Below are positions 1 through 44,208 of a DNA stretch of 44,208 nt, piece by piece. Numbering within the stretch: the first letter of the stretch is position 1; every line of letters begins with the position of its first letter. Source of the stretch: Nitrospirota bacterium (GTDB taxonomy: Bacteria > Nitrospirota > Thermodesulfovibrionia > Thermodesulfovibrionales > BMS3Bbin05); assembly GCA_020351835.1 (NCBI GenBank), contig CP070669.1, positions 1,440,488-1,484,695 on the forward strand. Direction: 5' to 3'. The position numbers were made by a program, and so were the translations under genes. The notes beneath the pieces were generated by a model that saw only the letters and a list, made by a program, of their open reading frames with translations, was not told the origin of the DNA and did no database searches.

Positions 1-23
1 CAATACTTCAGCTTTTGATTTGA

Positions 24-29
24 TATAAT
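24..29 (+). promoter_or_regulatory. extended -10 promoter element for the zinc-ribbon membrane protein
   Basis: TGA followed directly by TATAAT (24-29) gives an extended -10 motif about 45 nt before the chosen TTG start at 75. No good -35 box lies at the usual spacing, which fits an extended -10 promoter. Read from sequence only. Confidence 0.5.
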
Positions 30-74
30 TTTGTTAGTTTCTTGTAGAATCATGCAAAAATGGGGGAGGCAATA

Positions 75-1028
75 TTGTCTTGGATTTGTCCGAAATGCAA
101 TACAATAAATCGTGATAATAATGCTATCAGGTGTACTTGCGGGCATGAGATAGATGATGATTATCACGTAGAAGATAGTAAAGCTCAGACAAGCACCGGT
201 CCCCTTTCGAACATTGATCCCTTTTATAGTAAACAAGCCATAATTCGAGGCAATCAGTTACAAGTAATAAAACTTGTAACTGCATCATATCAATTCATTA
301 AGGATAATATTCTAATATATTTTAATTTAATAAAATATCCATTATTAACTCTAATAATTATCGGCTTATTTATATTAAATATGGATTTTGATAACCGCAA
401 ATTATTAGTTTTTTTATTTAACATTATGCTCATTTTACTCATGATCCCTGCTGTTACCGCATGGCATAGATTAATTGTTATTGGCAAAGGCAATAGAACG
501 AATGATATTTCATATAGAATCTCCAAAAACGAGTGGCTTTATATTAAAGCTCTACTATTAATAAGCGTTATAGCTTTAAGTATTGGAATTTTCATGGCTC
601 TTTTCGTCCTTCCAGTTGCTTGGGGTATCAGTGAATCTTCGGGAATCCAATTATATGCGTCGCTTATTAAGTTGATTGCATGGGTTATTATGTTCACTTT
701 ATTATGTCGTTTCTTGCTGATTCTACCCTCATCAGCACTTGGGATTAAGATGCGAGTTTATGAATCAAGCCGTGCATTTAAGGGAAATGCAATTCGATTT
801 GCTATTGCATATTTCATTGCTGTCTCAATTCCAGAAATATTGTCATTACCAGTAGGAACAACTCATGAAATATTACTTAAGGGATCTGGTCTTAATGAAT
901 TTATAGCTTCAACTAAGTTTTTGGTAGCCCTTTTACTTCAAATGGCATTTTACACATTATCAATTGGTGTTATATCATTAGCTTATAAAATGCTGGTTTA
1001 TGACAGGACCATAGAAAGTAATGGGTAA
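75..1028 (+). CDS. zinc-ribbon polytopic membrane protein, unknown function
   Basis: A protein of about 317 residues, not recognised as a named family. It opens with a zinc ribbon (CPKC, then CTC about 14 residues later), followed by a polar linker to about residue 60 and then about six hydrophobic segments in the remaining 250 residues. I choose the TTG at 75 rather than the ATG at 60 because GGGGGAGG (62-69) lies inside the longer version and sits 5 nt before the TTG, giving MSWICPKC, a typical zinc-ribbon opening. The gene is visibly richer in A+T than everything downstream, notably at 240-460, so it may have been acquired separately. It converges on the fabH operon. A membrane-bound sensor or scaffold is possible, but nothing fixes a function. 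Confidence 0.7.
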   Translation: MSWICPKCNTINRDNNAIRCTCGHEIDDDYHVEDSKAQTSTGPLSNIDPFYSKQAIIRGNQLQVIKLVTASYQFIKDNILIYFNLIKYPLLTLIIIGLFILNMDFDNRKLLVFLFNIMLILLMIPAVTAWHRLIVIGKGNRTNDISYRISKNEWLYIKALLLISVIALSIGIFMALFVLPVAWGISESSGIQLYASLIKLIAWVIMFTLLCRFLLILPSSALGIKMRVYESSRAFKGNAIRFAIAYFIAVSIPEILSLPVGTTHEILLKGSGLNEFIASTKFLVALLLQMAFYTLSIGVISLAYKMLVYDRTIESNG

Positions 1029-1088
1029 TTTATGATACCCACTATTCTTCCTGAATTAAATGAAGTTTATTGTGGATTAAAAACTTAA

Positions 1089-1104
1089 TATTTAGATCTA
1101 AATA
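1089..1104. repeat. 16-bp perfect palindrome at the end of the fabH operon
   Basis: TATTTAGATCTAAATA is a perfect 16-bp palindrome ending 1 nt before the fabH stop codon region, between two convergent genes. It has no GC stem or spacer loop, so it is not a standard intrinsic terminator. It could be a protein-binding site or chance in AT-rich DNA. Confidence 0.45.
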
Positions 1105-1105
1105 A

Positions 1106-2083
1106 CTACCACTTAATAAGAGCTGATGCCCAGGTAAGTCCTCCGCCGAACGACTCGAGCATTATGAAGTCGCCTTTGCGTATCCTGCCCTGCTTTACTG
1201 CCTCATCCAGAGCGATAGGTATGGAAGCGGCAGAAGTATTGCCGTACTTATGGAGGTTCAATACTACTCTATCCATGCTCATGTTAAGCCTCTTCGCAGT
1301 AGCCTCTATTATCCTCTTATTGGCCTGGTGGGGTACCAGTAATGCTATCTGCGATGACTGAAGGTTATTCTTCTTAAGAGTATCTACAACTACCTGTTCC
1401 AGAGTACGCACTGCGATCTTAAATGTCTCATTACCCTTCATCTTAAGGTAATGCTGGCCGCTCTTTACGGTCTCCTCAGATGCGGGATTAGCAGAACCGC
1501 CTGCAGGTACATTAAGCAGGTCCCAAATGGTCCCGTCCGAAAATATATCTACGGACCAAATACCGGTATCATCATCGGATGCCTCTACAACAACTGCGCC
1601 CGCACCATCACCCAGAAGTACACACGTAGCCCGGTCTTCCCAGTCAGTGATCCGCGAGAGTTCCTCCGAACCTATCAACAGGACCCTTTTAGCCATACCT
1701 GAACATATATATGCGTTAGCTATCGAAAGACCAAAAGTGAATCCGGAACATGCTGCATTAATATCGAACGCCGCTGCCTTCTTTGCCTTAAGTTTCGCTT
1801 GCACAAAGCATGCGGTCGATGGTAGAGGCATATCGCCTGTGACTGTAGCAACAATAATGATATCAATATCCTTTGGTTTAAGCCCGGCAGCCTTAAGCGC
1901 CCTCTTGCCAGCCTCAACTGCAAGATCGGATGTATAGGTATGGGGATCGGCAACTCGCCTTTCTTTTATACCAGTCCTCTCCACTATCCACTCATCTGTT
2001 GTATCGACCATCTGCTCAATATCATGATTGGTCAACACATGTGGAGGAAGATAAGAACCTGTCCCTGTTATCTTAGCTCTCAA
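1106..2083 (-). CDS. fabH: beta-ketoacyl-ACP synthase III (KAS III)
   Basis: Catalyses the first condensation of type II fatty-acid synthesis, joining acetyl-CoA or another short acyl-CoA primer to malonyl-ACP in the cytoplasm. At 325 residues it is full length. The catalytic triad is readable: Cys112 in NAACSGF, His252 in VPHQAN and Asn282 in GNTSAA. The GGGLTWAS motif near the C-terminus is also typical. The start is a TTG at 2083 (MRAKITG) that overlaps the end of plsX by 11 bp, so translation is probably coupled. Last gene of yceD-rpmF-plsX-fabH, a gene order widespread in Gram-negative bacteria. Confidence 0.97.
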   Translation of the reverse strand: MRAKITGTGSYLPPHVLTNHDIEQMVDTTDEWIVERTGIKERRVADPHTYTSDLAVEAGKRALKAAGLKPKDIDIIIVATVTGDMPLPSTACFVQAKLKAKKAAAFDINAACSGFTFGLSIANAYICSGMAKRVLLIGSEELSRITDWEDRATCVLLGDGAGAVVVEASDDDTGIWSVDIFSDGTIWDLLNVPAGGSANPASEETVKSGQHYLKMKGNETFKIAVRTLEQVVVDTLKKNNLQSSQIALLVPHQANKRIIEATAKRLNMSMDRVVLNLHKYGNTSAASIPIALDEAVKQGRIRKGDFIMLESFGGGLTWASALIKW

Positions 2084-3095
2084 CTACTGCGGTCTCCTCT
2101 TTTTTAACTTTCTTAACTCCTTCTGCGATCATCTCATGAACGTTCTTAGATGCAAGTTTTTCTGCTACCTTAATAGCGTTCATGATAGCTCGTGCGGACG
2201 ACCTGCCATGACTAATGATGCTTGTTCCTCTTATACCAAGGAGCGGTGCTCCTCCATGCTCTGCATAATCTGTCCTTTTCCTGAACTTCTTTAAAGCAGG
2301 TTTCATCAGGAAATATCCTATTATCCCTATCAAGCTCTTTGATATCTCGATCTTCAGCATCTTATATATAGCCTCGGCCATCCCCTCGCTGACCTTAAGA
2401 GTGATATTACCGGTAAACCCATCGCAAACAACAACATCGGCCTCACCAGCATAGACCTCTTTACCCTCAATATTACCAGTGAAGTTCAAGGGACTGCCCT
2501 TTAACAGAGTAAATGCAGCTTTTGAAAGCTCATTACCCTTTGTATCCTCTTCACCTATATTAAGCAATCCTACCTTTGGTTCCTCTTTGTCAAAGACCGC
2601 ATTACTGTAAGCACTTCCCATTACAGCGAACTCAAGCAGGTTCTGTGGTTCACAATCTACATTCGCTCCTGCATCTACAAGGACAAAGGGATCCCTGAGA
2701 GACGGCATTATCGTTGCTATCGCAGGTCGGTCAACGCCTTCAGCCTTTCCGAGCTTTATCAGCGACATTGCCATTGTTACGCCTGAGTGACCTGCGCTCA
2801 CAACGGCATCTGCCTTTCCGTCCTTAACCAGGTCCACTGCGACCGCTATTGAAGAGTCTTTTCTCTTTCTGAGGGCCTGCGATGGCGATTCATCCATAGG
2901 AACAGCACCTGCGGAGTTCTGAACAGATAACCTTTCGGATGGATACTCCTTGCCCCTGAGCTGGTCATGTAAAATGTTTTCTTCCCCGACCAGTATTACC
3001 TTGATATTATCCGATCCGTTGACTGCACTTATAGCGCCTTCTACTGTCGATACGGGGGCGTTGTCACCGCCCATTGCATCCAGTGCTATGATCAT
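2073..3095 (-). CDS. plsX: phosphate acyltransferase PlsX
   Basis: Makes acyl-phosphate from acyl-ACP and phosphate, feeding PlsY in phospholipid synthesis; a peripheral membrane enzyme in known cases. The 340-residue product begins with the hallmark ALDAMGGDNAP and contains VSAGHSGVTMA, LVDAGANVD, VGLLNIGEE and VVCDGFTGNI, all strongly conserved in PlsX. It starts 1 nt after the rpmF stop and overlaps fabH by 11 bp, so the three are surely one transcript. No anomalies seen. Confidence 0.97.
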   Translation of the reverse strand: MIIALDAMGGDNAPVSTVEGAISAVNGSDNIKVILVGEENILHDQLRGKEYPSERLSVQNSAGAVPMDESPSQALRKRKDSSIAVAVDLVKDGKADAVVSAGHSGVTMAMSLIKLGKAEGVDRPAIATIMPSLRDPFVLVDAGANVDCEPQNLLEFAVMGSAYSNAVFDKEEPKVGLLNIGEEDTKGNELSKAAFTLLKGSPLNFTGNIEGKEVYAGEADVVVCDGFTGNITLKVSEGMAEAIYKMLKIEISKSLIGIIGYFLMKPALKKFRKRTDYAEHGGAPLLGIRGTSIISHGRSSARAIMNAIKVAEKLASKNVHEMIAEGVKKVKKEETAVVES

Positions 3096-3096
3096 T

Positions 3097-3282
3097 CTAT
3101 TCTTTTTCTACTATCTCGAGAACTCTTTTCTTATTGTACGACCCGCATTCAAGGCATACTTTATGCGGAAGCTTCATCTCCCCGCAATCAGGGCATTTCA
3201 TCAGACCGGGGTTGTCCCCCTTCCAGCTTGCCCTTCTTTTATCCCGCCTTGACCTGCAGTGTCTTGACTTGGGATTCGCCAT
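3097..3282 (-). CDS. rpmF: 50S ribosomal protein L32
   Basis: A 61-residue basic protein. The N-terminal block MANPKSRHCRSRRDKRRASW matches the conserved start of L32, and the C-terminal half has two cysteine pairs (CPDC and CLEC), so this is the zinc-binding form. Its start codon overlaps the yceD stop (TAATG), which implies translational coupling. Genomes with a zinc L32 often also carry a Cys-less paralogue; none is in this window. Confidence 0.96.
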   Translation of the reverse strand: MANPKSRHCRSRRDKRRASWKGDNPGLMKCPDCGEMKLPHKVCLECGSYNKKRVLEIVEKE

Positions 3283-3803
3283 TACTCTTCCTTCCTTTCT
3301 CTAAATAGATTTCTTAATTTTGACCATCGTTCATCGACCTGATCCTTCCTGCATTCGCATTGACCTTTGTTCAGATCAGCACCACAAAGTGAGCAAAGAC
3401 CTTTGCAATCATCGGAACATACTGTCCTGATCGGGACATTGAGCTTTATCTGCTCAGTCAGTAACGATGAAATGTCTATCTCTTCATCGGAATAGTACCC
3501 GACATTAACCTCTTCTTGTGTAAGCATTTGCTTCTCTTCCCGCTTACCTGAGACCGACCGCGGTATCAGTGTCAGTGACATATCCACTTCAATATTAGTA
3601 GAGAACTTACTCAGGCATCTGGCGCAATCGGCCTCTAACTCAGCCCGGACATTCCCGCTGACAACTACCGTATCTTCATCCCTGAACAATTTTACAATTC
3701 CACTAACAGGGATACGACCTGCCGAAATATCAGCATCAGAAATACTCTCTGATATTATAAGCTCGGTACCGCGTTCATCTATATCAACTAATCTGATCTT
3801 CAT
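3282..3803 (-). CDS. yceD: YceD/DUF177 family protein
   Basis: A 173-residue cytoplasmic protein of the DUF177 (YceD) family, which is almost always encoded directly upstream of rpmF and is linked in other bacteria and plastids to 23S rRNA accumulation. The core CARCLSKF motif (middle) and a C-terminal Cys cluster (CSDDC, CSLC, CEC) are visible and suggest a zinc site. The ATG at 3803 has only a weak AGG immediately before it. A readable promoter lies just upstream (3825-3854), making this the first gene of the rpmF-plsX-fabH operon. Confidence 0.9.
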   Translation of the reverse strand: MKIRLVDIDERGTELIISESISDADISAGRIPVSGIVKLFRDEDTVVVSGNVRAELEADCARCLSKFSTNIEVDMSLTLIPRSVSGKREEKQMLTQEEVNVGYYSDEEIDISSLLTEQIKLNVPIRTVCSDDCKGLCSLCGADLNKGQCECRKDQVDERWSKLRNLFRERKEE

Positions 3804-3824
3804 CCTGCAACTTCACGGCTAGAT

Positions 3825-3854
3825 ATTTTAATGTAATACCAAATGCTGAGTCAA
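3825..3854 (-). promoter_or_regulatory. sigma-70-like promoter of yceD-rpmF-plsX-fabH
   Basis: On the minus strand TTGACT (3854-3849) is followed after 18 bp by TAAAAT (3830-3825). Transcription would begin near 3818, giving a leader of about 15 nt before yceD. Confidence 0.6.
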
Positions 3855-3970
3855 GAATGAACTTCAAGTTTTTACTAGTAATATCAATATGTTTCATATT
3901 TAAGATAATCGTTAGGAGCTTATAATATCTACCGGTCTATACTTTCTGTATCATCTCCTCTTTTGTCTAT

Positions 3971-4012
3971 TCGTAAAGAATTATATTTTTAGCATTGCAT
4001 AATTCTTTACGA
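3971..4012. repeat. 14-bp perfect inverted repeat in the yceD / response-regulator gap
   Basis: TCGTAAAGAATTAT (3971-3984) and its exact reverse complement (3999-4012) flank a 14-nt spacer. It lies in the 330-bp gene-free stretch between divergent transcription units. The arms are AT-rich with no T-run after either side, so an operator or cruciform is more likely than a terminator. The rest of the 3804-4133 gap holds only the two promoters; I see no gene in it. Confidence 0.6.
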
Positions 4013-4098
4013 GTTCTCCAGGCTTAAGTATAGGCAGTTCACATATAAAGTATAACATTAATTATAGGGCATAAACCATTCTAATTTAGGAATATTTA

Positions 4099-4127
4099 TT
4101 GACTTTTCTTGACTAATCCCCAATAAT
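4099..4127 (+). promoter_or_regulatory. sigma-70-like promoter, probably giving a leaderless transcript
   Basis: TTGACT (4099-4104), a 17-bp spacer and AATAAT (4122-4127). The ATG of the downstream response regulator begins only 6 nt after the -10 box, where transcription itself should start, and no Shine-Dalgarno is present. Confidence 0.6.
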
Positions 4128-4133
4128 ATAAAT

Positions 4134-4727
4134 ATGAGCGAGATGAAGTACTGCATATGCTGCGGAGAGGACGTACCATGCCATACCGTTATCCGTAACG
4201 AGAGGGAGGAGGTAATATGCTCAAATTGCGGCTTCCCGCTTGAGGTAAAGGAATCATGGTCTGATGACAGTAAGAATGATATTGCCTACGTTGCAGAGGA
4301 TTCTGACACCGTCAGGAATATAATTGTAAAAATGCTTAAGGACAAAGGGCTGGTCGATAAGGTTGTCGCTTGCAAGAATGGAGCCGAGCTTCTCAAGGCG
4401 GTAACAGATGAGCTGAAAGAAAAGCTAGTTGATAACAGAGAGCCTCATTCCGGTTTCGCAATAATAGATCTTAACATGCCAATAATGGACGGTCTTACGG
4501 CTGCAAGGTCCATAAGATCCCTCGAAGAGAACTACAAAATAGAAAGAATGCCGATCATCTTCTTCTCATCAATAGTCGCTAATGAAAAGATAAGGTCTTT
4601 ATTGAACTCCCTTGACCCTGCCGTATACATCAATAAAGGCAAAACACCTAATCAAGACCTTCTTATCTTAAGAGTTGAGACCCTTCTTAAGTATATCGGT
4701 GACAAATACCTGAACAAAGCCGCCTAA
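4134..4727 (+). CDS. single-domain response regulator with N-terminal Cys-rich (zinc-ribbon-like) region
   Basis: 197 residues. Residues 1-40 hold six cysteines (C7, C9, C10, C16, C29, C32) arranged like a treble-clef or zinc ribbon. Residues 50-190 form a receiver domain: acidic pair E55-D56, phospho-acceptor D112 in IIDLNMPIMDG, Ser in FFSS near 145 and the conserved Lys168 in YINKG. No output domain follows, so it probably acts by protein contact, as CheY does. No histidine kinase is adjacent. The promoter's -10 box is 6 nt from this ATG and no ribosome binding site is seen, so a leaderless mRNA is likely; ATG at 4143 is the alternative start. Confidence 0.85.
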   Translation: MSEMKYCICCGEDVPCHTVIRNEREEVICSNCGFPLEVKESWSDDSKNDIAYVAEDSDTVRNIIVKMLKDKGLVDKVVACKNGAELLKAVTDELKEKLVDNREPHSGFAIIDLNMPIMDGLTAARSIRSLEENYKIERMPIIFFSSIVANEKIRSLLNSLDPAVYINKGKTPNQDLLILRVETLLKYIGDKYLNKAA

Positions 4728-4781
4728 GCGCGTTTCTGACCTCTCAAGGAAGTACTTTAACCGTACTGAAATAACTCTTTC

Positions 4782-4810
4782 TTGACTTAAATATAACTAA
4801 CGATTATAAT
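4782..4810 (+). promoter_or_regulatory. consensus sigma-70-like promoter of lysS-lolCE-lolD
   Basis: TTGACT (4782-4787), exactly 17 bp, then TATAAT (4805-4810). Transcription should start near 4817, about 42 nt before the lysS ATG, with AAGGATATCA ahead of the start codon as ribosome binding site. Confidence 0.75.
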
Positions 4811-4858
4811 CATCTATTCGACTTAACATATTGAAATAAAAATAAATAAAGGATATCA

Positions 4859-6334
4859 ATGGAAGACACAAACGAACTCATACAGCAGCGAAAACAGAAG
4901 CTGGAAGCACTTAAAGAGCTAGGGATCGAACCATACGGCAAGCCCTTCGATTTTACTGCATACACTGCGGACATCCTGGGAGAATTTGAAAAGATCGATG
5001 CTGAATCCCTTGCTAAACAGGAGAAGAATGTAACGATAGCCGGCAGGATCATGGCTATGCGCAATTTCGGAAAAGCAGCATTTGCCCATATTCAGGACAA
5101 TACCGGAAAGATCCAGGTATATTTTAAGAAAGACGTCCTCGGTGACAGGTTCAAGCTGCTTAAGAAACTGGATATCGGTGATATTGTCGGATGTACTGGT
5201 GTTCTTTTCAGGACGAAGACAGATGAACTTACAATAGAGATATCCGGCTTCGAGCTATTATCCAAATCCCTCCGCCCTCTACCGGAGAAATGGCACGGCC
5301 TGAGGGACATTGAACAGAGATACAGGCAGAGATATGTAGATCTTATAGTCAATCCTTCGGTAAAGGATACTGTAAAGAAACGAAGCCAGATAATTAAAGC
5401 GATCAGGGACTATCTGGAAAAAGAGGGATTTATTGAAGTAGAGACCCCCATGATGCAACAGATCCCGGGTGGTGCCACAGCTAAACCGTTCAAGACCCAT
5501 CATAATGCTCTCGATATAGACCTATATCTTCGTATAGCGCCTGAGCTCTATCTCAAAAGGCTTATTGTAGGAGGCTTTGAAAAGGTATTCGAGCTGAACA
5601 GGAACTTCAGGAATGAGGGCATATCAACGAAACATAATCCGGAGTTCACGATGCTTGAGTTCTATATTGCATATAAAGACTATAACTACTTAATGACATT
5701 TACCGAGGGCCTTTTCGAATACATGGCCAGGAAGGTCGTCGGCTCCCTGAACATCCCTTATGGAAATGATACGATAGACCTGACACCTCCATGGCCAAGG
5801 ATACCGTTATACGATGCATTAACAGATAAAGGGGTGCCGGAGAATATATTAAGGGACAGAAAGAAAGCCTTTGAGTGGGCGAAGAACAATGGAGTGGATG
5901 TCAAGGCAGAAGACTCCCTGGGAAAAATAATAGATGAGATCTTCAGCGAGAAAGTAGAACCGTCATTAATACAGCCAACGTACATTATCGATTACCCTAT
6001 CGAGCTATCGCCTCTTGCAAAAAGGAAAAAGGACGATTCGGGTCTTGTTGAACGCTTTGAGCTCTTCATAGCGGCAAGAGAGATAGTGAATGCCTTCTCT
6101 GAGCTTAATGATCCTGCTGATCAGCGTGAAAGGTTCCTGCAGCAGGTCGAGGACAAGGAGCGCGGAGACGATGAGGCCCACTGGATGGATGAGGATTATG
6201 TGAGGGCTCTTGAGTACGGTATGCCCCCTGCGGCAGGCGAAGGTATCGGCATTGACCGTCTTGTCATGTTACTTACCAATGCCCCCTCTATAAGGGACGT
6301 GATAATATTTCCCCAGTTAAAACCGGAAAAGTGA
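4859..6334 (+). CDS. lysS: lysine--tRNA ligase, class II
   Basis: Charges tRNA-Lys. The 491-residue length is normal for class II LysRS. The N-terminal OB-fold anticodon-binding domain (about 40-150, with VTIAGRIMAMRNFGKAAF) is followed by the class II core: motif 1 region near 180-200, GGATAKPF, motif 2 FRNEGISTKHNPEFT, and motif 3 GEGIGIDRLVML near the C-terminus. The stop overlaps the GTG start of the next gene by 4 nt, so lysS heads an operon with the lipoprotein exporter; lysS next to lol genes is common in Desulfobacterota-like genomes. Confidence 0.97.
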   Translation: MEDTNELIQQRKQKLEALKELGIEPYGKPFDFTAYTADILGEFEKIDAESLAKQEKNVTIAGRIMAMRNFGKAAFAHIQDNTGKIQVYFKKDVLGDRFKLLKKLDIGDIVGCTGVLFRTKTDELTIEISGFELLSKSLRPLPEKWHGLRDIEQRYRQRYVDLIVNPSVKDTVKKRSQIIKAIRDYLEKEGFIEVETPMMQQIPGGATAKPFKTHHNALDIDLYLRIAPELYLKRLIVGGFEKVFELNRNFRNEGISTKHNPEFTMLEFYIAYKDYNYLMTFTEGLFEYMARKVVGSLNIPYGNDTIDLTPPWPRIPLYDALTDKGVPENILRDRKKAFEWAKNNGVDVKAEDSLGKIIDEIFSEKVEPSLIQPTYIIDYPIELSPLAKRKKDDSGLVERFELFIAAREIVNAFSELNDPADQRERFLQQVEDKERGDDEAHWMDEDYVRALEYGMPPAAGEGIGIDRLVMLLTNAPSIRDVIIFPQLKPEK

Positions 6335-7560
6335 AAAGATCCTACCCTTTCTTCATAGCTTTCAGATATCTCATGTCAAAGAAGAAACGAAAGAGCGTTT
6401 CTTTTAATACCATAGTGTCAGTCGGCGGGGTAGCTGTAGGTGTAATGGCATTGCTTATAGTCCTGTCTGTAATGAGCGGTTTCCATGAAGACCTTCAGAA
6501 CAAGATACTGGGCGTTAACGCCCACGTGGTCGTATTAAGCTTTTCCGGTGGCATTCCTGATTACGAAGAGGTGCTTGAAAAAGCAAAGGAAGTAGACGGC
6601 GTAAGAGCTGCGTCCCCTTTTCTCATGGGTCAGGTCATGCTCGCCAAGAACAAAAGAGCCCATGGTGTGTATATCAGGGGTATCGAGACAAAATACGAGA
6701 CCGAGACGACTGAAATACATCGTCACATGCGAGACGGTCAGCTCAGTGATATTAACAGAGAGGGCGAGTTCCCTGGCATTATAATAGGAAAAGAGCTTGC
6801 ATCAAGCCTGGGGGTGTCGACCGGTGACTCACTGAATGTTATATCCCCTGTTGGACAGATGGGCCCGCTGGGAATGTTACCGCGCGCACGGAAGTTCATT
6901 GTGCGGGGCACATTCGAAATGGGAATGTACGAATATGACGCCAATCTTGCTCTTGCCACTATCGGTTCTGTACAGGATTTTCTTAAGCTCCCCGGGCAGG
7001 CAAATGCAATAGAGCTTAAGCTTGATAACATATTCGAGGCCCCCAGAATAAAAAGAAAGGTTGCTGAACATCTTGGTCCGAGGTTCTATGCACGGGACTG
7101 GATGGAGATGAACCGCAACCTTTTTGCGGCGCTTAAGCTTGAGAAACTCACCATGTTCATCATACTGACACTTATAATCCTTGTTGCTGCCTTTAATATT
7201 GTAAGTACATTGATAATGAACGTTATAGAAAAGGAACGTGAAATAGCCATACTCAAGACAATGGGTGCCTCTAACAATGGCATCATGTTCATTTTTGTCA
7301 TTCAGGGACTCATGATCGGGCTGATAGGAACTGCGATAGGCCTTACCGGGGGTTATGTTATCTCTTACCTGATAAATACTTTCGAGATCATTAAATTACC
7401 TGCTGATGTATATTACCTTAGCCACCTGCCTGCAAAGATCAATTTAATAGACTTTGCTTTAGTTTGCATAAGTGCGATATTGATAAGCTTCATTGCAACC
7501 ATTTATCCGGCACGCCAGGCAGCAAAGCTCGACCCCGTAGATGCTCTGAGGTACGAGTAA
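6331..7560 (+). CDS. lolC: lipoprotein-releasing ABC transporter permease (LolC/LolE family)
   Basis: Inner-membrane permease of the LolCDE complex that extracts lipoproteins for outer-membrane delivery. 409 residues with the family layout: one N-terminal membrane helix (about 22-45), a large periplasmic domain (about 45-265) and three C-terminal helices (about 270-400). The IEKEREIAILKTMGAS coupling segment and the terminal PARQAAKLDPVDALRYE are diagnostic. Only one permease gene is present, so the complex is probably a LolF-like homodimer or has a second permease elsewhere; C versus E cannot be assigned. Starts at a GTG overlapping lysS, and its stop shares one base with the lolD start. Confidence 0.93.
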   Translation: MKRSYPFFIAFRYLMSKKKRKSVSFNTIVSVGGVAVGVMALLIVLSVMSGFHEDLQNKILGVNAHVVVLSFSGGIPDYEEVLEKAKEVDGVRAASPFLMGQVMLAKNKRAHGVYIRGIETKYETETTEIHRHMRDGQLSDINREGEFPGIIIGKELASSLGVSTGDSLNVISPVGQMGPLGMLPRARKFIVRGTFEMGMYEYDANLALATIGSVQDFLKLPGQANAIELKLDNIFEAPRIKRKVAEHLGPRFYARDWMEMNRNLFAALKLEKLTMFIILTLIILVAAFNIVSTLIMNVIEKEREIAILKTMGASNNGIMFIFVIQGLMIGLIGTAIGLTGGYVISYLINTFEIIKLPADVYYLSHLPAKINLIDFALVCISAILISFIATIYPARQAAKLDPVDALRYE

Positions 7561-8237
7561 TGAGCGAGATCATCAGGACCATAGGACTGACAAAATCCTT
7601 CAATACAGAGGCCGGTACACTGGATGTTCTTAAAGGCATCGACCTGAAGATAGAAAGAGGAGACCTGATCGCAATAACCGGTGCATCCGGTGCAGGGAAA
7701 AGCACTCTTCTGCACATCCTCGGCACCGTTGACCGTCCTACCTCGGGAGAGGTCCTGTATTCCGGAAGAGATGTTTTCGGCCTTGATGATGAGGACCTGT
7801 CTTCCTTCCGTAACAACAACATTGGGTTTGTATTCCAGTTCCATCATCTTCTTCCCGAGTTCTCAGCACTAGAGAACGTTATAATGCCCGGACTGATCTC
7901 AGGCGCTAACCGTACAGCTATAGAAAAGAAGGCCTCTGGCATTCTATCTGATCTCGGCGTGGTTGACCGCGGACATCACAGACCAGGAGAGCTATCCGGT
8001 GGTGAACAGCAAAGAGTAGCAGTTGCCCGGGCACTGATACTTGATCCAGATATCGTTCTTGCAGATGAACCCACCGGTAACCTTGACACTGCCACAGGTG
8101 AAGAACTTTTCTCTAATATAAAGGAATTAAACAACAAGATGGGCCTGACATTCATTATTGTCACTCATAATGAGGCCCTGGCAAAGAAATGCGACAGGAT
8201 ACTTCACATCTCAGACGGAATTATCCAGGACCGATGA
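7560..8237 (+). CDS. lolD: lipoprotein-releasing system ATP-binding protein
   Basis: ATPase of the Lol exporter. 225 residues from the ATG at 7560, which overlaps the permease stop (TAATG). Walker [11 protein letters not shown]-loop [11 protein letters not shown], signature LSGGEQQR, Walker [12 protein letters not shown] and the H-loop histidine in VTHNEAL are all intact; the LLPEF sequence after the Q-loop is typical of LolD rather than MacB-type ATPases. An upstream in-frame start at 7464 would lie inside the permease gene and is not needed. Confidence 0.95.
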
Positions 8238-8279
8238 CCCTCCGGTATTACCCGATACATTTTATTCTGACCTTAGTTA

Positions 8280-8285
8280 TATAAT
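8280..8285 (+). promoter_or_regulatory. -10 element close to the start of the flippase-like gene
   Basis: A perfect TATAAT lies 10 nt before the ATG at 8296, with no Shine-Dalgarno between them. No convincing -35 box is placed correctly. If used, it would give an mRNA with a leader of only a few nucleotides. Confidence 0.4.
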
Positions 8286-8295
8286 AGACATCGTT

Positions 8296-9306
8296 ATGTC
8301 TGTTATATCTGATCCTTCTCGAAGAAGAGCGTATTTCTGGTTCGGAATAGCTGTAAGCGCTATATCTTTGATAATAGCATTCAGTCTGGTCGAGTGGAAC
8401 GAACTGAAAAGTTCGTTGAGCCAGGCTGATTATATTTGGCTGGTACCATCAGCATTGGTAACATTCCTCGCGCTTTCCGCCAGGGCCGAAAGATGGCGGT
8501 GGCTTATGGGTGGCCAACAGTATGTGTCGTTCGGGAGGTCGTTCAGGGCGATCTCTATAGGCTACCTCATCACCAACCTTTTCCCATTCAGGCTGGGTGA
8601 GCTCGTTAGGCCCCTTGTAATTGCCCGTGGTGGGAAGATCAGGGGGATGCATTCTTTCTCCACGATAGCAGTGGAACACCTTCTTGACCTCCTTATGGTC
8701 CTTATAATGTTCTCACTGGTGCTTTATGATGTAGTGCTCCCCGATACTGCTGAAAAAGGAGCCCTAAGGGCCTTCGTTCTTTTCATCATTACGACTGCTG
8801 TATTGATCTTAATGGTCTGGCAACGCTCAAGACTGGAAAGGCTCGCATCATCGATCATTAGCAGGATGCCGGTAATTGACAATCTGAAATGGATTGATCG
8901 ATTCAGTTCATTCATGCAAGGGCTTGAAATTATAAGATCGACCAGAATGTTCTTTATATCATTAATATGGTCCGTGGTCTCATGGTTGCTGTCAGCTGCA
9001 GGCTTTTACTTTGCCCTTAAAGCATTTATACCTGAAGCTGGACTCATGACAGCTTTTCTTGTAACGATCGCTGCAACACTTGCAAGGCTTGCCCCTGCCA
9101 CTCCCGGCTCTATCGGAGTTATCCAGATAGTGATACAGCAGTCCCTTACCGCATACAATATATCACCAAGCATAGGCCTCGCTTTTGGTATCGTCTATCA
9201 CGCTGTCGAGTTCATAGTTCTTAACATTGCCGGGGTTATAAGCGTGATCCTGGAAGGGATGTCATGGACATCTCTGGTATCGACCTTTCACAGGGCTGAA
9301 AAATAG
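8296..9306 (+). CDS. UPF0104 / lysylphosphatidylglycerol synthase TM-region family protein
   Basis: 336-residue integral membrane protein with about eight hydrophobic helices. It belongs to the PF03706 (UPF0104, YbhN/AglD-like) family, whose members include the flippase half of MprF and proteins tied to lipid or polyprenol transport. Conserved family stretches: ARAERWRWL near residue 60, LFPFRLGELVRP near 105 and LARLAPATPGSIGVIQ near 275. I place the start at ATG 8296; longer versions would run back into lolD. There is no C-terminal aminoacyltransferase domain, so it is not a full MprF. It meets the amino-sugar operon tail to tail with 5 nt between. Confidence 0.85.
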   Translation: MSVISDPSRRRAYFWFGIAVSAISLIIAFSLVEWNELKSSLSQADYIWLVPSALVTFLALSARAERWRWLMGGQQYVSFGRSFRAISIGYLITNLFPFRLGELVRPLVIARGGKIRGMHSFSTIAVEHLLDLLMVLIMFSLVLYDVVLPDTAEKGALRAFVLFIITTAVLILMVWQRSRLERLASSIISRMPVIDNLKWIDRFSSFMQGLEIIRSTRMFFISLIWSVVSWLLSAAGFYFALKAFIPEAGLMTAFLVTIAATLARLAPATPGSIGVIQIVIQQSLTAYNISPSIGLAFGIVYHAVEFIVLNIAGVISVILEGMSWTSLVSTFHRAEK

Positions 9307-9311
9307 AACGC

Positions 9312-9971
9312 TCAGGACTTAGAGCAAACAAATAAATAATGGGGCCACGGGAATCCCCTGTCAACCCTGATATGGTCCTTTACAATGAAACCGTTCTCTT
9401 CTATCTTTGAAAGATAGAAATCTATGGATCCCAGGAACGGTGAACTGCCCTTGGTATACCCGAGAACCTTAATAGCAACGAACTCCTGGAGAAGGCATAT
9501 CCAGTACTTCCACTTCGGGGTATTTACCGTTTCCTTAATAACAAGTGTACCATCCTCACTTAGCTTACCAATTGCTGTTGAAAATATATCCTTCCACTCT
9601 TCGAATGGAACACTATAGAGCACATCTATTATGGTAACAAGATCAAAGCGTTCACCTTCGATTCTGTTTATCTCATCATTTAGCATAAAATCGATCGCAC
9701 CGGATGTAGATCTTGCAATATCTATCTTATCTTTGTCGTGGTCGAACCCGGCACATCTCTTTTCCGGATAGCGTTCCCTGAACAGGTTCAGCAAAAGTCC
9801 GTGTCCGCAACCAATATCAAGGATACTATCACCAGTTTCGATGTTCTTCATTATCTTGTCCCAAGGACATACGAGGCCCCTTATCAGAACGAATATCCTG
9901 GTCCTTAAGTTTGTGTTCCTATAGGAACGCCATATTGTCGAGATCCTTCTTAGCATGCTCACCTTATCCAA
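9312..9971 (-). CDS. class I SAM-dependent methyltransferase
   Basis: 219 residues with a Rossmann methyltransferase core: motif I ILDIGCGHGLLLN (about 47-59), the acidic loop after AGFDHDKDKI, and a motif IV-like region around VTIIDVLYSV. The C-terminal third is hydrophobic in places (WICLLQEFVAIKVLGYT), which could let it act on a membrane-bound or lipid-linked substrate. The start is uncertain: TTG 9971 gives the length stated, GTG 9962 and ATG 9956 are close alternatives. Last gene of the GT2-deacetylase-ArnT-like operon, 8 nt after the transferase, so a role in modifying the same glycolipid is plausible but inferred. Confidence 0.8.
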   Translation of the reverse strand: MDKVSMLRRISTIWRSYRNTNLRTRIFVLIRGLVCPWDKIMKNIETGDSILDIGCGHGLLLNLFRERYPEKRCAGFDHDKDKIDIARSTSGAIDFMLNDEINRIEGERFDLVTIIDVLYSVPFEEWKDIFSTAIGKLSEDGTLVIKETVNTPKWKYWICLLQEFVAIKVLGYTKGSSPFLGSIDFYLSKIEENGFIVKDHIRVDRGFPWPHYLFVCSKS

Positions 9972-9979
9972 GTCTCCAT

Positions 9980-11500
9980 TTAGTACCTTGATAGCTCATC
10001 TTCGGTACCTTTATAGCCGAAAGCTTTGTATATATAGAATTCCCTTCGTATTTCACCATGGTCATTTCTGATAACCAGGTGACTTGCAAGCTCCATCTTT
10101 TCGAACAGCTCCTTTATGCTATCGCCAACCGGCCACCTGTCTACGAATATGGCCGCCCTCCCCTTTACAGGTATTGCAGGGTTCCATAGGTCATACTGAC
10201 TTGCTCGTCTGCCAACAGGTATGGCATAAATCTCCGGATTGCCATCTACGTAAAATGCCAGCTGCGCATTGAGCCCATAACTGCTGTTGGTAGTTACAAA
10301 GCTGCCTTCAGGCAATGTATCTAAATGTATTGAAACCTCCCTTCCCAGTTCACTCCATCCATAAAGCCTGTTGGCCGGATCCGACTTAGGGGGCAATGTT
10401 ATTCCAAGAGTATTACCTATAAAGGAGGGAAAAGAAGCGAAGACTAGAATAGTTAAACTCAGCACCAAAGTAAATACAAAAGAGACCTTTATCAGCTTTC
10501 TCAGTATCTTAGCTCGTCTATCATATATTTCACTGATTATGACAACAGCTGATATGGTCCCCGTTATATATCCGGTTACTGGCCAGTTAGGCTCTGTCCT
10601 GCCTCCAAAGGCAAGCACTCCTACAAAGAGGATAACAGGAGCGGATAAACAGAACAAGAACAGATGAGGATCATCCCTGAGCTTAATTCCCCTGTATCCG
10701 CTTACAAAGATACTATAGATGATAGCAAGGAACAACAAAGGGGTATGCACGCCTGCCTGCCCTCCGATATAGCCGGAGAACGTCTTAATAAACTCGGTCT
10801 TTCTATGCATCAAACCTACAGCATGTTTTGCTACAACAAGATCATTGGTCAGGTTCCATATAAGAAGTGGGCTGGCCAATAGGATCTCTATGGCAAGTGC
10901 TACATAAAGCTCTTTTGATCGCAGCCATTTTCTGTGCTTTCCTGAAAGAACTATGAACAATCCTACTTCAGCAGAAAAGAACACGAACATATGGTGAGAT
11001 AGCATACCAAGCCCTAGGCTGGCTCCGATGGCATACAACCAGACGCCCCTGTCCTCCGATATCAGCATCCATAAAAAATAGGCCGTTAGTGCCATAAAGA
11101 ATATTTGAGGCGTGTAATAGGTCATAATTACACCGTATACGGTAGAAACAGGAGTGATCATGTAAAGCAAAATAACAATAAAGGCCTTTTTTTCAGACCT
11201 CGTTATATCCCTTGCCAATAAATATATGATCACAGAAGTAAATGCAGCGAATATGGGCGCCCCCAGTCTAACAGAAAACTCGGATACGGGAAGAAGATAG
11301 GTAAAAAAACCTATTATCCATGCAACCATCGGACCCATGTCATAGTATCCGTATGAAAGATGGCGTGACCAATCCCAAAAGTATGCCTCATCAGCTATCA
11401 GATCGTATTCTGTTATAGCGATAAAGACAATCCTGAAAATGAAGAATGCCCCTAAAAGCATAAAAGAAAGGTACGAATATCTGCTCCTGCTAACGTTCAT
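9980..11500 (-). CDS. ArnT/PMT-like family 39 glycosyltransferase
   Basis: 506-residue inner-membrane protein with about 11-12 hydrophobic helices and a soluble C-terminal region (about 400-506). Family features: the acidic motif ADEAYFWDW in the first external loop (residues about 36-46) followed by SYGYYDMGPM, as in ArnT and other GT39/GT83 enzymes that move a sugar from undecaprenyl phosphate to lipid A or another acceptor on the periplasmic face. Its start overlaps the upstream deacetylase by 4 nt. Together with that gene and the GT2 it resembles Francisella FlmK with NaxD and FlmF1. The acceptor is not shown by sequence. Confidence 0.85.
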   Translation of the reverse strand: MNVSRSRYSYLSFMLLGAFFIFRIVFIAITEYDLIADEAYFWDWSRHLSYGYYDMGPMVAWIIGFFTYLLPVSEFSVRLGAPIFAAFTSVIIYLLARDITRSEKKAFIVILLYMITPVSTVYGVIMTYYTPQIFFMALTAYFLWMLISEDRGVWLYAIGASLGLGMLSHHMFVFFSAEVGLFIVLSGKHRKWLRSKELYVALAIEILLASPLLIWNLTNDLVVAKHAVGLMHRKTEFIKTFSGYIGGQAGVHTPLLFLAIIYSIFVSGYRGIKLRDDPHLFLFCLSAPVILFVGVLAFGGRTEPNWPVTGYITGTISAVVIISEIYDRRAKILRKLIKVSFVFTLVLSLTILVFASFPSFIGNTLGITLPPKSDPANRLYGWSELGREVSIHLDTLPEGSFVTTNSSYGLNAQLAFYVDGNPEIYAIPVGRRASQYDLWNPAIPVKGRAAIFVDRWPVGDSIKELFEKMELASHLVIRNDHGEIRREFYIYKAFGYKGTEDELSRY

Positions 11501-12297
11501 AGGTCGCTGTACCTTATCAGCGTAACATCGGAACCCTTTATCAGGTCCGCGGCCCGTGCTGAGCAGAGCGCATCAAGCTCTCCTTCCCAGTCAAATTTCC
11601 AGTCATATTTAGCAGATGCATCATAACCCGGATGTACCATAAGTTCAGTAATACCAGCCTTCAAATTCCTTATCACCGATAGAAGCATGGGTTCATCAAG
11701 ACCACCTGTCGATTCGAAACCTATGAAATAGTCAGTGAACCTAAGACGTCTTTTAACCAATCTACGTGTCATGATGCCGCTGAATACGTTCATTCCTGCA
11801 CCTTTAATGCTTAATGATCCTGGTCTGGGCAATCTGATCCACCGTATATTGAAATGGTCCGCTATGTCTATAACTATCTTTGAGATAGCAGGCAGAATAT
11901 GAAGATGCTGGTGACTGTCTATATGAGTGATATCTACACCGGAATCCTTCAGGCGACCGGCTTGCTCAAAAAGCTCCTTTCTTAATGCCTCTCTGTTATA
12001 TCTTCCCGTTATTATCCGCGGGATAACATCCCTGAAGCTTTTCAGAAATACCCCTTCGCTATTGACCAGTCCTTCTACAGGCCCGACCAGGGGCCTTTCA
12101 CCACCTACAATCGTGAGGTGCAAACCAACATCGATATCTTCCTTTTTCAGCAGAGATATACCTTCATCAAAGTGTTCTCCGCAGACAACCACAGAAGTCG
12201 CTGTTACGATCCCATCGCGATAAGCTTTAATTATCCCTTCCGAAATCTGCTTGCTGGCACCGAAGTCATCAGCATTAACGATAAGGAACTTTCCCAT
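11497..12297 (-). CDS. YdjC/ChbG-family carbohydrate deacetylase (NaxD-like)
   Basis: 266 residues. It opens FLIVNADDFG, with the metal-binding Asp pair D10-D11, then GLHL (His60) and HIDSHQHLH (His125, His129, His131, His133), the signature of the YdjC deacetylase fold. Family members remove acetyl groups from N-acetyl sugars: ChbG on chitooligosaccharides, NaxD on undecaprenyl-phosphate GalNAc, HpnK on hopanoid sugars. It sits between a polyprenol-type GT2 and an ArnT-like transferase with only 2 and -4 nt spacing, which favours the NaxD-type role of deacetylating a lipid-linked sugar before transfer. Hopanoid genes are absent nearby. Confidence 0.87.
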   Translation of the reverse strand: MGKFLIVNADDFGASKQISEGIIKAYRDGIVTATSVVVCGEHFDEGISLLKKEDIDVGLHLTIVGGERPLVGPVEGLVNSEGVFLKSFRDVIPRIITGRYNREALRKELFEQAGRLKDSGVDITHIDSHQHLHILPAISKIVIDIADHFNIRWIRLPRPGSLSIKGAGMNVFSGIMTRRLVKRRLRFTDYFIGFESTGGLDEPMLLSVIRNLKAGITELMVHPGYDASAKYDWKFDWEGELDALCSARAADLIKGSDVTLIRYSDL

Positions 12298-12299
12298 TA

Positions 12300-13028
12300 C
12301 TATTTAACTGTCTTTATTGAACGGAGCTCACTATAAAGAGTTGACATCTCTCTTAATATCTTAAATATAACGCTCCAGCTGGATAGTGTGGATACACCTC
12401 TGCTCCTATGAAAATAATTAGTGCCGAACTGTATTATCCTCATACCAAGTCTGTCTGCCTTTATCATAAGTTCGGCATCAATGAAAGACCCGTCCGATCT
12501 TAGCTCAATATGGTCGAATATCTCCCTCCGAACCAGCTTGAACGCAAAATTTACATCTTTCACTCTGAGTCTGAAAAGGGCCATGATAAGAGCGTTATAG
12601 CATTTTGAATAAATAAGTCTCCTGAGCCCTTCACCTGTTCTGTCATACCTGAAGGCCGATACGATGTCCGCTTCATAGTAACGCATGAACCTGTAAGCTT
12701 TCCTCAGCTCCATCATGTCAAAAGGAAGATCTATATCGGAGTACAGGATGACCTCTTTGCTCGCATTAGCAAATCCGGTCCTCATTGCACCGCCAAGTCC
12801 CTTGTTCTCCTGATGGTGAATAACCTTTATCCTTTCATCTTTCGATGCGATCTCATCAGCAACAGTCGCCGTATTATCAGTAGATGCATCATTAATGATA
12901 ATGATCTCATAATCAGATATCTCACCCTCTTTCAACATCAGATCAACAACTTCCCTGGCAGCCTCCACAGCTCTTTTTACATACATCTCCTCATTATAAG
13001 CGGGGAAAAAAATGGTCACTCCATCCAT
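12300..13028 (-). CDS. family 2 glycosyltransferase, dolichyl/undecaprenyl-phosphate sugar synthase type
   Basis: 242-residue GT-A fold enzyme: FFPAYNEE near the start, IIINDASTDNT for nucleotide binding (about 46-56), NKGLGGAMRTGF, and SDIDLPFD as the DxD-like metal site. This pattern is typical of DPM1/FlmF-type enzymes that attach a sugar from a nucleotide donor to polyprenol phosphate. No C-terminal membrane helices are present, so it would be peripheral. AAGGAT precedes the ATG at 13028. It is first in a four-gene minus-strand operon with the deacetylase, ArnT-like transferase and methyltransferase. Sugar identity cannot be told from sequence. Confidence 0.85.
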   Translation of the reverse strand: MDGVTIFFPAYNEEMYVKRAVEAAREVVDLMLKEGEISDYEIIIINDASTDNTATVADEIASKDERIKVIHHQENKGLGGAMRTGFANASKEVILYSDIDLPFDMMELRKAYRFMRYYEADIVSAFRYDRTGEGLRRLIYSKCYNALIMALFRLRVKDVNFAFKLVRREIFDHIELRSDGSFIDAELMIKADRLGMRIIQFGTNYFHRSRGVSTLSSWSVIFKILREMSTLYSELRSIKTVK

Positions 13029-13206
13029 ATATATCCATCCTTTTTGAGCATTGAAGCCATATCTCCTCTATTACGATACATTCCGTGCAACTCGGGCATA
13101 ACCATAAGCTTTTGTAATTTAATGAAAATTTATGGTAACACAATAAGTGGAAATTTTCAAAGAAATACATTATGGTACATATGACCAAATACTTCTAAAA
13201 GAAAAT

Positions 13207-13212
13207 TATAAT
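13207..13212 (+). promoter_or_regulatory. -10 element adjoining the nitrilase start
   Basis: A perfect TATAAT ends 8 nt before the nitrilase ATG, and no ribosome binding site intervenes. The -35 region is weak. Likely start point about 13219, i.e. a leader of 0-2 nt. Confidence 0.45.
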
Positions 13213-13220
13213 ATATTGAT

Positions 13221-14045
13221 ATGAAAGCCGGGTTCTACCAGTTCGGTCCTGTCTTCGGAGATACGGGGGCTAACCTTGATAAGGCGTTAAATGCATTATC
13301 TTCGGAGGAGTACGACCTAATAGTACTACCCGAGCTATTTACCACGGGGTATCAGTTCACCTCTGAAGAGGAGGTATCATATCTTTCAGAAAAGGTTCCG
13401 GATGGACCCACGACGGCCAGCCTTGCCAGGCTCTCCGTCGAAAAGGGATGCTACATAGTATATGGCATTGCTGAAAAGGATGGAGAACAAATATTCAACT
13501 CAGCAGTGATCTGTGGTCCCGACGGTTATATGGGAACTTACAGAAAGACACACCTGTTCTTTGAAGAGACCCTCTGGTTCTCACCGGGCAACTCCGGTTT
13601 TAAGGTCTGGGATACAGAGATAGGCAGGATAGGGATCATGGTATGCTTTGACTGGTTCTACCCTGAATCTGCCCGTATACTATCGATAATGGGCGCCGAA
13701 GTAATAGCCCACCCATCCAACCTTGTGCTCCCATATTGTCCTGATGGGATGCCGATGAGATGTCTTGAGAACTCAGTATATGCTATCACTGCTAACAGGA
13801 CAGGAACTGAGGATAGGCATGAGGATAAGAAGGCTCTGACGTTTATAGGTTCAAGCCAGATCACAGGTACTAAAGGAGAGATCATTCACCGGGCTTCGGG
13901 AACCAATGATGAGATACATTTCGAAGAGCTCGATCTTGAGCTTGCCAGGAGCAAGGACTTTAACCAGTATAACAACATCATGAAGGATCGTAGGCCCGAT
14001 CTTTATGGAAAGTTGACCGATGATCTGAATGATGATAACTCTTGA
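13221..14045 (+). CDS. carbon-nitrogen hydrolase (nitrilase superfamily amidase)
   Basis: 274 residues with the nitrilase-superfamily catalytic set: Glu38 in LPELFTTGY, Lys109 in YRKTHLF and Cys142 in MVCFDWFYPES, plus AHPSNLVLP and the NRTG turn. Superfamily members cleave amides, carbamoyl groups or nitriles; this sequence looks like a soluble aliphatic amidase or omega-amidase type, but the substrate is undetermined. It starts a plus-strand run and overlaps the following methyltransferase by 17 nt. The perfect -10 box 8 nt upstream and the absence of a Shine-Dalgarno suggest leaderless translation. Confidence 0.9.
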   Translation: MKAGFYQFGPVFGDTGANLDKALNALSSEEYDLIVLPELFTTGYQFTSEEEVSYLSEKVPDGPTTASLARLSVEKGCYIVYGIAEKDGEQIFNSAVICGPDGYMGTYRKTHLFFEETLWFSPGNSGFKVWDTEIGRIGIMVCFDWFYPESARILSIMGAEVIAHPSNLVLPYCPDGMPMRCLENSVYAITANRTGTEDRHEDKKALTFIGSSQITGTKGEIIHRASGTNDEIHFEELDLELARSKDFNQYNNIMKDRRPDLYGKLTDDLNDDNS

Positions 14046-14742
14046 TACTATTAAGAACGTCAAATTGTACCAATCCGGCTCGGGGTACAGGTTCACAATA
14101 GATTCTGTACTTTTATCAGAATATGTAAATAAACTTAAACCTCATTACATAGCGGACGTCGGCTCGGGCAACGGGGTCATAGGGCTGCTCCTGGCCAAGA
14201 GATACACACACTCCAGGGTATACCTGTTCGAGATACAGAAGGGTCTGCATGAGCTTGCTTTAAAGAACATCTCACTTAACAGATTAAAAAGAAGGATGGT
14301 CGCAAAACTGGCTGATATCTCATTAATAATGGAAAGGCCCGGGGTAAGACACAAGTTCGATGTGGTGGTCAGCAACCCACCGTTCAGAGAATCTCTATCT
14401 GGCAAGATAAGCCCATATGATGAAAAAGCTATAGCTCGTCATGAGATAAAGATAGATCTCATCGGACTTATGTCAGGCATTAGCCACCTCCTAAAGCCAA
14501 AAGGTTCGGTCTATCTCATATATCATCCTGAACGCCTTGTAGATCTGTTCACTAGGATGAGGTCTGTAAATATAGAACCTAAAAGGGTTCGCTTCGTTCA
14601 CCCTGACCCGATAAGTGGGCCTAAAATGGTCCTTATTCAAGGAGTTAAGGCGTCCCGCGCGTCTTTAAAGATTGAAAAGCCTCTTTTCATTTATAATAAG
14701 AAAAACATTTATTCTGATGAAGTGAAAGAGATATTGAGATGA
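14029..14742 (+). CDS. TrmN6-like tRNA1(Val) adenine-N6 methyltransferase
   Basis: 237 residues. Opens with a YfiC/TrmN6-like segment (YQSGSGYRFTIDSVLLSEYV), then SAM motif I DVGSGNGVIGLLLAKR (about 43-58) and the amino-methyltransferase tetrapeptide NPPF (about 115), which targets exocyclic amines of adenine. In E. coli the family makes m6A37 in tRNA1-Val. ATG 14029 and 14032 are adjacent candidate starts, both inside the end of the nitrilase gene. Its stop overlaps the next gene as ATGA. Confidence 0.85.
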   Translation: MMITLDTIKNVKLYQSGSGYRFTIDSVLLSEYVNKLKPHYIADVGSGNGVIGLLLAKRYTHSRVYLFEIQKGLHELALKNISLNRLKRRMVAKLADISLIMERPGVRHKFDVVVSNPPFRESLSGKISPYDEKAIARHEIKIDLIGLMSGISHLLKPKGSVYLIYHPERLVDLFTRMRSVNIEPKRVRFVHPDPISGPKMVLIQGVKASRASLKIEKPLFIYNKKNIYSDEVKEILR

Positions 14743-15527
14743 TAAAGAACACTTTCTTAATGCTTGACGGTGTCGGTGAAAAAACGGAAAAGCTGCTCTG
14801 GCAAAAGGGGATTCTCTCATGGGATGATTTTATGGTCTCTGACCGCCTGCCAAGGTCCATCGGCTCTAAACGATATCTTTTCAATGAAATGCTTACATAT
14901 TTCACTAATGAGCTTAGCCAGGACAATGAGAAACCTTTTGCCGAGTTCATAAAGAAGAGCGACCACTGGAGGCTATATGATCATTTTAAAGAAAGCGCTA
15001 TCTGCCTTGATATCGAGACGAACGGCCTTCCTGCAAGCAACGGTGGCGACATCACGGTGGTTGGACTGTATGACCACGCTGGTTTCAGGCAATACGTTAA
15101 GGGTGTGAACCTTACTGAAGACGCAATATTCAGTGAACTGTCATCAAGTAAGCTATTGATAAGTTTTTATGGAAGTGTGTTCGATATGCCATTTCTCTCC
15201 CACCACTACAGATCGTTAGCAGACCTGACCATTCCTCACTTTGATCTCTGTTTTGCAGGAAGAAGAGCCGGGCTTTCAGGCGGCCTGAAGAAGATAGAAG
15301 CTCACCTAGGACTGAAAAGGGATGACTCGATAGACCTCCTTAACGGATACGATGCCGTAAAGCTCTGGGGTAAATGGGAAAACGGGGACAGGGATGCATT
15401 GGAAACTCTTCTCTATTATAATGAAGCGGATACCGTCAATCTGATGCATATAGCAAATATTATATATGACAGACTTTTCGAAAAAAGCGGATTCAGCAGG
15501 TTCCATGCAAAATTCTCAGATCAATGA
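14739..15527 (+). CDS. YprB-like ribonuclease H-fold 3'-5' exonuclease
   Basis: 262 residues. Residues 5-25 (LDGVGEKTEKLLWQKGI) look like a helix-hairpin-helix nucleic-acid-binding element. A DEDD-type exonuclease domain follows: ExoI CLDIETNGL (about 88-96), ExoII around FYGSVFDMPFL (about 145) and ExoIII around YNEADTVNL (about 228). This matches the YprB_RNaseH_like family; substrate is unknown. Coupled to the TrmN6-like gene by an ATGA overlap and overlaps the Xer gene by 23 nt, so it lies inside a nucleic-acid-processing operon. Confidence 0.83.
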   Translation: MIKNTFLMLDGVGEKTEKLLWQKGILSWDDFMVSDRLPRSIGSKRYLFNEMLTYFTNELSQDNEKPFAEFIKKSDHWRLYDHFKESAICLDIETNGLPASNGGDITVVGLYDHAGFRQYVKGVNLTEDAIFSELSSSKLLISFYGSVFDMPFLSHHYRSLADLTIPHFDLCFAGRRAGLSGGLKKIEAHLGLKRDDSIDLLNGYDAVKLWGKWENGDRDALETLLYYNEADTVNLMHIANIIYDRLFEKSGFSRFHAKFSDQ

Positions 15528-16386
15528 CTTCATAGTTTATCTCACTGTTGAAAAAGGATTATCGAAGAACACCCTGTCAGCCTATACACAGGACCTCTCA
15601 AAGTTCGATGCTTTTCTGAAAAAGAACGGTACAACGGTGCTCAAGGTCTCAAAGAATGATATCCTGTCATTTATAGAAGCTTTAAAGGACCACGGGTACA
15701 GTATATCAAGCATGGGAAGGGTAGTCTCCACGATCAGAGGACTTTATCGCTATCTTAACTATGAACGGATAATGTCAGAGAACCCATCCGAGAACATATC
15801 TTCTCCAAGAAAATGGAGATCGGTTCCCAAGGCATTGAGCCTCAAGGAGGTCATTTCCTTACTTGAGGCAAAAAGAGATAACAGGTACTATATCAGGGAC
15901 ATAGCGATGCTGGAGCTAATGTATTCTTCAGGTCTCCGAGTAAGTGAACTGATCTCTCTTAAGACCAGTGATATCAATTTCGAATCGGGTTTCATCAGGG
16001 TACTTGGCAAAGGATCGAAGGAAAGGCTTGTTCCTATCAACGAAGGTGTCACAAAGAGGATCAAGGAGTACTTTACATCACTAAGGCCTGACCTGAAAAA
16101 GGATGAGGATAACCCAGAACATCTGTTCCTCTCTAACCGGGGCAGGAAAATAACCCGGCAAAGGTTCTGGCAGACACTTAAGGAGATAGGAAGGATCACG
16201 GGAATAGAGGTTACTCCACATATGATCCGCCACTCCTTTGCTACTCACCTTCTGGAGGGTGGTGCTGACCTCCGCGCGGTCCAAAAAATGCTGGGGCATT
16301 CTGATATATCTACCACCCAGATATATACCAGGGTAACATCGGACCGTCTCAAAAAAGCTCATAGAAAACATCATCCCCGTTCATGA
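15505..16386 (+). CDS. xerD: tyrosine recombinase XerC/XerD family
   Basis: 293 residues from ATG 15505 (AGCAGG lies 4 nt upstream). The N-terminal SAM-like core-binding domain (1-85) is followed by the catalytic domain with Arg145 (SSGLRVSEL), Lys169 (LGKGSKERLVPI), His239 and Arg242 (HMIRHSFATHLL), His265 (LGHSDISTTQ) and the nucleophile Tyr274. The length and the LGHSDISTTQIYTRV ending are those of chromosome-dimer resolvases, not phage integrases, and there is no tRNA or attachment site next to it. XerC versus XerD cannot be decided with certainty; D is a weak preference. Confidence 0.88.
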   Translation: MQNSQINDFIVYLTVEKGLSKNTLSAYTQDLSKFDAFLKKNGTTVLKVSKNDILSFIEALKDHGYSISSMGRVVSTIRGLYRYLNYERIMSENPSENISSPRKWRSVPKALSLKEVISLLEAKRDNRYYIRDIAMLELMYSSGLRVSELISLKTSDINFESGFIRVLGKGSKERLVPINEGVTKRIKEYFTSLRPDLKKDEDNPEHLFLSNRGRKITRQRFWQTLKEIGRITGIEVTPHMIRHSFATHLLEGGADLRAVQKMLGHSDISTTQIYTRVTSDRLKKAHRKHHPRS

Positions 16387-16424
16387 TGAGGCTCATGGTC
16401 ATTGCTGTGTCTGGTCCTGCTTTA

Positions 16425-16433
16425 TGATATAAT
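16425..16433 (+). promoter_or_regulatory. extended -10 promoter of the LonB-like protease
   Basis: TGATATAAT (TG at 16425-16426, TATAAT at 16428-16433) lies 28 nt before the start codon. The gene has a strong AAGGAGGG ribosome binding site (16451-16458), so this one is led normally. Confidence 0.55.
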
Positions 16434-16461
16434 TTCAAAAAATCAATTTCAAGGAGGGCAA

Positions 16462-18885
16462 ATGTCCAAACCCCTTACCGTTGATGAACTTTATAATAAG
16501 TGCGATCCTGTTTCGATAAAATACAAGAGTACGAGCGAAGTACCCGCGCTTGGAGACACTATAGGACAGGACAGGGCTCTAAGTGCGATAGATTTCGGCC
16601 TTGAACTCACAAGTAAAGGATTTAATATCTACGTTCTGGGAGATAGCGGCACCGGAAAGTTCACCACCATCAACCGCCTTCTCACTCGCAAGTCAAAAGA
16701 AGAGCCTGTCCCTCCTGACTGGTTATATGTGTTCAACTTCAAGGATCCGGATAATCCTATATCTATATCTACGGATGCCGGGCATGGAATAGAGTTTCAG
16801 AAAGATATGGAGTTCCTTATAAACAGGCTGAAAGCTGATCTGCCCAAGGTCTTCGAGACAAAAGAGTACGAGAAGCAGCGCGTAAAGATAATAGAAGAGT
16901 TCCAGAAGGAGCAAAAGGACCTCTTTAATGAGCTTGAGAGCGAGGCGTCCGAAAAAGGGTTCATTATAAGAAAAACGGCCAGTGGACTGTTAATAGTTCC
17001 AAAAAAGAAGTCCGGTGAACCGCTCTCGGAGCAGGAATATGACCTCCTTGACGATGAGACTAAAAATAAGGTCGATAATATCGGCAATGAGCTTCAGGAT
17101 AAACTGAACGATACCGTGCGCTCGGTCAGGGAAAGGGAAAAGGAGGTGAATGAAAGTCTGTCGGCACTTGAAAGAGAAACAGCCCTTGCAGTCATAGGTG
17201 ACCTCATAAATGATATCAAGAAAAAGTATGAAAAATACGAGAAGGTGACGGATTACCTTGAGAATGTCCAGGAAGATATCCTCGAAGGTCTTGACGAGTT
17301 CAAACCACAGCAGGATGCTACACCGCCTCTTCCTTTTCTTAAACCTCCGAAACAGGAGGACGCACTTCAGAAATATCATGTGAACGTCATGGTAAACAAC
17401 AAGTTCACTGAGGGAGCTCCCTGTGTATTTGAGAGCAACCCTACATATTACAATCTTTTTGGGAGGGTAGAACATAAGTTCCAGTATGGTGTGTCATACA
17501 CCGATTTCTCCATGATCAAGGCAGGTGCACTTCATAGAGCCAATGGCGGTTATCTAATAATTAACGCGCTCGACCTTCTAAAGAACATTTTTTCATATGA
17601 TTCCTTGAAGCGAGCGGTAAGGGACAGGGAGATAAGGATAGAAGACATATGGGAACAGTACAGACTTGTGACAACATCAATGCTCAAGCCCCAGTCAATA
17701 CCCCTCGATATTAAGGTCGTCCTCATAGGACCGCCAAATATTTATTACCTTCTTTACAATCTCGATGAAGAGTATAAAGAGCTTTTCAAGGTAAAGGCTG
17801 ACTTTGACAGCAGGATGGAAAGAAACAATGAGAATATTGATAAATACGTGTCATTTATAGCCACAAAGGCAAAAGAAGAGAAACTACTGGATTTCGATCG
17901 TTCGGGTATAGCACGGATCGTAGAGCATGGTTCACGCCTTGCAGGGCACAAGAACAAGCTATCCTCCAAGTTCAGTGATATCTCTGACCTGATAAGGGAA
18001 TCACACTACTGGGCTACAAAAGATAAGAGCAAGAAGATAACGGATGAACACGTACTGAAGTCTCTCGGTAAAAGGATATACAGACACAATAAGATAGAGG
18101 ACTATCTTAGAGAGATGATGACAGAAGGAGCGCTTATAGTGGAAACATCCGGTGAAATCGTAGGCCAGGTCAATGGCCTCGCGGTACTTGACATGGGGGA
18201 CTATATGTTCGGTAAACCCTCCAGGATCACTGCCAAGACATATGCAGGCAAATCAGGTGTAGTTAATATCGAGAGAGAGACCAAGATGAGCGGTAAGATC
18301 CATGAGAAGGCTATCCTCATAATAAACCACTATCTTGGAAGCAAATATGCCCAGAAAAAGCCGATCTCTCTTTCTGCTTCCATAACTTTTGAACAGTTGT
18401 ACAGCATGATCGAGGGAGATAGTGCCACATGCGCGGAGATGTATGCCCTGTTGAGCAGTATAGCTCAGGTACCTCTGAAGCAGTCTTACGCGGTAACTGG
18501 CTCGATGGACCAGAACGGGGATGTGCAGCCGATCGGCGGTGTTAACGAAAAGATAGAAGGTTTCTTTGAGCTCTGCAAGATAAGAGGCCTTGACGGAAGT
18601 CATGGTGCGGTCATACCTCGCAAGAACGTTGTTAACCTGATGCTAAATGAAGAAGTACTAGAAGCTGTTGACGGCGGGAAGTTCAATATCTTTGCTATCG
18701 ACAGGATGGAAGAAGGTCTCGAGATCCTGACCGGTGTAAGCGCTGGTGAACCTGGAGAGGATGGATCATATCCTGAAGGCACAGTAAACTTTCTTGTGGA
18801 GAAAAGGCTTACAGAGATCCGTGAGGCAATGAAGCCGCCAAAGGATGAGCGCAGTAAGAACAATAATGATAAGGACAGTGAATGA
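16462..18885 (+). CDS. LonB-type ATP-dependent protease (AAA_32 family)
   Basis: 807 residues from ATG 16462, fixed by AAGGAGGG 3 nt upstream. An AAA domain interrupted by a long insertion starts with Walker A LGDSGTGKFT (about 55-66); a charged, coiled-coil-like insertion spans about 120-280. The LonB lid region follows, and the C-terminal peptidase domain has the Ser-Lys dyad: Ser654 in EGDSATCAE and Lys697 in GVNEKIEGFF. This is the bacterial LonB-like family (PF13654 plus PF05362), distinct from LonA, without the LonA N-domain. Role inferred: protein quality control in the cytoplasm. Stop overlaps the acyltransferase start. Confidence 0.92.
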   Translation: MSKPLTVDELYNKCDPVSIKYKSTSEVPALGDTIGQDRALSAIDFGLELTSKGFNIYVLGDSGTGKFTTINRLLTRKSKEEPVPPDWLYVFNFKDPDNPISISTDAGHGIEFQKDMEFLINRLKADLPKVFETKEYEKQRVKIIEEFQKEQKDLFNELESEASEKGFIIRKTASGLLIVPKKKSGEPLSEQEYDLLDDETKNKVDNIGNELQDKLNDTVRSVREREKEVNESLSALERETALAVIGDLINDIKKKYEKYEKVTDYLENVQEDILEGLDEFKPQQDATPPLPFLKPPKQEDALQKYHVNVMVNNKFTEGAPCVFESNPTYYNLFGRVEHKFQYGVSYTDFSMIKAGALHRANGGYLIINALDLLKNIFSYDSLKRAVRDREIRIEDIWEQYRLVTTSMLKPQSIPLDIKVVLIGPPNIYYLLYNLDEEYKELFKVKADFDSRMERNNENIDKYVSFIATKAKEEKLLDFDRSGIARIVEHGSRLAGHKNKLSSKFSDISDLIRESHYWATKDKSKKITDEHVLKSLGKRIYRHNKIEDYLREMMTEGALIVETSGEIVGQVNGLAVLDMGDYMFGKPSRITAKTYAGKSGVVNIERETKMSGKIHEKAILIINHYLGSKYAQKKPISLSASITFEQLYSMIEGDSATCAEMYALLSSIAQVPLKQSYAVTGSMDQNGDVQPIGGVNEKIEGFFELCKIRGLDGSHGAVIPRKNVVNLMLNEEVLEAVDGGKFNIFAIDRMEEGLEILTGVSAGEPGEDGSYPEGTVNFLVEKRLTEIREAMKPPKDERSKNNNDKDSE

Positions 18886-19796
18886 AGGGAATCTTCCTGT
18901 TCCTCCAGGCGGCTGTTGTTTACATTATCACGCTTTTCATCGCCATAATACCTCATAGGATAGCTTTGCGGTTAGGTGAGCTCCTAGGACTGCTCATATA
19001 CAAGAGCCTGTCTAGCAGGAGAAGGATCGCGATAGAGAGCCTGAATAAGATTGATCCGGAGCTTATCGATGACAAAAGAAGTGCTGACGAAGTGATAAAA
19101 GACACTTTCATGCACCTTGGAAAACTTTTGGTAGAGTGTTCGAAGGTACTGCACGGTTTTGGAAAGAGCATAGTTAAGAATATCGAGATAAAGGGCCTTG
19201 AACATTATGAAAATGCTCTAAAAAAGGGCAACGGCGTCTTTATCATCTCAGGTCACTGCGGCAACTGGGAATTGCTGCCGCTCACCCTGTCATTCAAGCA
19301 GCGACCTTTAACATATGCTGTCAGGGCAATAGACAATCCTTATATCAATAAGATCATAGAGATCTACAGGACAAAGTTCGGTAATACTATACTTTATAAA
19401 GAGGGGGCTCTTAAGAAGATATTCGCCGAGATCGCAAATAACGGAACAGTAATGATGCTTGTTGATCAGAGTGCCATCCCAAGTCAGGGGGTCAAGATAG
19501 AGTTCATGGGCAGGCCCGCCTGGGCAATGAAGTCCCCCGTCGTAATTGCCAGACGCACTGGCGGTACGGTACTGCCTGCCTTCATCAGAAGACAAGGCAG
19601 AGGGCATGTAATAGAGATACACCCTGAGATCAAGATGTCTGATAATGATGACCCCGAAAAGGCTGTGTATGAAGATGCCATGTCCTTTGCAGCCCATATA
19701 GAGAAATATGTAAAGGAAAATACGTATCAATGGTACTGGATCCATAACCGATGGAAGGAATATAAACAGAGTTCCACAGACCCGAAAACGGCCTAA
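18882..19796 (+). CDS. LpxL/HtrB-family lysophospholipid or lipid A acyltransferase
   Basis: 304 residues. An N-terminal membrane helix (about 5-25) anchors the LPLAT domain, whose catalytic HxxxxD/E motif is GHCGNWE near residue 124. The later LVDQSA and FMGRPAWAMKSPVVIARRTG blocks and the terminal YQWYWIHNRWK are strongly typical of LpxL/LpxM-like late acyltransferases of lipid A. It overlaps the protease gene by 4 nt. Together with the Lol genes and the ArnT-like operon this supports an outer membrane with lipid A. Confidence 0.9.
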   Translation: MKGIFLFLQAAVVYIITLFIAIIPHRIALRLGELLGLLIYKSLSSRRRIAIESLNKIDPELIDDKRSADEVIKDTFMHLGKLLVECSKVLHGFGKSIVKNIEIKGLEHYENALKKGNGVFIISGHCGNWELLPLTLSFKQRPLTYAVRAIDNPYINKIIEIYRTKFGNTILYKEGALKKIFAEIANNGTVMMLVDQSAIPSQGVKIEFMGRPAWAMKSPVVIARRTGGTVLPAFIRRQGRGHVIEIHPEIKMSDNDDPEKAVYEDAMSFAAHIEKYVKENTYQWYWIHNRWKEYKQSSTDPKTA

Positions 19797-19811
19797 ATTC
19801 ATAACTTTATC

Positions 19812-19840
19812 TTGACTTTTTCCCTTTTTTTATATAAAGT
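19812..19840 (+). promoter_or_regulatory. putative promoter of the small triheme cytochrome
   Basis: TTGACT (19812-19817) with TAAAGT at 17 bp (19835-19840) or TATAAA at 15 bp. The leader would be about 60 nt, with AAGGG before the start codon. Confidence 0.5.
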
Positions 19841-19910
19841 TAAGAAACAAAACAACACTTTGAGTACAAATAGACATATAAGTTCAAAATATTGCGGTGA
19901 AGGGTAACAC

Positions 19911-20231
19911 ATGATGAAAAAAGTACTTGCTATTACATCTCTTTTCCTGTTCATTCTGTTTTCCCTTACAACCGGCTCCTTCGCCGTCGCCCCTGGAAAA
20001 AAAGTAATATACAAAGGGGGGGGAGCTGGAAAGGTCACTTTTAGCGGAAAGGACCACAGGATAAGGGGAAACTCCTGCATTCAGTGCCATCCAGATATAT
20101 TCATAATGAAGGGCAATATTAAAATGAATATGGAAGACATTTATAGCGGCAAGTACTGTGGTGCCTGCCATAACGGGACTGATGGTTTTGACGCAAGAAA
20201 GCAGGAAAACTGCAAAAAATGTCATAAGTAG
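19911..20231 (+). CDS. c7-type triheme cytochrome c
   Basis: 106 residues: a Sec signal peptide (1-25, ending SFA), then three CxxCH sites (CIQCH, CGACH, CKKCH) in about 55 residues, the spacing of the c7 triheme family of small periplasmic electron carriers. In related domains the first distal ligands come as FSHxxH; here the sequence is FSGKDH, so the first His is replaced by Gly and one heme probably lacks its normal sixth ligand. The MNMEDI segment keeps a Met that could ligate another heme. It closely resembles the second half of the hexaheme protein at 43369. Single gene ahead of the chemosensory operon, from which a separate promoter splits it. Confidence 0.88.
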   Translation: MMKKVLAITSLFLFILFSLTTGSFAVAPGKKVIYKGGGAGKVTFSGKDHRIRGNSCIQCHPDIFIMKGNIKMNMEDIYSGKYCGACHNGTDGFDARKQENCKKCHK

Positions 20232-20272
20232 TTTATATCAAATCACTCTTCCTTAAATATTAAACTTATTAC

Positions 20273-20301
20273 TTGACAATCCTAATGTATAACTTTAAAA
20301 T
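20273..20301 (+). promoter_or_regulatory. sigma-70-like promoter of the chemosensory operon
   Basis: TTGACA (20273-20278), 17 bp, TAAAAT (20296-20301). Start expected near 20308; GGAG precedes the ATG at 20330. The four following genes overlap or abut, so this probably drives all of them. Confidence 0.7.
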
Positions 20302-20329
20302 TAATTAAACGCTTATTTTATGGAGTGTT

Positions 20330-21634
20330 ATGGCAAAAAAGAAGTCAATACTCATAGTTGACGACTCACCCACGGTCAGACGACTAGTTGAGCTCATAAT
20401 GTCTCAGGAAGGATACACTGTCCTGACGGCTGAGGACGGGGATCAGGGGTTAAAAATAGCCTCGGAAAATAACCCTTCCCTCCTGCTGGTAGATTTCCTG
20501 ATGCCTAAAATGAACGGCTATCAGTTCTGCAAAATAGTGCGTTCAAAGGATGATCTTAAGCATATTCCAATTATTCTCATAACAGCTAAGGGAGAGGATG
20601 TAGCATCTACGTTCGAAGAGAGGTTCGGGGTCATTGAGTATTTCCAGAAACCGTTCGAGCCTGACGAACTGGTCCAGAAGGTCAATGAGGTAATGGGCAG
20701 GTCCGAGGTAGAAACAGTAGAGGCCGCCCCAGAGGAGGTTGCGGCAGGACACTCATTATCGATGGATGACTTTGAGGACGCTATGGAAAGAGTGGTAAAA
20801 AAGTATTTCAAGTACGAGATGCAGGTCATGCTGAAGAACCTTATTGTGGATACCCTCAAAGAGATGGAGCTTTCAGAAAAAGAAAACCTTCTTTTTTCAG
20901 GCCAGATCAAGTCGGTCACGATGCCCGATATTTTACAGTTCATTGACAATCTAAAGCTTACTGGAAAACTATCTGTGCTTTCTCCTTCATTGTATTCCGA
21001 GGTTTACATTGAGAACGGGATGATAGTCTTCGCAACGCTGAGCAAAAAGGGATACCATAAGTTCGTTACGGACCTCATAGTCGAGGACGGAAAGATAACA
21101 AAGGAGGAACTTGCCAGGGTTCTTAAAGAATCCAAAAACAAGAACATGCCTGTCGGAAAGGTAATAGTCGAGTATGGCTATTTGACCGAAGATGAGCTGA
21201 TGTCGTACTTGAGAAGAATGGCTGAGGATGCTTTCTTCATGATGATAGAAGCAAGTTCAGGAAATTTCTACTTTGAGGCATCGCCTATTCCCATGCAGTT
21301 CAGCGATATAAAGTTCAGGATACCTATGCCCGGAATAATTCTTGATGGACTTAGGCGGTTTGATGAAAAGAAAGTTGCTGCCGAAGCCCTTAGCGATGAT
21401 ACTGTCGTGCTCGCAAGACTGATAACTAATGCTGATGAAATAGAGAGCATCGAGATGGACCAGAGAGAGCTTGCTGTTTTTTCACAGATCAATGGCAAGA
21501 GATCATTAAGGGAGATAATAGACAAGAGTGGCATGGATGAGTTAGAAGTCAAACGTATCTGCTACTCACTCCAGAAGGTCGGACTACTAAAAATAAAAAC
21601 TGCTGAAAGGAGCAAAGTATGGCAAGGATACTGA
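20330..21634 (+). CDS. response regulator with DUF4388/PATAN domain
   Basis: 434 residues. Receiver domain 1-120 with DDS (11-13), phospho-acceptor Asp55 in LVDFLMPKMNG and Lys107 in FQKPF. After an acidic linker (120-140) and a helical segment, residues about 185-330 resemble the PATAN/DUF4388 domain (FSGQIKSVTMPDILQFIDNLKLTGKLSV, then IENGMIVFATL), known from regulators of type IV pilus motility and gliding. The C-terminal 90 residues look like a winged-helix-like tail (INGKRSLREIIDKSG). First gene of the chemosensory operon, overlapping the CheY-like gene by 16 nt. Confidence 0.88.
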   Translation: MAKKKSILIVDDSPTVRRLVELIMSQEGYTVLTAEDGDQGLKIASENNPSLLLVDFLMPKMNGYQFCKIVRSKDDLKHIPIILITAKGEDVASTFEERFGVIEYFQKPFEPDELVQKVNEVMGRSEVETVEAAPEEVAAGHSLSMDDFEDAMERVVKKYFKYEMQVMLKNLIVDTLKEMELSEKENLLFSGQIKSVTMPDILQFIDNLKLTGKLSVLSPSLYSEVYIENGMIVFATLSKKGYHKFVTDLIVEDGKITKEELARVLKESKNKNMPVGKVIVEYGYLTEDELMSYLRRMAEDAFFMMIEASSGNFYFEASPIPMQFSDIKFRIPMPGIILDGLRRFDEKKVAAEALSDDTVVLARLITNADEIESIEMDQRELAVFSQINGKRSLREIIDKSGMDELEVKRICYSLQKVGLLKIKTAERSKVWQGY

Positions 21635-21978
21635 TCGCTGAAGACAGCGAAACTGATCTTCAGTTCGTTAAGAATGCGCTCAAGGACCAGTCTCATTCCT
21701 ACATCATAGCCAGGGACGGCGAAGAGGCTGAGGCAAAGGCAAGAGCGGAAAAGCCTGACCTGATCATTCTCGATGTGATTATGCCTAAGAAGAACGGTTT
21801 TCAGGTATGTCGTGATCTGAAGAAAGATGATAATTACAAGCAGATACCTATTATCCTGACAACATCGAAATCCCAGGAGAGCGATAAGTTCTGGGGGATC
21901 AAGCAGGGAGCCGACGAGTACATAGTAAAGCCTTATGAAGCAGGGCACCTTTTGAAACTTGTTAAGAAGCACCTGTAA
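21619..21978 (+). CDS. CheY-like single-domain response regulator
   Basis: 119 residues, receiver domain only: acidic pair E8-D9, phospho-acceptor Asp52 in ILDVIMPKKNG, Thr81-Thr82 region and Lys104 in YIVKPYE. The pattern is closer to PilH/PilG-type regulators of type IV pilus chemosensory systems than to flagellar CheY. A ribosome binding site (AAAGGAG) lies inside the end of the upstream gene. It would be phosphorylated by the CheA encoded two genes downstream. Confidence 0.9.
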   Translation: MARILIAEDSETDLQFVKNALKDQSHSYIIARDGEEAEAKARAEKPDLIILDVIMPKKNGFQVCRDLKKDDNYKQIPIILTTSKSQESDKFWGIKQGADEYIVKPYEAGHLLKLVKKHL

Positions 21979-21980
21979 TT

Positions 21981-22409
21981 ATGGATAATGAAGATCTCGA
22001 AAAACTGCAAGGGTTCGATGACCTGGAACCCCTCGGGGGACTAGATGAAGAGGCAGTTCATCCAGAGATCAATTTTTGCACTTTTAATGTTGGCGACTTA
22101 TCACTTACCATGCCTATTGAAGCAGTAAGAGAAATAATAGATGTATCAGAGATACTGCCTCTGCCCAGAAGTCCTGAACATATACGAGGCCTTGTACACA
22201 TAAGGGGTGATGTACTGCCGGTCGTTGATATGGCGCGTATATATAAAACAGCTTATAAATCCGGTGTTGAAAAGAAGCTGATCATAGCAGATTGCAATAA
22301 TGAGTTCCTTGCTATTATGTCTGACGGAATGCCTGACCTTCTGGAAGAGAACGAAGAAGGTGATCTCCTTGACATGGTCTCCTTCTTTAATGAATATAAG
22401 GTGCAATAA
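21981..22409 (+). CDS. cheW: CheW-like coupling protein
   Basis: 142 residues. After an acidic N-terminal 25 residues, a single CheW domain is readable: FCTFNVGDLSLTMPIEAVREI, LPRSPEHIRGLVHIRGDVLPVVDMA, then KLIIADCNNEFLAIMSDGM. It would link the chemoreceptor to CheA. Separated by 2 nt from the CheY gene, and its last base is the first base of the cheA ATG, so translation is coupled. Confidence 0.92.
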   Translation: MDNEDLEKLQGFDDLEPLGGLDEEAVHPEINFCTFNVGDLSLTMPIEAVREIIDVSEILPLPRSPEHIRGLVHIRGDVLPVVDMARIYKTAYKSGVEKKLIIADCNNEFLAIMSDGMPDLLEENEEGDLLDMVSFFNEYKVQ

Positions 22410-24796
22410 TGGCAAATGAGAGTCTGATAGAGTTCTTCATAGCCGAAGCTGAGGACCATATAAACCTCCTTGAAAAAGGGATCCTGAACCTTGAGAGCAA
22501 TCCGTCCGACCGCTCAATGATAGAGGACATGTTCAGGTCCGCCCATACTCTCAAAGGTTCAGCGGCTCTTGTAAAGCTTGGGCAAATAAGTAAGATTGCC
22601 CATCTTATGGAAGATATCTTCGAGGAGATAAAGGATGGAAAGAAAAAGACCACATCTGGCCTGGCTACATGGATGTTCCGTGGCCTTGATGCCATTAAAA
22701 GACTTATTAAGAGCGTAAGGGCCGGTAAAGGTGAGGATCCCTCAGCTTTCGAGAAGTTCAATTCGGCCTTGAACCAGATCCATGAAACAGCCAAGCCTGT
22801 CTCAGGACCCGCTCCGTTAGAGACCGCCTCAATCCTGGAGGCTGAAATGGTGGAAGAAGAACCCACCGTCAGTGCAGAGGATATATTAGAGGCGGAAGTT
22901 ATAGAAGAGGAACCTGTTGCAGCAGGCCCGGCAAAGACCGTCGAGGAAAAAAGAGGTGTCGGACGAAGAAAAGATGACGTAGAGGTGATGGAGAGCAAGT
23001 TCGTCCGTATTGATATTGATAATGTCGAACAGCTCATGAACCTTATGGGTGAACTGACCATAATTAAGAACTATCTTGTACAGCAGGTATCACAAGTACA
23101 CACTTTCAGGGATGAGATAAATTTTGCAGGGAGAAGGCTTATATCAGAAGTTACCAGCTTTAGTGAGAAGTATGAATACTCTGGTCTTGAGAAAGCGGAT
23201 GACAAGGTCTCTTATGTTGATCCGCTTCTAAGCGAGTTTCACGAGTTGGAGTTCGATAAGTATGACGAGCTAAATCTGTTCTCCAGAAAGCTTCATGAGA
23301 TAACGGATGACATAAACGAAGCTATGAAGTCTCTGTCCTCATTCTTTGATGCCCTCTCATCAAAAGTAAATTCCATGGACAGGCTGATAAGTAACTCCAA
23401 GGAGCTGATCTCAGAGGCTCGAATGGTCACGATAGGGAAGCTTTACCAGAGATTTACGAGGGCTGTCCGGGATATCGCGCTTCAGAACAACAAGAAAATA
23501 AAGTTCATGACCGCAGGCTTCGAGACAAAGATCGATAAGATAATATTTGAGCGCATATTTGACTCGATACTTCACATCTTAAGAAATGCTATAGCTCACG
23601 GGATAGAGACACCAAATGAGAGAACACTGAACGGCAAATCCCCCGAAGGAACTATTCACCTTGACACAAGAAGAGAAGGAAACGCAATTGTCATTGAGAT
23701 AAAAGATGACGGAAAAGGCATAGATTTTGACCGGATAAGGACCGTGGCTCTTGAAAAGCAGATAATCATGCCGAACGAGGACCTTACCGAAGAGGACCTT
23801 TTGCATATTCTATTCAGGTCTGGCTTCAGCACTGCAGCGTCCGCCGACATGACATCAGGCCGTGGCGTAGGTCTCGATGTTGTAAAAGAAACGTTATCGC
23901 TAATTAACGGTTCTATAGAGATCATGACCGAAAAGAACGAAGGGACTACCTTCAGGCTTAAGGTCCCTCTATCCCTGATCATTATCAATGTTGTTATATT
24001 CAGTTCAGGCGGGATGGAGTTCATCTTGCCTTCCACGCTGGTGCAGGAGCTTTCACAGATAGATGTTGACGTACTTGAAGATGCGGAGACTTTTACTCTA
24101 AGGGAAATGACCATGCCTATAACCAGATTGAATAACCTCCTTGGACTGCGAGATGCGGGGGCCACAAAACAAAAGCCAGTAATAATTTTGAATATATCCG
24201 GAAAGCACTTTGCGATGGTTGTTGATGGCCTTGTTGGCCAGGAGGATACGATAATTAAGCCCTTCGGTAAGTTCCTTGAAGGGATAAAGCAGTTCGCCGG
24301 GGTCAGCATTTCGGCTGACGGCAAGATAAGACCTGTTATTAATCCTGCAGCACTGATAGATGTAACGGCTATAAGCCTCGAGAGCGGTGAGGTAACAGAA
24401 AAAGAACCTGTATCAGAGCAGGAGACGATCCTCGTTGTTGATGATTCTTTAAGTGTAAGAAAATTTGCGAGCATGATCCTCGAGGGCAAGGATTATAAGG
24501 TACTCAGCGCGACGAACGGACTTGAGGCTCTGAACATTATTGATGATAACAGAGTAGACCTTATCATCTCGGACCTTGAGATGCCCGTCATGCATGGATA
24601 TGAACTCCTTAGTGAGCTAAAAAGACGTGGATTGCTTGAAATAATGCCTGTAGTGGTCCTGACGTCACGAAGCAGTGAGAGCCATAAGAACAAAGCCTTC
24701 CAGTTAGGTGCGTCAGATTTTCTGATCAAGCCATTTGACGAGACAACTCTCTACGAGGCAGCGAAAAAGAACATAGCTCCGCATCACCTTACATAG
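22409..24796 (+). CDS. cheA: hybrid CheA histidine kinase with C-terminal receiver
   Basis: 795 residues. Hpt domain 1-105 with His46 in SAHTLKGSA; an acidic linker with two near-repeats (EAEMVEEEP, EAEVIEEEP, about 145-175); a long dimerisation region (about 195-360); HATPase with N-box HILRNAIAHGIE and GKGIDF/GRGVGLD; a CheW-like domain (about 520-655); and a C-terminal receiver with Asp722 in IISDLEMP. There is no clear P2 domain. The single Hpt, long dimerisation segment and fused receiver resemble alternative-function or type IV pilus chemosensory kinases (ChpA/FrzE-like) rather than flagellar CheA. It overlaps the convergent gene by 13 bp. Confidence 0.92.
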   Translation: MANESLIEFFIAEAEDHINLLEKGILNLESNPSDRSMIEDMFRSAHTLKGSAALVKLGQISKIAHLMEDIFEEIKDGKKKTTSGLATWMFRGLDAIKRLIKSVRAGKGEDPSAFEKFNSALNQIHETAKPVSGPAPLETASILEAEMVEEEPTVSAEDILEAEVIEEEPVAAGPAKTVEEKRGVGRRKDDVEVMESKFVRIDIDNVEQLMNLMGELTIIKNYLVQQVSQVHTFRDEINFAGRRLISEVTSFSEKYEYSGLEKADDKVSYVDPLLSEFHELEFDKYDELNLFSRKLHEITDDINEAMKSLSSFFDALSSKVNSMDRLISNSKELISEARMVTIGKLYQRFTRAVRDIALQNNKKIKFMTAGFETKIDKIIFERIFDSILHILRNAIAHGIETPNERTLNGKSPEGTIHLDTRREGNAIVIEIKDDGKGIDFDRIRTVALEKQIIMPNEDLTEEDLLHILFRSGFSTAASADMTSGRGVGLDVVKETLSLINGSIEIMTEKNEGTTFRLKVPLSLIIINVVIFSSGGMEFILPSTLVQELSQIDVDVLEDAETFTLREMTMPITRLNNLLGLRDAGATKQKPVIILNISGKHFAMVVDGLVGQEDTIIKPFGKFLEGIKQFAGVSISADGKIRPVINPAALIDVTAISLESGEVTEKEPVSEQETILVVDDSLSVRKFASMILEGKDYKVLSATNGLEALNIIDDNRVDLIISDLEMPVMHGYELLSELKRRGLLEIMPVVVLTSRSSESHKNKAFQLGASDFLIKPFDETTLYEAAKKNIAPHHLT

Positions 24797-25365
24797 AAAG
24801 CACAAGCCTTACCATCGATCGCTTCTTGTATCTCTTCTCTGGATCTGCCGGAAAGCTGCAGACCGAACTCCGAGAATACGACCTTTCCGTTCGAGCCTGA
24901 CCTGCATGCCACAGCTACGGAATGTACAAATGAGTTCCCTTTAGGTATCTTCTTAGCTAATTCGTCACGAAAGCTCTGATGTACTATGCAAAGCGGATGC
25001 AGTATGGACTCGTTCTTGAACTCACGCATAAAAGATTGCGGTAGCTCGCTCCAGTATCCCGGGAAATCACCATTATCCTTGAAATCACCGAACAAAGGCG
25101 CCATTGGGCAGTTGTTCAAGATAAGAACATCACCATGAACGACCCCTTTCCCCTCCAGATCTGAAATGGCCGACCTCCCGGCCCGGTAATCATTATAGAA
25201 CTCCTCTATATTTGCATAATGCATTTCATCGAAATAGTCCGAAGCAATTCCTCTCGCCATCCTCCTGAGAGTAACCGTTTTTTCTACTGTACTGGAATTT
25301 GATGACAGGACGGACTTGAACTCGTTCTGACGCTCCTTTACTATCCTGGTTAATTCTGATGGCAT
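24784..25365 (-). CDS. unrecognised four-cysteine protein next to the chemosensory genes
   Basis: 193 residues, soluble, no signal peptide; I do not recognise the family. The N-terminal half is helical and charged. The second half holds four cysteines in short conserved-looking contexts: NNCPMAP, LHPLCIVHQ, AVACRSG and the terminal KACAFYV, with nearby histidines, so a metal, FeS or small-ligand site is possible. A clear AGGAGG precedes the ATG at 25365. It lies between the cheA operon (convergent, 13-bp overlap) and the receptor gene (same strand), so an accessory sensor role is a guess from context only. Two 21-bp-phased repeats lie upstream. Confidence 0.75.
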   Translation of the reverse strand: MPSELTRIVKERQNEFKSVLSSNSSTVEKTVTLRRMARGIASDYFDEMHYANIEEFYNDYRAGRSAISDLEGKGVVHGDVLILNNCPMAPLFGDFKDNGDFPGYWSELPQSFMREFKNESILHPLCIVHQSFRDELAKKIPKGNSFVHSVAVACRSGSNGKVVFSEFGLQLSGRSREEIQEAIDGKACAFYVR

Positions 25366-25427
25366 TAATAACCTCCTAATTATTAAGTAGATCTTTAATA
25401 TATTATAAAATTAAGAAAGGCGGTTCT

Positions 25428-25461
25428 GCTTGTACTTTTGATATTTTTGATTGTACTTTTG
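25428..25461. repeat. pair of 13-bp direct repeats phased by 21 bp
   Basis: GCTTGTACTTTTG (25428-25440) and GATTGTACTTTTG (25449-25461) differ at one base and repeat with a period of 21 bp, two helical turns. They lie 63-96 bp upstream of the four-cysteine gene, a standard place for an activator. The rest of 25366-25514 is AT-rich, includes a TATAAT on the minus strand (25407-25402), and has no gene. Confidence 0.55.
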
Positions 25462-25514
25462 TTAAAGCAGCCCCATCCCGTGAAATACTTTTAACAGATA
25501 AATACGGCTGTATA

Positions 25515-27368
25515 TTAAAGCTCTATCTCTCCCACCTCTTCCTGATTTCCGATCTCAGGTGTCCTTTCCTCAGCAAGCTTAAACCTTGATACGTTGTTCA
25601 ATAGTGTCATGGACGTTGTAGAGAGCGAATCCGTGAGTTTCTTAGAATCGTCAATATATTTAAGCATCTGGAGAGATATCCTGTTAACCTCTTCCATAGC
25701 AAGAACAACCTTTTGCGTCAGATCACGTTGAGTCTGTGAAAGCCCGAATATCTCCTCAACGATACGGTTAGAGTCCTTGATCGAAGAGTCGATATCCCTG
25801 AACGCCAGACCTGTATCAGTCGATATCTTTGTCTGGTTCTCGACGTGATTTGTCTCTTCCTCAAGTGAGCTTGTAACTTCTCCAGCCTCTGTCTGAATAG
25901 CCTTAATAATTCCTGTAATGTCCTTCGTTGCCTTAGCGGACCTGTCTGCAAGTGACCTGATCTCCTCAGCGATAACAACGAATCCCTTGCCCTGCTCTCC
26001 GGCCCTTGCAGCTTCAATAGATGCGTTCATAGCAAGCATGTTAGTTCTTGATGCTATATCACCGATCAACTGAGAGATGCTTCCGATCTCAAGCATCTTC
26101 TCCGACAATGATTTCATTCTCTTGTTGATGGCCGAAACGGTTACCCTGATCAGCTGCATTCCCTCTATGGTCTGTATGACGAGCTTACCACCTTTCTTTG
26201 CCGCCTCTGCTGCTTTAGAGGTTATCTGCTGCGCTGCTCCGGCCTTATCACTGATGTTCATTGTCGCGTTCGATGATTCATCAACTGCTTCAGATGACTT
26301 CTTAACTTCTACCATCTGAACCTCTGAACCCTGCCCCATTCTGTCGAATATATCGATAAGGTTCCTGCTGTTAGAACCGACCATATCCGAGGCCCTTCTA
26401 ACGTCAACAAGCAGGTCGGTAACACCGTCGATCATGAGATTATAAGCATCAGCAAGAGACCCGAACACGTCCGCCGTGACAGGTGCTTTCTCAGAAAAGT
26501 CACCATCGGAAGCAGTTCCGAGGATATCGAGGAACTTCATAAGGTTCTCCTGTGTGCTTCTTCGCTCGGCATCGGTCTGGATATAAGCACGCAACCGGTT
26601 TATCGTTTCGTTAAAAACCGAAGCGATCTGGCCAAGCTCGTCACCAGCCCTAACCTTAACATCAGTGTCAACCTTACCTTCACCAACCGCTCTTATTCCT
26701 CTCATGAGTGCTCCGAGAGAACCTGTAATCCTTCTTGACACAAGAAATCCGACGACAAGACCTATGAATATAACGCTGCCGGAAACTATCGGAAGTATTC
26801 TGAACAGGTTCTGCTGGACAGTAAAGGCACTGCTACTGACGTCTTCTATACTGAGCAGAATATCCTCTTTTAGAGCTGCAGCATCGTTCTCAACTTCGGT
26901 TATGTGCGTTCTGTATGTATCAAAGGATTCCCTTATCTCATCGAATGCCCTCCCTCTGGAAAGTGCATCTTCCATTGGCTTGAAAGCCTCACGAGATGCG
27001 TTCAAGGTTACTTCCAGGTGATCGATCCTTTCTGCAAGGTCAGCGCTTGTCTCACCGAAGCTTATCTTAAAATTCTTCAGGATCTTATCAATATTACTGA
27101 AGTTATCCGAGACCCTGTTCCTATATTCGTTCCTCCTCTGAAGATCTCCAAGAGATGAATACAGGAAGAACTCTTTCTCATGCTTTCTTAATCTGGACAG
27201 TTCTGAGCTCAATGAGTCGGCAAGCCACGTCTGTGGGATCTCTTCCTCAACGATCGTCTTCATGAATTTACTGATACTAAAGATGCCATAGACACCTAGA
27301 CCTCCAACTACAAATGAAATGAATATGAGGAGCATTATTGTGCTCATTAATTTTGTTCTGATCGTCAT
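25515..27368 (-). CDS. methyl-accepting chemotaxis protein
   Basis: 617 residues. TM1 at about 10-30, a periplasmic helical-bundle sensor (about 33-185), TM2 at about 186-210, HAMP (about 210-262), and a cytoplasmic signalling domain with the conserved hairpin tip around residue 460 ([22 protein letters not shown]). It is a standard four-helix-bundle type receptor; the ligand is unknown. The C-terminus ([11 protein letters not shown]) lacks the NWETF-like CheR tether. GGAG lies 7 nt before the ATG. Probable receptor for the CheA/CheW encoded convergently just downstream. Confidence 0.94.
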
Positions 27369-27424
27369 TACCTACTCCTTGTTGTTTAATGCTTTTATAA
27401 ATATATCACATAATCAATAAGATC

Positions 27425-27450
27425 TCTTTATAACTGTACATTTATAAAGA
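27425..27450. repeat. 9-bp inverted repeat upstream of the receptor gene
   Basis: TCTTTATAA (27425-27433) and TTATAAAGA (27442-27450) are exact inverted copies separated by 8 nt, about 57 bp before the receptor start. This could be an operator for the receptor gene or a weak hairpin after the gene at 27461. Confidence 0.4.
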
Positions 27451-27460
27451 TTATTACATA

Positions 27461-27901
27461 TTACTGCATTTTTTCAATAAATTCATTACATTTTTTGAGC
27501 AGCTCCTCCGCTTTACTCTCAGAAATGGTCAGTTTTACAAGCTTTTTGCATTCTGCCATCGCCGACCTGAGCTCAGGTGCCGAATCGGGAACCTTTTCAA
27601 GCTTACTTAATACCTTATCAGAGCTCTTTCCCAGAACTTCCTTTATTATTTTCAACAGCTCAGACTTCAAGCTTAATCTGTCATGACCTGAGGCTTTGCT
27701 TATATAGCCATCTGCCTCAAGAACACCGAGACTCTCTTCAATACCTGGCATCCCGTGCCCCTTTTCCTTGATACTGTTAATGTCAGACTTACCGTCGACA
27801 AGTATCAATACCCTCCTTTGATGCATTGGCACCTTATACTTACGTGTCTTGAGCTCCTCATGCCCTTTATCGGTCAAAACAAATATTACGCTCGAAGCCA
27901 T
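27461..27901 (-). CDS. small cytoplasmic protein with predicted winged-helix-like N-terminus
   Basis: 146 residues, no signal or membrane segment. The first 75 residues (VFVLTDKGHEELKTRKYKVPMHQRRVLILVDGKSDI, then GIEESLGVLEADGYI) look like a winged-helix or PATAN-tail module seen in hypothetical proteins of signalling loci, and resemble in style the C-terminal tail of the response regulator at 20330. The C-terminal half is helical and Lys/Glu-rich. It begins 2 nt after the upstream membrane protein gene, so the two form an operon. Function unknown. Confidence 0.7.
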   Translation of the reverse strand: MASSVIFVLTDKGHEELKTRKYKVPMHQRRVLILVDGKSDINSIKEKGHGMPGIEESLGVLEADGYISKASGHDRLSLKSELLKIIKEVLGKSSDKVLSKLEKVPDSAPELRSAMAECKKLVKLTISESKAEELLKKCNEFIEKMQ

Positions 27902-27903
27902 TT

Positions 27904-28203
27904 CTATTCAGATAGCTCCTTGATGATGTTAAATATCAGTTTGACGGTAATAACAACATATATAGCTCCAAAAAAGAAAATGAACCCTACTATCAATCTC
28001 AGAATATTCTCGGGTATCTTGCTGAAGAACGGAGTGGAAAGATAACCAACGGTAAACAATACGACCAGAGTAAGCAGAAAGTTCCATTTCTTTCCGATCA
28101 TTCCTCCAGGAACCCGTGCCTTGAGCGATACCACAAGGAAAAGGCAGTACAGCATTACCACAATAGCGGCGATACTTACGAAGAAAGAAATGTCGAAAAC
28201 CAT
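27904..28203 (-). CDS. small membrane protein, unknown function
   Basis: 99 residues from ATG 28203, chosen because GGGAGG (28215-28210 on the minus strand) lies 6 nt upstream. Three hydrophobic helices: about 5-26, 43-60 and 72-95, with a short basic loop between the first two. No family recognised. It heads a two-gene operon with the winged-helix-like protein and has a well-formed promoter. Confidence 0.7.
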   Translation of the reverse strand: MVFDISFFVSIAAIVVMLYCLFLVVSLKARVPGGMIGKKWNFLLTLVVLFTVGYLSTPFFSKIPENILRLIVGFIFFFGAIYVVITVKLIFNIIKELSE

Positions 28204-28241
28204 GACCAACCTCCCGGCATATGCATTAAGTTATAGTTTAG

Positions 28242-28269
28242 ATTATACACTAATCCCATGTTTTTTCAA
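28242..28269 (-). promoter_or_regulatory. sigma-70-like promoter of the small membrane protein operon
   Basis: On the minus strand TTGAAA (28269-28264), 16 bp, TATAAT (28247-28242). Transcription would start near 28235, about 32 nt before the gene. Confidence 0.65.
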
Positions 28270-28326
28270 GTCATCCTTATTATATACACATATAACCCTT
28301 TGTATTTACGTTTGAAATCTAAGTGG

Positions 28327-28644
28327 CTATTTCTCTATTATGTCATCGGCCCAGCTAAGAGCGGCAGATACAGTAGGGAAACCAATGGTACTGGTTAGCA
28401 GAATAATAGCATGATATATCTCCTCAGGCCTTGCCCCCTTTCCTAACGCTCTCCTGACGTGGCTATGCACCGAGCCTTCCGATCTTATAGCCACTGCAGC
28501 GGCCAGTTGTATAAGATGAGCCGTCTTCTCGTCTATTGGCCCCTGCGTCCTTAGTACTTCTCCAAGATTACCTACCGCGTTAAAAAAATCACCGAACCGT
28601 TCTCTGATCCTTTTATACTGCTCTGGTAATGAGCTTTCAGACAT
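28327..28644 (-). CDS. carboxymuconolactone decarboxylase (CMD/AhpD-like) family protein
   Basis: 105 residues, an all-helical CMD-fold protein. The family active-site helix is recognisable as IRSEGSVHSHVRRALGKGARPEEIYHAI, but the CxxC pair of AhpD-type peroxidase members is absent: the positions read Ser-x-x-Ser around GSVHSH. It therefore cannot use the AhpD disulfide chemistry; a decarboxylase-like or binding role is open. GGAGG is well placed before ATG 28644. It lies 36 nt after two selenodomain-associated transferases and is probably cotranscribed with them. Confidence 0.85.
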   Translation of the reverse strand: MSESSLPEQYKRIRERFGDFFNAVGNLGEVLRTQGPIDEKTAHLIQLAAAVAIRSEGSVHSHVRRALGKGARPEEIYHAIILLTSTIGFPTVSAALSWADDIIEK

Positions 28645-28680
28645 TTAGCTCCTCCTTTTTTAGGTTAAATACTTTAGGGA

Positions 28681-29274
28681 CTAAATAAGTCCTTTGTTAT
28701 GAACATCTTCTATAGTATCTACATCCTGTAGATACTCAGTATAAGCTATAGTGCGACCGAGCGACTCGGCAACTACTATTGTCTGTTGAAGAGTATGCGG
28801 TGAAGACCATTGTATATCTCTGAAGATAGCTTCCAATGGCTTCTTCATGCCTATGAGATAATATCCCCCGTCCAATGCCGGTCCGAACACCAGGTCATTA
28901 TGTTCAAGCATGGAAAAAGCATTCTCTACAATGCCACCAGTGAGGTCAGGTATGTCCACACCGACGAGAACTGTCTTACCGTAACCTCTGCCAATGACCT
29001 CCTCTATAGCCCTGAACATTCTTTCGCCAATATCTCCCTCCACCTGAGGAAATACATCAGATCCAAACATCTTAAAGTAACTATCAGCATTATATGGCGT
29101 GTAATTAATAATAGTATCGATCCCTGATAGACCACTCAGCCTGGATATTGTGTTATGCAATAACTTTTCGTAAAGACCCACTCTTTCCTGAGGAGACATT
29201 GATCCTGATAGCCTGGTCTTTACGGTATCCGGGTCCGGATACTTGGCCATTATGATCAACGCACTGTCGTTCAT
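28681..29274 (-). CDS. rSAM/selenodomain-associated transferase 1 (TIGR04282, DUF2064)
   Basis: 197 residues of nucleotidyltransferase/GT-A type. Diagnostic stretches: IIMAKYPDPDTVKTRL at the N-terminus (family: KxPxPGxVKTRL), VGVDIPDL near residue 97 and FGPALDGGYYLIGM near 128. Family members are usually encoded beside a radical SAM/selenodomain protein and have been linked to arsenosugar-type pathways, but that partner is not in this window. The ATG shares its first base with the stop of the upstream partner gene. Confidence 0.87.
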   Translation of the reverse strand: MNDSALIIMAKYPDPDTVKTRLSGSMSPQERVGLYEKLLHNTISRLSGLSGIDTIINYTPYNADSYFKMFGSDVFPQVEGDIGERMFRAIEEVIGRGYGKTVLVGVDIPDLTGGIVENAFSMLEHNDLVFGPALDGGYYLIGMKKPLEAIFRDIQWSSPHTLQQTIVVAESLGRTIAYTEYLQDVDTIEDVHNKGLI

Positions 29275-29969
29275 TACCTTACATCCTTATAACTTTTGAT
29301 CAGCGTTTCGGGAGAGACGTTCAGAATTGCGAACATCAATGCAAGCTTCCAATCCCTTAAAGTGGTATAGACAATGCCCTCTTCAAGCCACCTCCTCGGG
29401 GATGCATGCACCGGAGGCCTCAGGAATACGGGCCTGCCGGTCTTCTTTAACCTTCTTGATATGTCTATATCTTCCATCAACGGGATATCAGCAAATCCAC
29501 CCACATCTAAATAGAGTGATCTTAAAAAGAACATACCCTGATCTCCATAAGGGATCTTCGTTATCCACGACCTGATATTGGCGAACAGTTCCGTAACCCT
29601 GAAACAGAAGGCACTATGGTCGATCCTTAGATCGAAGGCACCATAGCCGGAAAGGCCGGAACCAAGGGCATGGCGAATCTGTTCCAGGGCATTGTCCGGA
29701 AGCATTGAATCTGCATGCAGTATCAGGATAGCTTCACAATTTGCGTTCTGAGCCCCTGCTCTTAATTGTGACCCCCTCCCTTTTTTTGAGGAAATCACGT
29801 TCCCTGTGAACTTTCTGGCTATATCTAGAGTTCCGTCGCTACTGCCCCCGTCTACCACAATTAGCTCATCTCCGGCGTCCATATTAAGAGAAGTTAGTGT
29901 CCGCTCAAGTACTTTTTCCTCGTTGTATGTAGGAACTACTATGGATATGTTGATATATTTACTGGTCAT
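29274..29969 (-). CDS. rSAM/selenodomain-associated transferase 2 (TIGR04283 glycosyltransferase)
   Basis: A GT2-like protein of about 231 residues: SIVVPTYNEE at the start, LIVVDGGSSDGTLDIA, then KGRGSQLRAGAQNANCEAILILHADSMLP carrying the metal-binding Asp, and DQGMFFLRSLYLDVGGF, all typical of TIGR04283. It is normally paired with the TIGR04282 protein, as here (1-nt overlap). ATG 29969 is preferred; TTG 29978 is in frame just upstream and neither has a good ribosome binding site. Confidence 0.87.
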   Translation of the reverse strand: MTSKYINISIVVPTYNEEKVLERTLTSLNMDAGDELIVVDGGSSDGTLDIARKFTGNVISSKKGRGSQLRAGAQNANCEAILILHADSMLPDNALEQIRHALGSGLSGYGAFDLRIDHSAFCFRVTELFANIRSWITKIPYGDQGMFFLRSLYLDVGGFADIPLMEDIDISRRLKKTGRPVFLRPPVHASPRRWLEEGIVYTTLRDWKLALMFAILNVSPETLIKSYKDVR

Positions 29970-30017
29970 GGTAGACAATTAGATTTTAACATGTCACTTA
30001 CTTTAGCGCATATTTTC

Positions 30018-30046
30018 TTGACAGATGGACTAATGTCTGGTATAAG
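30018..30046 (+). promoter_or_regulatory. sigma-70-like promoter of the ZIP transporter gene
   Basis: Consensus TTGACA (30018-30023), 17 bp, TATAAG (30041-30046). Start expected near 30053, followed by AGGAAG (30063-30068) and the ATG at 30074. Confidence 0.7.
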
Positions 30047-30073
30047 TTCTTCAACGATTCTAAGGAAGTGATA

Positions 30074-30886
30074 ATGACAGAGCTCCTTAAGGAATATAAT
30101 CCCGTTATACTGGCCCTTCTGGGTACAACATTCACATGGCTTATGACAGCCTTGGGAGCGGCCTGCGTTCTGTTCACTAAGACCATTAATAAAAAAGTGC
30201 TCGATTCGATGCTAGGTTTTGCCGCGGGCGTAATGATAGCGGCAAGTTGCTGGTCACTTTTGATCCCATCAATAGATATGGCATCAGAAATGGACGTTCC
30301 GGCCTGGGTGCCAGCTGCCGCGGGCTTTGTGTTCGGCGCAGTGTTCCTTAGGCTCGTAGACAGGCTCCTGCCTCATCTACATCTGGGCCTGCCAATAGAG
30401 GCTGCCGAAGGTATTAAAACAAGCTGGCAGAGAAGCACGCTGTTGATCCTTGCTATCACATTGCATAATATTCCTGAAGGTCTTGCTGTCGGTGTTGCCT
30501 TTGGAGCGGTAGCAGCAGACCTGCCCTCTGCATCTATGGGAGGTGCTATAGCTCTTGCTTTCGGTATCGGGATCCAGAACTTCCCCGAAGGAATGGCGGT
30601 CTCGATGCCTTTGAGAAGAGAGGGGCTTTCCCGCCTAAAAAGCTTCTGGTACGGCCAGCTGTCCGGGATGGTAGAACCGGTTGCAGGTGTCCTTGGTGCT
30701 GCGGCCGTTATCATAGCCCGCCCTATCCTTCCATACGCATTGAGCTTTGCAGCCGGTGCGATGATATTCGTGGTTGTCGAAGAACTGGTCCCCGAATCAC
30801 AACGAGAGGGAAACACCGACCTGGCCACGATGGGCACTATGATAGGCTTCACGGTTATGATGATACTTGACGTAGCTCTGGGCTGA
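30074..30886 (+). CDS. ZIP-family divalent metal transporter (GufA-like)
   Basis: 270 residues, about eight membrane helices. The metal-binding helices carry HNIPEGLAVGVAFG (about 130) and QNFPEGMAVSMPL (about 167), the ZIP signature pair, the second with Gln-Asn in place of His-Asn as in GufA-type members. EELVPESQ near residue 238 is also conserved. It would import zinc, iron or a related metal across the inner membrane; the metal is undetermined. Start fixed by AGGAAG 5 nt before ATG 30074. It converges on the flavodoxin gene with 3 nt between and no terminator. Confidence 0.92.
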   Translation: MTELLKEYNPVILALLGTTFTWLMTALGAACVLFTKTINKKVLDSMLGFAAGVMIAASCWSLLIPSIDMASEMDVPAWVPAAAGFVFGAVFLRLVDRLLPHLHLGLPIEAAEGIKTSWQRSTLLILAITLHNIPEGLAVGVAFGAVAADLPSASMGGAIALAFGIGIQNFPEGMAVSMPLRREGLSRLKSFWYGQLSGMVEPVAGVLGAAAVIIARPILPYALSFAAGAMIFVVVEELVPESQREGNTDLATMGTMIGFTVMMILDVALG

Positions 30887-30889
30887 TCC

Positions 30890-31483
30890 TTACCCTCTTC
30901 CCTTAATGAACTGCATGGTAACCTCTGCTACCCTCTTCCCATACATTTCTGCCGTCTCTATATCACCTTTAGCAGGAGTATCTGGCGGATTTACCTGGAA
31001 ACTTGATGCCATTGGTCCTATGAAGGACCCAACCCTGTTGTGGGCGTTTGGGCCCGGACCCTCTATGCTGTTCATTGCATCCATGTCGTTCTGGGAAGGG
31101 AACATTCCGGTGCCAACCCAGATCATCCCATGCTGCATCGCGAAGACCTGTATCCCCTGCAATGTATTTAATTTATCACCCGAAAATGAGCTTGAGTTCG
31201 TAAATCCTCCGGCTATTTTATCCTTCCAGGCTGATGCAAACCACTTCTTGACCGATGCTTCCATAAACTGTTTCATTCCGGCAGCAATATTACCCATGTA
31301 TGTGGCCGAGCCGAATATGATAGCATCGGCATCGTCCAGAGCATCAATACTTTTCACTGCCTCCTCCGCAGTCATCATTCCGGCTTCAATTCCATCCACT
31401 GTAGATGCTCCCTTTGCCACAGCTTCAGCCATAAGCTTCGTGTGACCATATGTACTATGATATACGACCGCTAACTTTCCCAT
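30890..31483 (-). CDS. WrbA-like NAD(P)H:quinone oxidoreductase / flavodoxin-fold protein
   Basis: 197 residues, a flavodoxin-fold FMN protein. The FMN phosphate loop is VVYHSTYGHTKLMAEAV (residues 5-21), followed by GSATYMGNIAAGMKQFME and FTNSSSFSGDKLNTLQ, as in WrbA, which reduces quinones by two electrons. Strong AGGAGG before ATG 31483. It follows the DUF3047 gene by 23 nt on the same strand, so both probably come from the promoter at 32160-32188. It differs from E. coli WrbA in its C-terminal half, so the electron donor and acceptor are not certain. Confidence 0.87.
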   Translation of the reverse strand: MGKLAVVYHSTYGHTKLMAEAVAKGASTVDGIEAGMMTAEEAVKSIDALDDADAIIFGSATYMGNIAAGMKQFMEASVKKWFASAWKDKIAGGFTNSSSFSGDKLNTLQGIQVFAMQHGMIWVGTGMFPSQNDMDAMNSIEGPGPNAHNRVGSFIGPMASSFQVNPPDTPAKGDIETAEMYGKRVAEVTMQFIKGRG

Positions 31484-31506
31484 ATTTCCTCCTTTTTTTA
31501 TTAGCG

Positions 31507-32154
31507 CTAAAACCCGCTAATCTTAATATTGTCATAGAACGCTGTAGCTGTCTCCCCTGTATCATCAGAATCCGTCATTATTGCTATAGCGCCTACTTTG
31601 GTCGGCTCTTTACCAAATACCATCTTATAATCCTCATATACATTCCTGCTCTCACTTACCCACCTCCCGGTGTTATCATCTCCGCTCTCTACAGCTATCA
31701 TTACAGTCCCGGAGTGATAAGCATTAGGCAGATACTCTCCGATAGGAAGTCTGCTTGACCATATGTAGTTTATGCTCTTTGTCAGAGGCTTGAACCAGTG
31801 AGGGAATATGACATATATTCTCGCCGGATAATCATCACCACTTTTAACCCGCGCATCACCCTTTATATAAATATTGCTTACTTTCCATTCCCAGGATAGC
31901 ATGGGATAATCCTTGAGTTCGTAACTCCTCCTGAATATTAGCCCCGAGGCAGAACTCTGACTGTAGGCCTTAAGGACATTGCCCTTCTCGAAGCTTTCGA
32001 CAGTGTAATCTACATGGCCCCTGAAATCCTTTCTTTCCCATGCAGGGTTTAACCCATCCTCGAAGTCATCTATTACAATGGTATCGGCATAACCTGATGG
32101 TATCATCATGGCCAAGATCGCAATACACAATATGAGCCTCATGGCAACATTCAT
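31507..32154 (-). CDS. DUF3047 exported protein
   Basis: 215 residues from ATG 32154. A signal peptide (MNVAMRLILC to SGYA, about 1-23) is followed by a beta-rich domain: IDDFEDGLNPAWERKDF, then LSWEWKV and YPARIYVIFP, the hallmarks of DUF3047, whose biochemical role is unknown; the fold is probably a jelly-roll related to carbohydrate-binding modules. Start selection rests on the signal peptide and on a promoter whose -10 box ends 5 nt before this ATG; no ribosome binding site is visible, so the mRNA is probably leaderless. First gene of an operon with the flavodoxin. Confidence 0.85.
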   Translation of the reverse strand: MNVAMRLILCIAILAMMIPSGYADTIVIDDFEDGLNPAWERKDFRGHVDYTVESFEKGNVLKAYSQSSASGLIFRRSYELKDYPMLSWEWKVSNIYIKGDARVKSGDDYPARIYVIFPHWFKPLTKSINYIWSSRLPIGEYLPNAYHSGTVMIAVESGDDNTGRWVSESRNVYEDYKMVFGKEPTKVGAIAIMTDSDDTGETATAFYDNIKISGF

Positions 32155-32159
32155 ACTGA

Positions 32160-32217
32160 ATAATACAATGTATCTGATCAAAAGTTAAGTGACCTTGGTT
32201 ACACTTTTCAGTATAAT
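32160..32217. promoter_or_regulatory. back-to-back divergent promoters
   Basis: Minus strand: TTAACT (32188-32183), 17 bp, TATTAT (32165-32160), 5 nt before the DUF3047 ATG. Plus strand: GTGACC (32189-32194), 17 bp, TATAAT (32212-32217), start near 32224. The two -35 boxes are immediately adjacent, so only one polymerase could occupy the region at a time. Confidence 0.65.
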
Positions 32218-32253
32218 CAAAGTATATGAACCATATAAGACCTGGATGTTCAC

Positions 32254-35200
32254 ATGGACCTCTGCTCACTTGATTACCTTATAGGGACCCTTGCTACTGC
32301 TTACAAGGGGATGGTCACATCTCTTGTAGCTAAGGATTTCTGTATCTCTTCCTCAGGGAAAACTACATCATTTAAAGGGACCGTTATCTCCTTACCTGAA
32401 GATGGATACATTATGACGCTAATGCAAGGTGGCAGGGAGATAGGCAGAACACGGTTAAATAAAGGCTATTTCGAGCTATATACCGACGTCAGTATCGACG
32501 ATATGTCAGGCAACGTTCAACTTGATCTTATCAGGTCAGGAAGGCATATAGGCACATTTCTTTTGAAAAGAGAAGCTGCCGGTGGACAGTATGCATCCGC
32601 GTTTGAGATATCAGAAGAGCTCAGAGATTACAACTTTCGGGCCATGAACGATGCTTTGAAGGATAAAAAGGGGCTTCAGGAGAAGGGAGAGAACATAATT
32701 ACATCAGTTATGTCATCAAAAAAGGATTGGAAACTGCTATCTGATTCGATCAATACCTTCGCAAGGGACCTTTTCTGGACCGACATAGACATATTTAAGA
32801 GATGGTACATATTCATAGTGCGTTACTCGGCACTTTCAGCGGTCTATGCTGACCGATCCTTCAGAAGCAAGGCTATCTCGAACTTCCTGTCCCTTATAGA
32901 ACTACCTGCCGAACATGAAATAAAAGAGGAACTGCTGGGCTTTATGGCCGACCAGTGGGCATCGGTACTTTCTTTAACAAGGATAGATGTATCACCAAAG
33001 CTGAAAGGTTTCCTGAAGGTTCTGGGGTCAATAAACAAAAAGCTTCCGGACCATGACATTGGCCCGGCATTGGCTTCGGTCAGGGACTCGGTTCGTACAG
33101 CTATCGAAGAAACATCTTTTATTGGCAAGCAAGCGACGGATACCCTGATGGCAACAGTAAATGAAAAGGAATTTGCCTCTTTAATGCTATTTACACATAT
33201 TAATGCGGATAGGGTCCTCAAAGATATAAAAAAACTCCCCGAGGACACAGCTACTGGCATCCAGGAATTGAGCAAGATAGATCCATTGATGTTCGACCAG
33301 GGAGAGAAAATAAGGATGCTTCTTGTCCCCCTCAGGGAACATATATCATACATGTCATCCGATAAAATCTCGATCTTACTGGAAGAAGTGTCCAGAATAT
33401 CTATCACCACAACTCCTGACGTTTACAAGTCTGCACTGACCCTTTTGCTGAACATTATTGAGGGATTGGCAGATAAAGGTGACTTCGAACGCATAACGAT
33501 CCTTCTGGAGTTCCTTGGGGCAACTGATGACGTTATAAAGGATGATATAATGTTCGACCAGCGCCTAGTAGAGACCATACTTAAGAGTAACAATGACAGT
33601 CTTCTTTCTTTATACTCATCCATCCTTACGCAGATATTTGTTCCTCCACCATCTATAACCGGATATTCTGGTCAGACATGGGCAGAGATAGCCGATCCAA
33701 TGCATTTTAAGCGAATAAAGGGATTTATGATGGTCACATGTGTCTCACCCGATAAGATGAAAGCCGTGCTTTATCACCTTATAGCAAATCTGTTCATAAG
33801 CGGTGTCTTCATCCCTGATGACAGATTGTTTCAGCGGGATATAACACAATATCTTAATACAGTAACAATCACGGACGACTTCCTTGACCATTACCTTCTT
33901 CTGCAGAAGTTTCCGGTCTACTTTCATGAGGTAGGTGCTTCGGGCAGGATAAGAGAACTTTCTACAGAGATAGATTCCTGGGGGAACGATCCGGTCATTT
34001 ATTTCCTTCGTAAACAGGTCCATGTCAATGCAAGCAGTCTGAACATAGAGCTGATCGAGAAGATAATCTCTTCATGGGCTTTGAACGACAAAAGTATCCT
34101 CTTAGGTTCATTACCCGACGAGATATACGATTCGGTCGATACTGACCTTTTAAATTCATATTCACAGGCTCTCAAGCAAGTTCTTACAGAGAACGGAGTA
34201 TTATCAGATGGTGGTCTCCAGATAAAGAATATATTCAATATATCCGATGATGCCATCAAAAGGTCTGTCATTGATATCGAAGCCCCTGGTGAGGTAAAAG
34301 AGAAGATAATGCTGTTATTCAAGATATATAAAGGTCTTGTAGGCAAATACTCTCATGTAAGCGTAAAAGATGAGAGGGGCGAAGACAGGTCTTCATCACT
34401 TGCAGGTTATATCAATAAACTAAGACAGCTGAAAGCAATATTCATATCTCCTCAAAGAACTGAAGCTAAAGAATCGTTCTATTTTAAAAGGCACATCGCA
34501 TTTGGCATTCCATCGGTCATAGGCTCTTATAGTGAACCGAAGTTTGACTCGTTCGGAGAGTTCCTGAAAACTGAGGATCTCACAAGAGTCCTGCTGGAAG
34601 AGATGATATCCGAGATAGACGGTCTCGGGGACAGGGCAACTACTGATAACATTATTTCATGGCTTGACTCTCTGGGTACGTATCATGAGCTGTTCGAGCT
34701 GCACGGAATGTCAAATCCTGTGGTCAATGAATTGATAGATATCTTGACCGGTAACATCCTTTATCTTTCACAGATCGTTGATCTTCTCAGGAGCTGGCAG
34801 AGGGAACTGACATGGATGGTAGAAATGTTATACAGGCGTTTTCATGATCCTTTGATAAATGTCCTTATACGATATCCTGCCGATAAACTTCCAGCCTCAC
34901 TCTCTAAGATAGAAGGCGATGGTGAGCAATTCATTAACAGGGCCGCCGATACGATAATGAGAGACATATTGAACGGCATAACGGGATTTGAGGAACTTGA
35001 CCGCCTTCTGAACAGCCTGGTCAGGTGCATTGGAAGAAAGATAGATACAGGCGATGACATACAGATATCCTCTGGCGGCAACATTAGCCATTCAAAAGAT
35101 GTCATTTACTTTGATGAGTTATCTCACAAAGAGGTCTCCAGGCTTTCACCGGTTCTAGGAAGCAAAGCGAAGAACCTGATATTGCTTTTCAATAAAGGAC

Positions 35201-36609
35201 TTTCAGTTCCTTTCGGCGTGGTCTTTTCAGCATCGAAGACCACAGAATATGAGTCATACGTAAATAGTGAACGTTTCAGCTCTTCAGTTGAAGATGCTCT
35301 GTTGAGATTAGAACAGGCTACCGGAAAGAAGTATGGCGATGGCACGAACCCTCTGCTTCTTTCGGTCAGGAGCGGTTCTTATATATCAATGCCCGGGATA
35401 CTTTCTTCTATTCTATACTGTGGAATGAACATTAGCACAGTAATGGCGATGTCATCTGATCCGGATATGGAATGGCATGCCTGGGATTCTTACAGAAGGT
35501 TTATAGAACACTATTCTAACGTGGTAAACGGCCTGCCGATGGCGGATTTTGAAGAGATAGCAAACAGGGTTACTTCTGGATCAGGTATCTCCGGGATCAG
35601 GGAGCTTGACAGGTCCCGGATGAAAGAACTGGTTTTAATGTATAAAGAAATGTTGCTACTTAGGGATCTATCAGTGCCTGAGGACCCTTTTGAACAATTG
35701 AAAGTTGCGATCTCTGCAATATACAGATCATGGTTCGATGAGAGAGCATTACAGTTCAGAAATGCAATGGGTGTATCAGAGCACTGGGGCACATCCGTAA
35801 CCCTACTTCCTATGGTCCGGGCCAATAATAAGTATGGAGGCGCATCGGTGTTCTTTACGAGGGATCCTTCTACCCTCAGTAGCTCAATATACGGTGAAAC
35901 CAGACGCATGGCAACCGGTGACGATATTGTATTCGGAAAACTATCAAGTCGGCCTCTATCGACCTTTCAGGTGGCCGATGAAGGTGAAAGCCTGGAACAA
36001 TCAGACCCTGTCCTGTATGATCTGCATAAAAAGGCTGCCGAACTGGTCGAGAAAGCAATGGGCGGAATACCTCAGGAAGTAGAAGCAGCCTATACGATCG
36101 ATAGCTCCGGCACCATACACCTGGATATACTCCAGACGAAACGAATGGAGTTTCGTCGCGGAAAAACCGAGATATTTCATGATATATGCCGAATGGAGTC
36201 AAGCATTATCGGACGAGGGATCGGTGTCCATGGCGGAGCACTGAGCGGCGTTGCTATCTTTTCCGATTCTGCTGATGAGATAAAAGAAATCAGAGCTAAA
36301 TTCGACCAGCCTCTGATCTTATTGAGAACAGAGACTAATACGGATGATGTCTCGCTTATGCCAGAGATCGACGGGCTGCTCACTTCAACAGGCGGGGCGA
36401 CCTCTCATGCTGCCATTCTCGCACAAAAGTTCGATCTTACTTCCGTTGTCGGATGTTCCGACATGGTCATACAACGAACAGCAAAAGGAGTGAGTGCTCT
36501 TATCGGCGATCTTGAGATATCTGAAGGGACATCTCTAAGCATAGATGGCGCATCAGGCATAGTATATTCGGGGGTCTGTCTTTTGACCGTCCAGAAGTAT
36601 AAGTTCTGA
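32254..36609 (+). CDS. giant PEP/pyruvate-dikinase-like protein (PPDK ATP-grasp plus phosphohistidine domain)
   Basis: 1451 residues. Residues about 15-105 look beta-rich (TSFKGTVISLPEDGYIM). About 105-930 are mostly helical and unrecognised. About 945-1300 match the PPDK/PEP-synthase N-terminal ATP-grasp domain (GSKAKNLILLFNKGLSVPFGVVFS; LLSVRSGSYISMPG near 1036). The C-terminal about 120 residues form the swivelling phosphohistidine domain with TSTGGATSHAAILA near 1378-1391. The PEP/pyruvate-binding TIM barrel that ends PPDK and PEP synthase is absent. It could therefore phosphorylate another acceptor, as rifampicin phosphotransferase and glucan water dikinase do. The ribosome binding site is poor. 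A Crp/Fnr gene follows. Confidence 0.88.
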   Translation: MDLCSLDYLIGTLATAYKGMVTSLVAKDFCISSSGKTTSFKGTVISLPEDGYIMTLMQGGREIGRTRLNKGYFELYTDVSIDDMSGNVQLDLIRSGRHIGTFLLKREAAGGQYASAFEISEELRDYNFRAMNDALKDKKGLQEKGENIITSVMSSKKDWKLLSDSINTFARDLFWTDIDIFKRWYIFIVRYSALSAVYADRSFRSKAISNFLSLIELPAEHEIKEELLGFMADQWASVLSLTRIDVSPKLKGFLKVLGSINKKLPDHDIGPALASVRDSVRTAIEETSFIGKQATDTLMATVNEKEFASLMLFTHINADRVLKDIKKLPEDTATGIQELSKIDPLMFDQGEKIRMLLVPLREHISYMSSDKISILLEEVSRISITTTPDVYKSALTLLLNIIEGLADKGDFERITILLEFLGATDDVIKDDIMFDQRLVETILKSNNDSLLSLYSSILTQIFVPPPSITGYSGQTWAEIADPMHFKRIKGFMMVTCVSPDKMKAVLYHLIANLFISGVFIPDDRLFQRDITQYLNTVTITDDFLDHYLLLQKFPVYFHEVGASGRIRELSTEIDSWGNDPVIYFLRKQVHVNASSLNIELIEKIISSWALNDKSILLGSLPDEIYDSVDTDLLNSYSQALKQVLTENGVLSDGGLQIKNIFNISDDAIKRSVIDIEAPGEVKEKIMLLFKIYKGLVGKYSHVSVKDERGEDRSSSLAGYINKLRQLKAIFISPQRTEAKESFYFKRHIAFGIPSVIGSYSEPKFDSFGEFLKTEDLTRVLLEEMISEIDGLGDRATTDNIISWLDSLGTYHELFELHGMSNPVVNELIDILTGNILYLSQIVDLLRSWQRELTWMVEMLYRRFHDPLINVLIRYPADKLPASLSKIEGDGEQFINRAADTIMRDILNGITGFEELDRLLNSLVRCIGRKIDTGDDIQISSGGNISHSKDVIYFDELSHKEVSRLSPVLGSKAKNLILLFNKGLSVPFGVVFSASKTTEYESYVNSERFSSSVEDALLRLEQATGKKYGDGTNPLLLSVRSGSYISMPGILSSILYCGMNISTVMAMSSDPDMEWHAWDSYRRFIEHYSNVVNGLPMADFEEIANRVTSGSGISGIRELDRSRMKELVLMYKEMLLLRDLSVPEDPFEQLKVAISAIYRSWFDERALQFRNAMGVSEHWGTSVTLLPMVRANNKYGGASVFFTRDPSTLSSSIYGETRRMATGDDIVFGKLSSRPLSTFQVADEGESLEQSDPVLYDLHKKAAELVEKAMGGIPQEVEAAYTIDSSGTIHLDILQTKRMEFRRGKTEIFHDICRMESSIIGRGIGVHGGALSGVAIFSDSADEIKEIRAKFDQPLILLRTETNTDDVSLMPEIDGLLTSTGGATSHAAILAQKFDLTSVVGCSDMVIQRTAKGVSALIGDLEISEGTSLSIDGASGIVYSGVCLLTVQKYKF

Positions 36610-36629
36610 ACGAGTGTAAGGTCTATTAC

Positions 36630-36658
36630 TTCAAGCGTGTGTTCCTATCTGGTATAAT
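36630..36658 (+). promoter_or_regulatory. extended -10 promoter of the Crp/Fnr gene
   Basis: TGGTATAAT (TATAAT at 36653-36658, preceded by TG and one base) with a weak TTCAAG at 17 bp (36630-36635). The start would lie near 36665, about 28 nt before the gene. Confidence 0.55.
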
Positions 36659-36692
36659 TCGATCATAGAACCATCGAAGCTTTTTAGAGATT

Positions 36693-37382
36693 ATGACAAA
36701 ACATCGAACAAAGCTCTGGTACCTTAAGAACCTCGACTTCTTCAGCCATCTTCGGGAAGAGGAATATAAGATGATCGACAAGATCTCCAAGATGGAAGAC
36801 GTAAAAAAAGGAGATGTCCTGTACCTGCAAGGAGCTGCTGCTGAGAACATATATATTCTGAAGAAAGGTGCCGTTAAGATAACCAAGCTTACCCCTCAGG
36901 GGAAGGAAATAATCATCGATATATTCAAGGGAGGCTCAATATTCGGTGAAATGTCCGTTGTAGAGCCAGAGGAAAGAGATGAGTCCGCGGAGATGATAGA
37001 AGATGGCAAGATATGTACTTTGACCAGGGAGAACTTTGACCGGATGCTGGAAATGGTACCGGGTCTCTCTATAAGGGTAACTAAGATGATAGGAATGAGA
37101 AAGTGGAAAATGGAGAACAAACTCCTTGACCTTTTATACAGTTCAGTAGAGCAAAGGCTCTCAAAGACCATACTAAACCTTCTTGAGGATTTCGGTGTAC
37201 CCTATAACGGCGGCTATCTCCTGAAGATCAAGCTCACACATAAGGATTTTGCGGACCTTATAGCATCCACCCGTGAGACCGTAACGGCCACACTTAATAA
37301 GTTGAAGAGTGATGGCCTGATAGATATTGAAGATAAATATATATTTATCCCGTCACTTGATGCCTTAAAACGGTCCATATAG
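36693..37382 (+). CDS. Crp/Fnr-family transcriptional regulator
   Basis: 229 residues. An N-terminal cyclic-nucleotide-binding beta-barrel (about 15-130: GDVLYLQGAAAENIYILKKGAVKI, then IFGEMSVVEPEE) is joined by the long dimerisation helix (about 130-155) to a winged helix with recognition segment LTHKDFADLIASTRETVTATLNKLKSDGLI (about 185-215). There is no N-terminal Cys cluster, so it is not an FeS-type FNR; the phosphate-binding Arg of cAMP-binding CRP is not evident. It lies between the giant dikinase and the DUF255 gene on the same strand and may regulate either. Shine-Dalgarno is weak. Confidence 0.9.
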   Translation: MTKHRTKLWYLKNLDFFSHLREEEYKMIDKISKMEDVKKGDVLYLQGAAAENIYILKKGAVKITKLTPQGKEIIIDIFKGGSIFGEMSVVEPEERDESAEMIEDGKICTLTRENFDRMLEMVPGLSIRVTKMIGMRKWKMENKLLDLLYSSVEQRLSKTILNLLEDFGVPYNGGYLLKIKLTHKDFADLIASTRETVTATLNKLKSDGLIDIEDKYIFIPSLDALKRSI

Positions 37383-37397
37383 ACCAAGGATATGACA

Positions 37398-39176
37398 ATG
37401 AAAGACAGAAATCCTCCGGAACTGAGATTTTCGCCTAATCCTAATAGTGCTCATCTCGTAGATTGGAGACCTTGGGATCAGGCCGCTCTTGAAGAAGCAA
37501 AAAGGAAAGACAGGCTAATTCTGCTATCAATAAGTGCCGTTTGGTGCCACTGGTGCCATGTTATGGATGAAAGTACTTACTCCAAGAAGGAGATCATCGA
37601 TATCATAAATGAGAACTTTATACCGGTAAGAGTTGATGCTGATATGAGACCTGATGTAGACAATATGTACAACCAGGGCGGTTGGCCTTCTACCGTCTTT
37701 TTAACGCCCGATGGTGAGATCGTTCATGGAGGCACATATATTCCTCCCGATGATATGTTCGTCAGACTTGAACGTCTTATTGAGCTGTATCCGGCAAAGA
37801 GATCTATGATCGAATCAAGGTTCTCGGATGTCAAAAGAGAACTTGAGATGATGAAACCGACCAATATCGCCCCTTCTACAGAGCAACTGCGAAAAGTTCT
37901 GAATATAATCGAAGAGAGCTTTGACTGGACACACGGCGGGTTCGGATCATCACAGAAGTTCCCTAATACTGATGCTATCGATCTCCTTACAGCTCAATAC
38001 AGTGACTCTGGCAATACTAAGTTCAGGGAAATGGTTTCGATTACACTGGGGAAAATGGCATCTGGAGATATATTCGATCATGTTGAAGGAGGTTTCTTCA
38101 GATATTCGACCAAACGTGACTGGTCCATCCCGCATTATGAAAAGATGTTGGCGGATAATGCAGGTATTATAAAGAACTATCTTATAGCCTCTGCCGTTCT
38201 GGATGAACCGTGGATGACAAATATCGCAGAAAGGACAATGAAGTATGTCCTTGATAATCTAACTGACCTTAAAATGTACCGCTTCTTTGGTAGCCAGGAT
38301 GCAGATGAATCCTACTATATTAAGAATGATAGAAAGGGACTTAAAGTACCATTTATTGATAAGACCACTTATACCGACAGCAATGCAAGAATGATAAGTA
38401 CTTTGACATATTCATACTGTTTAAATGGCAATTATGAACACCTGGCCCTGGCTGAGAGATCGGCATTTTTTATCAATGAGTCCATGTACTCGCCCTCAGC
38501 CGGGGTCAAACATTATTATACTGGGGACACAGGTTTTTTGAGCGGGGTCCTATCCGATAATGTGCTACATGCAATATCTCTTTTGGATCTATACAATGTA
38601 ACCGGGAATAACTCCTATCTTAGAATAGCGAGGGGAATATCCGATCTTTTAATCAAAGATTTTTTCATAGAAGATGTGGATAGGTTCAGGCCGTCTCTCA
38701 ACACAACAGGGACATCGCCGCTGCACACAGGTACACTGAATGACTACAATACATGTCTTGTTAATTTCAGGGTCTCACTGCTTTTTGCGAGACTGCATTA
38801 TCATTTGAACCTGGATGAATACCTGAATACCGCCAATAAAGTACTATCATCGTTCGGAGATATCTTTGACGCATATTTGCCTGCTGCCCCTGTTTACGGC
38901 CTTGCATTACGGTGGCTTTTTGGCGATCCGCTCATCTTCATAATCGTTGCCGGACAGGAGGTTGGTTCGAATTTCATCGGCCAGATAAGGAAAATTCACC
39001 ATCCGGAAAAAGTGGTCCGTCTTCTATCGCCTGATGTTGATAGGACGGTAATAGAAGATCTGGGTCTTCCTGCCAATGTTAACGCAGCTTATATCTGTGA
39101 AGGAAAGAGATGCTCAAGGCCTGTAACCGAACCCGACATGATCGAACGTGAAATGCAGGCTTTCCTTAAATCATGA
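37398..39176 (+). CDS. DUF255 thioredoxin-domain protein (YyaL/spermatogenesis-associated 20 family)
   Basis: 592 residues from ATG 37398, preferred over ATG 37392 because AAGGA (37386-37390) is 7 nt from the former and only 1 nt from the latter. The N-terminal thioredoxin-like DUF255 domain has the redox pair Cys50-Cys53 in AVWCHWCHVM and GGWPSTVFLTPDG. The remainder resembles the six-hairpin (alpha/alpha)6 fold of N-acylglucosamine 2-epimerases and cellobiose epimerases, with GGFGSSQKFPN and HYEKMLADNAG conserved. It is somewhat shorter than the usual 650-700 residues. Function of the family is unsettled. Starts 15 nt after the Crp/Fnr gene. Confidence 0.9.
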   Translation: MKDRNPPELRFSPNPNSAHLVDWRPWDQAALEEAKRKDRLILLSISAVWCHWCHVMDESTYSKKEIIDIINENFIPVRVDADMRPDVDNMYNQGGWPSTVFLTPDGEIVHGGTYIPPDDMFVRLERLIELYPAKRSMIESRFSDVKRELEMMKPTNIAPSTEQLRKVLNIIEESFDWTHGGFGSSQKFPNTDAIDLLTAQYSDSGNTKFREMVSITLGKMASGDIFDHVEGGFFRYSTKRDWSIPHYEKMLADNAGIIKNYLIASAVLDEPWMTNIAERTMKYVLDNLTDLKMYRFFGSQDADESYYIKNDRKGLKVPFIDKTTYTDSNARMISTLTYSYCLNGNYEHLALAERSAFFINESMYSPSAGVKHYYTGDTGFLSGVLSDNVLHAISLLDLYNVTGNNSYLRIARGISDLLIKDFFIEDVDRFRPSLNTTGTSPLHTGTLNDYNTCLVNFRVSLLFARLHYHLNLDEYLNTANKVLSSFGDIFDAYLPAAPVYGLALRWLFGDPLIFIIVAGQEVGSNFIGQIRKIHHPEKVVRLLSPDVDRTVIEDLGLPANVNAAYICEGKRCSRPVTEPDMIEREMQAFLKS

Positions 39177-39279
39177 TCATCGAATGCATATTCTGCGCTC
39201 ACAGCACTATCTCCTGTCACTTTTGTAGAATTCCCATATTACTTTTTTCTGCAAATACATAATGGCGTGTTCTATCCGT

Positions 39280-39702
39280 TCAGATATTGTCAACGATAGT
39301 CTTTAATTGCTGTCCAAGTCCATCGGATACATTAACGATCATTCGAGCATCATCCGCATTCCATATGTATTTTTGCATCGAATCCTTGTTTTTAATGTAT
39401 GTCTGACGAAGGTCCTCCGAAATTTTCCCAAGATCCTCTTTAGATATTCCCTTTTCTTTGGCAACGCCGATCAGGTTATTGACATACTTATCATCGATCC
39501 AGGCAAAGCCGAACTGCTTAGGTGGTTTACCGATGAATACATATACCTTGTCTTCGTATGGCACCAGTTCCATATCACCCGGGATGTTCTCGGTCAGCAC
39601 CTTGAGATGTTTTTGAAATCCCTGAATAGTACTGTATACCGGAACTTCACTGCCCAGTTCTGGCATATCATCCTTACCGAAAAGATTACCTAAAAGACCC
39701 AT
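39280..39702 (-). CDS. small cytoplasmic protein, unknown function
   Basis: 140 residues from ATG 39702, fixed by AAAGGAGGAAT directly upstream; longer in-frame versions back to 39861 lack support. No signal peptide or Cys. Sequence opens MGLLGNLFGKDDMPEL; the middle (LVPYEDKVYVFIGKPPKQFGFAWID) is beta-like and the C-terminal 70 residues helical. I do not recognise a family. A 7-bp inverted repeat (CATATAT, 5 nt, ATATATG; 39743-39761) lies about 40 nt upstream. It has its own transcription unit, divergent from the flavoenzyme gene; the 300-bp gap between them shows no further gene. Confidence 0.7.
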   Translation of the reverse strand: MGLLGNLFGKDDMPELGSEVPVYSTIQGFQKHLKVLTENIPGDMELVPYEDKVYVFIGKPPKQFGFAWIDDKYVNNLIGVAKEKGISKEDLGKISEDLRQTYIKNKDSMQKYIWNADDARMIVNVSDGLGQQLKTIVDNI

Positions 39703-39999
39703 GATTCCTCCTTTCTTATTGAAATTAATAGATAAATCAGCACATATATAGTTCATATATGCCGGCTGAGTCGTACTGCATGATGGGCTAAATAAATTGC
39801 CAGAGGATAGCAAAATGAACAGTTGAATAGAAATGTAAGTGAACAATACCGGCAGTATCAACAGATGCCTGCCCGGTAATTTCTATAATGATAACAGAGA
39901 TAAAGAACGGAGTCAAATATGATGCTTCCAAAGCTGGTAAGTACCTTATACCTGTGATATACTTTTCAAAAGTAACTCTACAATGCTTGCCACACCAAG

Positions 40000-41388
40000 A
40001 TGAAAGAATACGACGTCATTGTAATAGGCTCCGGAGCCGGCTCAATAATTGCGGAGAATGCTATCAGGCATGATATGTCTGTAGCTCTCATCGACAAAGG
40101 CCCTCTCGGAGGCACATGTCTTAATGTAGGCTGCATTCCCTCTAAAATGCTCATATATCCCGCTGACAGGATCGCAGAGATCCTTGATTCTGAAAAACTG
40201 GGCATAAAGGCATCAATAGACAGCATAGACTTCATGTCCATTATGGAAAGGATGAGGACAAAGGTAAGTACCAGTGCAGGTCACATACGCAAAGGTATAT
40301 CAAACGTAAAGGGCCTGGACCTTTATGAGGCCGTCGGACGTTTTACCGGAGAGCACTCTCTTGATGTAGATGGAGAAAAGATCACGGGAGACAAGATATT
40401 TATCGCAGCCGGAGCAAGGCCTCACATACCGGAGGGTATCGGATTTGAGAACATCGATTATCTTACGAATGAAAATGCACTGGAACTCTCAGAACTGCCG
40501 AAGAGCATGATAGTAATTGGAGGCGGTTTCATTTCGGCAGAATACGCTCATTTCTTTTCCGCCATGGGTACCGACATCACCATCGTACAGCGCAATAAGA
40601 TGTTCCTTCCTGATGAAGAACCTGAACTGTCTGATATCCTACTTAAGGAAATGAGAAAGAGGATGACCATATTCACCGGAACCGAGGTTGTTCGCGTTGA
40701 ACGGACATCTGACGGAATAAGGGTCACAGGTAAGGACAGGGGGACATCTGAAACAAATTACTATACGGCTGAAAAGGTCCTGGTCGTGACCGGAAGGAAA
40801 TCAAATGCAGATCTGCTTCAGGTAGCAAAAGCCGGAATAAAGACCGACAAGCGCAACTATATAATCGTTGACGACTACCTACAGACCAATAAAAAGAGAA
40901 TATGGGCGTTCGGCGATATCATTGGCAAACAGATGTTTCGGCATGTCGCTAACCGTGAGGCCACGGTAGCATGGCATAATGCGATTGACACGGCCGGACA
41001 TAAGCATAAGATGGATTATCATGCTTCACCTCATGCTGTCTTTACGTATCCCGAGATCGCATCAGTTGGAATGAAAGAATATGAAGCTATTGCAGAATAC
41101 GGTCCCGAAGGAATACTGGTAGGCAAAGGATATTTCTCTGAGGTAGCTATGGGTGAAGCTATGGTTGATGATGCCAGTATGGCAAAGGCCGTGGTAAGCA
41201 GGTCTGATGGAAAGATAGTCGGGTTTCACGTCTTAGGCCCGCACGCCTCTATTCTCATCCAAGAGGTCATTAATGCAATGGCCCTAGGTGGAGACATTAG
41301 GATCCTCGGAGAGGGCATGCATATTCATCCGGCTCTCTCAGAGGTCATAATCTCGGCCCTTAACAATCTTGAAGAGCCCTCGGTCTAG
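40000..41388 (+). CDS. dihydrolipoamide dehydrogenase-like pyridine nucleotide-disulfide oxidoreductase
   Basis: 462 residues, class I flavin disulfide reductase. FAD-binding VIGSGAGSIIAENAI at the N-terminus, redox pair Cys40-Cys45 in GGTCLNVGCIPSKML, NAD(P)-binding VIGGGFISAEYAHFF (about 170-185), FAD motif IWAFGDI (about 305) and the catalytic base pair His443-Glu448 in HPALSE. Close to Lpd and mycothione-reductase branches. No 2-oxoacid dehydrogenase or glycine-cleavage genes are nearby, so its dithiol substrate is open. No clear Shine-Dalgarno at ATG 40000. Converges on the lipoprotein gene. Confidence 0.9.
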   Translation: MKEYDVIVIGSGAGSIIAENAIRHDMSVALIDKGPLGGTCLNVGCIPSKMLIYPADRIAEILDSEKLGIKASIDSIDFMSIMERMRTKVSTSAGHIRKGISNVKGLDLYEAVGRFTGEHSLDVDGEKITGDKIFIAAGARPHIPEGIGFENIDYLTNENALELSELPKSMIVIGGGFISAEYAHFFSAMGTDITIVQRNKMFLPDEEPELSDILLKEMRKRMTIFTGTEVVRVERTSDGIRVTGKDRGTSETNYYTAEKVLVVTGRKSNADLLQVAKAGIKTDKRNYIIVDDYLQTNKKRIWAFGDIIGKQMFRHVANREATVAWHNAIDTAGHKHKMDYHASPHAVFTYPEIASVGMKEYEAIAEYGPEGILVGKGYFSEVAMGEAMVDDASMAKAVVSRSDGKIVGFHVLGPHASILIQEVINAMALGGDIRILGEGMHIHPALSEVIISALNNLEEPSV

Positions 41389-41395
41389 CTAAATC

Positions 41396-41674
41396 CTATT
41401 CAGCTGCATTATAAATAGCAGCATCCTGAGCTATCTTAATGATCTTCAATGCCTCATCAAATGCCATTACTGCTTCTGCTTTTTCCCCTTTGTTCATCAG
41501 ATCCTTGCCTTTGCCTATAAAACTGTCTATACCTTCCCTTTGCTCTATTGTCATAGGTATTTTTTTTGACATCAAAGCATTGATCTCCTTCAATTTTGCA
41601 TCAGGCCCATTCCCACTACATGCAAATGTTGCCGTCATAATGATCATCAAAAGCGCTATCATATATCTTCTCAC
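41396..41674 (-). CDS. small lipoprotein, unknown function
   Basis: 92 residues from a GTG at 41674, with GGAGG 7 nt upstream. A type II signal peptide ends in TFA-Cys19, so the mature protein would be lipidated at Cys19 and handled by the Lol system. The mature part is about 70 residues, helical, Lys/Glu-rich and lacks other cysteines; the stretch MNKGEKAEAVMAFDEALKIIKIA looks like a single TPR-like helical hairpin. Family not recognised. Confidence 0.75.
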   Translation of the reverse strand: MRRYMIALLMIIMTATFACSGNGPDAKLKEINALMSKKIPMTIEQREGIDSFIGKGKDLMNKGEKAEAVMAFDEALKIIKIAQDAAIYNAAE

Positions 41675-41789
41675 TTTTCAACCTCCTTCAAACAGATCTT
41701 ATTTTCTTATCAACTTGGATTATACATCATCTATATGGTGAACAATCAAATCAGAACATGATAATGTATTGTAATTGATATTAGAATAA

Positions 41790-41823
41790 ATAAATAAGGC
41801 GGGGTTACCCCCGCCTTATTTAT
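41790..41823 (-). terminator. rho-independent terminator of the split-Soret-like gene
   Basis: A perfect 15-bp stem (41790-41804 with 41809-41823, core GGCGGGG/CCCCGCC) around a 4-nt loop, beginning just after the stop at 41829. On the minus strand the stem is followed by TTATTTATTCT. AT-rich flanks on both sides could let it act in both directions. Confidence 0.85.
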
Positions 41824-41828
41824 GAGCT

Positions 41829-42578
41829 CTATGGGGTAGGAACATTGCTTCCATGACATTCCGTACAGTTGTTCTGGGCTGTCATATTATGTGTCTTTGC
41901 CTGCGATCCATGCTTCGGCTCGTAGCTACCATCATGCCAGGCGTTAAGAAGCATTGTTGTATTCATTGCAACATCGGCGGCAAGGCGCGCACATCTATCC
42001 TTTCTTTCGGCTGTGAAGAACTGTTTGCCGGACCTCTTCATCCATTTCCCTACCGAGACATGACAAAGCGGAGAGTTGCTTCTGCTAAGCTCGGGGGTCC
42101 TGTCAAGCTTTGCGTTCTTTGGCTTATACAGTGGGAGTTCCGTAGATGCATAGTATGCTATTACATCGTTCGTGATCTCTTCACCATCCATGCCTGCAAT
42201 AAGATTTGACGCTACTCCCGCGCCAAAAAGTGTCCCGCACATGGTTCCCCAGCCAACTACGCCACCATGTGCAAATCGCGTTATCTCTAGCGGAAAGTGG
42301 TTATAAGGGCCGCCTACCTCCTTTCTCAGGGGCTCGATCAGTCCGCTTGCGACTGCATATGAGCAGAAGTTCTTATACCAGTTCTCATATGCGATCTGCC
42401 CTACCCTTTCCGGATCTAATTTTACATACTTGTATTCATGAGCCGTCCTGGCCATAACTTCCGATGACAAGGTAAGACCGCCAGCAGTTACAACGGCGGC
42501 TCCGGCAGCTATCTTTCCAGCCCCTATGATAAGGTCTCTCCTTGATAAGCACCCTGTTGCTTCATTCTCTATTTTCAT
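41829..42578 (-). CDS. split-Soret-like cytochrome c, C_GCAxxG_C_C family, Tat signal
   Basis: 249 residues. Twin-arginine signal: SRRDLIIGAG (12-21), a hydrophobic stretch and cleavage near VMA (about 43). The mature part has four spaced cysteines (C72, C114, C172, C196) in contexts such as NFCSYAVASGL and GWGTMCGTLFGAG that match the C_GCAxxG_C_C pattern, a presumed FeS or metal site, plus one c-type heme motif at the end (C238-T-E-C241-H242). Length and layout resemble split-Soret cytochrome c of Desulfovibrio, which carries two hemes per chain; here only one CxxCH is visible. GGAGG precedes the start and a strong terminator follows. Confidence 0.82.
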   Translation of the reverse strand: MKIENEATGCLSRRDLIIGAGKIAAGAAVVTAGGLTLSSEVMARTAHEYKYVKLDPERVGQIAYENWYKNFCSYAVASGLIEPLRKEVGGPYNHFPLEITRFAHGGVVGWGTMCGTLFGAGVASNLIAGMDGEEITNDVIAYYASTELPLYKPKNAKLDRTPELSRSNSPLCHVSVGKWMKRSGKQFFTAERKDRCARLAADVAMNTTMLLNAWHDGSYEPKHGSQAKTHNMTAQNNCTECHGSNVPTP

Positions 42579-42642
42579 TGTATTGAATATCCTCCTTTTG
42601 CATTAATTAATAACTGCTAAAAATAGTTTTCATGATAAAAAG

Positions 42643-42674
42643 CTCCACCCCGGGATCGCTGGCCCGAGGTGGAG
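42643..42674 (-). terminator. rho-independent terminator of the small exported protein gene
   Basis: Stem CTCCACC-x-CGGG / CCCG-x-GGTGGAG with one mismatched pair and an 8-nt loop; on the minus strand it is followed by TTTTT within CTTTTTATC. It ends the transcript from 43079. A second, T-less hairpin (CTGTTC..GCGG / CCGC..GAACAG, 42741-42768) lies between the gene and this terminator. Confidence 0.75.
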
Positions 42675-42797
42675 AGTTTATATGAATACGGGGAGTAATT
42701 GCCTCTATCACTAAATGATAAAGATGCAACATTAAATGAGCTGTTCCGCGGACAAGCCGCCCGAACAGATCATTACAAGCCACCTCAATTGTGAGCT

Positions 42798-43079
42798 TTA
42801 GGCTTTTGGAGGACGATCCCTGAGTATCTGGATCACATCGTTATAAGGTTGAAGCACTCCTATATCAAGAGCTTCAACAGTATCTGGAGATACGATCGAG
42901 GACATACTGAAGCAAATGCATTTATGGTCGCTGCCAACGGAAAATACGCCACCACTACCGTGACAAACATCCAGCTCCGCGATAGCTGATTCCCCGCCTG
43001 TATGGATCATACTGAATGTAACGGGTGTAAGAACGGACAATGCTATTGAAAATATTATGATTGTACTAAGAGCCCTCAC
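42798..43079 (-). CDS. small exported cysteine-containing protein, unknown function
   Basis: 93 residues from a GTG at 43079. A hydrophobic N-terminus (RALSTIIIFSIALSVLTPVTFS) looks like a signal peptide; the mature part of about 70 residues has C39, C54 and C56 (DVCHGSGG, HKCICFS) that could form a disulfide or bind metal. No CxxCH. Family not recognised. The promoter's -10 box ends 6 nt before the GTG and there is no Shine-Dalgarno, so a leaderless message is likely. It lies between two cytochrome genes, divergent from the hexaheme gene. Confidence 0.65.
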   Translation of the reverse strand: MRALSTIIIFSIALSVLTPVTFSMIHTGGESAIAELDVCHGSGGVFSVGSDHKCICFSMSSIVSPDTVEALDIGVLQPYNDVIQILRDRPPKA

Positions 43080-43085
43080 GCTAAT

Positions 43086-43114
43086 ACTTTAATTGCGCAA
43101 TGAACGCATGTCAA
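43086..43114 (-). promoter_or_regulatory. sigma-70-like promoter, probably giving a leaderless GTG transcript
   Basis: Minus strand TTGACA (43114-43109), 17 bp, TAAAGT (43091-43086), then 6 nt to the GTG at 43079, where transcription should begin. Confidence 0.6.
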
Positions 43115-43244
43115 CTTCAAATTATAATTATAAGGTCATGCATCTAAAGAGAAATCGTGAAACCATACGGCATGAGAACCGTCGATTTAACATGATAAAA
43201 GCGGATTGGATGCCACTTTAAACTCCTCCCTGCACAATAAGCTC

Positions 43245-43273
43245 TTGAACTAATACACCGATTATCGTATTAT
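43245..43273 (+). promoter_or_regulatory. sigma-70-like promoter of the hexaheme cytochrome, with a leader of about 90 nt
   Basis: TTGAAC (43245-43250), 17 bp, TATTAT (43268-43273). The expected leader (about 43280-43368) contains CAGGCT and AGCCTG as a 6-bp stem with an 8-nt loop. The remaining gap from 43115 shows no gene. Confidence 0.6.
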
Positions 43274-43368
43274 ACCATCCAATTATCAGGCTGATGATAA
43301 AGCCTGTAGTCAGGGGGATAAGGCACAGATATTTCCATCAGGCCACATCACTATTAAGAGGGAGGACC

Positions 43369-44139
43369 ATGAAAAAGAGTTCTATTCTTACCACTGCTAT
43401 TATTTTGATTCTTACCATGTCTATCATCGCCGGCGCATCCGGCACAACAAAACCTTCTGAGTATGGCACCATAGTCATAAATAACTTCTCTCAAAAGGCG
43501 GGATTGACGCCGGTAGTATTTGACCACTGGCTTCATCGGGCCAAGTTCACATGCCGGCTTTGCCATGTAGATATGCTTTTCAGTATGAGGGCTGGGGATA
43601 CCAAGGTCTCTGCACAGGATAATATGGATGGCCTCTTTTGCGGTTCCTGCCATAATGGTAATATGGCATTTGATTCTTGTTCAAAAGACATGTCAGATAT
43701 GAAGAAATGCGATGTATGCCATTCCAAAGGGAAGAGCGTTAAAAAGAAATATGTGTTTGAAACGTTTACCGCAAAGTTTCCTAAGGCTCAGTTCGGTAAC
43801 AATATAGACTGGGAAAAGGCCGCCTCTCAAGGGCTTGTCAAGCTTGTTGATTATGTAGAGGGGATATCGCTTGAGAGGCCGGAAAGGAGAATGGTCGCGG
43901 ATTTTACGATAAAACCAAAAGGTCATGACGTAAATGAGATAATCTTCTCCCATAAAAAGCATGCCAGATGGAATGGCTGTGAGGTCTGCCACCCGGAGAT
44001 ATTTGCCGGCGGTAAGAAAGGAAAGATGAAATACACAATGGATGACATCAGAAAAAAGCAATTTTGCGGTGTCTGCCATACCACGATCGCATTTCCGCTT
44101 GAAGCTTGTGATCGTTGCCATTCTAAAAAGGTCAAGTAG
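43369..44139 (+). CDS. hexaheme c-type cytochrome (two c7-type triheme domains)
   Basis: 256 residues from ATG 43369, fixed by GGGAGGA just upstream. A Sec signal peptide (about 1-25) is followed by two homologous triheme domains. The first (about 50-125) has CRLCH, CGSCH and CDVCH; the second (about 190-255) has CEVCH, CGVCH and CDRCH. Each is preceded by the distal-ligand motif FxHxxH (FDHWLH, FSHKKH), and each keeps a Met between hemes 1 and 2, allowing His-Met ligation as in the nanowire-type cytochromes of Geobacter. Periplasmic electron transfer is the expected role. A further exported-protein gene starts 2 nt downstream. Confidence 0.92.
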   Translation: MKKSSILTTAIILILTMSIIAGASGTTKPSEYGTIVINNFSQKAGLTPVVFDHWLHRAKFTCRLCHVDMLFSMRAGDTKVSAQDNMDGLFCGSCHNGNMAFDSCSKDMSDMKKCDVCHSKGKSVKKKYVFETFTAKFPKAQFGNNIDWEKAASQGLVKLVDYVEGISLERPERRMVADFTIKPKGHDVNEIIFSHKKHARWNGCEVCHPEIFAGGKKGKMKYTMDDIRKKQFCGVCHTTIAFPLEACDRCHSKKVK

Positions 44140-44141
44140 CT

Positions 44142-44208
44142 TTGAGCAAGTTTGTAAAGAGACTCCTATGTCCGACGCTGTTAGTACTATTGCTAATAAG
44201 CAGCGTCA
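44142..44208 (+). CDS. start of an exported or membrane protein (truncated by the window edge)
   Basis: From a TTG at 44142, 2 nt after the hexaheme gene stop, the frame reads MSKFVKRLLCPTLLVLLLIS and remains open to the window end. Basic residues followed by a hydrophobic run are those of a signal peptide or membrane anchor. AAGG near 44127-44131 could serve as ribosome binding site. Only 22 codons are visible, so the product is unknown; linkage suggests it is cotranscribed with the cytochrome. Confidence 0.5.
   Translation, partial: MSKFVKRLLCPTLLVLLLISSV

Follow-up and report, generated by a model that had tools for sequence, protein, structure and literature searches.

A PPDK-derived, dikinase-like protein of Nitrospirota that lacks the PEP/pyruvate barrel and carries a long N-terminal region

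The window, i.e. the whole stretch of DNA that was analyzed (44,208 nucleotides of a Nitrospirota bacterium, contig CP070669.1), contains an open reading frame whose 1451 aa translated sequence combines the ATP-grasp and phosphohistidine domains of PPDK with an unrelated N-terminal region. The best explanation, to which we give about an even chance, is an active PPDK-derived dikinase in which the pyruvate site has been replaced by an N-terminal acceptor module, the acceptor likely being a small anionic sugar-derived metabolite. What it phosphorylates is probably not pyruvate but another participant in sugar metabolism, because pentose phosphate genes are associated with its family and a GAPDH-family gene accompanies the sister family.

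The open reading frame has no internal stop. It aligns with 27 orthologues in Nitrospirota (family A) at 33–49% identity with the architecture kept, and is therefore not a chance open reading frame. The same genome encodes a complete PPDK of 915 aa, thus the window dikinase is an extra gene. A sister family in Nitrospirota (family B, about 1360–1430 aa) shares a helical core and the catalytic half with family A at about 30% identity but lacks the N-terminal beta-sandwich. Families A, B and PPDK form three separate clades (tree supports 99/97, 99/100 and 99/100). Family A-type motifs were confirmed in Nitrospirota only, in a scan of 84,980 species with two narrow patterns. No family B relatives were found on plasmids, and in genome G277 an apparent fusion between a family B protein and one of TAXI type was rejected as an assembly gap, i.e. 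a run of unknown residues. Searches of the literature turned up no paper that describes either family.

Pfam matches to the window dikinase are limited to PPDK_N (positions 998–1241, 5.8e-17) and PEP-utilizers (positions 1351–1435, 3.8e-16), and its PDB sequence matches are PPDKs, over residues 964–1440 (1.8e-59). The C-terminal PEP/pyruvate barrel of PPDK is absent by Pfam, NCBIfam, PDB sequence and structure comparison. The order of domains is thus an unrecognised N-terminus, the ATP-grasp domain and the swivelling histidine domain. The TIGR01828 (PPDK) score is 280 bits against a cut-off of 843. PEP synthase and Rph models score far lower still (TIGR01418, 52 bits against 740; RIF_Ptrans_rph, 17 bits against 999), and the PEP barrel of PEP synthase is missing. 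Features of the locus are listed in Table 1.

Table 1. Positions of the dikinase-like gene, its predicted regions and neighboring genes in the window
Feature	Position	Strand	Basis or remark
DUF2064 transferase and family-2 glycosyltransferase pair	28681..29978	-	
DUF3047 protein	31507..32181	-	divergent neighbor of dikinase
Dikinase-like gene (family A), 1451 aa	32254..36609	+	ORF; Pfam/NCBIfam/PDB matches; 27 aligned orthologues
N-terminal beta-sandwich (residues 1–115)	32254..32598	+	AlphaFold2 model; invariant columns
Helical solenoid (residues 116–450)	32599..33603	+	AlphaFold2; conservation bins
Putative helical acceptor core, common to families A and B (residues 451–775)	33604..34578	+	conservation; model
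Helical link between core and catalytic half (residues 776–940)	34579..35073	+	model
PPDK-type ATP-grasp domain (residues 945–1300)	35086..36153	+	Pfam, PDB, PPDK alignment, fold
Swivelling phosphohistidine domain (residues 1315–1448)	36196..36597	+	Pfam, PDB, fold
Codon of His1385 (GGATSHAA)	36406..36408	+	alignment to PPDK
Crp-type regulator	36693..37382	+	83 bp downstream of dikinase gene
DUF255/DsbH thioredoxin-like protein	37392..39176	+	downstream of Crp
LpdA-like flavoprotein	40000..41388	+	

The catalytic half is as the first-pass annotation had described it from the nucleotide sequence: a PPDK-type ATP-grasp domain followed by a C-terminal phosphohistidine domain with the motif TSTGGATSHAA, and no PEP/pyruvate barrel. 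The GGxTSHAA domain, C-terminal here, is central in PPDK. His1385 in this motif aligns with the catalytic histidine of the genome's own PPDK, and K971, R1039, R1082, E1275, E1277, Q1294 and K1296 align with PPDK ATP-site residues. These residues and the catalytic histidine are kept in both families, as computed directly from the sequence alignment; the ATP-grasp domain is not degenerate. The position of PPDK R337 is a lysine, which together with a score far under the PPDK cut-offs could indicate a vestigial catalytic half, i.e. a pseudo-enzyme; however, given the retained residues, we regard this as very improbable. A model of residues 400–1451 (pLDDT 87, pTM 0.84) superimposes its catalytic half on PPDK structure 1kbl with an rmsd of 3.0 over 539 columns, and is much closer to it than to 2r82 (rmsd 14.5). 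We take 1kbl and 2r82 to be the acceptor-docked and ATP-docked swivel states of PPDK, respectively. We infer that the protein is catalytically active: ATP in the ATP-grasp domain would phosphorylate His1385, with AMP left, and the swivel domain would bring the phosphate to an acceptor in the helical core.

The N-terminal region of more than 900 residues was initially reported as unrecognised, and it stays so. Residues 1–940 have no Pfam family (the 27 orthologues give only scattered single-member matches), no credible PDB sequence relative, no match to a PEP synthase regulatory or PEP-binding domain, and no Foldseek PDB match at E ≤ 0.001, only a generic likeness to helical repeats and solenoids. 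PDB sequence matches to designed repeats, apolipoprotein E and others were judged composition-driven and rejected. The proposed beta-rich start is seen in the AlphaFold2 model, which displays eight strands within residues 8–105. This beta-sandwich has the invariant residues C4, C30, D91 and H98 in family A. The solenoid that follows is fast-evolving, with hardly any invariant residue beyond about position 175 among the 27 family A orthologues; its part at 176–450 is the least conserved region. Invariant residues of the front end are concentrated at 451–600 and 726–775, where they persist in family B. The helical core at 451–775 is dense in invariant R, K, H, D and E residues and includes the motif RKQxH (586–590) and a beta-hairpin, FKRHIAFGIPSVxGxY (744–759), followed by E761 and K763. 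The acceptor site is therefore probably in the N-terminal part, as was first suggested, since conservation is concentrated in this core and is common to family B. The invariant residues R586, K587, H590, K745, R746, H747, E761 and K763 would form a positively charged site. The charged core could instead be structural or protein-binding.

A survey of neighbors in related genomes shows that family A co-occurs with oxidative pentose phosphate gene clusters and lies in or near them in several lineages. At one locus (L033) the order is MIP channel, family A gene, rpiA and gnd with gaps of about 35 bp. The family A gene is 119 bp from zwf-tkt in genome G370 and about 1 kb from tkt-tal-zwf-pgl-gnd in G266; zwf/gnd are on the same contig at 11–21 kb in G323, G037, G013 and G057. 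In the window's own genome zwf/gnd are about 320 kb from the dikinase gene, and the remaining family A loci mostly have neighbors of other kinds (complex I, cytochrome oxidase and others). Among 61 relatives, zwf is present in 10 of 10 genomes bearing family A against 14 of 51 others (p about 2e-5, a statistic that ignores relatedness). In the favored reading, a sugar phosphate or a sugar acid belonging to the pentose phosphate branch is the most likely acceptor. A missing sugar kinase was considered and rejected, as the ROK, Glucokinase and FGGY families do not distinguish genomes with family A from those without it. All 18 genomes examined have the ROK family, thus no obvious missing kinase accounts for family A; Glucokinase is scattered and FGGY is above the cut-off in none.

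Several neighbors in the window have counterparts near other family A genes or pentose phosphate clusters. The Crp-type regulator is 73% identical to the Crp that heads the rpe-tkt-tal-gnd-zwf-pgl operon in G013, and the LpdA-like flavoprotein is 55% identical to one that ends the G266 cluster. A DUF3047 gene also adjoins the orthologue at locus L031, and another occurs close to the G013 pentose phosphate operon. The DUF2064/glycosyltransferase pair is also upstream of the Crp-MIP-dikinase-RpiA-Gnd arrangement at L033. Glycoside hydrolases are found near related Crp genes. No PADLOC defence system match and no tRNA was found, and the window displays no RNA feature. Promoter-like sites are at chance level and terminator-like sites number 8, with 5.1 expected by chance, thus we do not propose a transcription unit.

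The first-pass annotation had proposed an undescribed acceptor, possibly a glycan, for which a carbohydrate-binding module at the beta-rich start would be suitable, or a protein. The predicted beta-sandwich, the family-2 glycosyltransferase nearby and the glycoside hydrolases just mentioned would suit a GWD-like glycan dikinase with a polysaccharide bound by the beta-sandwich. The beta-sandwich, however, matches no CBM family or fold and is missing in family B, the strongest shared residues are elsewhere, and no close linkage of family A to starch or glycogen genes was seen. The histidine and ATP domains of GWD are also in the reverse order. Gene context in both families favors central sugar metabolism over a polymer, and a glycan acceptor is in our estimate decidedly improbable.

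Family B differs from family A in not being linked to pentose phosphate genes and in having an obligate partner: the gene of a divergent GAPDH-family protein is directly downstream in 19 of 19 loci. Family A has no GAPDH-like protein tied to it and no obligate partner gene. The partner of family B scores under the TIGR01534 cut-off (306 against 367 bits); catalytic Cys and His and a motif resembling the Pi site are kept, and other substrate motifs are altered. The family B product probably feeds, or comes from, this GAPDH-like, putatively phosphorylating dehydrogenase, and from the pairing it may be an acyl phosphate or a phospho-sugar. The window dikinase might work mainly in reverse, a phosphorylated metabolite charging His1385 and AMP being converted to ATP, as an energy-conserving enzyme of sugar oxidation. 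PPDK is reversible, and the family B partner is similar to phosphorylating aldehyde dehydrogenases and would then yield a high-energy acyl phosphate. However, replacement of PGK was rejected since PGK was found in all 20 genomes tested, and with family A lacking a tied GAPDH-like partner this direction appears unlikely.

A different reading, and the main rival, is a protein-phosphorylating regulator: the catalytic half would phosphorylate itself at His1385, and metabolic enzymes, those of the pentose phosphate pathway for family A and the GAPDH-like partner for family B, would be controlled by docking or phosphorylation through the solenoid and beta-sandwich. VadK (Rv1127c) of M. tuberculosis, which is PPDK-derived and has no PEP domain, undergoes autophosphorylation and binds enzymes whose genes are close to its own (PMC13400623). 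Helical repeats with generic solenoid matches make up most of the front end, a fold type common in protein binding, and both families are linked by gene position to metabolic enzymes. The solenoid at 176–450 is, however, the least conserved region, the compact charged core invariant in both families resembles a small-molecule site, and VadK itself has no such front end. This reading is doubtful, but a serious one.

With a metabolite as the acceptor, a wider proposal can be put forward tentatively: that families A and B are an undescribed dikinase branch phosphorylating central sugar metabolites via phosphohistidine. Family A would serve the pentose phosphate pathway, and family B and its obligate partner would together make up a novel module of ‘dikinase plus phosphorylating dehydrogenase’, in effect a PGK/GAPDH counterpart that forms AMP. 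Few acceptors of phosphohistidine dikinases are known: pyruvate, rifamycins, phenols, glucans and, possibly, proteins. If true, a conserved branch with a new acceptor module, and with a strict GAPDH-like partnership in family B, would add a reaction to Nitrospirota central carbon metabolism. The acceptor question is directly testable through family B, because the partner enzyme narrows the candidate substrates. Current annotation probably labels these proteins PPDK or PEP-binding, which would mislead pathway reconstruction.

Among known systems, PPDK (C. symbiosum, 1KBL) shares with the window dikinase the ATP-grasp and phosphohistidine domains, their order, the catalytic residues and the fold; it differs in its C-terminal PEP/pyruvate barrel, and the window protein has an unrelated 940-residue N-terminus and belongs to a separate clade. 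In GWD, too, the catalytic half is preceded by an acceptor-binding N-terminal region (putative here) that may include a beta-sandwich, but the window protein has no CBM45 match or glucan context. Rph and the two-component HpeHI, CreHI and phenylphosphate synthase are phosphohistidine dikinases with an acceptor domain for small molecules other than pyruvate and a C-terminal swivel histidine (PMC4844700, PMC12167813). The acceptor domain of Rph is between the ATP-grasp and swivel domains, whereas the putative one here precedes both; the ATP-grasp domain here is of PPDK type, and no similarity to the acceptor domains of these enzymes was found. VadK also has PPDK-derived ATP-grasp and phosphohistidine domains, no PEP domain and a link to metabolic pathway genes (PMC13400623). 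VadK, however, is essentially the catalytic half alone, and the window dikinase adds 940 conserved residues ahead of it, i.e. a beta-sandwich, a solenoid and a charged helical core.

The protein displays only two Pfam matches, PPDK_N at positions 998–1241 and a PEP-utilising mobile domain at positions 1351–1435, and positions 964–1440 match pyruvate phosphate dikinases (PPDKs) in a sequence search of the PDB. In the Pfam, NCBIfam and PDB searches the PEP/pyruvate barrel is absent and the C-terminal end lies directly past the swivel domain. The NCBIfam PPDK score is 280 bits, far under the cut-off of 843, and the same genome also encodes a normal PPDK of 915 aa. The first-pass annotation had described a 1451-residue protein with PPDK-type ATP-grasp and phosphohistidine domains and a missing barrel, and this is correct. 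In genome G048 the family A gene (locus L036) appears as two open frames, about 800 and 640–700 aa, with unknown bases close to the junction; a frameshift or a fault in the assembly is the probable cause.

Features of the dikinase-like families A and B and neighboring genes
Feature	Position	Strand	Remarks
Dikinase-like gene, family A	32254–36609	+	uninterrupted open reading frame, 1451 aa
Beta-sandwich region, residues 1–115	32254–32598	+	C4, C30, D91 and H98 invariant in all 27 family A members
GAPDH-like partner of family B (example)	L077:7587–8804	-	divergent GAPDH-family protein
Split family A gene, G048	L036:9983–14385		
Beta-phosphoglucomutase-like HAD gene	L041:9166–9975		directly upstream of family A
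Beta-phosphoglucomutase-like HAD gene	L096:9219–10040		directly upstream of family A
Seeming fusion, TAXI-type start and family B	L081:8609–12355		rejected

With the genome's own PPDK as reference, K971, R1039, R1082, E1275, E1277, Q1294, K1296 and H1385 align with PPDK K22, R92, R135, D321, E323, Q335, R337 and H455, in C. symbiosum numbering. These eight ATP-site and histidine positions are identical or conservatively changed, likewise across the family A orthologues. A degenerate ATP-grasp domain, named in the first-pass annotation as an argument against a dikinase, is therefore ruled out. On the favored reading, ATP would phosphorylate the enzyme histidine with release of AMP, as in PPDK; the swivel domain would then move and hand the phosphate to an acceptor bound within the charged, helical core (positions 451–775). 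Computation establishes the family, the domain architecture and the conservation of residues, and the activity, the acceptor and its site are inferred. An AlphaFold2 model of positions 400–1451, built from 42 sequences (pLDDT 87.3, pTM 0.84), superposes on the PPDK structure 1KBL with an rmsd of 3.0 over 539 columns and on 2R82 with 14.5. 1KBL represents the acceptor-docked and 2R82 the ATP-docked state, which puts the swivel of this model in the acceptor-docked position. A path from His1385 to the helical core is inferred.

Positions 1–940 have no Pfam match, and the front ends of 27 orthologues show scattered matches only, each in a single member. No credible PDB sequence relative of this region was found. 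The AlphaFold2 front-end model is good (pLDDT 86, pTM 0.73); Foldseek gave no match at E ≤ 0.001, only generic helical-repeat proteins with a TM of about 0.15. The model displays an eight-strand beta-sandwich at positions 8–105, in agreement with the beta-rich start predicted earlier, a helical solenoid at about 120–450, and the helical core, which carries a single beta-hairpin at 739–760. Near-invariant family A columns number 43 in positions 1–175 and two in 176–450, and are dense again in 451–600 and 726–775. The four invariant residues of the sandwich might form a metal site.

Family A was found at 25 named Nitrospirota loci and in no other phylum by a motif search with narrow patterns. 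It is present in about 26 of 396 sampled Nitrospirota genomes and absent from G001, which is the one further representative of the window organism's genus in the set. The sister family B (about 1360–1430 aa), common in Thermodesulfovibrionales-like genomes, aligns with family A from about residue 440 through the C-terminus and is without the N-terminal beta-sandwich. Residues invariant or nearly so in both families include H484, D522, P554, R567, T571, D574, D579, R586, K587, H590, K698, Y699, E740, K745, R746, H747, S754, G757, E761 and K763 (window protein numbering). Since the helical core is basic and invariant, an anionic small-molecule acceptor is favored. In a tree of the catalytic half, A, B and PPDK form three separate, well-supported clades, whose order is only weakly readable because of long branches. 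One family B dikinase seems to begin with a TAXI-type solute-binding segment, but this fusion was rejected: the parts are joined by a run of unknown bases, i.e. an assembly gap.

A GAPDH-family gene lies directly 3′ of family B on the same strand at all 19 loci having flanks (L077, L078, L079, L094 and 15 more), with gaps of -136 to 84 nt, start codons being uncertain. The partner is 405–478 aa long and scores below the GAPDH-I cut-off (306 versus 367 bits). Its catalytic Cys and His are conserved, as is a Pi-site-like motif; in place of the PTPNVSVVDL substrate motif it carries one of the PxxxGSLxIL type, and in place of the cofactor loop N(I/L/V)GR. This partner suggests that the family B product or donor may be an acyl phosphate or phospho-sugar. 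PGK is present in every genome tested, thus the partner is an addition and not a replacement. A second, weaker PGK-family gene (about 440–470 aa, 249–272 bits) occurs in 8 of 20 genomes tested (G013, G037, G038, G048, G235, G277, G317, G372). In family A genomes without B the partner was not found, only an ordinary GAPDH of ~340 aa.

Family A has no obligate partner gene at the loci compared. Loci in at least four lineages link it to pentose phosphate genes. At L033 a MIP channel gene flanks it on one side and rpiA-gnd on the other, the gaps being about 35 bp. G370 has zwf-tkt at a distance of 119 bp, and gnd is located a few kb upstream. In G266 the gene is followed, over about 1–8 kb, by tkt, tal, zwf, pgl and gnd. 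G323, G037, G013 and G057 carry zwf/gnd on the same contig at 11–21 kb. The window genome has an intact tkt-rpiB-gnd-tal-zwf-pgl operon, but 320 kb from the window gene. In the Nitrospirota sample zwf is found in 25 of 26 family A genomes. Among 61 relatives, all 10 with A carry zwf, against 14 of the 51 that lack A; p is about 2e-5 if all 61 belonged to the sampled set, with no correction for relatedness.

Downstream of the window gene, after 83 bp, comes a Crp gene. Its product is 73% identical to the G013 Crp directly ahead of rpe-tkt-tal-gnd-zwf-pgl and shares 63% identity with the Crp that lies immediately 5′ of the L033 cluster. The remaining Crp paralogues in 11 genomes show ≤33% identity over their length, with three exceptions: another G013 copy (57%), from the region that also holds that pentose phosphate cluster's Crp, a G012 copy (68%) with a GH15 glycoside hydrolase in its vicinity, and a G001 fragment of 52 residues. 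An LpdA-like gene near the window gene is 55% identical to one at the end of the G266 cluster. Gene context favors an acceptor belonging to sugar metabolism. The strongest rival is a regulator like VadK (Rv1127c), which is PPDK-derived, is without a PEP domain, phosphorylates itself and interacts with enzymes whose genes lie close by (PMC13400623). A glycan dikinase is disfavored, and both a reverse, ATP-forming operation and a pseudo-enzyme are less likely.

As further observations, MIP-family channel genes lie within two pentose phosphate clusters (L033, L118), an FGGY-type sugar kinase above cut-off occurs in 0 of 18 Nitrospirota genomes, and the two HAD genes upstream of family A come from genomes of one family.

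A literature search found no paper describing a protein of this type. The window protein shares its chemistry with PPDK, PEP synthase, rifampin phosphotransferase (Rph) and alpha-glucan water dikinase, but fails the defining tests of each. Rph and the two-component dikinases show that the superfamily gains new acceptors through a changed acceptor domain, and the Rph authors regard the dikinase superfamily as a large unexplored group (PMC4844700, PMC12167813).
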